NCBI GenBank assembly: GCA_964019135.1
Contig: OZ025252.1
Span: 8,696,823-8,760,822, forward strand
From: Arenicola marina
Lineage: Eukaryota > Annelida > Polychaeta > Arenicolidae
Reading direction: 5' to 3'
Length of the DNA: 64,000 bases
The position numbers and the translations under genes are program-made. Shown here piece by piece: positions 1 to 64,000 of this stretch. A model generated the notes under the pieces. The model had not been told where the DNA came from and ran no database searches. It was given only the letters and a program-made list of their open reading frames with translations. Numbering within the stretch: position 1 is the stretch's first letter; the number at the start of each line of letters is the position of its first letter.

Positions 1-3000
1 AAGAGACGGACGAGGCTACGGCACTAGCTGGAGAGCACATGGGCAGATTGACCCATAGAGGCGGACGAGGCTACGGCACTAGCTGGAGAGCACATGGGCA
101 GATTGACCCAAAGAGACGGACGAGGCTACGGCACTAGCTGGAGAGCACATGGGCAGATTGACCCAAAGAGACGGACGAGGCTACGGCACTAGCTGGAGAG
201 CACAGGGGCAGATTGACCCAAAGAGACGGACGAGGCTACGGCACTAGCTGGAGAGCACAGGGGCAGATTGACCCAAAGAGACGGACGAGGCTACAGCACT
301 AGCTGGAGAGCACATGGGCAGATTGACCCAAAGAGACGGACGAGGCTACGGCACTAGCTGGAGAGCACATGGGCAGATTGACCCAAAGAGACGGACGAGG
401 CTACAACACTAGCTGGAGAGCACATGGGCAGATTGACCCAAAGAGACGGACGAGGCTACAGCACTAGCTGGAGAGCACAGGGGCAGATTGACCCAAAGAG
501 ACGGACGAGGCTACGGCACTAGCTGGAGAGCACATGGGCAGATTGACCCAAAGAGACGGACGAGGCTACGGCACTAGCTGGAGAGCACATGGGCAGATTG
601 ACCCAAAGAGACGGACGAGGCTACAGCACTAGCTGGAGAGCACATGGGCAGATTGACCCAAAGAGACGGACGAGGCTACAGCACTAGCTGGAGAGCACAT
701 GGGCAGATTGACCCAAAGAGACGGACGAGGCTACGGCACTAGCTGGAGAGCACATGGGCAGATTGACCCAAAGAGACGGACGAGGCTACGGCACTAGCTG
801 GAGAGCACATGGGCAGATTGACCCATAGAGGCAGACGAGGCTACAGCACTAGCTGGAGAGCACAGGGGCAGATTGACCCAAAGAGACGGACGAGGCTACG
901 GCACTAGCTGGAGAGCACAGGGGCAGATTGACCCATAGAACCGGACGAGGCTACGGCACTAGCTGGAGAGCACAGGGGCAGATTGACCCAAAGAGACGGA
1001 CGAGGTTACAGCACTAGCTGGAGAGCACATGGGCAGATTGACCCAAAGAGACGGACGAGGCTACGGCACTAGCTGGAGAGCACAGGGGCAGATTGACCCA
1101 TAGAACCGGACGAGGCTACGGCACTAGCTGGAGAGCACAGGGGCAGATTGACCCAAAGAGACGGACGAGGGTACGGCACTAGCTGGAGAGCACATGGGCA
1201 GATTGACCCATAGAACCGGACGAGGCTACGGCACTAGCTGGAGAGCACATGGGCAGATTGACCCAAAGAGACGGACGAGGCTACGGCACTAGCTGGAGAG
1301 CACAGGGGCAGATTGACCCATAGAACCGGACGGGGCTACGGCACTAGCTGGAGAGCACATGGGCAGATTGACCCAAAGAGACGGACGAGGTTACAGCACT
1401 AGCTGGAGAGCACATGGGCAGATTGACCCAAAGAGACGGACGAGGCTACAGCACTAGCTGGAGAGCACATGGGCAGATTGACCCAAAGAGACGGACGAGG
1501 CTACGGCACTAGCTGGAGAGCACATGGGCAGATTGACCCATAGAGACGGACGAGGCTACAGCACTAGCTGGAGAGCACAGGGGCAGATTGACCCAAAGAG
1601 ACGGACGAGGCTACAGCACTAGCTGGAGAGCACATGGGCAGATTGACCCAAAGAGACGGACGAGGCTACAGCACTAGCTGGAGAGCACATGGGCAGATTG
1701 ACCCAAAGAGACGGACGAGGCTACGGCACTAGCTGGAGAGCACAGGGGCAGATTGACCCAAAGAGACGGACGAGGCTACAGCACTAGCTGGAGAGCACAT
1801 GGGCAGATTGACCCAAAGAGACGGACGAGGCTACAGCACTAGCTGGAGAGCACAGGGGCAGATTGACCCAAAGAGACGGACGAGGCTACAGCACTAGCTG
1901 GAGAGCACAGGGGCAGATTGACCCAAAGAGACGGACGAGGCTACAGCACTAGCTGGAGAGCACATGGGCAGATTGACCCAAAGAGACGGACGAGGCTACA
2001 GCACTAGCTGGAGAGCACATGGGCAGATTGACCCAAAGAGACGGACGAGGCTACGGCACTAGCTGGAGAGCACATGGGTAGATTGACCCAAAGAGACGGA
2101 CGAGGCTACGGCACTAGCTGGAGAGCACATGGGCAGATTGACCCAAAGAGACGGACGAGGCTACAGCACTAGCTGGAGAGCACATGGGCAGATTGACCCA
2201 AAGAGACGGACGAGGCTACAGCACTAGCTGGAGAGCACATGGGCAGATTGACCCAAAGAGACGGACGAGGCTACAGCACTAGCTGGAGAGCACATGGGCA
2301 GATTGACCCAAAGAGACGGACGAGGCTACAGCACTAGCTGGAGAGCACAGGGGCAGATTGACCCAAAGAGACGGACGAGGCTACGGCACTAGCTGGAGAG
2401 CACATGGGCAGATTGACCCAAAGAGACGGACGAGGCTACGGCACTAGCTGGAGAGCACATGGGCAGATTGACCCAAAGAGACGGACGAGGCTACAGCACT
2501 AGCTGGAGAGCACATGGGTAGATTGACCCAATGAGACGGACGAGGCTACAGCACTAGCTGGAGAGCACATGGGCAGATTGACCCAAAGAGACGGACGAGG
2601 CTACAGCACTAGCTGGAGAGCACAGGGGCAGATTGACCCAAAGAGACGGACGAGGCTACGGCACTAGCTGGAGAGCACAGGGGCAGATTGACCCAAAGAG
2701 ACGGACGAGGCTACGGCACTAGCTGGAGAGCACATGGGCAGATTGACCCAAAGAGACGGACGAGGCTACGGCACTAGCTGGAGAGCACATGGGCAGATTG
2801 ACCCAAAGAGACGGACGAGGCTACGGCACTAGCTGGAGAGCACATGGGCAGATTGACCCAAAGAGACGGACGAGGCTACAGCACTAGCTGGAGAGCACAT
2901 GGGCAGATTGACCCAAAGAGACGGACGAGGCTACAGCACTAGCTGGAGAGCACATGGGCAGATTGACCCAAAGAGACGGACGAGGCTACGGCACTAGCTG

Positions 3001-6000
3001 GAGAGCACATGGGTAGATTGACCCAAAGAGACGGACGAGGCTACGGCACTAGCTGGAGAGCACATGGGCAGATTGACCCAAAGAGACGGACGAGGCTACA
3101 GCACTAGCTGGAGAGCACATGGGCAGATTGACCCAAAGAGACGGACGAGGCTACAGCACTAGCTGGAGAGCACATGGGCAGATTGACCCAAAGAGACGGA
3201 CGAGGCTACAGCACTAGCTGGAGAGCACATGGGCAGATTGACCCAAAGAGACGGACGAGGCTACAGCACTAGCTGGAGAGCACAGGGGCAGATTGACCCA
3301 AAGAGACGGACGAGGCTACGGCACTAGCTGGAGAGCACATGGGCAGATTGACCCAAAGAGACGGACGAGGCTACGGCACTAGCTGGAGAGCACATGGGCA
3401 GATTGACCCAAAGAGACGGACGAGGCTACAGCACTAGCTGGAGAGCACATGGGTAGATTGACCCAATGAGACGGACGAGGCTACAGCACTAGCTGGAGAG
3501 CACATGGGCAGATTGACCCAAAGAGACGGACGAGGCTACAGCACTAGCTGGAGAGCACAGGGGCAGATTGACCCAAAGAGACGGACGAGGCTACGGCACT
3601 AGCTGGAGAGCACAGGGGCAGATTGACCCAAAGAGACGGACGAGGCTACGGCACTAGCTGGAGAGCACATGGGCAGATTGACCCAAAGAGACGGACGAGG
3701 CTACGGCACTAGCTGGAGAGCACATGGGCAGATTGACCCAAAGAGACGGACGAGGCTACAGCACTAGCTGGAGAGCACATGGGCAGATTGACCCAAAGAG
3801 ACGGACGAGGCTACAGCACTAGCTGGAGAGCACATGGGCAGATTGACCCAAAGAGACGGACGAGGCTACAGCACTAGCTGGAGAGCACAGGGGCAGATTG
3901 ACCCAAAGAGACGGACGAGGCTACGGCACTAGCTGGAGAGCACATGGGCAGATTGACCCAAAGAGACGGACGAGGCTACGGCACTAGCTGGAGAGCACAT
4001 GGGCAGATTGACCCAAAGAGACGGACGAGGCTACAGCACTAGCTGGAGAGCACAGGGGCAGATTGACCCAAAGAGACGGACGAGGCTACGGCACTAGCTG
4101 GAGAGCACATGGGCAGATTGACCCAAAGAGACGGACGAGGCTACGGCACTAGCTGGAGAGCACATGGGCAGATTGACCCAAAGAGACGGACGAGGCTACA
4201 GCACTAGCTGGAGAGCACAGGGGCAGATTGACCCAAAGAGACGGACGAGGCTACGGCACTAGCTGGAGAGCACATGGGCAGATTGACCCAAAGAGACGGA
4301 CGAGGCTACGGCACTAGCTGGAGAGCACATGGGCAGATTGACCCAAAGAGACGGACGAGGCTACAGCACTAGCTGGAGAGCACATGGGTAGATTGACCCA
4401 ATGAGACGGACGAGGCTACAGCACTAGCTGGAGAGCACATGGGCAGATTGACCCAAAGAGACGGACGAGGCTACAGCACTAGCTGGAGAGCACAGGGGCA
4501 GATTGACCCAAAGAGACGGACGAGGCTACGGCACTAGCTGGAGAGCACAGGGGCAGATTGACCCAAAGAGACGGACGAGGCTACGGCACTAGCTGGAGAG
4601 CACATGGGCAGATTGACCCAAAGAGACGGACGAGGCTACGGCACTAGCTGGAGAGCACATGGGCAGATTGACCCAAAGAGACGGACGAGGCTACAGCACT
4701 AGCTGGAGAGCACATGGGTAGATTGACCCAATAAGACGGACGAGGCTACAGCACTAGCTGGAGAGCACATGGGCAGATTGACCCAAAGAGACGGACGAGG
4801 CTACAGCACTAGCTGGAGAGCACATGGGCAGATTGACCCAAAGAGACGGACGAGGCTACGGCACTAGCTGGAGAGCACATGGGCAGATTGACCCAAAGAG
4901 ACGGACGAGGCTACAGCACTAGCTGGAGAGCACAGGGGCAGATTGACCCAAAGAGACGGACGAGGCTACGGCACTAGCTGGAGAGCACATGGGCAGATTG
5001 ACCCAAAGAGACGGACGAGGCTACGGCACTAGCTGGAGAGCACATGGGCAGATTGACCCAAAGAGACGGACGAGGCTACAGCACTAGCTGGAGAGCACAG
5101 GGGCAGATTGACCCAAAGAGACGGACGAGGCTACAACACTAGCTGGAGAGCACATGGGCAGATTGACCCAAAGAGACGGACGAGGCTACGGCACTAGCTG
5201 GAGAGCACATGGGCAGATTGACCCAAAGAGACGGACGAGGCTACAGCACTAGCTGGAGAGCACAGGGGCAGATTGACTCAAAGAGACGGACGAGGCTACG
5301 GCACTAGCTGGAGAGCACATGGGCAGATTGACCCAAAGAGACGGACGAGGCTACGGCACTAGCTGGAGAGCACATGGGCAGATTGACCCAAAGAGACGGA
5401 CGAGGCTACGACACTAGCTGGAGAGCACATGGGCAGATTGACCCAAAGAGACGGACGAGGCTACAGCACTAGCTGGAGAGCACAGGGGCAGATTGACCCA
5501 AAGAGACGGACGAGGCTACGGCACTAGCTGGAGAGCACATGGGCAGATTGACCCAAAGAGACGGACGAGGCTACGGCACTAGCTGGAGAGCACATGGGCA
5601 GATTGACCCAAAGAGACGGACGAGGCTACAGCACTAGCTGGAGAGCACATGGGTAGATTGACCCAATGAGACGGACGAGGCTACAGCACTAGCTGGAGAG
5701 CACATGGGCAGATTGACCCAAAGAGACGGACGAGGCTACAGCACTAGCTGGAGAGCACAGGGGCAGATTGACCCAAAGAGACGGACGAGGCTACGGCACT
5801 AGCTGGAGAGCACAGGGGCAGATTGACCCAAAGAGACGGACGAGGCTACGGCACTAGCTGGAGAGCACATGGGCAGATTGACCCAAAGAGACGGACGAGG
5901 CTACGGCACTAGCTGGAGAGCACATGGGCAGATTGACCCAAAGAGACGGACGAGGCTACAGCACTAGCTGGAGAGCACATGGGTAGATTGACCCAATAAG

Positions 6001-7473
6001 ACGGACGAGGCTACAGCACTAGCTGGAGAGCACATGGGCAGATTGACCCAAAGAGACGGACGAGGCTACAGCACTAGCTGGAGAGCACATGGGCAGATTG
6101 ACCCAAAGAGACGGACGAGGCTACGGCACTAGCTGGAGAGCACATGGGCAGATTGACCCAAAGAGACGGACGAGGCTACAGCACTAGCTGGAGAGCACAG
6201 GGGCAGATTGACCCAAAGAGACGGACGAGGCTACGGCACTAGCTGGAGAGCACATGGGCAGATTGACCCAAAGAGACGGACGAGGCTACGGCACTAGCTG
6301 GAGAGCACATGGGCAGATTGACCCAAAGAGACGGACGAGGCTACAGCACTAGCTGGAGAGCACAGGGGCAGATTGACCCAAAGAGACGGACGAGGCTACA
6401 ACACTAGCTGGAGAGCACATGGGCAGATTGACCCAAAGAGACGGACGAGGCTACGGCACTAGCTGGAGAGCACATGGGCAGATTGACCCAAAGAGACGGA
6501 CGAGGCTACAGCACTAGCTGGAGAGCACAGGGGCAGATTGACCCAAAGAGACGGACGAGGCTACGGCACTAGCTGGAGAGCACATGGGCAGATTGACCCA
6601 AAGAGACGGACGAGGCTACGGCACTAGCTGGAGAGCACATGGGCAGATTGACCCAAAGAGACGGACGAGGCTACGACACTAGCTGGAGAGCACATGGGCA
6701 GATTGACCCAAAGAGACGGACGAGGCTACAGCACTAGCTGGAGAGCACATGGGCAGATTGACCCAAAGAGACGGACGAGGCTACGGCACTAGCTGGAGAG
6801 CACAGGGGCAGATTGACCCAAAAAGACGGACGAGGCTACGGCACTAGCTGGAGAGCACATGGGCAGATTGACCCATAGAGACGGACGAGGCTACGGCACC
6901 AGCTGGAGAGCACATGGGCAGATTGACCCATAGAGACGGACGAGGCTACAGCACTAGCTGGAGAGCACATGGGCAGATTGACCCAAAGAGACGGACGAGG
7001 CTACAACACTAGCTGGAGAGCACATGGGCAGATTGACCCAAAGAGACGGACGAGGCTACGGCACTAGCTGGAGAGCACATGGGCAGATTGACCCAAAGAG
7101 ACGGACGAGGGTACGGCACTAGCTGGAGAGCACATGGGCAGATTGACCCATAGAGACGGACGAGGCTACAGCACTAGCTGGAGAGCACATGGGCAGATTG
7201 ACCCAAAGAGACGGACGAGGCTACAACACTAGCTGGAGAGCACATGGGCAGATTGACCCAAAGAGACGGACGAGGCTACGGCACTAGCTGGAGAGCACAT
7301 GGGCAGATTGACCCAAAGAGACGGACGAGGGTACGGCACTAGCTGGAGAGCACATGGGCAGATTGACCCAAAGAGACGGACGAGGCTACGGCACTAGCTG
7401 GAGAGCACATGGGCAGATTGACCCAAAGAGACGGACGAGGCTACGGCACTAGCTGGAGAGCACAGGGGCAGAT
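1..7473. repeat. 55-bp minisatellite array, about 136 units
   Basis: Units repeat every 55 bp with few indels; the core GAGAGCACATGGGCAG recurs throughout. The array is already running at base 1, so its left end lies outside the window, and it stops abruptly at about 7473. Units differ at a few recurrent sites: CATGGG or CAGGGG, CTACGG or CTACAG, and AAGAGACGG, TAGAGACGG or TAGAACCGG. Rare linked variants reveal higher-order blocks of 17 units (935 bp) and 23 units (1265 bp), plus a 4-unit duplication (220 bp) near the right end. Units beginning TAGAACC occur only near 930-1330, so the left part is a separate subfamily domain. No coding potential is evident. Confidence 0.98.
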
Positions 7474-8343
7474 TTGTGAACAGATCCGACACGTGTTAAA
7501 GCTATTCAGTTTCCGGCCCGAACCATGACCAGGATCTAAATTTGGTACATATCTTATCACTTAACAATCACTGACATTCCATACCTAGAGCCTGCTATAC
7601 CCATAAAATGGTGTCCGGACAAAACGGTGAACCACACACAAATCTCTGACTTAGTGTACGTAGCTTTCACCTTACGGTAAGCTGTCATGCAAACAAAACA
7701 TTTTCTGGCAGGTTTGCCACGACAATTTTAGGCAAATGTTAGTTGTGCTACATGTGAAGGACAAGTGTGTTTTTTCCATTTGGCGGGAAACATCTGTTTA
7801 AAGCTTTGATCAACAATACGATTAAGGGAAGGCTTAGAGAGACATTGCCGAGCGTGTCTTCACCACCGGATGGCAGCTAAGGGAACGGCCCAGACGAAAG
7901 AATAAGTCTCCGAGAGACCGTGTCCAGACCGGAAGTGAGGTTGGTCGGGGGACTCTCGGGAGGAGACGGGACGGGGGAGTGGGGTGGAGGGGAGCCGTGT
8001 TCGTGTATTGGAGGGGAGGGGGGGGGCAGGGACCAGAGGTAATCAGAAGGAGTACGGGAGGGGGAGGTTTGACGGTGATAATCAAGTCATGAAGTGACCA
8101 CATGTGGAGCGACTGGCAATCAGACAGATAACCTTGGGCAAACCAGGGGAGGGGGAGGGGGAGGGGGGAGTAGAGGGGGCGGCAAGGGGAGGGGAGGGGA
8201 GGGGAGAGGTGTGACAGGGGAAGGACAGGGTGTGGAAAGGGAATAGGACGAGGGGGGGGGGCGGACGACAGGTGTGGCAGGGCCTGTTGTCGCGGGCGCT
8301 CGCCCTATTACGGCGTCCCCGACGTGCGGTGAGTCGTAGGACA
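7474..8343. other. Unique DNA followed by G-rich tract; no gene seen
   Basis: From 7474 to about 7830 the sequence is ordinary mixed-composition DNA without a convincing open frame. From about 7970 to 8260 the plus strand becomes strongly purine/G-rich. I see no promoter or splice evidence that would tie it to a gene. Confidence 0.6.
8146..8262 (+). other. G-quadruplex-prone G-rich tract
   Basis: Runs of four to six G separated by single A residues recur (the motif GGGGA many times over), well within the standard G4 pattern of four G3+ runs with short loops. The function, if any, is unknown. Confidence 0.7.
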
Positions 8344-9001
8344 GGATGACACTAGCGCACGGGGGTTGGGCCCGGTCACGCTGGGACCCCGGATGACACT
8401 AGTGCACGGGGGTTGGGCCCGGTCACGCTGGGACCCCGGATGACACTAGCGCACGGGGGTTGGGCCCGGTCACGCTGGGACCCCGGATGACACTAGCGCA
8501 CGGGGGTTGGGCCCGGTCACGCTGGGACCCCGGATGACACTAGTGCACGGGGGTTGGGCCCGGTCACGCTGGGACCCCGGATGACACTAGCGCACGGGGG
8601 TTGGGCCCGGTCACGCTGGGACCCCGGATGACACTAGCGCACGGGGGTTGGGCCCGGTCACGCTGGGACCCTGGATGACATTGGTGCACGGGAGTTGGGC
8701 CCGGTCACACTGGGACCCCGGATGACACTAGTGCACGGGGGTTGGGCCCGGTCACGCTGGGACCCCGGATGACACTAGTGCACGGGGGTTGGGCCCGGTC
8801 ACGCTGGGACCCCGGATGACAGTAGTGCACGGGGGTTGGGCCCGGTCACGCTGGGACCCCGGATGACACTAGTGCACGGGAGTTGGGCCCGGTCACGCTG
8901 GGACCCCGGATGACACTAGTGCACGGGGGTTGGGCCCGGTCACGCTGGGACCCCGGATGACACTAGTGCACGGGGGTTGGGCCCGGTCACGCTCGGACCT
9001 C
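8344..9001. repeat. 47-bp minisatellite array, about 14 units
   Basis: Units start with GGATGACACTAG and repeat every 47 bp; most differ only at AGCGCAC versus AGTGCAC. The unit is GC- and CpG-rich. The last unit ends with a diverged GCTCGGACC. The short overlapping open frames here and just downstream are products of the repeat. Confidence 0.97.
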
Positions 9002-9060
9002 AATCTCTGGATCACATCTGTCTGCCAGCCACCGACCAGGCTATGGCTGACTAGACGACC

Positions 9061-9154
9061 AGTGGCCGGCGGGGTCAGGGCGGCCGGCGGGGTCAGGGCG
9101 GCCGGCGGGGTCAGGGCGGCCGGCGGGGCCAGGGCGGCCGGCGGGGTCAGGGCG
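9061..9154. repeat. 18-bp GC-rich tandem repeat, about 5 units
   Basis: The motif GGCCGGCGGGGTCAGGGC repeats about five times with one GTC-to-GCC change. It directly abuts a second short tandem repeat. Confidence 0.93.
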
Positions 9155-9290
9155 GATAGCGGTGACGGGTGTGTGGGAGGGGGCTGGGATTGGGGCTGAT
9201 AGCGGTAACGGGTGTGGGGGTGGGGAGGCTGGGCAGGGGCCTGATAGCGGTGACGGGTGTGGGGGAGGGGGGCTGGGCAGCGGTGCCGGG
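9155..9290. repeat. About 44-bp tandem repeat, 3 units
   Basis: Three units begin with GATAGCGGT at 9155, 9198 and 9243 (spacing 43 and 45 bp), each followed by a G-rich stretch. The units are more diverged than those of the neighbouring arrays. Confidence 0.85.
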
Positions 9291-9530
9291 CCCACCTCGG
9301 GTGTTTAGCCAATGACCCCCGACCACGCCACGATTAAGCCATCAACTCAAATCGAGCGTGAAACCGAGTGCCCCACGTGGGACGGGAGAGGAGGGGTGGG
9401 GTGGGGGCACGCCGCCAGGCTGTATGGGCGGGGGTGGGAGGGGAGAGGGGTGAGGGGTGAGAGATCCATGTGAATGGAGACAAAGTAACCGATAGCCATT
9501 GTTCAGGGCAAGACCTCATAATTATTTCGA

Positions 9531-9543
9531 AGGTCAAAGGTCA
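9531..9543 (+). promoter_or_regulatory. DR1 nuclear-receptor-type element
   Basis: AGGTCAAAGGTCA is a perfect direct repeat of AGGTCA spaced by one base, the DR1 class bound by RXR/PPAR/HNF4-type receptors. Presence of the motif is certain; use as an enhancer is inference. Such motifs also occur inside dispersed repeats. Confidence 0.35.
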
Positions 9544-10675
9544 TAGGCACACGCTCCCTGACAGCATGGGGCGTCCATCTAGGCGTTTTCACACGAGCTT
9601 TTAACGCTTCTCACGGCAGATGAATAATGGCAAAACCATCGTCCCAGTAGATAGCAAAAACTGTTGATTAATTTCATAGAAAGTCCGCAGAAACTGCCTT
9701 TTCCTGCGCGGCGTCAGCGTCGGCTCCTCCGGGGCGGGGATCACACGTGATCACTCCATCTGTTTGAAACGGGAACAAGTGTGACGTAACGCGAGCATCT
9801 CGCGAGGTTTGCGAGGTCGGCGGGAAGGCTGGCTGGCTGTTTGGCGCTGCGATAGCCATCAGATCGCAACGCCACTAGGGGCTCGCTTCAAAGACCAACA
9901 TCCGCCTTTTACTACAATGTTAAGACTTTTATAATCCAAAATCTTCCACCAGTAGATCACTGGATCAACACGATAAACAGACACTGAGGGAGCTGAGCCC
10001 TGACGTCAGTTTTATGGAGACTGAGGGCCGACAATGGCTGGAGTTAGGAGGGAGGAGGGTAGGACGGGGGACACAAAGCGTCCAACCAACCTGTATGGGT
10101 AACCCCATGCTGAGTTCTCACCGCGTGGGTAGCAATGGCGGGCTGCGGTCACTTACATTGTGTATACTAATATATATAAGATATGTAATATCTATCTGGT
10201 GTCTCTATACAAATATTATGTCCTCCTGTCGCTGGCCGAGTGCTGCCAAACGCTGACACAGAGACCGGGCGGTATAGGTGCCACAGATATAATCCTGATA
10301 AGTCATAAGCTTATTGGTTCCATATTATCAGTAAAAGGACGCGTCCAAACACATTTCTCCTCGGGTATCTCTCTATATGAGGAGATTCCGGCACATTCGA
10401 CCGTCCAAGCCTGCCCAGCAGTATTCGATACAGTTATGATAAAGAGCACATCTGTTCTTGACGTAGCACGCATCTACCGATGACGCACCACTAGATGCTG
10501 ACGTATGTAGCGCTGAAGTAACACTGGTTATGTACCACGTGATCACCGGGCCACGTGACCACCACCAGAATAAGGTCCCGTTTGTTTCTGGGATCCCGTT
10601 GGGCGAGTTTTCCGACCAAAACGAGTAGTGAACCAACATGCAAGGGACTGTTGATTCAATGTCATTGATAGATCA

Positions 10676-10703
10676 AGGGTCATAGGGCAAGGGTCAGAGG
10701 TCA
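10676..10703 (+). promoter_or_regulatory. Cluster of nuclear-receptor half-sites
   Basis: Several GGGTCA/AGGTCA half-sites lie close together, including a DR1-spaced pair (GGGTCAGAGGTCA, 10691-10703). They sit just upstream of a CpG-rich patch. The function is inferred from the motif only. Confidence 0.25.
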
Positions 10704-10772
10704 AGGAAGTCACAGGTCTATGTCTCGCCCAGCGCAGCCTGGCTGCATTGTCAGACATGATGCCACGACATG

Positions 10773-10786
10773 CCGGCAGGTGGCGC
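10773..10786 (+). promoter_or_regulatory. CTCF-like motif
   Basis: CCGGCAGGTGGCGC matches the bilaterian CTCF core CCASYAGRKGGCRS at 13 of 14 positions. The position that differs (A to G) is one at which the motif is variable. A single match in 64 kb can arise by chance. Confidence 0.25.
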
Positions 10787-11648
10787 CCCGGGCGGCTGTG
10801 GCCGGGTTACCGGGACTGCCGGAGTTCCGCCAAGGCGGGCGCCTATCGCTCAGCCATGTATCCCGCGATGATGGGGCTCCCCCCACACGGCTCTGGTGTC
10901 TCGTTGGTCAGACTGTGGACGGCTGGGTCGATAGCCGCTATAAACTTACCCACCGATTTATCCCGCTTTCAACAGATCCATCTCACCCGCTAGACATGAC
11001 GGCCACTTCCCCTCGGCTGGTGTCAGAAATGGAAAGTCAGCGACTGTTGGATTTTACCACCCGGCAGGGGAGATCAGTGGTGGAAGGGGGGGTGGGGGAG
11101 CGGTGAGGAAGGAATGGATGGAGGTTGGGGGGGGGGGGGTTGAGCGGGGGCGGGGGTGGAAATGTGGCGGTGGTGAGGTAGAGAAAGCGCGTACCTTGGA
11201 GTCGCGGTTATTGACCTGGATAACAAGAATCGGGGGCCGCCCGTCACGGGTTCACTGCCATTGGTCACTGCCATTGGTCAGGGCCATAGGCGCGTCATGA
11301 GCTGTCACGTGTTTTTGTCTGCGGCCGGTGTGGTGAAGACGAGACGGTGCATGCCGGGCTCCAGAAGACAAGAGCCACCGCAATCCAGAAGGAGAAGAAC
11401 AGTAACTGAGTGGAGCCCGGAGCCACTGCCCCACCGTCGCCCTGCTATTGCTTCTGTTTACATATATCTTGTTTCCAGCGAGGCGCCCCAGCCCCCGTGT
11501 TATCTGCGCCTCGCTGTCTTCCGCCGCGCTTGCAGGGCGTTGTAGCTGTACATAGCTGCAGCGACTCTAGGGGAACTACTGGTGTCTGGCTGCTTGCTCT
11601 CCCCCCTCCAAGTCAAGGTTTCCGCGGTGATGGTGGCAGCCCCAGCAT

Positions 11649-11678
11649 GTCTATCTATCTGTCTGTCTGTCTGTCTGT
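11649..11678. repeat. Tetranucleotide microsatellite (CTAT/CTGT)
   Basis: A short run of CTAT followed by CTGT units, about seven in total. Confidence 0.9.
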
Positions 11679-12714
11679 CGGACGGATGGTCCCTTCGACC
11701 CATCACCGCTTCCTAGAAGTGAAGCACTCATTGCCACACACACCTGGTCAGTCGGGAGAGCCACTGACGTACCTCCCCCACCTCCCTCACCCCCACTCCC
11801 CCATACCCGCACCCACCACTGACGCTGCGCCCGACTGACCGCCCGTTAAACTGCCGTGACCCGATACCTCTCTTCCGGGTATATTGGCTTACATTGATGT
11901 GCGTCATTGCGCTGTACATTTGGCTGTACGCTGATACCGTTGTCTTCGGGCTCTTCCCTACCGGCAACAGTCGGTACCAGAGCCGCTCTGCAGGGGGCGT
12001 ACGTCCCGTATTCACTCGATTAAACACGCGGGCGCTTATTGTCTATGAGCAATGAATTGGCTCCGGCGCTTATTTAAACGGGCTGTCGCCGATAAAACAA
12101 TGAGCCCGCTCAAAAACACTGAAATAAGGGTCGTCTGTTCAAATGCCTCTATTCCGACACTATTATACATAACGTCATTGCATACGGGTCCTGGAGTGCG
12201 GTCGAGGCATCCCGTTTTCAGATCGAGCCATGAAAGTGAGCGATAAGGCTTACCGGAAGTGCCCCGAGTTGGTCAGCCTAGGGTTCCATGGTGACGTCCG
12301 TGCCGTCCCAGTTTCCAGTCACCAAGACGGCCGTACATCCGGTCAGACCGGCAGACGCACCAGGTACTTCCGGTTTGCCGGCACTTGACGGTGGCCGTCG
12401 CGCTACCAGTCGTTATCTCATTAGACAATTACCAGACGGCTGCCACCCTGCTATTGTCTCCTGTGAACCCGCCCCCCTCTCGCCTACCACCTCACCCATC
12501 CGCCGGTCTATAACCCCCGAACGAACACACAATACCCCATATCTGCGACTCCCTACACCCACCTCCCATTCCCACACACCCTTGCCATGCGTGAGACCAA
12601 TAAAGAGGCCATGTTGTGGCGCTAGAGGAAGGTAGTGCGAAGGCCCATCACTCATTCCAATCTCAGAGAAAAAAACCCGGAACCGGCAATTAACCCATGA
12701 GGTGCGAAGCCATA

Positions 12715-13277
12715 ACTCGTGGCGTCTGACGGCGGTGGTCTGCCATACACACCAGCCGCTTACTCGTGGCGTCTGACGGCGGTGGTCTGCCTGACACACC
12801 AGCCGCTTACTCGTGGCGTCTGACGGCGGTGGTCTGCCTGACACACCAGCCGCTTACTCGTGGCGTCTGACGGCGGTGGTCTGCCATACACACCAGCCGC
12901 TTACTCGTGGCCTCTGACGGCGGTGGTCTGCCATACACACCAGCCGCTTACTCGTGGCGTCTGACGGCGGTGGTCTGCCATACACACCAGCCGCTTACTC
13001 GTGGCGTCTGACGGCGGTGGTCTGCCATACACACCAGCCGCTTACTCGTGGCGTCTGACGGCGATGGTCTGCCATACACACCAGCCGCTTACTCGTGGCG
13101 TCTGACGGCGGTGGTCTGCCATACACACCAGCCGCTTACTCGTGGCGTCTGACGGCGGTGGTCTGCCATACACACCAGCCGCTTACTCGTGGCGTCTGAC
13201 GGCAGTGGTCTGCCATACACACCAGCCGCTTACTCGTGGCGTCTGACGGCGGTGGTCTGCCATACACACCAGCCGCT
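12715..13277. repeat. 47-bp minisatellite array, 12 units
   Basis: Units start with ACTCGTGGCGTCTGACGG and repeat every 47 bp, differing at a few sites (CCATACAC or CCTGACAC). A truncated ACTCGTG fragment follows at about 13284. The period equals that of the array at 8344-9001, but the two unit sequences are unrelated. Confidence 0.97.
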
Positions 13278-13290
13278 CAAGTTACTCGTG

Positions 13291-14352
13291 TAGTCCATAA
13301 TCTTCAATAGGCGGGCGACATACAACAGTTACCAGACCCGTTAAACGACTGAAAACATATAGCGGGCGGTTTAATAAACAAGGTGGATGCATCGCGGTAA
13401 ATGAGAGACGGGCGGGGGGGGGGGGGCGGCGGCTGCAAGTAGTACCATTGGCATTGCTGCCAGAGATCAAACAGGGAAAGAACAGCAGCGCTGAGATCAG
13501 ATTCATGGCAAGGAGAGGTGGTCATTAAGCCCACAACTTATACTGATTGGCAGCAGGAGATTAGATTAGCATGACAAGATTATACAAATATCTGGTTCTA
13601 AATGTGATGAGGAAGATGTGACCACATTGCCTGGGAGTTGCAGATACCACCATCTAGGCCTTCAATAACTCTCGACGGCAAATAACAGTTCCAGCGTCAG
13701 TGGGACTTATCATGGCTTGAAGAGAATCAAACAGATTTTAGATCTGCTCAGTGTCAAATGTATGGATTGGCCCCCCCTCCCCCCATGTTATACCTATAGT
13801 GCATACAACTGAGGAAAACCATCGCCGCAAAACTCGCTCGTGTGTCGCCGCTTCATTAACCATTACGACACGCTTATATTGGCTACCATTGCATAAGGCA
13901 AAGATCATCATAAATTATTAATGCTGATACTTCATTTTACAAATTGAGCATTACGACCAGCTGATCAGCGTCTTCGCACTTCTGTAAACACAAGTGTGAA
14001 GACATTACTGTTTACCACTGTGGAGCAGTAACAGTGCGACCCAAGTGTCTTGGTTTCTGCTTAACAAAAAACGACAAAACATATCTGTGACTGCAGAATT
14101 AAGCCTAAACGGCGCGACAATTTTATCGCTGATACTGATTACTTAGGAACTAACATCACGACTACCTCACATATTCCATTTATTGTAGAAATTAATTGCT
14201 CAAGCCACACACAAGATAAACGTCATCTGCTGATTGGTTGTGGCCAAATAGGAAGGAAACGAAATTGTGTTTTTCGCCGCTTTTGTTCCCACAAAGGCTA
14301 CGCTTGGCCAAGGAACCGCCCGGGACGATGAATGGATGAATGGATCAAACAT
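13291..14352. other. Unique DNA, no gene seen
   Basis: AT-richer unique sequence. It includes a poly-G stretch (about 13414-13427), and a short GATGAATG microsatellite at about 14327-14345. The small minus-strand frames near 13282-13534 have no protein-like character. Confidence 0.5.
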
Positions 14353-14425
14353 GCCTACTCACAGGTTTGACCCCAGGATTTATTGATCTGTGATCTAGTG
14401 CGCTAACCATTACACCCGGGAAGCC
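14353..14425 (-). mobile_element. tRNA-derived relic, probable SINE head
   Basis: Read on the minus strand, this 73-nt segment has tRNA length and layout. A D-arm with A-box GTGTAATGGTTAGCGCAC has a pairable GTGT/GCAC stem, and a B-box-like GGTCAAACC lies at the expected distance. The A-box is close to that of animal tRNA-Gln. The acceptor stem pairs at only about four of seven positions and the anticodon stem is broken, so it is not a working tRNA. On the minus strand it is followed by CATTCATC repeats (14327-14345), as expected for a SINE tail. No second copy is visible in the window, so SINE status is an inference. Confidence 0.45.
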
Positions 14426-14640
14426 TTTGCGGCCAAATGAAGCAGAAGTGTCGGAGAGAGACGTCGTAGGCGTATGCCAAGAGCAGGGAGGCACCCAGTA
14501 CAGTAGACCAAGGCACGAGGTCGCCTGTACTGGGTCCGGTGTCAACAGTCGCAGGCATCGCTGGTTGACAGGTATACAGACATAGGCCATGGAGGAAGTC
14601 AACTAAAAGGAGCTGATTATTGCCACGCACTCGAGACGTG

Positions 14641-16295
14641 ACAGAGAGGGGTCTGTGCTTGGGGTAGGGACAGAGCCAGGGGGGAGGGGCCTGTGTTTGG
14701 GGTAGGGACAGAGCCAGGGGGGAGGGGCCTGTGTTTGGGGTAGGGGCAGAGACAGGGGGACGGGCCTGTGCTTGGGGTAGGGACAGAGACAGGGGGAGGG
14801 GCCTGTGCTTGGGGTAGGGACAGAGACACGGGGGAGGGGCCTGTGCTTGGGGTAGGGACAGAGACAGGGGGGGAGGGGCCTGTGCTTGGGGTAGGGACAG
14901 AGCCAGGGGAGAGGGGCCAGTGCTTGGGGTAGGGACAGAGACAGGGGAGAGGGGCCTGTGCTTGGGGTAGGGTCAGAGACAGGGGGGAGGGGCCTGTGCT
15001 TGGGGTAGGGGCAGAGACAGGGGAGAGGGGCCTGTGCTTGGGGTAGGGACAGAGACAGGGGGTAGGGGCCTGTGCATGGGGTAGGGGCAGAGCCAGGGGT
15101 GAGGGGCCTGTGCTTGGGGTAGGGACAGAGACAGGGGAGAGGGGCCTGTGCTTGGGGTAGGGACAGAGCCAGGGGGAGGGGCCTGTGCTTGGAGTAGGGA
15201 CAGAGACAGGGGGAGGGGCCTGTGCTTGGGGTAGGGACAGAGACAGGGGAGAGGGGCCTGTGCTTGGGGTAGGGACAGAGCCAGGGGGGAGGGGCCAGTG
15301 CTTGGGGTAGGGACAGAGCCAGGGGGAGGGGCCTGTGCTTGGAGTAGGGACAGAGACAGGGGGAGGGGCCTGTGCTTGGGGTAGGGACAGAGACAGGGGA
15401 GAGGGGCCTGTGCTTGGGGTAGGGACAGAGACAGGGAAGAGGGGCCTTTGCTTGGGGTAGGGACAGAGACAGGGGAGAGGGGCCTGTGCTTGGGGTAGGG
15501 ACAGAGACAGGGGGGAGGGGCCTGTGTTGTGGGAAGGGACAGAGCCAGGGTGAGGGGCCTGTGCTTGGGGTAGGGACAGAGACAGGGGAGAGGGGTCTGT
15601 GCTTGGGGTAGGGACAGAGACGGGGGGGAGGGGCCTGTGCTTGGGGTAGGGACAGAGACAGGGAGGGAGGGGCCTATGCTTGGGGTAGGGACAGAGACAG
15701 GGGGAGGGGCCTGTGCTTGGGGTAGGGACAGGGGAGAGGGGCCTGTACTTGGGGTAGGGACAGGGGAGAGGGGCCTGTGTTGGGGTAGGGACAGAGACAG
15801 GGGGGATGGGCCTGTGCTTGGGGTAGGGACAGAGACAGGGGGGGGGGCTGTGCTTGGGGTAGGGACAGAGACAGGGGGGGGGGGCTATGCTTGGAGTAGG
15901 GACAGGGCCAGGGGGAGGGGCCTGTGCTGTGGGAAGGGACAGAGCCAGGGAAGAGGGGCCTGTGCTTGGGGTAGGGACAGAGACAGGGGAGAGGGGCCTG
16001 TGCTGTCGGAAGGGACAGAGCGAGGGGAAAGGGGTCTGTGCTGTGGGAAGGAAGAGAGCCAGGGGGAGGGGCCTGTGCTGTGGGAAGGGACAGAGCCAGG
16101 GGGGAGGGGCCTGTGCTTGGGGTAGGGACAGAGACAGGGGAGAGGGGCCTGTGCTGTCGGAAGGGACAGAGCGAGGGGAAAGGGGTCTGTGCTGTGGGAA
16201 GGAAGAGAGCCAGGGGGAGGGGCCTGTGCTGTGGGAAGGGACAGAGCCAGGAGAGAGGGGCCAGGGGAGAGGCGCCAGGAGAGAGGGAGCCAGAG
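14641..16295. repeat. About 38-bp G-rich minisatellite, about 43 units
   Basis: Units carry CTTGGGGTAGGGACAGAG and vary from about 37 to 41 bp through changes in G-run length. Near the right end a subfamily with CTGTGGGAAGGGACAGAG takes over, and a block at about 15999-16095 is repeated at about 16149-16245. The unit ends are degenerate. The G runs make each unit G4-prone on the plus strand. The overlapping open frames on both strands are repeat artefacts. Confidence 0.96.
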
Positions 16296-16806
16296 GCAGC
16301 TTGCATGGACAAGAGCAAGAAGAGCGCGCGCTCGGCTTCCTGGGTCACTGGCCGCTGCCCAGAGTAAACGAGGGCGGGGGGGGGGCAGACAGCGTCAGGG
16401 CAGAGAGTCGAGAGTAATGATGCCTCGCGCCCGAAATCGGTCATCTGGAAATTACACATTAAGCGAAACTACACCAAAGTCATTGGAATCAAGGCACGCG
16501 GGTTGCCTTTTGATAAGCGACTCTCTGCTGGCGGCCAAACGCCCGACTTGACGTCTCTTATCGCCACGGACCAACGTACTCCCACATCGCCCACAATAAC
16601 TTCATGGCGGCATAAACGACTCAGTATACAAGTTATCATCTGCTCCAGAAAACTGGGGCATTATGTCCCGCGGGCGACTGCGTGCCTTCCGACGCCCTGC
16701 CCACATAGTCCGGCCATGACTGGCGCGGCGCGGCGCGGCGCGGGGGGCTTCCAGCCAGTCAGCCACACATGGGCCAGCTCGCATCTTGTATCCACGGGCA
16801 AGAGAG
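16296..16806. other. Unique spacer, no gene seen
   Basis: About 510 bp of mostly unique DNA. It includes a GGCGC pentanucleotide run at about 16722-16746. No supported gene. Confidence 0.55.
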
Positions 16807-17133
16807 GTCTCCAGCGGTCCTGTCCCAAGCGGTCTTGTCATAAGCAGTCCTATCTCCAGCGGTCCTGTCCCAAGCGGTCTTGTCCCAAGCGGTCCTGTCT
16901 CCAGCGGTCCTGTCTCCAGCGGTCCTGTCCCAAGCGGTCTTGTCCCAACCAGTCCTGTCTCCAGCGGTTCTGTCCCAAGCGGTCTTGTCCCAAGCGGTCT
17001 TGCCTCTAGCGGTCCTGTCCCAAGCGGTCCTTTCCCCAGCGGTCCTATCTCCAGCGGTCCTGTCTCAATTGGTCCTGCCTCAAGCGGTCCTTTCTCAAGC
17101 GGTCCTGTCCCAAGCGATCCTGTCTTTTGTAGT
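16807..17133. repeat. 15-bp minisatellite array, about 21 units
   Basis: The unit AGCGGTCCTGTCCCA repeats every 15 bp with CTT/CCT and CCA/TCC variants. Because 15 is a multiple of three, all frames stay open on both strands. The array runs directly into a 26-bp array sharing its AGCGGTCCTGTC core. Confidence 0.96.
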
Positions 17134-17720
17134 CCTGTTGGGAGCGGTCCTGTGCCGTCCTTTTGGAGCGGTCCTTTCTGTCGTCCTGTTCGAGCGGTAC
17201 TGTTTGTCGTCCTGTTGGAGCGGTCCTTTCTGTCGACCTGTTCGAGCGGTCCTGTATGACGTTCTGTTGGAGCGGTCCTGTCTGACGTCCTGTTCGAGCG
17301 GTACTGTTTGTCGTCCTGTTGGAGCGGTCCTTTCTGTCGACCTGTTCGAGCGGTCCTTTCTGTCGTCCTGTTGGAGCGGTCCTGTCTGACGTCCTGTTCG
17401 AGCGGTATTGTTTGTCGTCCCGTTGGAGCGGTCCTTTCTGTCGACCTGTTCGAGCGGTCCTGTATGACGTCCTGTTGGAGCGGTCCTGTCTGACGTCCTG
17501 TTCGAGCGGTACTGTTTGTCGTCCTGTTGGAGCGGTCCTTTCTGTCGACCTGTTCGAGCGGTCCTGTATGACGTCCTGTTCGAGCGGTCCTGTCTGTCGT
17601 CCTGTTGGGAGCGGCCCTGTCCGTCGTTCTGTTGGAGCGGTCCTGTCTGTCTTCTTGTTGGGAGCGGACCTGCCTGTCGTCCTGTTGGAGCGGTCCTTGT
17701 TGGAAGCGGTCCTGCTCGGG
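17134..17720. repeat. 26-bp minisatellite with 104-bp four-unit blocks
   Basis: Units of 26 bp contain GAGCGGTCCTGTC and alternate between GTTGGAG and GTTCGAG forms. The diagnostic GAGCGGTACTG variant (GTATTG once) recurs at 17191, 17295, 17399 and 17503, exactly 104 bp apart, defining a four-unit higher-order repeat. Confidence 0.96.
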
Positions 17721-18040
17721 CAGTTCCGCATTCGCTCGCTTCAATCGACCTCTCCATCGCCAAGCGGGGGCCAGTCACCCGATGTTGATATAATTATTGA
17801 AAAAATTGTTAGGTTTGTTTAACAAGCGGACCCTGGCGGCTATTTCTGGCACGCCAGTGACGTAGTTTGGCTGCTGCGAGGTCGCAGAGGTAAAACCACC
17901 ACGCTGTCAGGGTAGTGGGGTGGGTAGGGTTAGGGGCAAGGGACGTGACTGTATGGAAGGCAGGGGGTACAGCAGGATTAACGAGAGGGGGGGGGGAGTA
18001 GTAAGACATACATGAATAGAGATAAAGAGGGAATCATTCG
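17721..18040. other. Unique spacer, no gene seen
   Basis: About 320 bp separating two arrays. It contains a short AT-rich patch near 17790-17820 and a poly-G run near 17987-17997. Confidence 0.6.
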
Positions 18041-21000
18041 ATGAGGGGAGGGGAAGAGAGAAGGGTGAGACAGAGGCTGTATGCAGAGAGGGAAAGAGAA
18101 GAGGGAAGGGTGAGGCAGAGGCTGGATGCAGAGAGGGAAGAGGGAAGGGTGAGGCAGAGGCTGGATGCAGAGAGGGAAAGAGAAGAGGGAAGGGTGAGGC
18201 AGAGGCTGGATGCAGAGAGGGAAGAGGGAAGGGTGAGGCAGAGGCTGGATGCAGAGAGGGAAAGAGAAGCGCGGAGGGTGAGGCACAGGCTGGATGCAGA
18301 GAGGGAAGAGGGAAGGGTGAGACAGAGGCTGGATGCAGAGAGGGAAGAGGGAAGGGTGAGACAGAGGCTGGATGCAGAGAGGGAAAGAGAAGAGCAAAGG
18401 GTGAGGCACAGGCTGGATGCAGAGAGGGAAGAGGGAAGGGTGAGACAGAGGCTGGATGCAGAGAGGGGAGAGGGAAGGGTGAGGCAGAGGCTGGATGCAG
18501 AGAGGGAAGAGGGAAGGGTGAGACAGAGGCTGGATGCAGAGAGGGAAAGAGAAGAGCAAAGGGTGAGGCACAGGCTGGATGCAGAGAGGGAAGAGGGAAG
18601 GGTGAGACAGAGGCTGGATGCAGAGAGGGGAGAGGGAAGGGTGAGGCAGAGGCTGGATGCAGAGAGGGAAGAGGGAAGGGTGAGACAGAGGCTGGATGCA
18701 GAGAGGGGAGAGGGACGGGTGAGACAGAGGCTGTATGCAGAGAGGGAAGAGGGAAGGGTGTGGCAGAGGCTGGATGCAGAGAGGGAAAGAGAAGAGCGAA
18801 GGGTGAGGCACAGGCTGGATGCAGAGAGGGAAGAGGGAAGGGTGAGGCAGAGGCTGGATGCAGAGAGGGGAGAGGGAAGGGTGAGGCAGAGGCTGGATGC
18901 AGAAAGGGGAGAGGGAAGGGTGAGGCAGAGGCTGGATGCAGAGAGGGGAGAGGGAAGGGTGAGGCAGAGGCTGGATGCAGAGAGGGGAGAGGGAAGGGTG
19001 AGACAGAGGCTGGATGCAGAGAGGGGAGAGGGAAGGGTGAGGCAGAGGCTGGATGCAGAGAGGGGAGAGGGAAGGGTGAGGCAGAGGCTGGATGCAGAGA
19101 GGGGAGAGGGAAGGGCGAGACAGAGGCTGGATGCAGAGAGGGGAGAGGGAAGGGTGAGGCAGAGGCTGGATGCAGAGAGGGGAGAGGGAAGGGTGAGGCA
19201 GAGGCTGGATGCAGAGAGGGGAGAGGGAAGGGTGAGGCAGAGGCTGGAAAGCAGAGAGGGGAGAGGGAAGGGTGAGGCAGAGGCTGGATGCAGAGAGGGA
19301 AGAGGGAAGGGTGAGGCAGAGGCTGGATGCAGAGAGGGGAGAGGGAAGGGTGAGGCAGAGGCTGGATGCAGAGAGGGGAGAGGGAAGGGTGAGGCAGAGG
19401 CTGGATGCAGAGAGGGGAGAGGGAAGGGTGAGACAGAGGCTGGATGCAGAGAGGGGAGAGGGAAGGGTGAGGCAGAGGCTGGATGCAGAGAGGGGAGAGG
19501 GAAGGGTGAGGCAGAGGCTGGATGCAGAGAGGGGAGAGGGAAGGGTGAGACAGAGGCTGGATGCAGAGAGGGAAGAGGAAAGGGTGAAGCAGAGGCTGGA
19601 TGCAGAGAGGGGAGAGGGAAGGGTGAGGCAGAGGCTGGATGCAGAGAGGGGAGAGGGAAGGGTGAGACAGAGGCTGGATGCAGAGAGGGGAGAGGGAAGG
19701 GTGAGGCAGAGGCTGGATGCAGAGAGGGGAGAGGGAAGGGTGAGGCAGAGGCTGGATGCAGAGAGGGGAGAGGGAAGGGTGAGGCAGAGGCTGGATGCAG
19801 AAAGGGGAGAGGGAAGGGTGAGGCAGAGGCTGGATGCAGAGAGGGGAGAGGGAAGGGTGAGGCAGAGGCTGGATGCAGAGAGGGGAGAGGGAAGGGTGAG
19901 GCAGAGGCTGGATGCAGAGAGGGGAGAGGGAAGGGTGAGGCAGAGGCTGGATGCAGAGAGGGGAGAGGGAAGGGTGAGGCAGAGGCTGGATGCAGAGAGG
20001 GGAGAGGGAAGGGTGAGGCAGAGGCTGGATGCAGAGAGGGGAGAGGAAAGGGTGAGGCAGAGGCTGGATGCAGAGAGGGGAGAGGGAAGGGTGAGGCAGA
20101 GGCTGGATGCGGAGAGGGGAGAGGAAAGGGTGAGGCAGAGGCTGGATGCAGAGAGGGGAGAGGGAAGGGTGAGGCAGAGGCTGTATGCAGAGAGGGGAGA
20201 GGGAAGGGTGAGACAGAGGCTGGATGCAGAGAGAGGAGAGGAAAGGGTGAGGCAGAGGCTGGATGCAGAGAGGGGAGAGGAAAGGGTGAGGCAGAGGCTG
20301 GATCCAGAGAGGGGAGAGGGAAGGGTGAGGCAGAGGCTGTATGCAGAGAGGGGAGAGGGAAGGGTGAGACAGAGGCTGGATGCAGAGAGGGGAGAGGAAA
20401 GGGTGAGACAGAGGCTGGATGCAGAGAGGGGAGAGGAAAGGGTGAGGCAGAGGCTGGATGCAGAGAGGAGAGAGGGAAGGGTGAGGCAGAGGCTGGATGC
20501 AGAGAGGGGAGAGGGAAGGGTGAGACAGAGGCTGGATGCAGAGAGGGGAGAGGAAAGGGTGAGACAGAGGCTGGATGCAGAGAGGGAAAGAGAAGAGGGA
20601 AGGGTGTGGCAGAGGCAGGATGCAGAGAGGGGAGAGGGAAGGGTGAGACAGAGGCTGGATGCAGAGAGGGGAGAGGGAAGGGTGAGGCAGAGGCTGGATG
20701 TAGAGAGCGAAGAGGGAAGGGTGAGACAGAGGCTGGATGCAGAGAGGGGAGAGGGAAGGGTGAGGCAGAGGCCGGACGCAGAGAGGGGAGAGGGAAGAGG
20801 GAAGGGTGAGACAGAGGCTGGATGCAGAGAGGGGAGAGGGAAGGATGAGGCAGAGGCTGGACGCAGAGAGGGGAGAGGGGAGAGGGAAGGGTGAGACAGA
20901 GGCTGGATGCAGAGAGGGGAGAGGGAAGGGTGAGGCAGAGGCTGGATGCAGAGAGGGGAGAGGGAAGGGTGAGACAGAGGCTGGATGCAGAGAGGGGAAA

Positions 21001-24000
21001 GGGAAGGGTGAGGCAGAGGCCGGACGCAGAGAGGGGAGAGGGAAGAGGGAAGGGTGAGACAGAGGCTGGATGCAGAGAGGGGAGAGGGAAGGGTGAGGCA
21101 GAGGCTGGATGCAGAGAGGGGAGAGGGAAGGGTGAGGCAGAGGCTGGATGCAGAGAGGGGAGAGGGATGGGTGAGGCAGAGGCTGGATGCAGAGAGGGGA
21201 GAGGGAAGGGTGAGACAGAGGCTGGATGCAGAGAGGGGAGAGGGAAGGGTGAGGCAGAGGCTGGATGCAGAGAGGGGAGAGGGAAGGGTGAGGCAGAGGC
21301 TGGATGCAGAGAGGGGAGAGGGAAGGGTGAGACAGAGGCTGGATGCAGAGAGGGGAGAGGGAAGGGTGAGGCAGAGGCTGGATGCAGAGAGGGGAGAGGG
21401 AAGGGTGAGGCAGAGGCTGGATGCAGAGAGGGGAGAGGGAAGGGTGAAGCAGAGGCTGGAAAGCAGAGAGGGGAGAGGGAAGGGTGAGGCAGAGGCTGGA
21501 TGCAGAGAGGGAAGAGGGAAGGGTGAGGCAGAGGCTGGATGCAGAGAGGGGAGAGGGAAGGGTGAGGCAGAGGCTGGATGCAGAGAGGGGAGAGGGAAGG
21601 GTGAGGCAGAGGCTGGATGCAGAGAGGGGAGAGGGAAGGGTGAGGCAGAGGCTGGATGCAGAGAGGGGAGAGGGAAGGGTGAGGCAGAGGCTGGATGCAG
21701 AGAGGGGAAAGGGAAGGGTGAGGCAGAGGCTGGATGGAGAGAGGGGAGAGGGAAGGGTGAGGCAGAGGCTGTATGCAGAGAGGGGAGAGGGAAGGGTGAG
21801 GCAGAGGCTGGAAAGCAGAGAGGGGAGAGGGAAGGGTGAGGCAGAGGCTGGATGCAGAGAGGGAAGAGGGAAGGGTGAGGCAGAGGCTGGATGCAGAGAG
21901 GGGAGAGGGAAGGGTGAGGCAGAGGCTGGATGCAGAGAGGGGAGAGGGAAGGGTGAGGCAGAGGCTGGATGCAGAGAGGGGAGAGGGAAGGGTGAGACAG
22001 AGGCTGGATGCAGAGAGGGGAGAGGGAAGGGTGAGGCAGAGGCTGGATGCAGAGAGGGGAGAGGGAAGGGTGAGGCAGAGGCTGGATGCAGAGAGGGGAG
22101 AGGGAAGGGTGAGACAGAGGCTGGATGCAGAGAGCGAAGAGGAAAGGGTGAGGCAGAGGCTGGATGCAGAGAGGGGAGAGGGAAGGGTGAGGCAGAGGCT
22201 GGATGCAGAGAGGGGAGAGGGAAGGGTGAGACAGAGGCTGGATGCAGAGAGGGGAGAGGGAAGGGTGAGGCAGAGGCTGGATGCAGAGAGGGGAGAGGGA
22301 AGGGTGAGGCAGAGGCTGGATGCAGAGAGGGAAAGAGAAGAGGGAAGGGTGTGGCAGAGGCTGGATGCAGAGAGGGGAGAGGGAAGGGTGAGACAGAGGC
22401 TGGATGCAGAGAGGGGAGAGGGAAGGGTGAGGCAGAGGCTGGATGTAGAGAGCGAAGAGGGAAGGGTGAGACAGAGGCTGGATGCAGAGAGGGGAGAGGG
22501 AAGGGTGAGGCAGAGGCCGGACGCAGAGAGGGGAGAGGGAAGAGGGAAGGGTGAGGCAGAGGCTGGATGCAGAGAGGGGAGAGGGAAGGATGAGGCAGAG
22601 GCTGGACGCAGAGAGGGGAGAGGGGAGAGGGAAGGGTGAGACAGAGGCTGGATGCAGAGAGGGGAGAGGGAAGGGTGAGGCAGAGGCTGGATGCAGAGAG
22701 GGGAGAGGGAAGGGTGAGACAGAGGCTGGATGCAGAGAGGGGAGAGGGAAGGGTGAGGCAGAGGCCGGACGCAGAGAGGGGAGAGGGAAGAGGGAAGGGT
22801 GAGACAGAGGCTGGATGCAGAGAGGGGAGAGGGAAGGGTGAGGCAGAGGCTGGATGCAGAGAGGGGAGAGGGAAGGGTGAGGCAGAGGCTGGATGCAGAG
22901 AGGGGAGAGGGATGGGTGAGGCAGAGGCTGGATGCAGAGAGGGGAGAGGGAAGGGTGAGACAGAGGCTGGATGCAGAGAGGGGAGAGGGAAGGGTGAGGC
23001 AGAGGCTGGATGCAGAGAGGGGAGAGGGAAGGGTGAGGCAGAGGCTGGATGCAGAGAGGGGAGAGGGAAGGGTGAGACAGAGGCTGGATGCAGAGAGGGG
23101 AGAGGGAAGGGTGAGGCAGAGGCTGGATGCAGAGAGGGGAGAGGGAAGGGTGAGGCAGAGGCTGGATGCAGAGAGGGGAGAGGGAAGGGTGAAGCAGAGG
23201 CTGGAAAGCAGAGAGGGGAGAGGGAAGGGTGAGGCAGAGGCTGGATGCAGAGAGGGAAGAGGGAAGGGTGAGGCAGAGGCTGGATGCAGAGAGGGGAGAG
23301 GGAAGGGTGAGGCAGAGGCTGGATGCAGAGAGGGGAGAGGGAAGGGTGAGGCAGAGGCTGGATGCAGAGAGGGGAGAGGGAAGGGTGAGACAGAGGCTGG
23401 ATGCAGAGAGGGGAGAGGGAAGGGTGAGGCAGAGGCTGGATGCAGAGAGGGGAGAGGGAAGGATGAGGCAGAGGCTGGATGCAGAGAGGGGAGAGGGAAG
23501 GGTGAGACAGAGGCTGGATGCAGAGAGGGAAGTGGAAAGGGTGAGGCAGAGGCTGGATGGAGAGAGGGCAGAGGGAAGGGTGAGGCAGAGGCTGGATGCA
23601 GAGAGGGGAGAGGAAAGGGTGAGACATAGGCTGGATGCAGAGAGGGGAGAGGAAAGGGTGAGACAGAGGCTGGATGCAGAGAGGGGAGAGGGAAGGGTGA
23701 GGCAGAGGCTGGATGCAGAGAAGGGAGAGGGAAGGGTGAGACAGAGGCTGGATGCAGAGAGGGGAGAGGGAAGGGTGAGACAGAGGCTGGATGCAGAGAG
23801 GGGAGAGGGAAGGGTGAGGCAGAGGCCGGACGCAGAGAGGGGAGAGGGAAGAGGGAAGGGTGAGACAGAGGCTGGATGCAGAGAGGGGAGAGGGAAGGGT
23901 GAGGCAGAGGCTGGATGCAGAGAGGGGAGAGGGATGGGTGAGGCAGAGGCTAGATGCAGAGAGGGGAGAGGGAAGGGTGAGACAGAGGCTGGATGCAGAG

Positions 24001-25939
24001 AGGGGAGAGGGAAGGGTGAGGCAGAGGCTGGATGCAGAGAGGGGAGAGGGAAGGGTGAGGCAGAGGCTGGATGCAGAGAGGGGAGAGGGAAGGGTGAGAC
24101 AGAGGCTGGATGCAGAGAGGGGAGAGGGAAGGGTGAGGCAGAGGCTGGATGCAGAGAGGGGAGAGGGAAGGGTGAGGCAGAGGCTGGATGCAGAGAGGGG
24201 AGAGGGAAGGGTGAAGCAGAGGCTGGAAAGCAGAGAGGGGAGAGGGAAGGGTGAGGCAGAGGCTGGATGCAGAGAGGGAAGAGGGAAGGGTGAGGCAGAG
24301 GCTGGATGCAGAGAGGGGAGAGGGAAGGGTGAGGCAGAGGCTGGATGCAGAGAGGGGAGAGGGAAGGGTGAGGCAGAGGCTGGATGCAGAGAGGGGAGAG
24401 GGAAGGGTGAGACAGAGGCTGGATGCAGAGAGGGGAGAGGGAAGGGTGAGGCAGAGGCTGGATGCAGAGAGGGGAGAGGGAAGGATGAGGCAGAGGCTGG
24501 ATGCAGAGAGGGGAGAGGGAAGGGTGAGACAGAGGCTGGATGCAGAGAGGGAAGTGGAAAGGGTGAGGCAGAGGCTGGATGGAGAGAGGGCAGAGGGAAG
24601 GGTGAGGCAGAGGCTGGATGCAGAGAGGGGAGAGGGAAGGGTGAGGCAGAGGCTGGATGCAGAGAGGGGAGAGGGAAGGGTGAGGCAGAGGCTGGATGCA
24701 GAGAGGGGAGAGAGAAGGGAGAGGCAGAGGCTGGATGCAGAGAGGGGAGAGGAAAGGGTGAGGCAGAGGCTGGATGCAGAGAGGGGAGAGGGAAGGGTGA
24801 GGCAGAGGCTGGATGCAGAGAGGGGAGAGGAAAGGGTGAGGCAGAGGCTGGATGCAGAGAGGGGAGAGGGAAGGGTGAGGCAGAGGCTGGATGCAGAGAG
24901 GGGAGAGGGAAGGGTGAGACAGAGGCTGGATGCAGAGAGAGGAGAGGAAAGGGTGAGGCAGAGGCTGGATGCAGAGAGGGGAGAGGAAAGGGTGAGGCAG
25001 AGGCTGGATGCAGAGAGGGGAGAGGGAAGGGTGAGGCAGAGGCTGTATGCAGAGAGGGGAGAGGGAAGGGTGAGACAGAGGCTGGATGCAGAGAGGGGAG
25101 AGGAAAGGGTGAGACGGAGGCTGGATGCAGAGAGGGGAGAGGAAAGGGTGAGGCAGAGGCTGGATGCAGAGAGGGGAGAGGGAAGGGTGAGGCAGAGGCT
25201 GGATGCAGAGAGGGGAGAGGGAAGGGTGAGACAGAGGCTGGATGCAGAGAGGGGAGAGGAAAGGGTGAGACAGAGGCTGGATGCAGAGAGGGGAGAGGGA
25301 AGGGTGAGACAGAGGCTGGATGCAGAGAGGGGAGAGGAAAGGGTGAGACATAGGCTGGATGCAGAGAGGGGAGAGGAAATGGTGAGACAGAGGCTGGATG
25401 CAGAGAGGGGAGAGGGAAGGGTGAGGCAGAGGCTGGATGCAGAGAGGGGAGAGGGAAGGGTGAGACAGAGGCTGGATGCAGAGAGGGGAGAGGAAAGGGT
25501 GAGACATAGGCTGGATGCAGAGAGGGGAGAGGAAAGGGTGAGACAGAGGCTGGATGCAGAGAGGGGAGAGGGAAGGGTGAGGCAGAGGCTGGATGCAGAG
25601 AGGGGAGAGGGAAGGGTGAGACAGAGGCTGGATGCAGAGAGGGGAGAGGGAAGGGTGAGGCAGAGGCTGGATGCAGAGAGGGGAGAGGGAAGGGTGAGAC
25701 AGAGGCTGGATGCAGAGAGGGGAGAGGAAAGGGTGAGACATAGGCTGGATGCAGAGAGGGGAGAGGAAAGGGTGAGACAGAGGCTGGATGCAGAGAGGGG
25801 AGAGGGAAGGGTGAGGCAGAGGCTGGATGCAGAGAGGGGAGAGGGAAGGGTGAGACAGAGGCTGGATGCAGAGAGGGGAGAGGGAAGGGTGAGACAGAGG
25901 CTGGATGCAGAGAGGGGAGAGGGAAGGGTGAGGCAGAGG
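18041..25939. repeat. 39-bp purine-rich mega-minisatellite, about 200 units
   Basis: The unit contains GGGAAGGGTGAGGCAGAGG and repeats every 39 bp for 7.9 kb. Length variants of 40 bp (CTGGAAAGCAG form) and 46 bp (extra GAAGAGG) are interspersed. Marker variants show large duplicated blocks at offsets of 1745 bp and 1022 bp. The plus strand is strongly purine-rich, favouring triplex or R-loop structures. Since 39 is divisible by three and the unit lacks stops in several frames, open frames up to 2587 codons (minus strand) and 922 codons (plus strand) appear. The plus strand reads as a 13-residue charged repeat around RQRLDAER and the minus strand as a Leu/Pro/Ser repeat. Frame-shifting units are spread throughout, so these are not credible genes. 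Confidence 0.97.
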
Positions 25940-26055
25940 TTGTATGGTGTAACTGTTAAATGCACGAGGTTACACCGTCTTCTCATACTGACATATCCCA
26001 CGGCCACTTGGTCCAGGTCATTGGAAATATACACACGTGTGTATAATACACGTCA
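25940..26055. other. Unique spacer with 18-bp perfect palindrome
   Basis: A 116-bp non-repetitive bridge between the 39-bp and 42-bp arrays. TATACACACGTGTGTATA at 26028-26045 is a perfect 18-bp inverted repeat with a central E-box-like CACGTG. Confidence 0.8.
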
Positions 26056-27485
26056 GGGTGAGGGCGGGATGACAGCCCGACTAGTTGAGACCCCTCAGAG
26101 TGTGGGCAGGATTACAGCCGGACTAGTTAAAACCCCACAGAGTGATGGCGGGATTACAGCCCGACTAGTTGAGACCCCGCAGAGTGATGGCGGAATTAAA
26201 GCCCGACTGGTTGCAGACCACACAGAGTGAGGGCGGGATTACAGCCCGACTAGTTGAGACCCCTCATAGTGAGGGCGGGATTACAGCCCGACTAGTTGAG
26301 ACCCCTCAGAGTGAGGGCGGGATTACAGCCCCATTAGTTGCGGACCCCTCAGAGTGAGGACGGGATTACAGCCCGACTAGTTGAGACCCCTCATAGTGAG
26401 GGCGGGATTACAACCCCACTAGTTGAGACCCCTCAGAGTGTGGGCAGGATTACAGCCGGACTAGTTAAAACCCCACAGAGTGATGGCGGGATTACAGCCC
26501 GACTAGTTGAGACCCCGCAGAGTGATGGCGGAATTAAAGCCCGACTGGTTGCAGACCACACAGAGTGAGGGCGGGATTACAGCCCGACTAGTTGAGACCC
26601 CTCATAGTGAGGGCGGGATTACAGCCCGACTAGTTGAGACCCCTCAGAGTGAGGGCGGGATTACAGCCCCATTAGTTGCGGACCCCTCATAGTGAGGGCG
26701 GGATTACAGCCCGACTAGTTGAGACCCCTCATAGTGAGGGCGGGATTACAGCCCGACTAGTTGAGACCCCTCATAGTGAGGGCGGGATTACAACCCCACT
26801 AGTTGAGACCCCTCAGAGTGTGGGCAGGATTACAGCCGGACTAGTTAAAACCCCACAGAGTGATGGCGGGATTACAGCCCGACTAGTTGAGACCCCGCAG
26901 AGTGATGGCGGAATTAAAGCCCGACTGGTTGCAGACCACACAGAGTGAGGGCGGGATTACAGCCCGACTAGTTGAGACCCCTCATAGTGAGGGCGGGATT
27001 ACAGCCCGACTAGTTGAGACCCCTCAGAGTGAGGGCGGGATTACAGCCCCATTAGTTGCGGACCCCTCAGAGTGAGGACGGGATTACAGCCCGACTGGTT
27101 ACAGACCCATCATAGTGAGGGCGGGATTACAGCCAGACTAGTTGAGAACCCTCATAGTGAGGGCGGGATTACAGCCCGACTAGTTGAGACCCCGCAGAGT
27201 GAGGGCGAGATTACAGCCCGACTGGTCGCAGACCCCTCACAGTGAGGGCGGGATTACAGCCCCACTAGTTGAGACCCCTCAGAGTGAGGGCGGATTTACA
27301 GCCCGACTAGTTGAGACCCCTCAGAGTGAGGACGGGATTACATCCCGACTAGTTGAGACCTCTCAGAGTGAGGGCGGGATTACAGCCCCACTAGTTGAGA
27401 CCTCTCAGAGTGAGGGCGGGATTACAGCCCCACTAGTTGAGACCTCTCAGAGTGAGGGCGGGATTACAGCCCTACTAGTTGCTGA
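26056..27485. repeat. 42-bp minisatellite array, about 34 units
   Basis: Units carry GGGCGGGATTACAGCCC followed by ACTAGTTGAGACC every 42 bp. A multi-unit block marked by TGTGGGCAGGATTAC begins at 26101, 26439 and 26819 (offsets 338 and 380 bp), so the left half has 8- and 9-unit higher-order repeats. Most units contain GGATTA, the reverse complement of the K50 homeodomain site TAATCC. The open frames here arise because 42 is divisible by three. Confidence 0.97.
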
Positions 27486-27683
27486 CGTACGCATCCAGAC
27501 AATGACGGCTAATTCCCCATTATTCCGGCGATATTCATTGCCTCAGGTGAAACGTTGTCAGCCGAGGGCCTTGGCGTGTTGGCCAGGCGGCTTCCTCCAG
27601 ATAAACCGACATCACGCGAGCTTCGTATCATGACATACTTGAACTGCTGACGTCACATGGGGTATGCCAAGTGGCAAGCGGTA
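27486..27683. other. Unique spacer
   Basis: About 200 bp between arrays. No feature recognised. Confidence 0.6.
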
Positions 27684-28452
27684 CGCATCGCACAACCAGA
27701 TGTTTAAGCCACAGCGCACAATCAGATGTTTAAGCTACATCGCACAATCAGATGTTTAAGCCCCATCGCACAATCAGATGTTTAAGCCACAGCGCACAAT
27801 CAGATGTTTAAGCTACATCGCACAATCAGATGTTTAAGCCCCATCGCACAATCAGATGTTTAAGCCACAGCGCACAATCAGATGTTTAAGCCACAGCGCA
27901 CAATCAGATGTTTAAGCCCCATCGCACAATCAGATGTTTAAGCCCCATCGCACAATCAGATGTTTAAGCTACATCGCACAATCAGATGTTTAAGCTACAT
28001 CGCACAATCAGATGTTTAAGCCCCATCGCACAATCAGATGTTTAAGCCACAGCGCACAATCAGATGTTTAAGCCACAGCGCACAATCAGATGTTTAAGCT
28101 ACATCGCACAATCAGATGTCTAAGCCCCATCGCACATATCAGATGTTTAGGCTACATGGCTACATCGCACAATCAGATGTTTAAGCCCCATCGCACATAT
28201 CAGATGTTTAAGCTACATCGCACAATCAGATGTTTAAGCCACATCGCACAATCATGTTTAAGCCCCATCGCACAATCAGATGTTTAAGCCACATCGCACA
28301 ATCAGATGTTTAAGCTACATCGCACAATCAGATGTTTAAGCCACATCGCACAATCATGTTTAAGCCCCATCGCACAATCAGATGTTTAAGCCACATCGCA
28401 CAATCAGATGTTTAAGCTACATCGCACAATCAGATGTTTAAGCCACATCGCA
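27684..28452. repeat. 26-bp minisatellite array, about 29 units
   Basis: CACAATCAGATGTTTAAGC repeats every 26 bp. The unit tails CCACAGCG, CTACATCG and CCCCATCG recur in patterned order, suggesting multi-unit blocks. One unit near 28150 is expanded by a duplicated GGCTACAT segment, and two units lack a few bases. Confidence 0.97.
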
Positions 28453-29127
28453 CCCCATTTTACAACAACCGCCACTTACCAACCTAACCGGCCCGAACCC
28501 ACGCAACGCTTCTGTTACAGCTAACCCCAGGTATATGACCCCATGGTCATGTCTACCATCTCCAATGCCCACAACAAAAGGCATTAGTTTTATCGGTGCA
28601 ATGCCCTGACAGGAACATCGCGATGGCGGAAGGGTGTCCCACCCATTTCACCCTCCACCCCAGCCGCCGAGGCTGCTGACTGGGGCTCCATCATAAGTCA
28701 GAGGGTTTTAGTACCGTCGGCGGAAGGCTGCGACCACCCCCACCCCCCTCCAGGGCCCCGGGGGAGGGATACATCAACACACTAATGCTGGACTCCGACA
28801 CGGCAGCGCCGCGCCTGTGCCAGCTCCCTTGCAGTCCGGCACCAGGGACACCAGGGGGTGAGGGGGTACGGGGGGGGGGTGGGGGCAAGGCGGAGGGTGA
28901 ATGGGTACGGGGGGGGGGGCAAGGCGGAGGGTGAGGGGGTGGCGGCGACCCCTGCAGCTGGTGTGTAGGGGGTATCTAGAAATACCGTGCTGCAGCAAAT
29001 AGACCTCCCACCCACCACTACGATTCGCCGTTACCCCTACCTACGTCATTATTAATCTACAATAATTCCACCACCACCTCCCTTCTTCCATTTCCAAATA
29101 GTGCGAAATTCGCTTCCACAATAGAGG
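28453..29127. other. Unique DNA with G-rich tract, no gene seen
   Basis: About 675 bp. The middle (about 28853-28948) is a G-rich block with two long poly-G runs and a duplicated GGCAAGGCGGAGGGTGA motif, likely G4-forming. No supported coding region. Confidence 0.6.
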
Positions 29128-30748
29128 TCGACCAACTCCATATGTGCAATCAACGGTGGCCATACCTCACCCTATCTGCTAATATAATCTCTCCATATGT
29201 GTCATACATCCTGATCAACGGTGGCCATACCTCACCCTATCTGCTAATATAATCTCTCCATATGTGTCATACATCCCGGCCAACGGTGGCCATACCTCAC
29301 CCTACCTGCTAATATAATCTCTCCATATGTGCCATACATCCTGATCAACGGTGGCCATACCTCACCCTATCTGCTAATATAATCTCTTCATATGTGTCAT
29401 ACATCCCGGCCAACGGTGGCCATACCTCACCCTATCTGCTAATATAATCTCTTCATATGTGTCATACATCCCGGCCAACGGTGGCCATACCTCACCCTAT
29501 CTGCTAATATAATCTCTTCATATGTGTCATACATCCCGGCCAACGGTGGCCATACCTCACCCTATCTGCTAATATAATCTCTTCATATGTGTCATACATC
29601 CCGGCCAACGGTGGCCATACCTCACCCTATCTGCTAATATAATCTCTTCATATGTGTCATACATCCCGGCCAACGGTGGCCATACCTCACCCTATCTGCT
29701 AATATAATCTCTTCATATGTGTCATACATCCCGGCCAACGGTGGCCATACCTCACCCTACCTGCTAATATAATCTCTTCATATGTGTCATACATCCCGGC
29801 CAACGGTGGCCATACCTCACCCTATCTGCTAATATAATCTCTCCATATGTGCCATACATCCCGGCCAACGGTGGCCATACCTCACCCTATCTGCTAATTT
29901 AATCTCTCCATATGTGTCATACATCCCGGCCAACGGTGGCCATACCTCACCCTACCTGCTAATATAATCTCTTCATATGTGTCATACATCCCGGCCAACG
30001 GTGGCCATACCTCACCCTATCTGCTAATATAATCTCTTCATATGTGTCATACATCCCGGCCAACGGTGGCCATACCTCACCCTACCTGCTAATATAATCT
30101 CTTCATATGTGTCATACATCCCGGCCAACGGTGGCCGTACCTCACCCTATCTGCTAATATAATCTCTCCATATGTGCCATACATCCTGATCAACGGTGGC
30201 CGCACCTCACCCTATCTGCTAATATAATCTCTCCATATGTGCCATACATCCTGATCAACGGTGGCCATACCTCACCCTATCTGCTAATATAATCTCTCCA
30301 TATGTGCCATACATCCTGATCAACGGTGGCCGTACCTCACCCTATCTGCTAATATAATCTCTCCATATGTGCCATACACCCTGATCAACGGTGGCCGTAC
30401 CTCACCCTATCTGCTAATATAATCTCTCCATATGTGCCATACATCCTGATCAACGGTGGCCATACCTCACCCTATCTGCTAATATAATCTCTCCATATGT
30501 GCCATACATCCTGATCAACGGTGGCCATACCTCACCCTATCTGCTAATATAATCTCTCCATATGTGCCATACATCCTGATCAACGGTGGCCATACCTCAC
30601 CCTATCTGCTAATATAATCTCTCCATATGTGCCATACATCCTGATCAACGGTGGCCGTACCTCACCCTATCTGCTAATATAATCTCTCCATATGTGCCAT
30701 ACATCCTGATCAACGGTGGCCATACCTCACCCTATCTGCTAATATAAC
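29128..30748. repeat. 65-bp minisatellite array, about 25 units
   Basis: Units contain CAACGGTGGCCATACCTCAC and repeat every 65 bp. Two linked haplotypes exist: one pairs TTCATATGTGTC with CCCGGCC, the other pairs TCCATATGTGCC with CTGATC. The first dominates about 29395-30125; the second dominates from about 30160 to the end. Confidence 0.98.
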
Positions 30749-32059
30749 CTTTCCCGCCTATTGTGGCAATATATTTGTCCCTAACTGCTTACCTCCATCA
30801 CCCCTCATATTGTGTCAATATCTGTTTCTAACTGATTACCCCATCACCGCCCTCTAGTTGGCAATGTCTCCCCTGAGCTACTTGCCCCAAACGCCCATCT
30901 ATCTATTTATCCAGCCATTTATCTACCCCTCTCTCTGTCTATCCCTTTATCTATATAACCTTCTATATCTGCCCCTCGATCTAAGAGTCTATCACTCCAT
31001 CTGCCTAATCCACCGTCTGCCCAGATTATATCTGCCTATCCCCCTATCTGCATTTCCCTATATATATCTAACATCTACCGGTATAATTATTCCAATATCT
31101 GCCAACTACCCTGTTTAACAGTCGATCCATCCATCCATCCATCCATCTATCCGCCTATCTCTGTCTCTCTCTCTGCTTATCCCCTATCTGCCCAACACGT
31201 ATCCCTCCATCTGTCTAACCATGTCTCTGCCTGTTCCGCTATCTGCTCCTTGACCTATATGCCTAACCCCCTACATGTCTATGCTCTCTCTGTTTATCTC
31301 TCTACCTGCCCATTCACCTATAATTCACCACAAATATAGCTGCTTGAAGTTCATCGTCAGTATGTCCGCCAGTTACGCACGTGACGGCCATAACCTCACC
31401 CCTGGTACCTTCATACCCCCTTACCCCTCCTCCACCCACTCCTGATCTCCTCCTTTGATCGCCACCCTTCTCCGGTGATTTGTACTCCTCCCCCCTTCCC
31501 GCCCTTCTCCTGCGCTTTGCGCCCCGCTTTGCTCGTGCAGCCCCGGCCCCACCCCACACCCAGAGCGTCGCCCCTTTTAATTGGTGTTATATGGACACGT
31601 CCTGGAAGTACATCATTCTTGTGAGTTATGGCCCAGGGCGTTACTCAGCGGCGTCCTCAAAGGCGAGGTTAGGGGGTGGGCGACAGGGAGGGGGGGGGGC
31701 AAGGGGCGGGGGGGGGTCACGGTACATGGGTGGGGGAGGGAGGGAAGCGGCATCCAATAACGGGGGTGGAAACCAAGAAACGGTGGAAACGGCATCGTAT
31801 CTCTACTCGATCCATCACAGCACGGCCATACATAATTAGTCCGTCAGAGGCAATATTACGGTAAAACGGCAATCGCTCTAGGCACCGGGTTTAATTGCAC
31901 GTGATCCCCTGGGTCCCACCAAGTGCAAGGCGGCCAGGTTTCTTGATATTAATTAGCCGCTGTCTCCCTATAGCACTGTCTGACACACTCCGCACTCCGA
32001 CGGCACCGTGAGAACCAACGCTTGGCAACGCCATTTATGTAGGGTGACTCCCAGTAGGC
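30749..32059. other. Degenerate pyrimidine-rich simple sequence and unique DNA
   Basis: From about 30750 to 31320 the plus strand is rich in CTAT/ATCT/CTGC-like words with a clean ATCC run at 31125-31150. This looks like decayed simple repeat; a weak repeat of TCTAACTG with ATTGTG words occurs near 30765-30860. From 31320 on the DNA is mostly unique, with a G-rich patch at about 31665-31775. The short open frames here are compositional. Confidence 0.6.
31125..31150. repeat. ATCC microsatellite
   Basis: Six to seven uninterrupted ATCC units. Confidence 0.93.
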
Positions 32060-32513
32060 TCATCCACGCCCAGGAGGTGCCAAATGAGGCTGCGTGAAGC
32101 CACGCCCACTTTGGCGGCACCAAGTGAGGCTGCGTGAAGCCACGCCCACTTAGGAGGTGCAAAATGAGGCTGCGTGAAGCCACGCCTACATAAGATGTGC
32201 CAAATGAAACTACGTCAAGCCACGCCCAGTTTAGGGGCACCAAGTGAGGCTGCGTGAACCCACGCCCACTTAAGAGGTGCCAAATGAGGCTACGTGAAGA
32301 CACCCCCACTTTGGGGCACCAAGTGAGGCTGCGTGAAGCCACGCCAACTGAAGAGGTGTCAAATGAAACTACGTGAAGCCACGCCCACTTTGGGGACACC
32401 AAGTGAGGCTACGTGAAGCCACGCCCACTTAAGAGGTGCCAAATGAGGCTACGTGAAGACACGCCCACTTTGGGGGCACCCAGTAAGGCTGCGTGAAGCC
32501 ACGCCCACTTAGG
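32060..32513. repeat. 40-bp repeat array with alternating unit types
   Basis: GAGGCTGCGTGAAGCCACGCC recurs in variant forms every 40 bp about 11 times. Two unit types, one with GAGGTGCCAAATGA and one with GGGGCACCAAGTGA, largely alternate, giving an 80-bp dimer. Divergence is higher than in the big arrays, suggesting an older or smaller array. Confidence 0.93.
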
Positions 32514-32524
32514 GCGCCAGCGCC

Positions 32525-32665
32525 GTCCTATCTCCTTGCCGCCAGCCGGCAGCACTGCGCAGTCCTCTCTCCTTGCCGCCAGCCGGCAGCACTGCACAGT
32601 CCTCTCTCCTTGCCGCCAGCCGGCAGCACTGCGCAGTCCTCGCTCCTTCTCGCCAGCTGGCAGCC
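32525..32665. repeat. 37-bp tandem repeat, about 4 units
   Basis: CTCCTTGCCGCCAGCCGGC begins units at 32532, 32569 and 32606, with a diverged one at 32643 (spacing 37 bp). Confidence 0.93.
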
Positions 32666-32980
32666 GGCAGCCCTGCACCACGGCAGCATCTCCAGAACAC
32701 CTCCCAAGGTCACGTGATATCCTTACTTTAAAATTGTCAAGGACGGCCTCGCTGACAACCAGCGACAGCAAAAAGGCTCACAAAGTGCAATCTCCTCCCC
32801 CACTCGTTGGCTCACTCACTGCATCACTCACCCACCCCCGCCCACCTCCCACTCGGGCTGCAGGGTGAGGAGGGGGCTAACCGCTCGGTTCCAAGGTCAT
32901 GGCCTTCCAAACGCCCGGGATGGTCTGAGTGTCAAGGACGGGCTAGGCCATAATCTCCCTCCTGCTGCGCTGCCTTCAGG
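32666..32980. other. Unique spacer, no gene seen
   Basis: About 315 bp of mixed unique DNA with a C-rich stretch near 32820-32850. No supported feature. Confidence 0.6.
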
Positions 32981-35309
32981 CGGTTGCCATGGCGCCGAGT
33001 CACCACTGACGGCCGGCGGGCGGTTGCCATGGCGCCGAGTCACAACTGACGGCCGGCCGGCGGTTGCCGTGGCGCCGAGTCACCACTGGCGGCCGGCGGG
33101 CGGTTGCCAAGGCGCCGAGTCACAACTGACGGCCCGTCCGCAGTTGCCGTGGCGCCGAGACACCACTGACGGACGGTTGCCGTGGCGCCGAGTCACCACT
33201 GACGGGCGGTTGCCGTGGCGCCAAGTCACCACTGGCGGCCGGCCGGCGGTTGCCATGGCGCCGAGTCCCCACTGACGGCCGGCCGGCGGTTGCCATGGCG
33301 CCGAGTCACCACTGGCGGCCGGCGGGCGGTTGCCGGGGCGCCGAGTCACCACTGACGGGCGGTTGCCGTGGCGCCGAGTCACCACTGACGGCCGGCGGGC
33401 GGTTGCCGTGGCGCCGAGTCACCACTGACGGGCGGTTGCCGTGGCGCCGAGTCACCACTGACGGCCGGCGGGCGGTTGCCGTGGCGCCGAGTCACCACTG
33501 GCTGCCGGCGGGCGGTTGCCGTGGCGCCGAGACACCACTGACGGACGGTTGCCGTGGCGCCGAGTCACCACTGACGGGCGGTTGCCGTGGCGCCGAGACA
33601 CCACTGACGGGCGGTTGCCGTGGCGCCGAGTCACCACTGACGGCCGGCGGGCGGTTGCCATGGCGCCGAGTCACAACTGACGGCCGGCCGGCGGTTGCCG
33701 TGGCGCCGAGTCACCACTGGCTGCCGGCGGGCGGTTGCCGTGGCGCCGAGACACCACTGACGGGCGGTTGCCGTGGCGCCGAGACACCACTGACGGACGG
33801 TTGCCGTGGCGCCGAGTCACCACTGACGGGCGGTTGCCGTGGCGCCAAGTCACCACTGGCGGCCGGCCGGCGGTTGCCATGGCGCCGAGTCCCCACTGAC
33901 GGCCGGCCGGCGGTTGCCATGGCGCCGAGTCACCACTGGCGGCCGGCGGGCGGTTGCCGTGGCGCCGAGTCACCACTGACGGGCGGTTGCCGTGGCGCCG
34001 AGTCACCACTGACGGCCGGCGGGCGGTTGCCGTGGCGCCGAGTCACCACTGACGGGCGGTTGCCGTGGCGCCGAGTCACCACTGACGGCCGGCGGGCGGT
34101 TGCCATGGCGCCGAGTCACAACTGACGGCCGGCCGGCGGTTGCCGTGGCGCCGAGTCACCACTGGCTGCCGGCGGGCGGTTGCCGTGGCGCCGAGACACC
34201 ATTGACGGCCGGCCGGCGGTTGCCGTGGCGCCGAGTCACCACTGACGGGCGGTTGCCGTGGCGCCGAGTCACCACTGACGGGCGGTTGCCGTGGCGCCGA
34301 GTCACCACTGACGGCCGGCCGGCGATTGCCGTGGCGCCGAGTCACCACTGACGGGCGGTTGCCGTGGCGCCGAGACACCATTGACGCCCGGCGGGCGGTT
34401 GCCAGGGCGCCGAGTCACCACTGACGGCCGGCGGGCGGTTGCCGTGGCGCCGAGTCACCACTGACGGCCGGCGGGCGGTTGCCATGGCGCCGAGTCACCA
34501 CTGACGGCCGGCGGGCGGTTGCCGTGGCGCCGAGTCACCACTGACGGCCGGCGGGCGATTGCCATGGCGCCGAGTCACCACTGACGGACGGTTGCCGTGG
34601 CGCCAAGTCACCACTGACGGGCGGTTGCCGTGGCGCCGAGTCACCACTGACGGCCGGCGGGCGGTTGCCATGGCGCCGAGTCACCACTGACGGACGGTTG
34701 CCATGGCGCCGAGTCACCACTGACGGGCGGTTGCCGTGGCGCCAAGTCACCACTGACGGGCGGTTGCCGTGGCGCCGAGTCACCACTGACGGCCGGCGGG
34801 CGGTTGCCATGGCGCCGAGTCACCACTGACGGGCGGTTGCCGTGGCGCCGAGTCACCACTGACGGCCGGCGGGCGGTTGCCATGGCGCCAAGTCACCACT
34901 GACGGACGGTTGCCATGGCGCCGAGTCACCACTGACGGGCGGTTGCCGTGGCGCCGAGTCCCCACTGACGGCCGGCCGGCGCTGGCCGTGGCGCCGAGTC
35001 ACCACTGACGGCCGGCGGGCGGTTGCCATGGCGCCGAGTCACCACTGACGGGCGGTTGCCATGGCGCCGAGTCACCACTGACGGACGGTTGCCGTGGCGC
35101 CAAGTCACCACTGACGGACGGTTGCCATGGCGCCGAGTCACCACTGACGGGCGGTTGCCGTGGCGCCAAGTCACCACTGACGGCCGGCCGGCGCTGGCCG
35201 TGGCGCCGAGTCACCACTGACGGGCGGTTGCCGTGGCGCCGAGTCACCACTGACGGCCGGCGGGCGGCTTCCATGGCGCCGAGTCACCACTGACGGACGG
35301 TTGCCATGG
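32981..35309. repeat. 33/40-bp mosaic CpG-rich minisatellite, over 60 units
   Basis: CGGTTGCCATGGCGCCGAG heads every unit. Units are either 33 bp or 40 bp, the longer form having an extra GGCCGGC-type insertion, and the two lengths alternate irregularly. A multi-unit block marked by GCCAAGTCACCACTGGCGG recurs 624 bp apart (33221 and 33845). The array is cut off by the N gap, so its true length is unknown. The open frames on both strands are repeat artefacts. Confidence 0.97.
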
Positions 35310-35509
35310 NNNNNNNNNNNNNNNNNNNNNNNNNNNNNNNNNNNNNNNNNNNNNNNNNNNNNNNNNNNNNNNNNNNNNNNNNNNNNNNNNNNNNNNNNNN
35401 NNNNNNNNNNNNNNNNNNNNNNNNNNNNNNNNNNNNNNNNNNNNNNNNNNNNNNNNNNNNNNNNNNNNNNNNNNNNNNNNNNNNNNNNNNNNNNNNNNNN
35501 NNNNNNNNN
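35310..35509. other. Assembly gap of exactly 200 N
   Basis: A run of 200 N, a round placeholder number, separates two different arrays. The real gap size is unknown and both flanking arrays may be longer. Confidence 0.99.
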
Positions 35510-38500
35510 CCTTATATCCTTCAGTAATCACGCTGGAAATCATAATCCCACAAAGTATATACCGACATTGCCTTATATCCTTCAGTAATCACGCTGGAAA
35601 TCATAATCCCACAAAGTATATACCGACATTGCCTGATATCCTTCAGTAATCACGCTGGAAATCATAATCCCACAAAGTATATACCGACATTGCCTGATAT
35701 CCTTCAGTAATCACGCTGGAAATCATAATCTCACAAAGTATATACCGACAGTGCCTTATATCCTTCAGTAATCACGCTGGAAATCATAATCCCACAAAGT
35801 ATATACCGACATTGCCTTATATCCTTCAGTAATCACGCTGGAAATCATAATCCCACAAAGTATATACCGACATTGCCTTATATCCTTCAGTAATCACGCT
35901 GGAAATCATAATCCCACAAAGTATATACCGACATTGCCTTATATCCTTCAGTAATCACGCTGGAAATCATAGACCCACAAAGTATATACCGACATTGCCT
36001 TATATCCTTCAGTAATCACGCTGGAAATCATAATCCCACAAAGTATATACCGACATTGCCTTATATCCTTCAGTAATCACGCTGGAAATCATAATCCCAC
36101 AAAGTATATACCGACATTGCCTTATATCCTTCAGTAATCACGCTGGAAATCATAATCCCACAAAGTATATACCGACATTGCCTTATATCCTTCAGTAATC
36201 ACGCTGGAAATCATAATCCCACAAAGTATATACCGACATTGCCTTATATCCTTCAGTAATCACGCTGGAAATCATAATCCCACAAAGTATATACCGACAT
36301 TGCCTTATATCCTTCAGTAATCACGCTGGAAATCATAATCCCACAAAGTATATACCGACATTGCCTTATATCCTTCAGTAATCACGCTGGAAATCATAGA
36401 CCCACAAAGTATATACCGACATTGCCTTATATCCTTCAGTAATCACGCTGGAAATCATAATCCCACAAAGTATATACCGACATTGCCTTATATCCTTCAG
36501 TAATCACGCTGGAAATCATAATCCCACAAAGTATATACCGACATTGCCTTATATCCTTCAGTAATCACGCTGGAAATCATAATCCCACAAAGTATATAAC
36601 GACATTGCCTTATATCCTTCAGTAATCACGCTGGAAATCATAATCCCACAAAGTATATACCGACATTGCCTTATATCCTTCAGTAATCACGCTGGAAATC
36701 ATAATCCCACAAAGTATATACCGACATTGCCTTACATCCTTCAGTAATCACGCTGGAAATCATAATCTCACAAAGCATATACCGACATTGCCTTATATCC
36801 TTCAGTAATTACGCTGGAAATCATAATCCCACAAAGTATATACCGACATTGCCTTATATCCTTCAGTAATCACGCTGGAAATCATAATCTCACAAAGTAT
36901 ATACCGACATTGCCTTATATCCTTCAGTAATCACGCTGGAAATCATAGACCCACAAAGTATATACCGACATTGCCTTATATCCTTCAGTAATCACGCTGG
37001 AAATCATAATCCCACAAAGTATATACCGACATTGCCTTATATCCTTCAGTAATCACGCTGGAAATCATAATCCCACAAAGTATATACCGACATTGCCTTA
37101 TATCCTTCAGTAATCACGCTGGAAATCATAATCTCACAAAGTATATACCGACATTGCCTTATATCCTTCAGTAATCACGCTGGAAATCATAATCCCACAA
37201 AGTATATACCGACATTGCCTTATATCCTTCAGTAATCACGCTGGAAATCATAGACCCACAAAGTATATACCGACATTGCCTTATATCCTTCAGTAATCAC
37301 GCTGGAAATCATAATCCCATAAAGTATATACCGACATTGCCTTATATCCTTCAGTAATCACGCTGGAAATCATAATCCCACAAAGTATATACCGACATTG
37401 CCTTATATCCTTCAGTAATCACGCTGGAAATCATAATCTCACAAAGTATATACCGACATTGCCTTATATCCTTCAGTAATCACGCTGGAAATCATAATCC
37501 CACAAAGTATATACCGACATTGCCTTATATCCTTCAGTAATCACGCTGGAAATCATAATCCCACAAAGTATATACCGACATTGCCTTATATCCTTCAGTA
37601 ATCACGCTGGAAATCATAATCCCACAAAGTATATACCGACATTGCCTTATATCCTTCAGTAATCACGCTGGAAATCATAATCCCACAAAGTATATACCGA
37701 CATTGCCTTATATCCTTCAGTAATCACGCTGGAAATCATAATCCCACAAAGTATATACCGACATTGCCTTATATCCTTCAGTAATCACGCTGGAAATCAT
37801 AGACCCACAAAGTATATACCGACATTGCCTTATATCCTTCAGTAATCACGCTGGAAATCATAATCTCACAAAGTATATACCGACATTGCCTTATATCCTT
37901 CAGTAATCACGCTGGAAATCATAATCCCACAAAGTATATACCGACATTGCCTTATATCCTTCAGTAATCACGCTGGAAATCATAGACCCACAAAGTATAT
38001 ACCGACATTGCCTTATATCCTTCAGTAATCACGCTGGAAATCATAATCCCACAAAGTATATACCGACATTGCCTTATATCCTTCAGTAATCACGCTGGAA
38101 ATCATAATCCCACAAAGTATATACCGACATTGCCTTATATCCTTCAGTAATCACGCTGGAAATCATAATCCCACAAAGTATATACCGACATTGCCTTATA
38201 TCCTTCAGTAATCACGCTGGAAATCATAATCCCACAAAGTATATACCGACATTGCCTTATATCCTTCAGTAATCACGCTGGAAATCATAGACCCACAAAG
38301 TATATACCGACATTGCCTTATATCCTTCAGTAATCACGCTGGAAATCATAATCCCACAAAGTATATACTGACATTGCCTTATATCCTTCAGTAATCACGC
38401 TGGAAATCATAATCCCACAAAGTATATACCGACATTGCCTTATATCCTTCAGTAATCACGCTGGAAATCATAATCCCACAAAGTATATAACGACATTGCC

Positions 38501-40008
38501 TTATATCCTTCAGTAATCACGCTGGAAATCATAATCCCACAAAGTATATACCGACATTGCCTTATATCCTTCAGTAATCACGCTGGAAATCATAATCCCA
38601 CAAAGTATATACCGACATTGCCTTACATCCTTCAGTAATCACGCTGGAAATCATAATCTCACAAAGCATATACCGACATTGCCTTATATCCTTCAGTAAT
38701 TACGCTGGAAATCATAATCCCACAAAGTATATACCGACATTGCCTTATATCCTTCAGTAATCACGCTGGAAATCATAATATCACAAAGTATATACCGACA
38801 TTGCCTTATATCCTTCAGTAATCACGCTGGAAATCATAGACCCACAAAGTATATACCGACATTGCCTTATATCCTTCAGTAATCACGCTGGAAATCATAA
38901 TCCCACAAAGTATATACCGACATTGCCTTATATCCTTCAGTAATCACGCTGGAAATCATAATCCCACAAAGTATATACCGACATTGCCTTATATCCTTCA
39001 GTAATCACGCTGGAAATCATAATCTCACAAAGTATATACCGACATTGCCTTATATCCTTCAGTAATCACGCTGGAAATCATAATCCCACAAAGTATATAC
39101 CGACATTGCCTTATATCCTTCAGTAATCACGCTGGAAATCATAGACCCACAAAGTATATACCGACATTGCCTTATATCCTTCAGTAATCACGCTGGAAAT
39201 CATAATCCCACAAAGTATATACCGACATTGCCTTATATCCTTCAGTAATCACGCTGGAAATCATAATCCCACAAAGTATATACCGACATTGCCTTATATC
39301 CTTCAGTAATCACGCTGGAAATCATAATCTCACAAAGTATATACCGACATTGCCTTATATCCTTCAGTAATCACGCTGGAAATCATAATCCCACAAAGTA
39401 TATACCGACATTGCCTTATATCCTTCAGTAATCACGCTGGAAATCATAATCCCACAAAGTATATACCGACATTGCCTTATATCCTTCAGTAATCACGCTG
39501 GAAATCATAATCCCACAAAGTATATACCGACATTGCCTTATATCCTTCAGTAATCACGCTGGAAATCATAATCCCACAAAGTATATACCGACATTGCCTT
39601 ATATCCTTCAGTAATCACGCTGGAAATCATAATCCCACAAAGTATATACCGACATTGCCTTATATCCTTCAGTAATCACGCTGGAAATCATAGACCCACA
39701 AAGTATATACCGACATTGCCTTATATCCTTCAGTAATCACGCTGGAAATCATAATCCCACAAAGTATATACCGACATTGCCTTATATCCTTCAGTAATCA
39801 CGCTGGAAATCATAATCCCACAAAGTATATACCGACATTGCCTTATATCCTTCAGTAATCACGCTGGAAATCATAGACCCACAAAGTATATACCGACATT
39901 GCCTTATATCCTTCAGTAATCACGCTGGAAATCATAATCCCACAAAGTATATACCGACATTGCCTTATATCCTTCAGTAATCACGCTGGAAATCATAATC
40001 CCACAAAG
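35510..40008. repeat. 61-bp minisatellite array, about 74 units
   Basis: Units containing CCTTATATCCTTCAGTAATC repeat every 61 bp with almost no length change. Rare variants (CATAGACCC, TATATAACGAC, CAAAGCATATACC, CAGTAATTACG) recur at a constant offset of 1891 bp (31 units), showing two nearly identical higher-order copies covering the right two thirds. Most units contain TAATCC, a K50 homeodomain-type site. Confidence 0.98.
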
Positions 40009-40351
40009 CTCATTTTGCAAAGCGTATCCTATCCATCAACAATGCACGTCGTGTGCCTGGTTTTCAGACACCATCGCAACATCGCTGCATATCATATCCT
40101 TTTAGTTTCCAATAATTCGCACGATTGCATCACCTCGGGCGGAAGAATATGACAACTGACTCGCACTTGATGTAGCGCCTTGCAAAGAGATTTTTAAAAG
40201 ATCAGAGAATACCCGTGAAACAGAGCATTATCTAACATGCTGGCGCCTCGTACATTCTTTATGTTCTGTTACATGACCATTCTCCTTTACGTAATTTATT
40301 TCACTGGAGCGAATTTAACCGTTGATTTGTTCATTATAACATACTACATAC

Positions 40352-40375
40352 GGGGCAGATTATTGACCCAAAGAG
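40352..40375 (+). repeat. Isolated fragment resembling the 55-bp repeat
   Basis: GGGGCAGAT, then a TAT insert, then TGACCCAAAGAG. Without the three inserted bases this equals a 21-bp stretch of the array at 1-7473, which lies 33 kb away. It is probably a relic or a progenitor segment of that minisatellite. Confidence 0.5.
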
Positions 40376-41027
40376 TAATGTTTACTCGTTGAGCATGGTC
40401 ATGAAGCAAAAAAGCAAGGAATCAACGGGACGTTGACGACGGGGCAAACAATCTGGCTAGCAGGACTGGCGGCGAGAGGAGCGATAAATAAGGTTGTTTC
40501 CTTGGTTGGTTGGTTGGGCATGAGCGATAAAATCGGACAATATATGGAGCGATCGGCGGCTATTCCAAGAATTAAATCCCAGGAGTCAGTTTCCCCATAG
40601 ACTCATCATGAGCGAACGAGCGAGAGGGTACAATGGAACGTCCAGGTACCCCAACGAAGCAGGCCGTGTCAAATCTGAGTACAGGTATTTTAGTTTATCT
40701 CTACAAAGTAGCGCAAAAATTGTAGCACTAGCTGATGCAACTTGCGTATTTTTTTTTCGATTTTTTAATGCACCGGATGTGACGTCATCGTGACGCCACC
40801 TAAAGCGTATCTAAAACAATTCAGATTTCACAGAAACTATTCTCATTCATATTTCTATGACCACCTAGAGTCCCAGAGCGATATCTTTAACTTATATGGG
40901 TCAAAGCAAAGCAAAACTGTTCAAGGTAATTTTTGGCGTTTTTCAAAAAACTTAAAACGTCATTTTACTCAAATATGAGTATGACGCAAACGCGCTCTTA
41001 GTTTTTTTTCACAAATCGCTGCTACCT

Positions 41028-41040
41028 TGACCTTTGACCT
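41028..41040 (-). promoter_or_regulatory. DR1 nuclear-receptor-type element
   Basis: TGACCTTTGACCT is a perfect DR1 read on the minus strand. Its setting looks like an old dispersed repeat, so it may be a sequence the repeat brought in rather than an active element. Confidence 0.3.
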
Positions 41041-41339
41041 ACATTTGCCAAACTTGGATTAGCGATTTGACCAATCCACCCTTTGGCGAAGACTAATGAC
41101 CGTAGCTGTCGAATTACGACCCCTATCGTCGGTACAACCAGACAAACAAATCCACAAACATCCTGACAAAAATAGAGAGTGGTAAAAGGTAAAACATTAA
41201 AAAAAATTGCCCAAATAAACGTGCTCGAAAGTGACATTACCATACCAAGTACTTAATAGTAACATATATGGTGCTCAAATTCGTGAAACATTACCTCGGC
41301 ACCAGCAAATCCTGCGCTCCCATATTCAGTGTAAGTGTG

Positions 41340-41887
41340 TGTAACGCCAACATGTGCGAGCATTACGCACACATCTACAGCTGCGTAAAGTCCATCGCAA
41401 ACACGTGCGAGCATTACGCACACATCTACAGCTGCGTAAAGTCCATCGCCAATATGCGCGAGCATTACGCACACAACTACAGCTGCTTAAAGTCCATCGC
41501 CAACATGTGCGAGGATTACGCACACAACTACAGCTGCTTAAAGTCCATCGCCAACATGTGCGAGCATTACGCACACAACTACAGCTGCTTAAAGTCCATC
41601 GCCAACATGTGCGATCATTACGCACACAACTACAGCTGCTTAAAGTCCATCGCCAACATGTGCGATCATTACGCACACAACTACAGCTGCTTAAAGTCCA
41701 TCGCCAACATGTGCGAGCATTACGCACACATCTACAGCTGCGTAAAGTCCATCGCCAACATGTGCGAGCATTACGCACACAACTACAGCTGCCTAAAGTC
41801 AATTGTCAAAAAGTGCGGAATTTGTGCGAGAGTTACACTCATAGAAGTTTAACTGCAGCTGTTGCAACTCCATCGCCGATATGCGCA
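41340..41887. repeat. 51-bp minisatellite array, about 10 units
   Basis: Units contain CAACATGTGCGAGCATTACG and CTACAGCTGC every 51 bp, with a decayed final unit reaching about 41887. Because 51 is divisible by three, a 194-codon plus-strand frame (41268-41852) and minus-strand frames stay open. The plus frame reads as a 17-residue repeat with two Cys per unit. With open frames on both strands and no flanking gene structure, I treat it as non-coding. Each unit carries a CAGCTG E-box. Confidence 0.95.
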
Positions 41888-42696
41888 GTCAATTGACAGC
41901 TGAGCAGTGAGCCAGCACTTATTACAGGTGTCTTAACACTGTGACCGATTGCCAATGAAAGCTCCACCGACTGCCGCCTGCACTTGTTGGCATGACATCG
42001 AAGGTGGTCAGGGCCATGTCGCGGTATACCACATGCCATACTTAGCCCGCAATAACCCGGGTGCACTATAGTATATACATAATATATATATATATATATA
42101 TATCACTCTCTTTAGACAGCCATAAAGATATATCTCCGACGCACGAGAGGCAATCATCCTCTTTCCATGCAATCAGAAGGCGTGAGTCCAGGTACGGGAA
42201 GAGGGGCCGGGGAAGGAGAGAAGGGATTGGCGGTGGAGAGGAGGAGGGGGAGGAGGAGGATGGTGGGAGTAGGGTCTTGGCAGACAGGCCCAGTCGGTGG
42301 CCGCAGCCCACCGGTCCCACGCTGAACCGATGCTTGATTGCTCAGGCACACCGCAGGCTTCACCCCGAAGGCTGCACACCTGACATCAGCTTGTTACTTA
42401 CTGCCGAGGGGAGTGACGTAGTTCTGACACCGTCCATGGTGGTCGCTAATATACATAACATACAGATCCACGTGCCGTGTCGGTGTGTGTGTGCATGTGT
42501 GCGTGCGGAACTAAAACACGCCGACCGACTGAACTTGACTTATGGATGCTCTTAACATTTGTTGGGCGACCACGTCGGTGTGAACTGCACAACCTACGGT
42601 CCCGATAAAAGAACACAAAACAACGGAAAGGAGTTATAACAACCAACAAACAACAAACAAAAGAGTGTAGAAGGTGCAGGAACGCGTTCTAGTTAC
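41888..42696. other. Unique DNA, no gene seen; AT microsatellite
   Basis: Includes an AT dinucleotide run (about 42083-42103), a purine-rich block (about 42190-42270) and a GT-rich patch (about 42480-42510). If the exon at 42697-43136 belongs to a minus-strand gene, this would be its downstream intron or 3' flank. I could not identify a further exon. Confidence 0.5.
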
Positions 42697-43136
42697 CTAC
42701 ATCCTCAGCCAACACGCTGGTGAACACCTGGTCCATCTCCTGCATCAGCTGCTCCATCAGTAGCGAGCTGCGGCTGCTGGGACGACTCCCGCCGCCCCGC
42801 GCCCAGGCCGTGGCGCCGCCTGTCGGTCGAGATAGAAAGGTGCCTCGGACGGAGGTGCTGTCCCCTGACGGCCGGTTTTGGCGGTGAGCGTCCCGATGGC
42901 GTGACGTGGGCGGCGAGGAGGTGGACGAGGACGAGGACCAGGCCGCGGTTGCGGGCGTTGAAGGCAGGGTGAATGCGGACGTGGCTGCGGGCGTGGCTGC
43001 GGGCGTGGCTGCGGGCGTGGCTGCGGGCGTGAGCGGGGTCGAGGCCGGCGCCTCGTGGGCGGATTGTGGAGGGGAGCTCTCCGCAAAACTGCGGTTGACA
43101 TTGCGCGCCACCTTTCGGAGTTCTTCCTCGGAGGCC
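42697..43136 (-). CDS. Probable coding exon of unidentified protein
   Basis: A minus-strand open frame of about 146 codons. It begins after a strong splice acceptor (pyrimidine-rich TTTCTCCAACAG, exon from 43136). It ends either at a donor TAG|GTAACT (exon end 42697) or at an in-frame TAG a few codons further on, at about 42689. The boundaries imply an exon of 440 bp with a phase-2 entry and phase-1 exit. The peptide opens with a charged helix-like segment (EEELRKVARNVNRSF), continues with a Pro/Ser/Thr/Ala-rich disordered linker containing four TPAA units encoded by a 12-bp repeat (about 42979-43036), and closes with an amphipathic helix (MEQLMQEMDQVFTSVL). The ATG at 43156 lies inside the acceptor tract, so it is probably not the true start. 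I do not recognise the family. It is the most gene-like feature in the window; a spurious frame in GC-rich DNA remains possible. Confidence 0.5.
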
Positions 43137-45321
43137 CTGTTGGAGAAACAAGACAAATGGTTGATTAGGCCACGTCAATATTTCTTAGTGCGCCCCCCCC
43201 CCCCCACACACAGGCAGCCCGGTACGTATAACAGGTATATGGCACAGACACAGTCTTGGGCGGTGGCAGGCAGCAACCAGCGAGGATGGCACACCCCCCA
43301 CAACTCTGGAACTGGAGCAGTCAAAGCGACCTATAGACCCTTCTTAATATTATCTCATGAATAATCCAGAACGAGGCTACGATGGCAGCGGTCCTACTGC
43401 ATGCGGGGCTATAACATGGCGACTGCCACTAACCTCTCGGGTGTTTCGCATAATCCGTCGGTTACACAGAGCGATCGTGACTTTTTATCGTTCCTGGCTA
43501 TATATTTACATTTGTTGAAGAATATGTCACAAAGTGTAGTAAATCGTCAGGACATAACCACACCAGCAAAGGCTAGTTCAACGTTTAAAGTTCAAAGTTT
43601 ATATCCATAACATGAGAGGCAAGATTGTTTCTTTACGAAACTGTCATGAAAGCAAGTCCTGGCGTATTCCAAGCTTCCCAAGATACCGTTCAGTACACGT
43701 GCCTGGCATTTGAAAAAGTACACTGAGGCTGATGACAACAGCATGATCCAGAAGCTTGTAATGGAACATCTAAAATCTGGGGGTCACTCCACGAATCGTC
43801 CAGCTATGGCTAATAAATAAATCGGGTTGAGACGATAAAGTGCACTTGATCAATTAATATTCGAATTAAAAATATTACTATTGCAGCAATAATAATGCTT
43901 CGTGTTACATTATAATTGAATTAATTATTATCGTTCAAGCAGTGGATGCCGGTTGTAGGCATATATTGCAGGAGTCTTTGCAACCTGAAGATGCCGGGCT
44001 GACGGTTCGAGCCACATGGTAATTAGAAACGCCTGTAACAAACGATTATCATACCATTGTCAAAGTCCAAAACACCCAATGACGATTTATTTTCTCATCA
44101 ATTCAATGTCTTTGTCCTCTTCAGCCAAGTTTGACTGAGGTTCTTGTATTTCTTTCCGGGGAATTGCTTTTCATTTGCACCTGTGTCAGATTTCTTCTAT
44201 CACTTGAGGCTTCTCTTGGACAGCTTCAGTGGTATATGTGTCGGATGTGTATGTATGTGGGTCCTACAATGTCATGAGAAACACACCTAATCATGTTTTG
44301 CTTACAGCACGATTTCTTTTTCTAGCTCCCATATGTTATATAGTGAGTAAGAATATATGCGGACGATATAAACCACGTAATTCACTCTATTATGCACCCA
44401 AACTTGACGTGAGTCTGGAGGGAACACCACGTCTTTCTTAAAGCGCTCCAATTAAATTCGTCTTTGCTAAATTGCTCCCAGCACATCAGTGCTAGTTGTA
44501 ATCTGTCAGAAAAAGGAATAGTAAATACATGCAGAATTACATGTATTAACATATCCCCACCAGAGTACTCGATGGGGTAACCCCCCAAAAAAGAGATGGC
44601 CCCAGAGGTGACTGTATGGAGGTGGAGACTGCCCCATTAATTTGAGATAAGGCCAACTGACACATAGGACACGCCATTAAATTATGTGTTTCTCATTTAG
44701 TTTTAACCACTTTAAATAATCAAATAATGATTGAACTTCTTCATTTAGCTCTTTTCAAGCTACTGAGTTGTTGTTGTTGAGTCAATCCATGCGTCATACC
44801 TGACTAGTGTCAAGGGTAAAAAAACAAATCTATCACACAAAGCCAAGAAACAAAATTGTGACTATCATTGGCGTTAGGCAAGGCGGGATCTGGAAGGGCC
44901 ATCTGGTTTCAATGTCATCTTCACTAGACCATGCAATATCCAGATTCGATACCGGTAGGCCTTGCCAAGCGACGACGTGTTACTGGTAGTGACTGTAATG
45001 TAGGGTCAGTGTTGTAGTCTAAGTAAACTAAATTTTAGGCGATACATTCGACTTCAAATAGCAGTGGCAATAAGTGAACGAATACCTAAAAATTAGGCCC
45101 AACATCACTTCGGATTATTACCATCCATTCTTGGCGTTTTTTTTGTCCTTGAGCAATTGGTGGAAGCTGTTTTCAGCTGCCATTAACACAGTAGGGAACA
45201 CATCAGTGCGCCATGTTGCCACCAACGCTTCGCGTTGCTGCGCGGGCAGCCTCGTTCTGGTGCCGCATGCATAAATTTTGAGAAGGGCCTATAGCCGCTG
45301 AGGAAGTTTCATTGCATCTAA
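43137..45321. other. AT-rich unique DNA, possible intron; no firm gene
   Basis: Contains a poly-C run (about 43191-43205), an AT-rich block (about 43850-43945) and several short frames. A minus-strand segment at about 44400-44500 follows an acceptor-like CCTTTTTCTGACAG and stays open for about 40 codons, but it has no donor or recognisable motif. If the 42697-43136 exon is real, this would be its upstream intron(s). Confidence 0.45.
43650..43820 (+). CDS. Possible C-terminal coding fragment, unrecognised
   Basis: An open plus-strand frame of 56 codons ends in TAA at 43818-43820, directly overlapping AATAAATAAA. It reads as a soluble, protein-like peptide (for example FSTRAWHLKKYTEADD, then SMIQKLVMEHL). 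It is closed upstream by TGA at 43647 and has no ATG in a good position, so it would have to be a last exon or a gene remnant. I see no strong acceptor. A frame of this length is not rare by chance in this composition, so confidence is low. Confidence 0.2.
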   Translation, partial: KQVLAYSKLPKIPFSTRAWHLKKYTEADDNSMIQKLVMEHLKSGGHSTNRPAMANK

Positions 45322-48300
45322 TTATAACATATTCCCTGTTTGTCCGCCCCATATTACAACATGTTTCCAGTTTGTCCGCCCCATATTACAACATATTTCC
45401 AGTTTGTCCGCCACATATTACAACATATTTCCAGTTTGTCCGCCCCAAATTACAACATGTTTCCAGTTTGTCCGCCCCATATTACAACATGTTTGCAGTT
45501 TGTCCGCCACATATTACAACATATTTCCAGTTTGTCCGCCACATATTACAACATATTTCCAGTTTGTCCGCCACATATTACAACATGTTCCCTGTTTGTC
45601 CGCCCCATATTACAACATGTCCCCAGTTTGTCCGCCCCATATTACAACATGTTCCCTGTTTGTCCGCCCCATATTACAACATGTTCCCTGTTTGTCCGCC
45701 CCATATTACATGTTTCCAGTTTGTCCGCCCCATATTACAACATGTTCCCTGTTTGTCCGCCCCATATTACAACATGTTTGCAGTTTGTCCGCCCCATATT
45801 ACAACATGTTCCCTGTTTGTCCGCCCCATATTACAACATGTTTCGAGTTTGTCCGCCCCATATTACAACATATTTCCAGTTTGTCCGCCCCATATTACAA
45901 CATGTTTCGAGTTTGTCCCCCCCCATATTACAACATATTTCCAGTTTGTCCACCCTATATTACAACATGTTCCTAGTTTGTCCGCCCCAAATTACAACAT
46001 GGTTCCAGTTTGTCCGCCCCATATTACAACATATTTCCAGTTTGTCCGCCCCTATTTCAAGTTCCCTGTTTGTCCGCCCCATATTACAACATGTTTCCAG
46101 TTTGTCCGCCCATATTACAAGTTCCCTGTTTGTCCGCCCCATATTACAACATATTTCCAGTTTGTCCGCCCCATATTACAACATGTTTCCAGTTTGTCCG
46201 CCCTATATTACAACATGTCCCCAGTTTGTCCGCCCCAGATTACAACATGCTTCCAGTTTGTCCGCCCCATATTACAACATGTCCCCAGTTTGTCCGCCCC
46301 ATATTACAACATGTTTCCAGTTTGTCCGCCCCATATTACAACATGTTTCCAGTTTGTCCGCCCCATATTACAACATGTTTCCAGTTTGTCCGCCCCATAT
46401 TGCAACATGTCCCCAGTTTGTCCGCCCCATATTACAACATGTTTCCAGTTTGTCCGCCCCATATTACAACATGTTTCCAGTTTGTCCGCCCCATATTACA
46501 ACATGTTTCCAGTTTGTCCGCCCCATATTACAACATGTTTCCAGTTTGTCCGCCCCATATTGCAACATGTCCCCAGTTTGTCCGCCCCATATTACAACAT
46601 GTTTCCAGTTTGTCCGCCCCATATTACAACATGTCCCCAGTTTGTCCGCCCCATATTACAACATGTTTCCAGTTTGTCCGCCCCATATTACAACATGTCC
46701 CCAGTTTGTCCGCCCCATATTACAACATGCTTCCAGTTTGTCCGCCCCATATTACAACACGTTTGCAGTTTGGCCGCCCCTATTACAAGTTCCCTGTTTG
46801 TCCGCCCCATATTACAACATGTTTCCAGTTTGTCCGCCCCATATTACAACATGTTTCCAGTTTGTCCGCCCCATATTACAACATGTTTCCAGTTTGTCCG
46901 CCCCAAATTACAACATGTTTCCAGTTTGTCGGCCCCATATTACAACACGTCCCCAGTTTTGTCCGCCCCATATTACAACATATTTCCAGTTTGTCCGCCC
47001 CACATTACAACATGTCTCCAGTTTGTCCGCCCCATATTACAACATATTCCTAGTTTGTCCGCCCCATATTACAACATGTTCCCTGTTTGTCCGCCCCATA
47101 TTACAACATGTTTCCAGTTTGTCCGCCCCTATTTCAAGTTCCCTGTTTGTCCGCCCCATATTACAACATGTTTCCAGTTTGTCCGCCCATATTACAAGTT
47201 CCCTGTTTGTCCGCCGCATAATACAACATGTTTCCAGTTTGTCCGCCCCATATTACAACATGTTTCCAGTTTGTCCGCCCTATATTACAACATGTCCCCA
47301 GTTTGTCCGCCCCATATTACAACACGCTTCCAGTTTGTCCGCCCCATATTACAACATGTCCCCAGTTTGTCCGCCCCATAGTACAACATGTTTCCAGTTT
47401 GTCCGCCCCATATTACATGTTTCCAGTTTGTCCGCCCATATTACAAGTTCCCTGTTTGTCCGCCGCATATTACAACATGTTTCCAGTTTGTCCGCCCCAT
47501 ATTACAACATGTTTCCAGTTTGTCCGCCCTATATTACAACATGTCCCCAGTTTGTCCGCCCCATATTACAACACGCTTCCAGTTTGTCCGCCCCATATTA
47601 CAACATGTCCCCAGTTTGTCCGCCCCATAGTACAACATATTTCCAGTTTGTCCGCCCCATATTACATGTTTCCAGTTTGTCCGCCCCATATTACAACATG
47701 TTTCCAGTTTGTCCGCCCCATATTACAACATGTCCCCAGTTTGTCCGCCCCATATTACAACATGTTTCCAGTTTGTCCGCCCCATATTACAACATGTCCC
47801 CAGTTTGTCCGCCCCATATTACAAGATGCTTCCAGTTTGTCCGCCCCATGTTACAACATGTTTCCAGTTTGTCCGCCCCATATTACAACATGTTTCCAGT
47901 TTGTCCGCCCCATATTACAACATGTCCCCAGTTTGTCCGCCCTATATTACATGTTTCCAGTTTGTCCGCCCCATATTACAACATGTCCCCAGTTTGTCCG
48001 CCCCATATTATAACATGCTTCCAGTTTGTCCGCCCCATATTACAACATGTTTCCAGTTTGTCCGCCCCATATTACAACATGTTTCCAGTTTGTCCGCCCC
48101 ATATTACAACATGTTTCCAGTTTGTCCGCCCCATATTACAACATGTCCCCAGTTTGTCCGCCCCATATTACATGTTTCCAGTTTGTCCGCCCCATATTAC
48201 AACATGTCCCCAGTTTGTCCGCCCCATATTATAACATGCTTCCAGTTTGTCCGCCCCATATTACAACATGTTTCCAGTTTGTCCGCCCCATATTACAACA

Positions 48301-49004
48301 TGTTTCCAGTTTGTCCGCCCCATATTACAACATGTCCCCAGTTTGTCCTCCCCATATTACATGTTTCCAGTTTGTCCGCCCCATATTACAACATGTCCCC
48401 AGTTTGTCCGCCCCATATTACAACATGTTTCCAGTTTGTCCGCCCCATATTACAACATGTTCCTAGTTTGTCCGCCCCATATTACAACATGCTTCCAGTT
48501 TGTCCGCCCCATATTACAACATATTTCCAGTTTGTCCGCCCCATATTACAACATGTTTGCAGTTTGTCCGCCCCATATTACAACATGTTTCCAGTTTGTC
48601 CGCCCCATATTACAACATATTCCTAGTTTGTCCGCCCCATATTACAACATGTTCCCTGTTTGTCCGCCCCATATTACAACATGTTTCCAGTTTGTCCGCC
48701 CCTATTACAAGTTCCCTGTTTGTCCGCCCCATATTACAACATGTTTCCAGTTTGTCCGCCCATATTACAAGTTCCCTGTTTGTCCGTCCCATATTACAAC
48801 AAGTTTCCAGTTTGTCCGCCCCATATTACAACATGTTTCCAGTTTGTCCGCCCCATATTACAACATGTTTCCAGTTTGTCCGCCCATATTACAAGTTCCC
48901 TGTTTGTCCGCCCCATATTACAACATGTTTCCAGTTTGTCCGCCCCATATTACAACATGTCCCCAGTTTGTCCGCCCCTATTACATGTTCCTAGTTAGTC
49001 CGCT
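45322..49004. repeat. 32-bp minisatellite array, about 115 units
   Basis: CAGTTTGTCCGCCCCATATT recurs every 32 bp, with shorter forms lacking ACAAC or carrying CCTATTACAAGTTCCC. Three blocks carrying the short CAAGTTCCCTG units lie at about 46040-46140, 47120-47210 and 48700-48790 (offsets 1077 and 1573 bp), indicating multi-unit duplications. The unit has no plus-strand stops, so frames of up to 964 codons run through; these are artefacts. Confidence 0.98.
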
Positions 49005-49837
49005 TTCTGTTTCAGAATGTGCCCCGTTTTTTTCCTGTGGCGAGGTGCCCACAAACCACTCCCGCATCTGTCAGCCACAGATCTCATAAACTACCGCCCT
49101 ATTTGCCGTTATAATGCTACCTAATGTGTCCGCCGGGCCTCGTCAATCCCGATAATGATGCTCTGTATTTATATACATACATATATATATTATACATATC
49201 ATCTGCCATTCCTTCCATGGCCCCTCCGTTCCACTGCTGCCATTGATGAATAATCCATTGATGTAGACGAAGCCCTGACATTACAATACATAAAACAGCG
49301 GGCGATATCCATATTGCATCAACCCAAAACTGCCCCACGATTCAAAACGTCCTCAAATTTCATCGGTCGGCAGAGAAATGATGCTAATTGCCGTGCATTG
49401 TAAAAAACACGTGTCCGGGGCGGGCTAGCGCTGGCCGTCACGTGTCGCGCTACGGCAACTCACCCAAACCCCTAATGACATGGATGGCCTTGGGTGACCG
49501 CTGGGGTGACAACCGCTCTGGTGACAACCGCAGGGTGGTCAAAGTTTAACACCATTAACCCTGACCTTGGGAATAATGACAGTACAAGGCCACCCCACCC
49601 CCGCCCCCCAAACCTTCCCCGCCACCCCCTCCCGTGATCGGTCAGATCGGGCATATTATGCTGGAGGCTTCCCCTACAGTCAAGATATCATTCCCATTGT
49701 GTAAGTAATAAGGTTGATGTCAATTATTGACGAGGTGTGCTAAAAAAAACATTTGCATTGTCGTGTAGTTCTCAAACAGAGAGATCCTGCAAGATCAATG
49801 ATCAAATTTGACCTTTGGCTATTACTAGGCAGACATA
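49005..49837. other. Unique DNA, no gene seen
   Basis: About 830 bp. It includes a short AT-rich TATA/CATA stretch (about 49160-49200), a direct GGTGACAACCGC-type repeat near 49495-49535, and a C-rich patch near 49590-49635. No supported gene. Confidence 0.55.
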
Positions 49838-50336
49838 CAGGGCCTGGGTGGTGCGGGGTACAGGGGAAAGATACCCTATAGGTCATGGGTGGTGGGGGGT
49901 GCAGGCGAAAGATACCCTATAGGCCATGGGTGGTGGGGGGTGCAGGGGAAAGATACCCAACGGGTCATGGGTGGTGGGGGGTGCAGGGGAAAGATACCCT
50001 ATAGGCCATGGGTGGTGGGGGGTGCAGGGGAAAGATACCCAACGGGTCATGGGTGGTGGGGGGTGCAGGGGAAAGATACCCAACAGGCCATGGGTGGTGG
50101 GGGGTACAGGGGAAAGATACCCTACGGGTTAGGGGTGGTGGGAGGTACCGGGGAAAGATACCCTGCAGGTCAGGGGTGGTGGGGGGTACAGGCGAAAGAT
50201 ACCCTACAGGCCATGGGTGGTGGGAGGCACAGGCAAAAAATACCCAACAGGCCATGGGTGGTGGGGGGTACAGGGTAAAGATACCCTACAGGTCAGGGGT
50301 GGTGGGGGGTACAGGGAAAAGACACCCTACAGGCCA
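49838..50336. repeat. 41-bp minisatellite array, about 12 units
   Basis: Units join CATGGGTGGTGGGGGGT to GGGGAAAGATACCCTA every 41 bp. The array changes at about 50336 into the 34-bp array, with which it shares GAAAGATACCCTACAGGCCAT. Confidence 0.97.
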
Positions 50337-53300
50337 TGGTGACCACTGGAAAAAGATACCCACAGGCCATTGTGACCACTGGAGAAAGATACCCTACACA
50401 CCATTATGACCACTGGAGAAAGATACTGTACAGGCCATGGTGACCACTGGAAAAAGATACCCTACAGGCCATTGTGACCACTGAAGAAAGATACCCTACA
50501 GGTCATGGTGACCACTGGAGAAAGATACCCTACATACCATTGTGACCACTGGAGAAGATACCTTACAGGCCATGGTGACCACTGGAGAAAGATACCCTAC
50601 AGGCCATGGTGACCATTGGAGAAAGATACCCTACAGGCCATTGTGACCACTGGAGAAAGATACCCTACATACCATTGTAACCACTGGAGAAAGATACTCT
50701 ACAGGCCATGGTGACCACTGAAGAAAGATATCCTACATACCATTGTAACCACTGGAGAAAGATACTCTACAGGCCATGGTGACCACTGAAGAAAGATATC
50801 TTACATACCATTGTGACCACTGGAGAAAGATACTCTACAGGCCATGGTGACCATTGGAGAAAGATACCCTACAGGCCATGGTGACCATTGGAGAAAGATA
50901 TCCTACAGGCCATAGTGACCACTGGAGAAAGATACTCTACAGGCCATGGTGACCACTGAAGAAGGATACTCTACTGGCCATGGTGACCAATGGAGAAAAA
51001 TACTCTACAGGCCATGGTGACCACTGGAGAAAGATACTCTACAGGCCATGGTGACCACTGGAGAAAGATATCCTACAGGCCATGGTGACCACTGGAGAAA
51101 GATACTCTACAGGCCATGGTGACCACTGAAGAAAGATATCCTACATACCCTTGTGACCACTAGAGAAAGATACTCTACAGGCCATGGTGACCACTGGAGA
51201 AATATACTCTACAGGCCATGGTGACTACTGGAGAAAGATACCCTACAGGCCATAGTGACCACTGGAGAAAGATATCCTACAGGCCATAGTGACCACTGGA
51301 GAAAGATACTCTACAGGCCATGGTGACCACTGAAGAAAGATATCCTACAGGCCATGGTGACCACTGGAGAAAGATACTCTACAGGCCATGGTGACCACTG
51401 GAGAAAGATACTCTACAGGCCATGGTGACCACTGGAGAAAGATACCCTACAGGCCATAGTGACCACTGGAGAAAGATACTCTACAGGCCATGGTGACCAC
51501 TGGAGAAAGATATCCTACAGGCCATGGTGACCACTGGAGAAAGATACTCTACAGGCCATGGTGACCACTGGAGAAAGATATCCTACAGGCCATAGTGACC
51601 ACTGGAGAAAGATACTCTACAGGCCATGGTGACCACTGAAGAAAGATATCCTACATACCATTGTGACCACTGGAGAAAGATACTCTACAGGCCATGGTGA
51701 CCACTGGAGAAAGATACTCTACAGGCCATGGTGACCACTGGAGAAAGATACCCTACAGGCCATAGTGACCACTGGAGAAAGATACTCTACAGGCCATGGT
51801 GACCACTGAAGAAAGATATCCTACATACCATTGTGACCACTGGAGAAAGATACCTTACAGGCCATGGTGACCACTGTAGAAAGATACCCTACAGGCCATG
51901 GTGACCATTGGAGAAAGATATCCTACAGGCCATGGTGACCACTGGAGAAAGATACCCTACAGGCCATGGTGACCAATGAAGAAAGATACCCTACATACCA
52001 TGGTGACCACTGGAGAAAGATACGCTACAGGCCATGGTGACCATTGGAGAAAGATACCCTACAGGCCATGGTGACCACTGGATAAAGATATCCTACAGGC
52101 CATGGTGACCACTGGAGAAAGATACTCTACAGGCCATGGTGACCACTGGAGAAAGATACTCTACAGGCCATGGTGACCACTGAAGAAAGATATCTTACAT
52201 ACCATGGTGACCACTGGAGAAAGATACCCTACAGGCCATGGTGACCAATGAAGAAAGATACTCTACATACCATGGTGACCACTGGAGAAAGATACGCTAC
52301 AGGCCATGGTGACCACTGGAGAAAGATGGCCTACAGGCCATGGTGACCACTGGAGAAAGATACCATACAGACCATGGTGACCACTGGAGAAAGATACCCT
52401 ACATACCATTGTCACCACTGGAGAAAGATACCCTACTGGCCATGGTGACCACTGGAGAAAGATACCTTACAGGCCATGGTGACCACTGGAGAAAGATACC
52501 CTACAGGCCATTGTGACCACTGAAGAAAGATACCATACAGGCCATTGTGACCACTATAGAAAGATACCTTACAGGCCATGGTGACCACTGGAGAAAGATA
52601 CTCTATAGGCCATGGTGACCACTGAAGAAAGATACCCTACAGACCATGGTGATCACTGAAGAAAGATACCATACAGACCATTGTCACCACTGGAGAAAGA
52701 TACCCTACATACCATTGTCACCACTGGAGAAAGATACCCTACATACCATTGTCACCACTGGAGAAAGATACCCTACATACCATTGTGACCACTGAAGAAA
52801 GATACCCTACATACCATTGTGACCACTGGAGAAAGATACCCTACAGGCCATTGTGACCACTGGAGAAGGATACCCTACAGGCCATTGTGACCACTGGAAA
52901 AAGATACCCTATAGGCCATTGTAACCACTGGAGAAAGATACCCTACATGCCATTGTGACCACTGGAGAAAGATACCCTACAGGCCATTGTGACCACTGGA
53001 GAAAGATACCCTACAGGCCATTGTGACCACTGGAGAAAGAAACCCTACAGGCCATGGTGACCACTGGAGAAAGATACCCTACAGGCCATTGTCACCACTG
53101 GAGAAAGATATCTTACAGGCCATTGTGACCACTGGAGAAAGATACACTACAGGCCATTGTGACCACTGGAGAAAGATACCCTACAGACCATTGTGTCCAC
53201 TGAAGAAAGATACCCTACATACCATTGTCACCATTGGAGAAAGATACCCTACATACCATTGTGACCACTGGAGAAAGATACCCTACAGGCCATTGTGACC

Positions 53301-53559
53301 ACTGGAGAAAGATACCCTACAGGCCATTGTCACCACTGGAGAAAGATATCTTACAGGCCATTGTGACCACTGGAGAAGGATACACTACAGGCCATTGTGA
53401 CCACTGGAGAAAGATACCCTACAGGCCATGGTGACCACTGGAGAAAGATACCCTACAGGCCATTGTGACCACTGGAGAAAGATACCTTACAGGCCATGGT
53501 GACCACTGGAGAAAGATACCCTACAGGCCATTGTGACCACTTGAGAAAGATACCCTACA
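50337..53559. repeat. 34-bp minisatellite array, about 95 units
   Basis: GACCACTGGAGAAAGATACC recurs every 34 bp. The left and middle parts favour GATACTCTACAGGCCATGG, the right part GATACCCTACAGGCCATTG. A block containing GATATCTTACAGG is repeated 238 bp (7 units) apart at 53107 and 53345. Confidence 0.97.
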
Positions 53560-54429
53560 AAGATGCAAGATATGGAAATGAACTGCGGATTAGCGACAAG
53601 ACCATACAGAGAGCTACCGATCAGGTTATTACGGGAATTTGGGGGAGCGGGTTATGAGGGGGGTGGGCGTGCCTTAGGATATGGGATGGAAAAAACGAAT
53701 TTTTATTGAATCATATACCTGTCTCACAAGAAACCCCGACGTATATGTTCCGCCCGATGACAGATGTGACCTAGTGAACCCAGAGTGGGGGTCTCATGCG
53801 ACTGGCTGGTTCCCTGGTAAAATATTTCATACATTTCTGTTCCGACCAAATTTAGCACTATTATTTCATTTTGGAACATATGTGAAAGTAAAAGGTGGCA
53901 ATTTTTAGACAAAAACTGATCACACCCTTACGCGCGCGCTTCTACACTGTAACAGCATTTTCATGTTCATGTCTTACTGCTTCTTCGGAATATGCAACCA
54001 AAACGCTTCCTAACAGAGTCACGTGAGGAGCGTCCGTCGCGACTGTCCTGTCACTCCATCAACGCGCTTACAGCCGTCATGTGAACTAGGGCTAACGCTC
54101 CCCAGATCATAAACCACGTCAGTGCACGCATCAGCAGAGTGGACCGCTGGGACAGGAGGGGGGGGCGTGTCAGCTCCATGGAGACGCCGCCGCAACACCC
54201 GCGACCGTGACGTCACGCGGGAGTGACGTAAACATCCGTTTTCTGCCACATATCCTGACACGAGCGGCTCCCGTGAGGGAGGACCCGGGACAAACCTGAG
54301 GGTATGAGGACACCATCTAAACAACCCGAGAGAGCGAGCAGCCGCAATCAGTTAAAACTGTCACCAATGCTCTAGGAACAATCGCTTAATTTAAACGTGG
54401 CGTGTGGGTATTGCCTTCCGAGCAGCATA
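53560..54429. other. Unique DNA; small unrecognised frame
   Basis: A 75-codon plus-strand frame (53681-53908) and an overlapping minus-strand one lie here, neither with a recognisable domain. The right half (54150-54300) is CpG-rich and contains CRE motifs. It could be a promoter, but no downstream gene is visible. Confidence 0.45.
54208..54231. promoter_or_regulatory. CRE palindrome plus CRE variant
   Basis: A perfect TGACGTCA (54208-54215) and a TGACGTAA (54224-54231) lie 16 bp apart in CpG-rich unique DNA, about 220 bp before a tandem array full of the same palindrome. The CREB/ATF-type binding role is known for the motif; activity here is inferred. Confidence 0.4.
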
Positions 54430-54935
54430 TAACGTCAGATCACATTGTCAGCACACTGCACGAGGTCGTGACGTCAATAAAGATCACATTGTCACCACAC
54501 TGCACAAAGTCGTGACGTCAATAAAGATCACATTGTCAGCACACTGCACGAGGTCGTGACGTCAATAAAGATCACATTGTCAGCACACTGCAGTAGGTCG
54601 TGACGTCAATAAAGATCACATTACCAGCACACTGCGCGAGGTCGTGACGTCAATAAAGATCACATTGTCAGCACACTGCGCGAGGTCGTGACGTCAATAA
54701 AGATCACATTGTCAGCACACTGCGCGAGGTCGTGACGTCAATAAAGATCACATTGTCACCAAACTGCACAAGGTCGTAACGTCAATAAAGATCACAGTGT
54801 CAGGAGACAATGAACGAAGTCGTGACGTCAATAAAGATCACATTGTCACCACATTGCATGAGGTCGTGACGTCAATAAAGATCACATTGTCACCACGCAA
54901 TGAACGAAATCGTGACGCCAATAAAGTTCCCATGT
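54430..54935 (+). repeat. 44-bp array carrying a CRE in nearly every unit
   Basis: About 11 units of 44 bp. Perfect TGACGTCA occurs at 54469, 54513, 54557, 54601, 54645, 54689, 54733, 54823 and 54867. It is altered at 54777 (TAACGTCA) and 54913 (TGACGCCA). In each unit the palindrome runs into AATAAAG, so every unit also carries an AATAAA hexamer on the plus strand. One unit is two bases longer. The rest of the unit (GATCACATTGTC) is well conserved. Confidence 0.97.
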
Positions 54936-55034
54936 CTCATTCTCAACCTACACTACACTCGACCGCCTATGGGGTGTCGAAAATAAATGCGGTAGAATCC
55001 ATTGCCCATGTACATGGAGAACATCGCACAGTTG

Positions 55035-58000
55035 TGTGACAGACCCACTGGTGGTGAAACAGGGACGGGGACAGGTGGACTGGCAGGAGGTGTAGAACAT
55101 AGTGATAGTATAGGTGTGGTGTGACAGACACTGGTGGTGACACAGGGACGGGTGGACTGGCAGGAGGTGTAGAACATAGTGATAGTATAGGTGTGGTGTG
55201 ACAGACACTGGTGGTGACACAGGGACAGGTGGACTGGCAGGAGGTGTAGAACATAGTGATAGTATAGGTGTGGTGTGACAGACACTGGTGGTGACACAGG
55301 GACGGGTGGACTGGCAGGAGGTGTAGAACATAGTGATAGTATAGGTGTGGTGTGACAGACCCACTGGTGGTGAAACAGGGACGGGGACAGGTGGACTGGC
55401 AGGAGGTGTAGAACATAGTGATAGTATAGGTTTGGTGTGACAGACACTGGTGGTGACACAGGGACGGGTGGACTGGCAGGAGGTGTAGAACATAGTGATA
55501 GTATAGGTGTGGTGTGACAGACCCACTGGTGGTGAAACAGGGACGGGGACAGGTGGACTGGCAGGAGGTGTAGAACATAGTGATAGTGTAGGTGTGGTGT
55601 GACAGACACTGGTGGTGACACAGGGACAGGTGGACTGGCAGGAGGTGTAGAACATAGTGATAGTATAGGTGTGGTGTGACAGACACTGGTGGTGACACAG
55701 AGACGGGTGGACTGGCAGGTGGTGTAGAACATAGTGATAGTATAGGTGTGGTGCGACAGACACTGGTGGGGGCACAGGGACGGGGACGGGTGGACTGGCA
55801 GGAGGTGTAGAACATAGTGATAGTATAGGCGTGGTGTGACAGACACTGGTGGTGACACAGGGACGGGTGGACTGGCAGGAGGTGTAGAACATAGTGATAG
55901 TATAGGTGTGGTGTGACAGACACTGGTGGTGACACAGGGACGGGTTGACTGGCAGGAGGTGTAGAACATAGTGATAGTATAGGTGTGGTGTGACAGACAC
56001 TGGTGGTGACACAGGGACGGGTGGACTGGCAGGAGGTGTAGAACATAGTGATAGTATAGGTGTGGTGTGACAGACACTGGTGGTGACACAGGGACGGGTG
56101 GACTGGCAGGAGGTGTAGAACATAGTGATAGTATAGGTGTGGTGTGACATACACTAGTGGTGACACAGGGACGGGGACGGGTGGACTGGCAGGAGGTGTA
56201 GAACATAGTGATAGTATAGGTGTGGTGTGACAGACACTGGTGGTGACACAGGGACGGGGACGGGTGGACTGGCAGGAGGTGTAGAACATAGTGATAGTAT
56301 AGGTGTGGTGTGACAGACACTGGTGGTGACACAGGGACGGGGACGGGTGGACTGGCAGGAGGTGTAGAACATAGTGATAGTATAGGTGTGGTGTGACAGA
56401 CACTGGTGGTGACAGGGACGGGTGGACTGGCAGGAGGTGTAGAACATAGTGATAGTGTAGGTGTGGTGTGACAGACACTGGTGGTGACACAGGGACGGGT
56501 GGACTGGCAGGAGGTGTAGAACATAGTGATAGTATAGGTGTGGTGTGACAGACACTGGTGGGGGCACAGGGACGGGGACGGGTGGACTGGCAGGAGGTGT
56601 AGAACATAGTGATAGTATAGGTTTGGTGTGACAGACACTGGTGGTGACACAGGGACGGGTGGACTGGCAGGAGGTGTAGAACATAGTGATAGTATAGGTG
56701 TGGTGTGACAGACACTGGTGGTGACACAGAGACGGGTGGACTGGCAGGAGGTGTAGAACATAGTGATAGTATAGGTGTGGTGTGACAGACACTGGTGGTG
56801 ACACAGAGACGGGTGGACTGGCAGGTGGTGTAGAACATAGTGATAGTATAGGTGTGGTGTGACAGACACTGGTGGTGACACAGGGACGGGGACGGGTGGA
56901 CTGGCAGGAGGTGTAGAACATAGTGATAGTATAGGTGTGGTGTGACAGACACTGGTGGTGACACAGGGACGGGGACGGGCGGACTGGCAGGAGGTGTAGA
57001 ACATAGTGATAGTATAGGTGTGGTGTGACAGACACTGGTGGTGACACAGGGACGGGGACGGGTGGACTGGCAGGAGGTGTAGAACATAGTGATAGTATAG
57101 GTGTGGTGTGACAGACACTGGTGCTGACACAGGGACGGGTGGACTGGCAGGAGGTGTAGAACATAGTGATAGTATAGGTGTGGTGTGACAGACACTGGTG
57201 GTGACACAGAGACGGGTGGACTGGCAGGTGGTGTAGAACATAGTGATAGTATAGGTGTGGTGTGACAGACACTGGTGGTGACACAGGGACGGGGACGGGT
57301 GGACTGGCAGGAGGTGTAGAACATAGTGATAGTATAGGTGTGGTGTGACAGACACTGGTGGTGACACAGGGACGGGGACGGGTGGACTGGCAGGAGGTGT
57401 AGAACATAGTGATAGTATAGGTGTGGTGTGACAGACACTAGTGGTGACACAGGGACGGGGACGGGTGGACTGGCAGGAGGTGTAGAACATAGTGATAGTA
57501 TAGGTGTGGTGTGACAGACACTGGTGGTGACACAGGGACGGGGACGGGTGGACTGGCAGGAGGTGTAGAACATAGTGATAGTATAGGTGTGGTGTGACAG
57601 ACACTGGTGGTGACACAGGGACGGGTGGACTGGCAGGAGGTGTAGAACATAGTGATAGTATAGGTGTGGTGTGACAGACACTGGTGGTGACACAGGGACG
57701 GGTGGACTGGCAGGAGGTGTGGAACATAGTGATAGTATAGGTGTGGTGTGACAGACACTGGTGGTGACACAGATACGGGGACGGGTGGACTGGCAGGAGG
57801 TGTAGAACATAGTGATAGTATAGGTGTGGTGTGACAGACACTGGTGGTGACACAGGGACGGGGACGGGTGGACTGGCAGGAGGTGTAGAACATAGTGATA
57901 GTATAGGTGTGGTGTGACAGACACTGGTGGTGACACAGGGACGGGGACGGATGGACTGGCAGGAGGTGTAGAACATAGTGGTAGTATAGGTGTGGTGTGA

Positions 58001-61000
58001 CGGACACTGGTGGTGACACAGGGACGGGTGGACTGGCAGGAGGTGTAGAACATAGTGGTAGTATAGGCGTGGTGTGACAGACACTGGTGGTGACACAGGG
58101 ACGGGTGGACTGGCAGGAGGTGTAGAACATAGTGATAGTATAGGTGTGGTGTGACAGACACTGGTGGTGACACAGAGACGGGTGGACTGGCAGGAGGTGT
58201 AGAACATAGTGATAGTATAGGTGTGGTGTGACAGACACTGGTGGTGACACAGGGACGGGGACGGGTGGACTGGCAGGAGGTGTAGAACATAGTGATAGTA
58301 TAGGTGTGGTGTGACAGACACTGGTGGTGACACATGGACGGGGACGGGTGGACTAGCAGGAGGTGTAGAGCACAGTGATAGTATAGGTGTGGTGTGACAG
58401 ACACTATTGGTGACACAGGGACGGGTGGACTGGCAGGAGGTGTGGAACATAGTGATAGTATAGGTGTGGTGTGACAGACACTGGTGGTGACACATGGACG
58501 GGGACGGGTGGACTAGCAGGAGGTGTAGAGCACAGTGATAGTATAGGTGTGGTGTGACAGACACTATTGGTGACACAGGGACGGGTGGACTGGCAGGAGG
58601 TGTGGAACATAGTGATAGTATAGGTGTGGTGTGACAGACACTGGTGGTGACACAGGGACGGGGACGGGTGGACTGGCAGGAGGTGTAGAACATAGTGATA
58701 GTATAGGTGTGGTGTGACAGACACTGGTGGTGACACAGGGACGGGTGGACTGGCAGGAGGTGTAGAACATAGTGATAGTATAGGTGTGGTGTGACAGACA
58801 CTGGTGGTGACACAGGGACGGGGACGGGTGGACTGGCAGGAGGTGTAGAACATAGTGATAGTATAGGTGTGGTGTGACAGACACTGGTGGTGACACAGGG
58901 ACGGGGACGGGTGGACTGGCAGGAGGTGTAGAACATAGTGATAGTATAGGTGTGGTGTGACGGACACTGGTGGTGACACAGGGACGGGGACGGGTGGACT
59001 GGCAGGAGGTGTAGAACATAGTGATAGTATAGGTGTGGTGTGACAGACACTGGTGGTGACACAGGGACGGGGACGGGTGGACTGGCAGGGGGTGTAGAAC
59101 ATAGTGATAGTATAGGTGTGGTGTGACAGACACTGGTGGTGACACAGGGACGGGGACGGGTGGACTGGCAGGAGGTGTAGAACATAGTGATAGTATAGGT
59201 GTGGTGTGACAGACACTGGTGGTGACACAGGGACGGGGACGGGTGGACTGGCAGGAGGTGTAGAACATAGTGATAGTATAGGTGTGGTGTGACAGACACT
59301 GGTGGTGACACAGGGACGGGGACGGGTGGACTGGCAGGAGGTGTAGAACATAGTGATAGTATAGGTGTGGTGTGACAGACACTGGTGGTGACACAGGGAC
59401 GGGGACGGGTGGACTGGCAGGAGGTGTAGAACATAGTGATAGTATAGGTGTGGTGTGACAGACACTGGTGGTGACACAGGGACGGGGACGGGTGGACTGG
59501 CAGGAGGTGTAGAACATAGTGATAGTATAGGTGTGGTGTGACAGACACTGGTGGTGACACAGGGACGGGTGGACTGGCAGGAGGTGTAGAACATAGTGAT
59601 AGTATAGGTGTGGTGTGACAGACACTGGTGGTGACACAGAGACGGGTGGACTGGCAGGAGGTGTAGAACATAGTGATAGTATAGGTGTGGTGTGACAGAA
59701 ACTGGTGGTGACACAGGGACGGGGACGGGTGGACTGGCAGGAGGTGTAGAACATATTGATAGTATAGGTGTGGTGTGACAGACACTGGTGGTGACACAGG
59801 GACGGGTACGGGTGGACTAGCAGGAGGTGTAGAGCACAGTGATAGTATAGGTGTGGTGTGACAGACACTATTGGTGACACAGGGACGGGGACGGGTGGAC
59901 TGGCAGGAGGTGTAGAACATAGTGATAGTATAGGTGTGGTGTGACAGACACTGGTGGTGACACAGGGACGGGGACGGGCGGACTGGCAGGAGGTGTAGAA
60001 CATAGTGATAGTATAGGTGTGGTGTGACAGACACTGGTGGTGACACAGGGACGGGGACGGGTGGACTGGCAGGAGGTGTAGAACATAGTGATAGTATAGG
60101 TGTGGTGTGACAGACACTGGTGCTGACACAGGGACGGGTGGACTGGCAGGAGGTGTAGAACATAGTGATAGTATAGGTGTGGTGTGACAGACACTGGTGG
60201 TGACACAGAGACGGGTGGACTGGCAGGTGGTGTAGAACATAGTGATAGTATAGGTGTGGTGTGACAGACACTGGTGGTGACACAGGGACGGGGACGGGTG
60301 GACTGGCAGGAGGTGTAGAACATAGTGATAGTATAGGTGTGGTGTGACAGACACTGGTGGTGACACAGGGACGGGGACGGGTGGACTGGCAGGAGGTGTA
60401 GAACATAGTGATAGTATAGGTGTGGTGTGACAGACACTAGTGGTGACACAGGGACGGGGACGGGTGGACTGGCAGGAGGTGTAGAACATAGTGATAGTAT
60501 AGGTGTGGTGTGACAGACACTGGTGGTGACACAGGGACGGGGACGGGTGGACTGGCAGGAGGTGTAGAACATAGTGATAGTATAGGTGTGGTGTGACAGA
60601 CACTGGTGGTGACACAGGGACGGGTGGACTGGCAGGAGGTGTAGAACATAGTGATAGTATAGGTGTGGTGTGACAGACACTGGTGGTGACACAGGGACGG
60701 GTGGACTGGCAGGAGGTGTGGAACATAGTGATAGTATAGGTGTGGTGTGACAGACACTGGTGGTGACACAGATACGGGGACGGGTGGACTGGCAGGAGGT
60801 GTAGAACATAGTGATAGTATAGGTGTGGTGTGACAGACACTGGTGGTGACACAGGGACGGGGACGGGTGGACTGGCAGGAGGTGTAGAACATAGTGATAG
60901 TATAGGTGTGGTGTGACAGACACTGGTGGTGACACAGGGACGGGGACGGATGGACTGGCAGGAGGTGTAGAACATAGTGGTAGTATAGGTGTGGTGTGAC

Positions 61001-63953
61001 GGACACTGGTGGTGACACAGGGACGGGTGGACTGGCAGGAGGTGTAGAACATAGTGGTAGTATAGGCGTGGTGTGACAGACACTGGTGGTGACACAGGGA
61101 CGGGTGGACTGGCAGGAGGTGTAGAACATAGTGATAGTATAGGTGTGGTGTGACAGACACTGGTGGTGACACAGAGACGGGTGGACTGGCAGGAGGTGTA
61201 GAACATAGTGATAGTATAGGTGTGGTGTGACAGACACTGGTGGTGACACAGGGACGGGGACGGGTGGACTGGCAGGAGGTGTAGAACATAGTGATAGTAT
61301 AGGTGTGGTGTGACAGACACTGGTGGTGACACATGGACGGGGACGGGTGGACTAGCAGGAGGTGTAGAGCACAGTGATAGTATAGGTGTGGTGTGACAGA
61401 CACTATTGGTGACACAGGGACGGGTGGACTGGCAGGAGGTGTGGAACATAGTGATAGTATAGGTGTGGTGTGACAGACACTGGTGGTGACACATGGACGG
61501 GGACGGGTGGACTAGCAGGAGGTGTAGAGCACAGTGATAGTATAGGTGTGGTGTGACAGACACTATTGGTGACACAGGGACGGGTGGACTGGCAGGAGGT
61601 GTGGAACATAGTGATAGTATAGGTGTGGTGTGACAGACACTGGTGGTGACACAGGGACGGGGACGGGTGGACTGGCAGGAGGTGTAGAACATAGTGATAG
61701 TATAGGTGTGGTGTGACAGACACTGGTGGTGACACAGGGACGGGTGGACTGGCAGGAGGTGTAGAACATAGTGATAGTATAGGTGTGGTGTGACAGACAC
61801 TGGTGGTGACACAGGGACGGGGACGGGTGGACTGGCAGGAGGTGTAGAACATAGTGATAGTATAGGTGTGGTGTGACAGACACTGGTGGTGACACAGGGA
61901 CGGGGACGGGTGGACTGGCAGGAGGTGTAGAACATAGTGATAGTATAGGTGTGGTGTGACGGACACTGGTGGTGACACAGGGACGGGGACGGGTGGACTG
62001 GCAGGAGGTGTAGAACATAGTGATAGTATAGGTGTGGTGTGACAGACACTGGTGGTGACACAGGGACGGGGACGGGTGGACTGGCAGGGGGTGTAGAACA
62101 TAGTGATAGTATAGGTGTGGTGTGACAGACACTGGTGGTGACACAGGGACGGGGACGGGTGGACTGGCAGGAGGTGTAGAACATAGTGATAGTATAGGTG
62201 TGGTGTGACAGACACTGGTGGTGACACAGGGACGGGGACGGGTGGACTGGCAGGAGGTGTAGAACATAGTGATAGTATAGGTGTGGTGTGACAGACACTG
62301 GTGGTGACACAGGGACGGGGACGGGTGGACTGGCAGGAGGTGTAGAACATAGTGATAGTATAGGTGTGGTGTGACAGACACTGGTGGTGACACAGGGACG
62401 GGGACGGGTGGACTGGCAGGAGGTGTAGAACATAGTGATAGTATAGGTGTGGTGTGACAGACACTGGTGGTGACACAGGGACGGGGACGGGTGGACTGGC
62501 AGGAGGTGTAGAACATAGTGATAGTATAGGTGTGGTGTGACAGACACTGGTGGTGACACAGGGACGGGTGGACTGGCAGGAGGTGTAGAACATAGTGATA
62601 GTATAGGTGTGGTGTGACAGACACTGGTGGTGACACAGAGACGGGTGGACTGGCAGGAGGTGTAGAACATAGTGATAGTATAGGTGTGGTGTGACAGAAA
62701 CTGGTGGTGACACAGGGACGGGGACGGGTGGACTGGCAGGAGGTGTAGAACATATTGATAGTATAGGTGTGGTGTGACAGACACTGGTGGTGACACAGGG
62801 ACGGGTACGGGTGGACTAGCAGGAGGTGTAGAGCACAGTGATAGTATAGGTGTGGTGTGACAGACACTATTGGTGACACAGGGACGGGGACGGGTGGACT
62901 GGCAGGAGGTGTAGAACATAGTGATAGTATAGGTGTGGTGTGACAGACACTGGTGGTGACACAGGGACGGGGACGGGTGGACTGGCATGAGGTGTAGAAC
63001 ATAGTGATAGTATAGGTGTGGTGTGACAGACACTGGTGGTGACACAGGGACGGGGACGGGTGGACTGGCAGGGGGTGTAGAACTTAGTGGTAGTATAGGT
63101 GTGGTGTGACAGACACTGGTGGTGACACAGGGACGGGTGGACTGGCAGGAGGTGTAGAACATAGTGATAGTATAGGTGTGGTGTGACAGACACTGGTGGG
63201 GGCACAGGGACGGGGACGGGTGGACTGGCAGGAGGTGTAGAACATAGTGATAGTATAGGTGTGGTGTGACAGACACTGGTGGTGACACAGAGACGGGTGG
63301 ACTGGCAGGAGGTGTAGAACATAGTGATAGTATAGGTGTGGTGTGACAGACACTGGTGGTGACACAGGGACGGGGACGGGTGGACTGGCAGGAGGTGTGG
63401 AACATAGTGATAGTATAGGTGTGGTGAGACAGACACTGGTGGTGACACAGGGACGGGTGGACTGGCAGGAGGTGTAGAACATAGTGATAGTATAGGTGTG
63501 GTGTGACAGACACTGGTGGTGACACAGGGACGGGTGGACTGGCAGGAGGTGTAGAACATAGCGATAGTATAGGTGTGGTGTGACAGACACTGGTGGTGAC
63601 ACATGGACGGGTAGACTGGCAGGAGGTGCAGAACATAGTGATAGTCTAGGTGTGGTGTGACAGACACTGGTGGGGGCACAGGGACGGGTGGACTGGCAGG
63701 AGGTGTAAAACATAGTGATAGTCTAGGTGTGGTGTGACAGACACTGGTGGGGGTACAGGGACGGGGACGGGTGGACTGGCAGGAGGTGTAGAACATAGTG
63801 ATAGTATAGGTGTGGTGTGACAGACACTGGTGGGGGCACCGGAACGGGGACGGGTGGACTGGCAGGAGGTGTAGAACATAGTGATAGTATAGGTGTGGTG
63901 TGACAGACACTGGTGGTGACACAGGGACGGGGACGGGTGGACTGGCAGGAGGT
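55035..63953. repeat. 77/83-bp minisatellite array, about 111 units
   Basis: Units contain GGAGGTGTAGAACATAGTG and are 77 bp, or 83 bp when GGGACGGG is extended to GGGACGGGGACGGG. The first units carry GACAGACCCACTGG and AAACAGG, an edge subfamily. A block of about 2999 bp (about 56873-59871) is repeated immediately to its right (59872-62870). The minus strand lacks stops in all frames, giving frames of up to 1817 codons that cycle through three frames because neither 77 nor 83 is divisible by three. These are not genes. Confidence 0.98.
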
Positions 63954-64000
63954 GAGACCTACCTGAGACCTAGGCAGCGGGGCCAGCTACAGCAGAGAGC
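63954..64000. other. Unique DNA at window end
   Basis: The array ends at 63953. The last 47 bp are non-repetitive and too short to interpret. Confidence 0.7.

What the first reader, a model, noticed from the sequence alone, without database searches (positions are those of the whole stretch)
54208..54935. Phased array of cAMP-response elements
Nine perfect TGACGTCA palindromes, mostly 44 bp apart, with two decayed ones, and two more CRE-type sites in the CpG-rich DNA just upstream. A perfect CRE is expected about once per 65 kb by chance, so this array would be an exceptional CREB/ATF binding platform, by design or by accident. The regular 44-bp spacing (about four helical turns) would place sites on nearly the same face of the helix.
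Basis: partly seen in the sequence, partly recalled or inferred. Interest (0 to 1): 0.7.

Follow-up and report, generated by a model that had tools for sequence, protein, structure and literature searches.

The report
CRE-bearing minisatellite in CRE-rich genome
The row of evenly spaced cAMP-response sites is real, but it is an ordinary 44-base tandem repeat whose unit contains one such site, in an animal genome that is itself strangely full of that same 8-letter site.

Summary
The array is real: nine perfect TGACGTCA at 54469-54874, seven of eight intervals exactly 44 bp, plus three one-off copies (not two) and two sites upstream. But it is a 44-bp minisatellite: one site copied with its unit, not nine independent events. 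No second copy of the array was found in the 867-Mb genome. The site is not clearly better conserved than the rest of the unit, and at 10.5 bp per turn neighbours are rotated about 69 degrees, so they do not share a face.

The "once per 65 kb" yardstick fails here. The genome holds 166,947 TGACGTCA (one per 5.2 kb), against 14,904 for the reversed word and 31,167 for TCACGTGA. It holds about 12,700 runs of CREs spaced like this, about 0.94 per 64 kb. Pairs per site are 0.25 for the CRE, 0.09-0.21 for control words. So the array is roughly what a minisatellite-rich, CRE-rich genome gives by default. The genome encodes a CREB, so binding is possible; occupancy is untested.

The real oddity is the genome-wide, sharply octamer-specific CRE excess, seen in unrelated repeat families and in single-copy DNA. 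Its cause is unresolved.

The parts
54425..54935 (+). Minisatellite of a 44-bp unit, about 11 units plus a partial first one; each full unit ends in a CRE followed by AATAA(A)
   Evidence: one genome match
54469..54874 (.). Nine perfect TGACGTCA (starts 54469, 54513, 54557, 54601, 54645, 54689, 54733, 54823, 54867)
54430..54437 (.). One-off CRE copy TAACGTCA at the left edge of the array
54777..54784 (.). One-off CRE copy TAACGTCA inside the array
54913..54920 (.). One-off CRE copy TGACGCCA at the right edge of the array
54208..54231 (.). Single perfect CRE (54208-54215) and near-CRE TGACGTAA (54224-54231) in CpG-rich DNA; not part of the tandem repeat
53718..54107 (+). Decayed copy of a dispersed repeat family (415 first-look candidates in the genome, 40 scored); approximate ends

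Best explanation
The array is an ordinary minisatellite. A 44-bp stretch that happened to contain one CRE was duplicated head to tail and expanded to about 11 units (duplication, then unequal exchange or slippage: inferred), so the CRE was copied with everything else in the unit. It lies in a genome that is both rich in minisatellites (about 75% of this window is tandem array) and about 11-fold enriched in TGACGTCA over the reversed word; a CRE-bearing run of this spacing is found on average once per 68 kb. The array can probably be bound by CREB/ATF dimers, since this animal encodes a CREB, but nothing seen here shows that the number, spacing or phase of the sites was selected. Shown: unit structure, no second copy found, CRE abundance, CRE-run abundance, no clear special conservation of the CRE, presence of a CREB gene. 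Inferred: the duplication mechanism and the binding.
For: Tandem unit of 44 bp in a window full of tandem arrays. CRE abundance 166,947 against 14,904, 31,167 and 10,915. CRE pairs 41,975 against 2,480, 2,868 and 2,299; triples 29,296 against 1,872; hence about 12,679 runs, one per 68 kb. Pairs per site 0.25 for the CRE, 0.17, 0.09 and 0.21 for the control words. Within the array the CRE has 2 changes in 88 cells, the rest 26 in 396, and 13 of 37 eight-column stretches change as little as the CRE. Helical phase scattered at 10.5 bp per turn. Array and unit core not found elsewhere, apart from one three-mismatch core.
Against: The CRE columns change less often than the rest (2.3% against 6.6%), and all 12 central CpGs are kept, which weak selection could also give. 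CREs enter runs somewhat more often per site than the one word for which runs could be counted (7.6% against 4.1%). By a stricter reckoning (summed unit length of 25 arrays times genome CRE density) only 0.19 CRE-bearing units were expected in this window. A perfect single CRE in CpG-rich DNA lies 250 bp upstream, as it might at a promoter.
Confidence: 0.8

Rival explanations
1. A selected CREB/ATF enhancer: the array is a homotypic cluster whose sites together raise transcription from a promoter in the CpG-rich DNA at about 54000-54430.
For: Perfect sites, CpG kept in all 12 CRE-like copies, a single perfect CRE and CpG observed/expected near 1 just upstream, a CREB gene in the genome.
Against: CRE not clearly better conserved than other parts of the unit, and sites scattered round the helix; thousands of other CRE arrays; part of the upstream CpG-rich DNA belongs to a dispersed repeat. 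No gene model was found at the array, but none was sought beyond listing open frames of at least 120 codons.
Confidence: 0.12
2. CREs themselves seed arrays: sites bound by ATF/CREB proteins in the germline are hotspots of short tandem duplication, so the CRE is the cause of the array and not a passenger.
For: CRE arrays with unrelated units are very numerous; runs per site 7.6% against 4.1% for the reversed word. In human spermatogonia short insertions at bound sites often duplicate the motif and build clusters (PMC8559717, abstract and passages); CREM and CREB occupy thousands of sites in mouse male germ cells (PMC3091680, passages).
Against: Pairs per site for the CRE (0.25) are close to those of one control word (AGTGCACT 0.21), so most of the surplus of arrays follows from the surplus of CREs. 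No mutation data for this animal. For the related idea of ATF/CREB recombination hotspots as in fission yeast M26, the review PMC9775316 (passages) says that the ade6 CRE itself is not bound and not hot.
Confidence: 0.15
3. The array is part of a mobile element or long terminal repeat with repeated CREs in its promoter, as in some retroviral control regions (recalled).
For: A dispersed repeat lies about 320 bp upstream; another copy of that family (L018) also has a CRE-bearing array beside it.
Against: The array has one match in the genome, and none of the 40 scored candidates matched the DNA between repeat and array (375 candidates were not scored). The L018 array has another unit (27 bp) and lies at the other end of the repeat; the other 18 copies fetched (L019-L036) hold at most two perfect CREs each.
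Confidence: 0.02

Closest known systems
Minisatellites (VNTR-type tandem repeats with units of about 10-100 bp)
   Same: Head-to-tail 44-bp units, 89% matches, few indels, surrounded by many other such arrays.
   Different: Nothing tested differs; length polymorphism between individuals could not be tested.
Perfect CRE (CREB/ATF site TGACGTCA) as counted in human and mouse
   Same: Same octamer; CREB-type bZIP present.
   Different: Printed whole-genome counts are 10,389 in human and 14,297 in mouse (PMC3464117, passages); here 166,947 in 867 Mb.
Binding-site clusters formed by local duplication (PMC8559717, PMC3188502)
   Same: Copies of one site multiplied by local duplication.
   Different: Those are short clusters in regulatory DNA of human and fly; this is a regular array of 44-bp units with no known regulatory role (abstracts and passages).
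HIP1, the highly iterated palindrome of cyanobacteria (PMC4390886, passages)
   Same: An 8-bp palindrome strongly over-represented across a whole genome.
   Different: Here an animal, a different octamer, a density of about 190 per Mb against about 500-2500 per million given there for high-frequency palindromes, and no methyltransferase link tested.

Membership tests
Minisatellite | Head-to-tail copies of a 10-100 bp unit | tested here: met
   period 44, 11.2 copies, 89% matches
Minisatellite | Copy-number variation between individuals | not testable with these tools
   one assembly only
Functional CRE cluster (CREB/ATF enhancer) | Consensus sites TGACGTCA | tested here: met
Functional CRE cluster (CREB/ATF enhancer) | A CREB/ATF protein in the organism | tested here: met
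   CREB-type bZIP on contig C12, 42 of 46 residues identical to a CREB1 chain
Functional CRE cluster (CREB/ATF enhancer) | Sites conserved beyond their surroundings | tested here: inconclusive
   2 of 88 against 26 of 396 cells changed; 13 of 37 eight-column stretches change as little
   69 degrees per unit at 10.5 bp per turn; met for the first seven sites only if the repeat were 11.0
Functional CRE cluster (CREB/ATF enhancer) | Occupancy and activity | not testable with these tools
   no ChIP, methylation or reporter data
Dispersed mobile element carrying a CRE array | Several copies of the array in the genome | tested here: not met
   (the DNA search skips simple repeats and very common words)
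Highly iterated palindrome (HIP-like), for the genome as a whole | One palindromic octamer far above its one-mismatch neighbours and above control words | tested here: met
   166,947 against 14,904 and 31,167; one-off variants average 20,416 against 14,381
Highly iterated palindrome (HIP-like), for the genome as a whole | Present outside repeats, in single-copy DNA | tested here: inconclusive
   8 of 8 tested contexts single-copy apart from one 98% match on a small contig, chosen for having no known relative; but 31 of 100 sampled loci fall in repeat or duplicate groups (my count)
Highly iterated palindrome (HIP-like), for the genome as a whole | Link to a DNA methyltransferase of matching specificity | not tested
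   not searched

The most novel reading that the evidence does not exclude
The array is the visible tip of an animal counterpart of a highly iterated palindrome: in this genome TGACGTCA, with the flanks RTGACGTCAY, is multiplied and kept across unrelated repeats, minisatellites and single-copy DNA by a process tied to its own binding protein (motif-duplicating insertions in the germline, spread of CRE-promoted mobile elements, or an architectural role of an ATF/CREB protein), giving 167,000 copies.
Probability: 0.2. Interest if true: 0.8.

Novelty: new member of a known kind. Interest (0 to 1): 0.35.

Why it matters
The array shows how misleading a uniform-chance yardstick is: a striking cluster of binding sites can be the expected product of repeat biology and of the word content of the genome. 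The by-product matters more. An animal genome with about 16 times the printed human number of perfect CREs (166,947 against 10,389), in a genome smaller than a third of the human one (human size recalled), makes it possible to test whether a transcription factor's site can be multiplied by mutation or mobile elements far beyond regulatory need.

Tried and rejected
Tried and rejected. (1) Mobile-element or LTR-borne array: one genome match for the array, none of the 40 scored candidates covering the DNA between repeat and array. (2) CRE as the clearly best-conserved part of the unit: not shown. (3) The CRE excess being due to one or a few repeat families: partly so. Of 100 sampled loci, 30 share their CRE-containing surroundings with another sampled locus and one more (L049) with the window and L025, in about eleven unrelated groups, some of them local duplicates (my count); eight of eight tested others gave only self-matches, bar one 98% match on a small contig. 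(4) CREs in general marking promoters or first exons: in the first sample (52 loci; 8 of 60 dropped as related) ATGGCG pointed away from the CRE 10:2 and GGTGAG was in 20 of 52 loci against 7.8 expected, but in the second sample (29 loci; 11 of 40 dropped as related) ATGGCG was 4:4, and GGTGAG showed no outward direction in either (7:10 and 4:4). Dropped. (5) Phage and plasmid collections: no match. (6) Rfam at gathering thresholds and tRNAs in the window: none. (7) Pfam and solved-structure searches of the L037 open frame: no Pfam family, one insignificant match. (8) Naming the species: not possible with these tools; an invertebrate animal is my inference from a single Jun-type and a single CREB-type bZIP among 15 listed matches. 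(9) ATF/CREB recombination hotspots (fission yeast M26) as the cause: left as a weak part of a rival. (10) A paper on such a CRE excess in an animal genome: none recognised in the listings (titles and abstract starts only; the library lacks most subscription journals).

Full report
What is there. The sequence at 54425-54935 is a tandem array of a 44-bp unit. Nine copies hold a perfect TGACGTCA, three hold a one-off version (54430, 54777, 54913), and a perfect CRE plus TGACGTAA lie upstream at 54208 and 54224. Seven of the eight intervals between the nine perfect sites are 44 bp; the other is 90. The number of perfect sites in the window (13) is far above shuffled expectation (mean 0.61, maximum 4 in 100 shuffles), but nine of them were copied with the unit. 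The array also holds AATAAA 11 times on the + strand and never on the - strand, so by the same counting one could as well call it an array of poly(A) signals (that name for the hexamer is recalled).

Where it lies. The window is contig C5:8696823-8760822 of a genome of 867,369,267 bases in 762 contigs. Twenty-five arrays that I picked from the 57 rows (overlapping and shortest rows left out) cover 75% of the window, and the 20 kb on either side also hold many tandem arrays. The array searched as DNA matched only itself (this search skips simple repeats and very common words). A 23-base core with up to three mismatches was found ten times in the array and once elsewhere with three mismatches. 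Upstream, 53718 to about 54107 is a decayed copy of a dispersed repeat (415 candidates, 40 scored). No Rfam family at gathering score and no tRNA was found in the window. Among 15 listed bZIP matches (237 candidates, 150 scored) are a CREB-type segment (L106; E 3.2e-23 to CREB1 chain 5zko_A, 42 of 46 residues identical) and a Jun-type one (L105; E 3.4e-19 to JunD chain 5vpa_B). I infer an invertebrate animal.

Is the CRE special within the array? On 11 aligned full units the CRE columns show 2 changes in 88 cells, the other columns 26 in 396; 13 of 37 eight-column stretches have no more changes than the CRE (the partial first unit was left out). The quiet parts are the two ends of the unit, the CRE included, and the middle is variable. 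At 10.5 bp per turn the nine sites sit at 0, 69, 137, 206, 274, 343, 51, 257 and 326 degrees; only at 11.0 bp per turn would the first seven align.

Is the array exceptional? This genome has 166,947, one per 5,195 bp, against 14,904 for the reversed word ACTGCAGT, 31,167 for TCACGTGA, a CpG palindrome of the same base make-up, and 10,915 for its reverse. CRE pairs separated by 20-50 bp number 41,975, against 2,480 for the reversed control, 2,868 for TCACGTGA and 2,299 for its reverse. Triples number 29,296 against 1,872. Pairs minus triples gives about 12,679 runs, one per 68 kb or 0.94 per 64 kb, against 608 for the control; under this rule the present array counts as two runs, with 7 pairs and 5 triples. 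From the listings I read at least five clusters with nine or more perfect CREs in the first 7.3 Mb of contig C1, with units unlike this one: at 876 kb (12, L003) and 1,529 kb (10, L010), at 3,052 kb (9), at 3,480 kb (11), and at 7,219 kb (at least 11). Pairs per site are 0.25 for the CRE and 0.17, 0.09 and 0.21 for ACTGCAGT, TCACGTGA and AGTGCACT; runs per site are 7.6% for the CRE and 4.1% for ACTGCAGT. So the surplus of CRE arrays follows largely from the surplus of CREs, with a modest extra tendency left over. Against this reading, summing the 25 unit lengths of the window and applying the genome's CRE density gives only 0.19 expected CRE-bearing units.

The genome-wide excess. It is sharp: with one mismatch allowed there are 656,924 matches against 360,056 for the control, so the 24 one-off variants average 20,416 against 14,381, while the exact octamer is at 166,947 against 14,904. 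It extends to the neighbouring bases: RTGACGTCAY, the flanks liked by CREB/ATF proteins (recalled), makes 96,008 of 166,947 (57.5%), the control 5,389 of 14,904 (36.2%). About 112,000 CREs lie outside such runs. Printed counts are 10,389 for human and 14,297 for mouse (PMC3464117, passages). I fetched 100 CRE loci, all in the first 12.2 Mb of contig C1. Thirty share their CRE-containing surroundings with another sampled locus and one more (L049) with the window and L025, in about eleven unrelated groups, some of them local duplicates (my count). Eight loci with no known relative, joined into one query, gave eight self-matches and one further match of 98% on a small contig. In 52 loci (8 of 60 dropped as related) the half-site TGACG was the commonest of 60 same-composition words outside perfect CREs (74, median 27), and CpG observed/expected was 1.03, against 0.77 in 18 loci fetched for the dispersed repeat. 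A promoter reading suggested by this first sample failed in the second. I leave the cause open: CREs in many unrelated repeat families explain a part, single-copy sites remain unexplained.

How it most likely works. A CRE-bearing stretch of 44 bp was duplicated in tandem and expanded. The sites could bind CREB/ATF, but I see no evidence of selection for their number, spacing or phase. In human spermatogonia, short insertions at bound sites often duplicate the motif and build clusters (PMC8559717, abstract and passages); in flies many neighbouring binding sites arose by local duplication (PMC3188502, abstract); CREM and CREB occupy more than 9000 loci in mouse germ-cell material (PMC3091680, passages). 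This offers a possible reason why CREs might seed arrays; the modest per-site difference found here supports it only weakly.

Verdict. The reading as an exceptional, phased platform does not hold.

Noticed in passing
whole genome G000: TGACGTCA occurs 166,947 times in 867 Mb, about 11 times the reversed word and about 5 times TCACGTGA; one-off variants are only about 1.4 times their control.
   Followed up: partly
contig C1 of G000, about 360.6-362.2, 380.6-385.0, 450.8-452.3, 718.2-723.2 kb: A recurring pattern of CREs with repeated spacings (8, 11, about 143 and 145 bp) in the listing, probably copies of one repeat carrying several CREs.
   Followed up: no
window 53718-54107: Copy of an abundant dispersed repeat family (415 candidates in the genome); the matched cores are about 70-86% identical to this copy.
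   Followed up: partly
L037 8412-9506, minus strand: A long open frame (364 codons) that does not look like a tandem repeat, perhaps an exon, with two perfect CREs (8889 and 9375) and no Pfam match.
   Followed up: partly
L040 5979-6301: A 16/32-bp tandem array whose unit carries GACGTCATGACG, near-CRE words without a perfect CRE.
   Followed up: no
window 1-64000: About 75% of the window is tandem array, including long ones with units of 55, 39, 61, 32, 34 and 83 bp.
   Followed up: no
L138, L139, L147 (contig C1): Three CRE loci share only about 27-43 bp that start at or next to the CRE, as if the CRE marked the edge of a short repeat.
   Followed up: no
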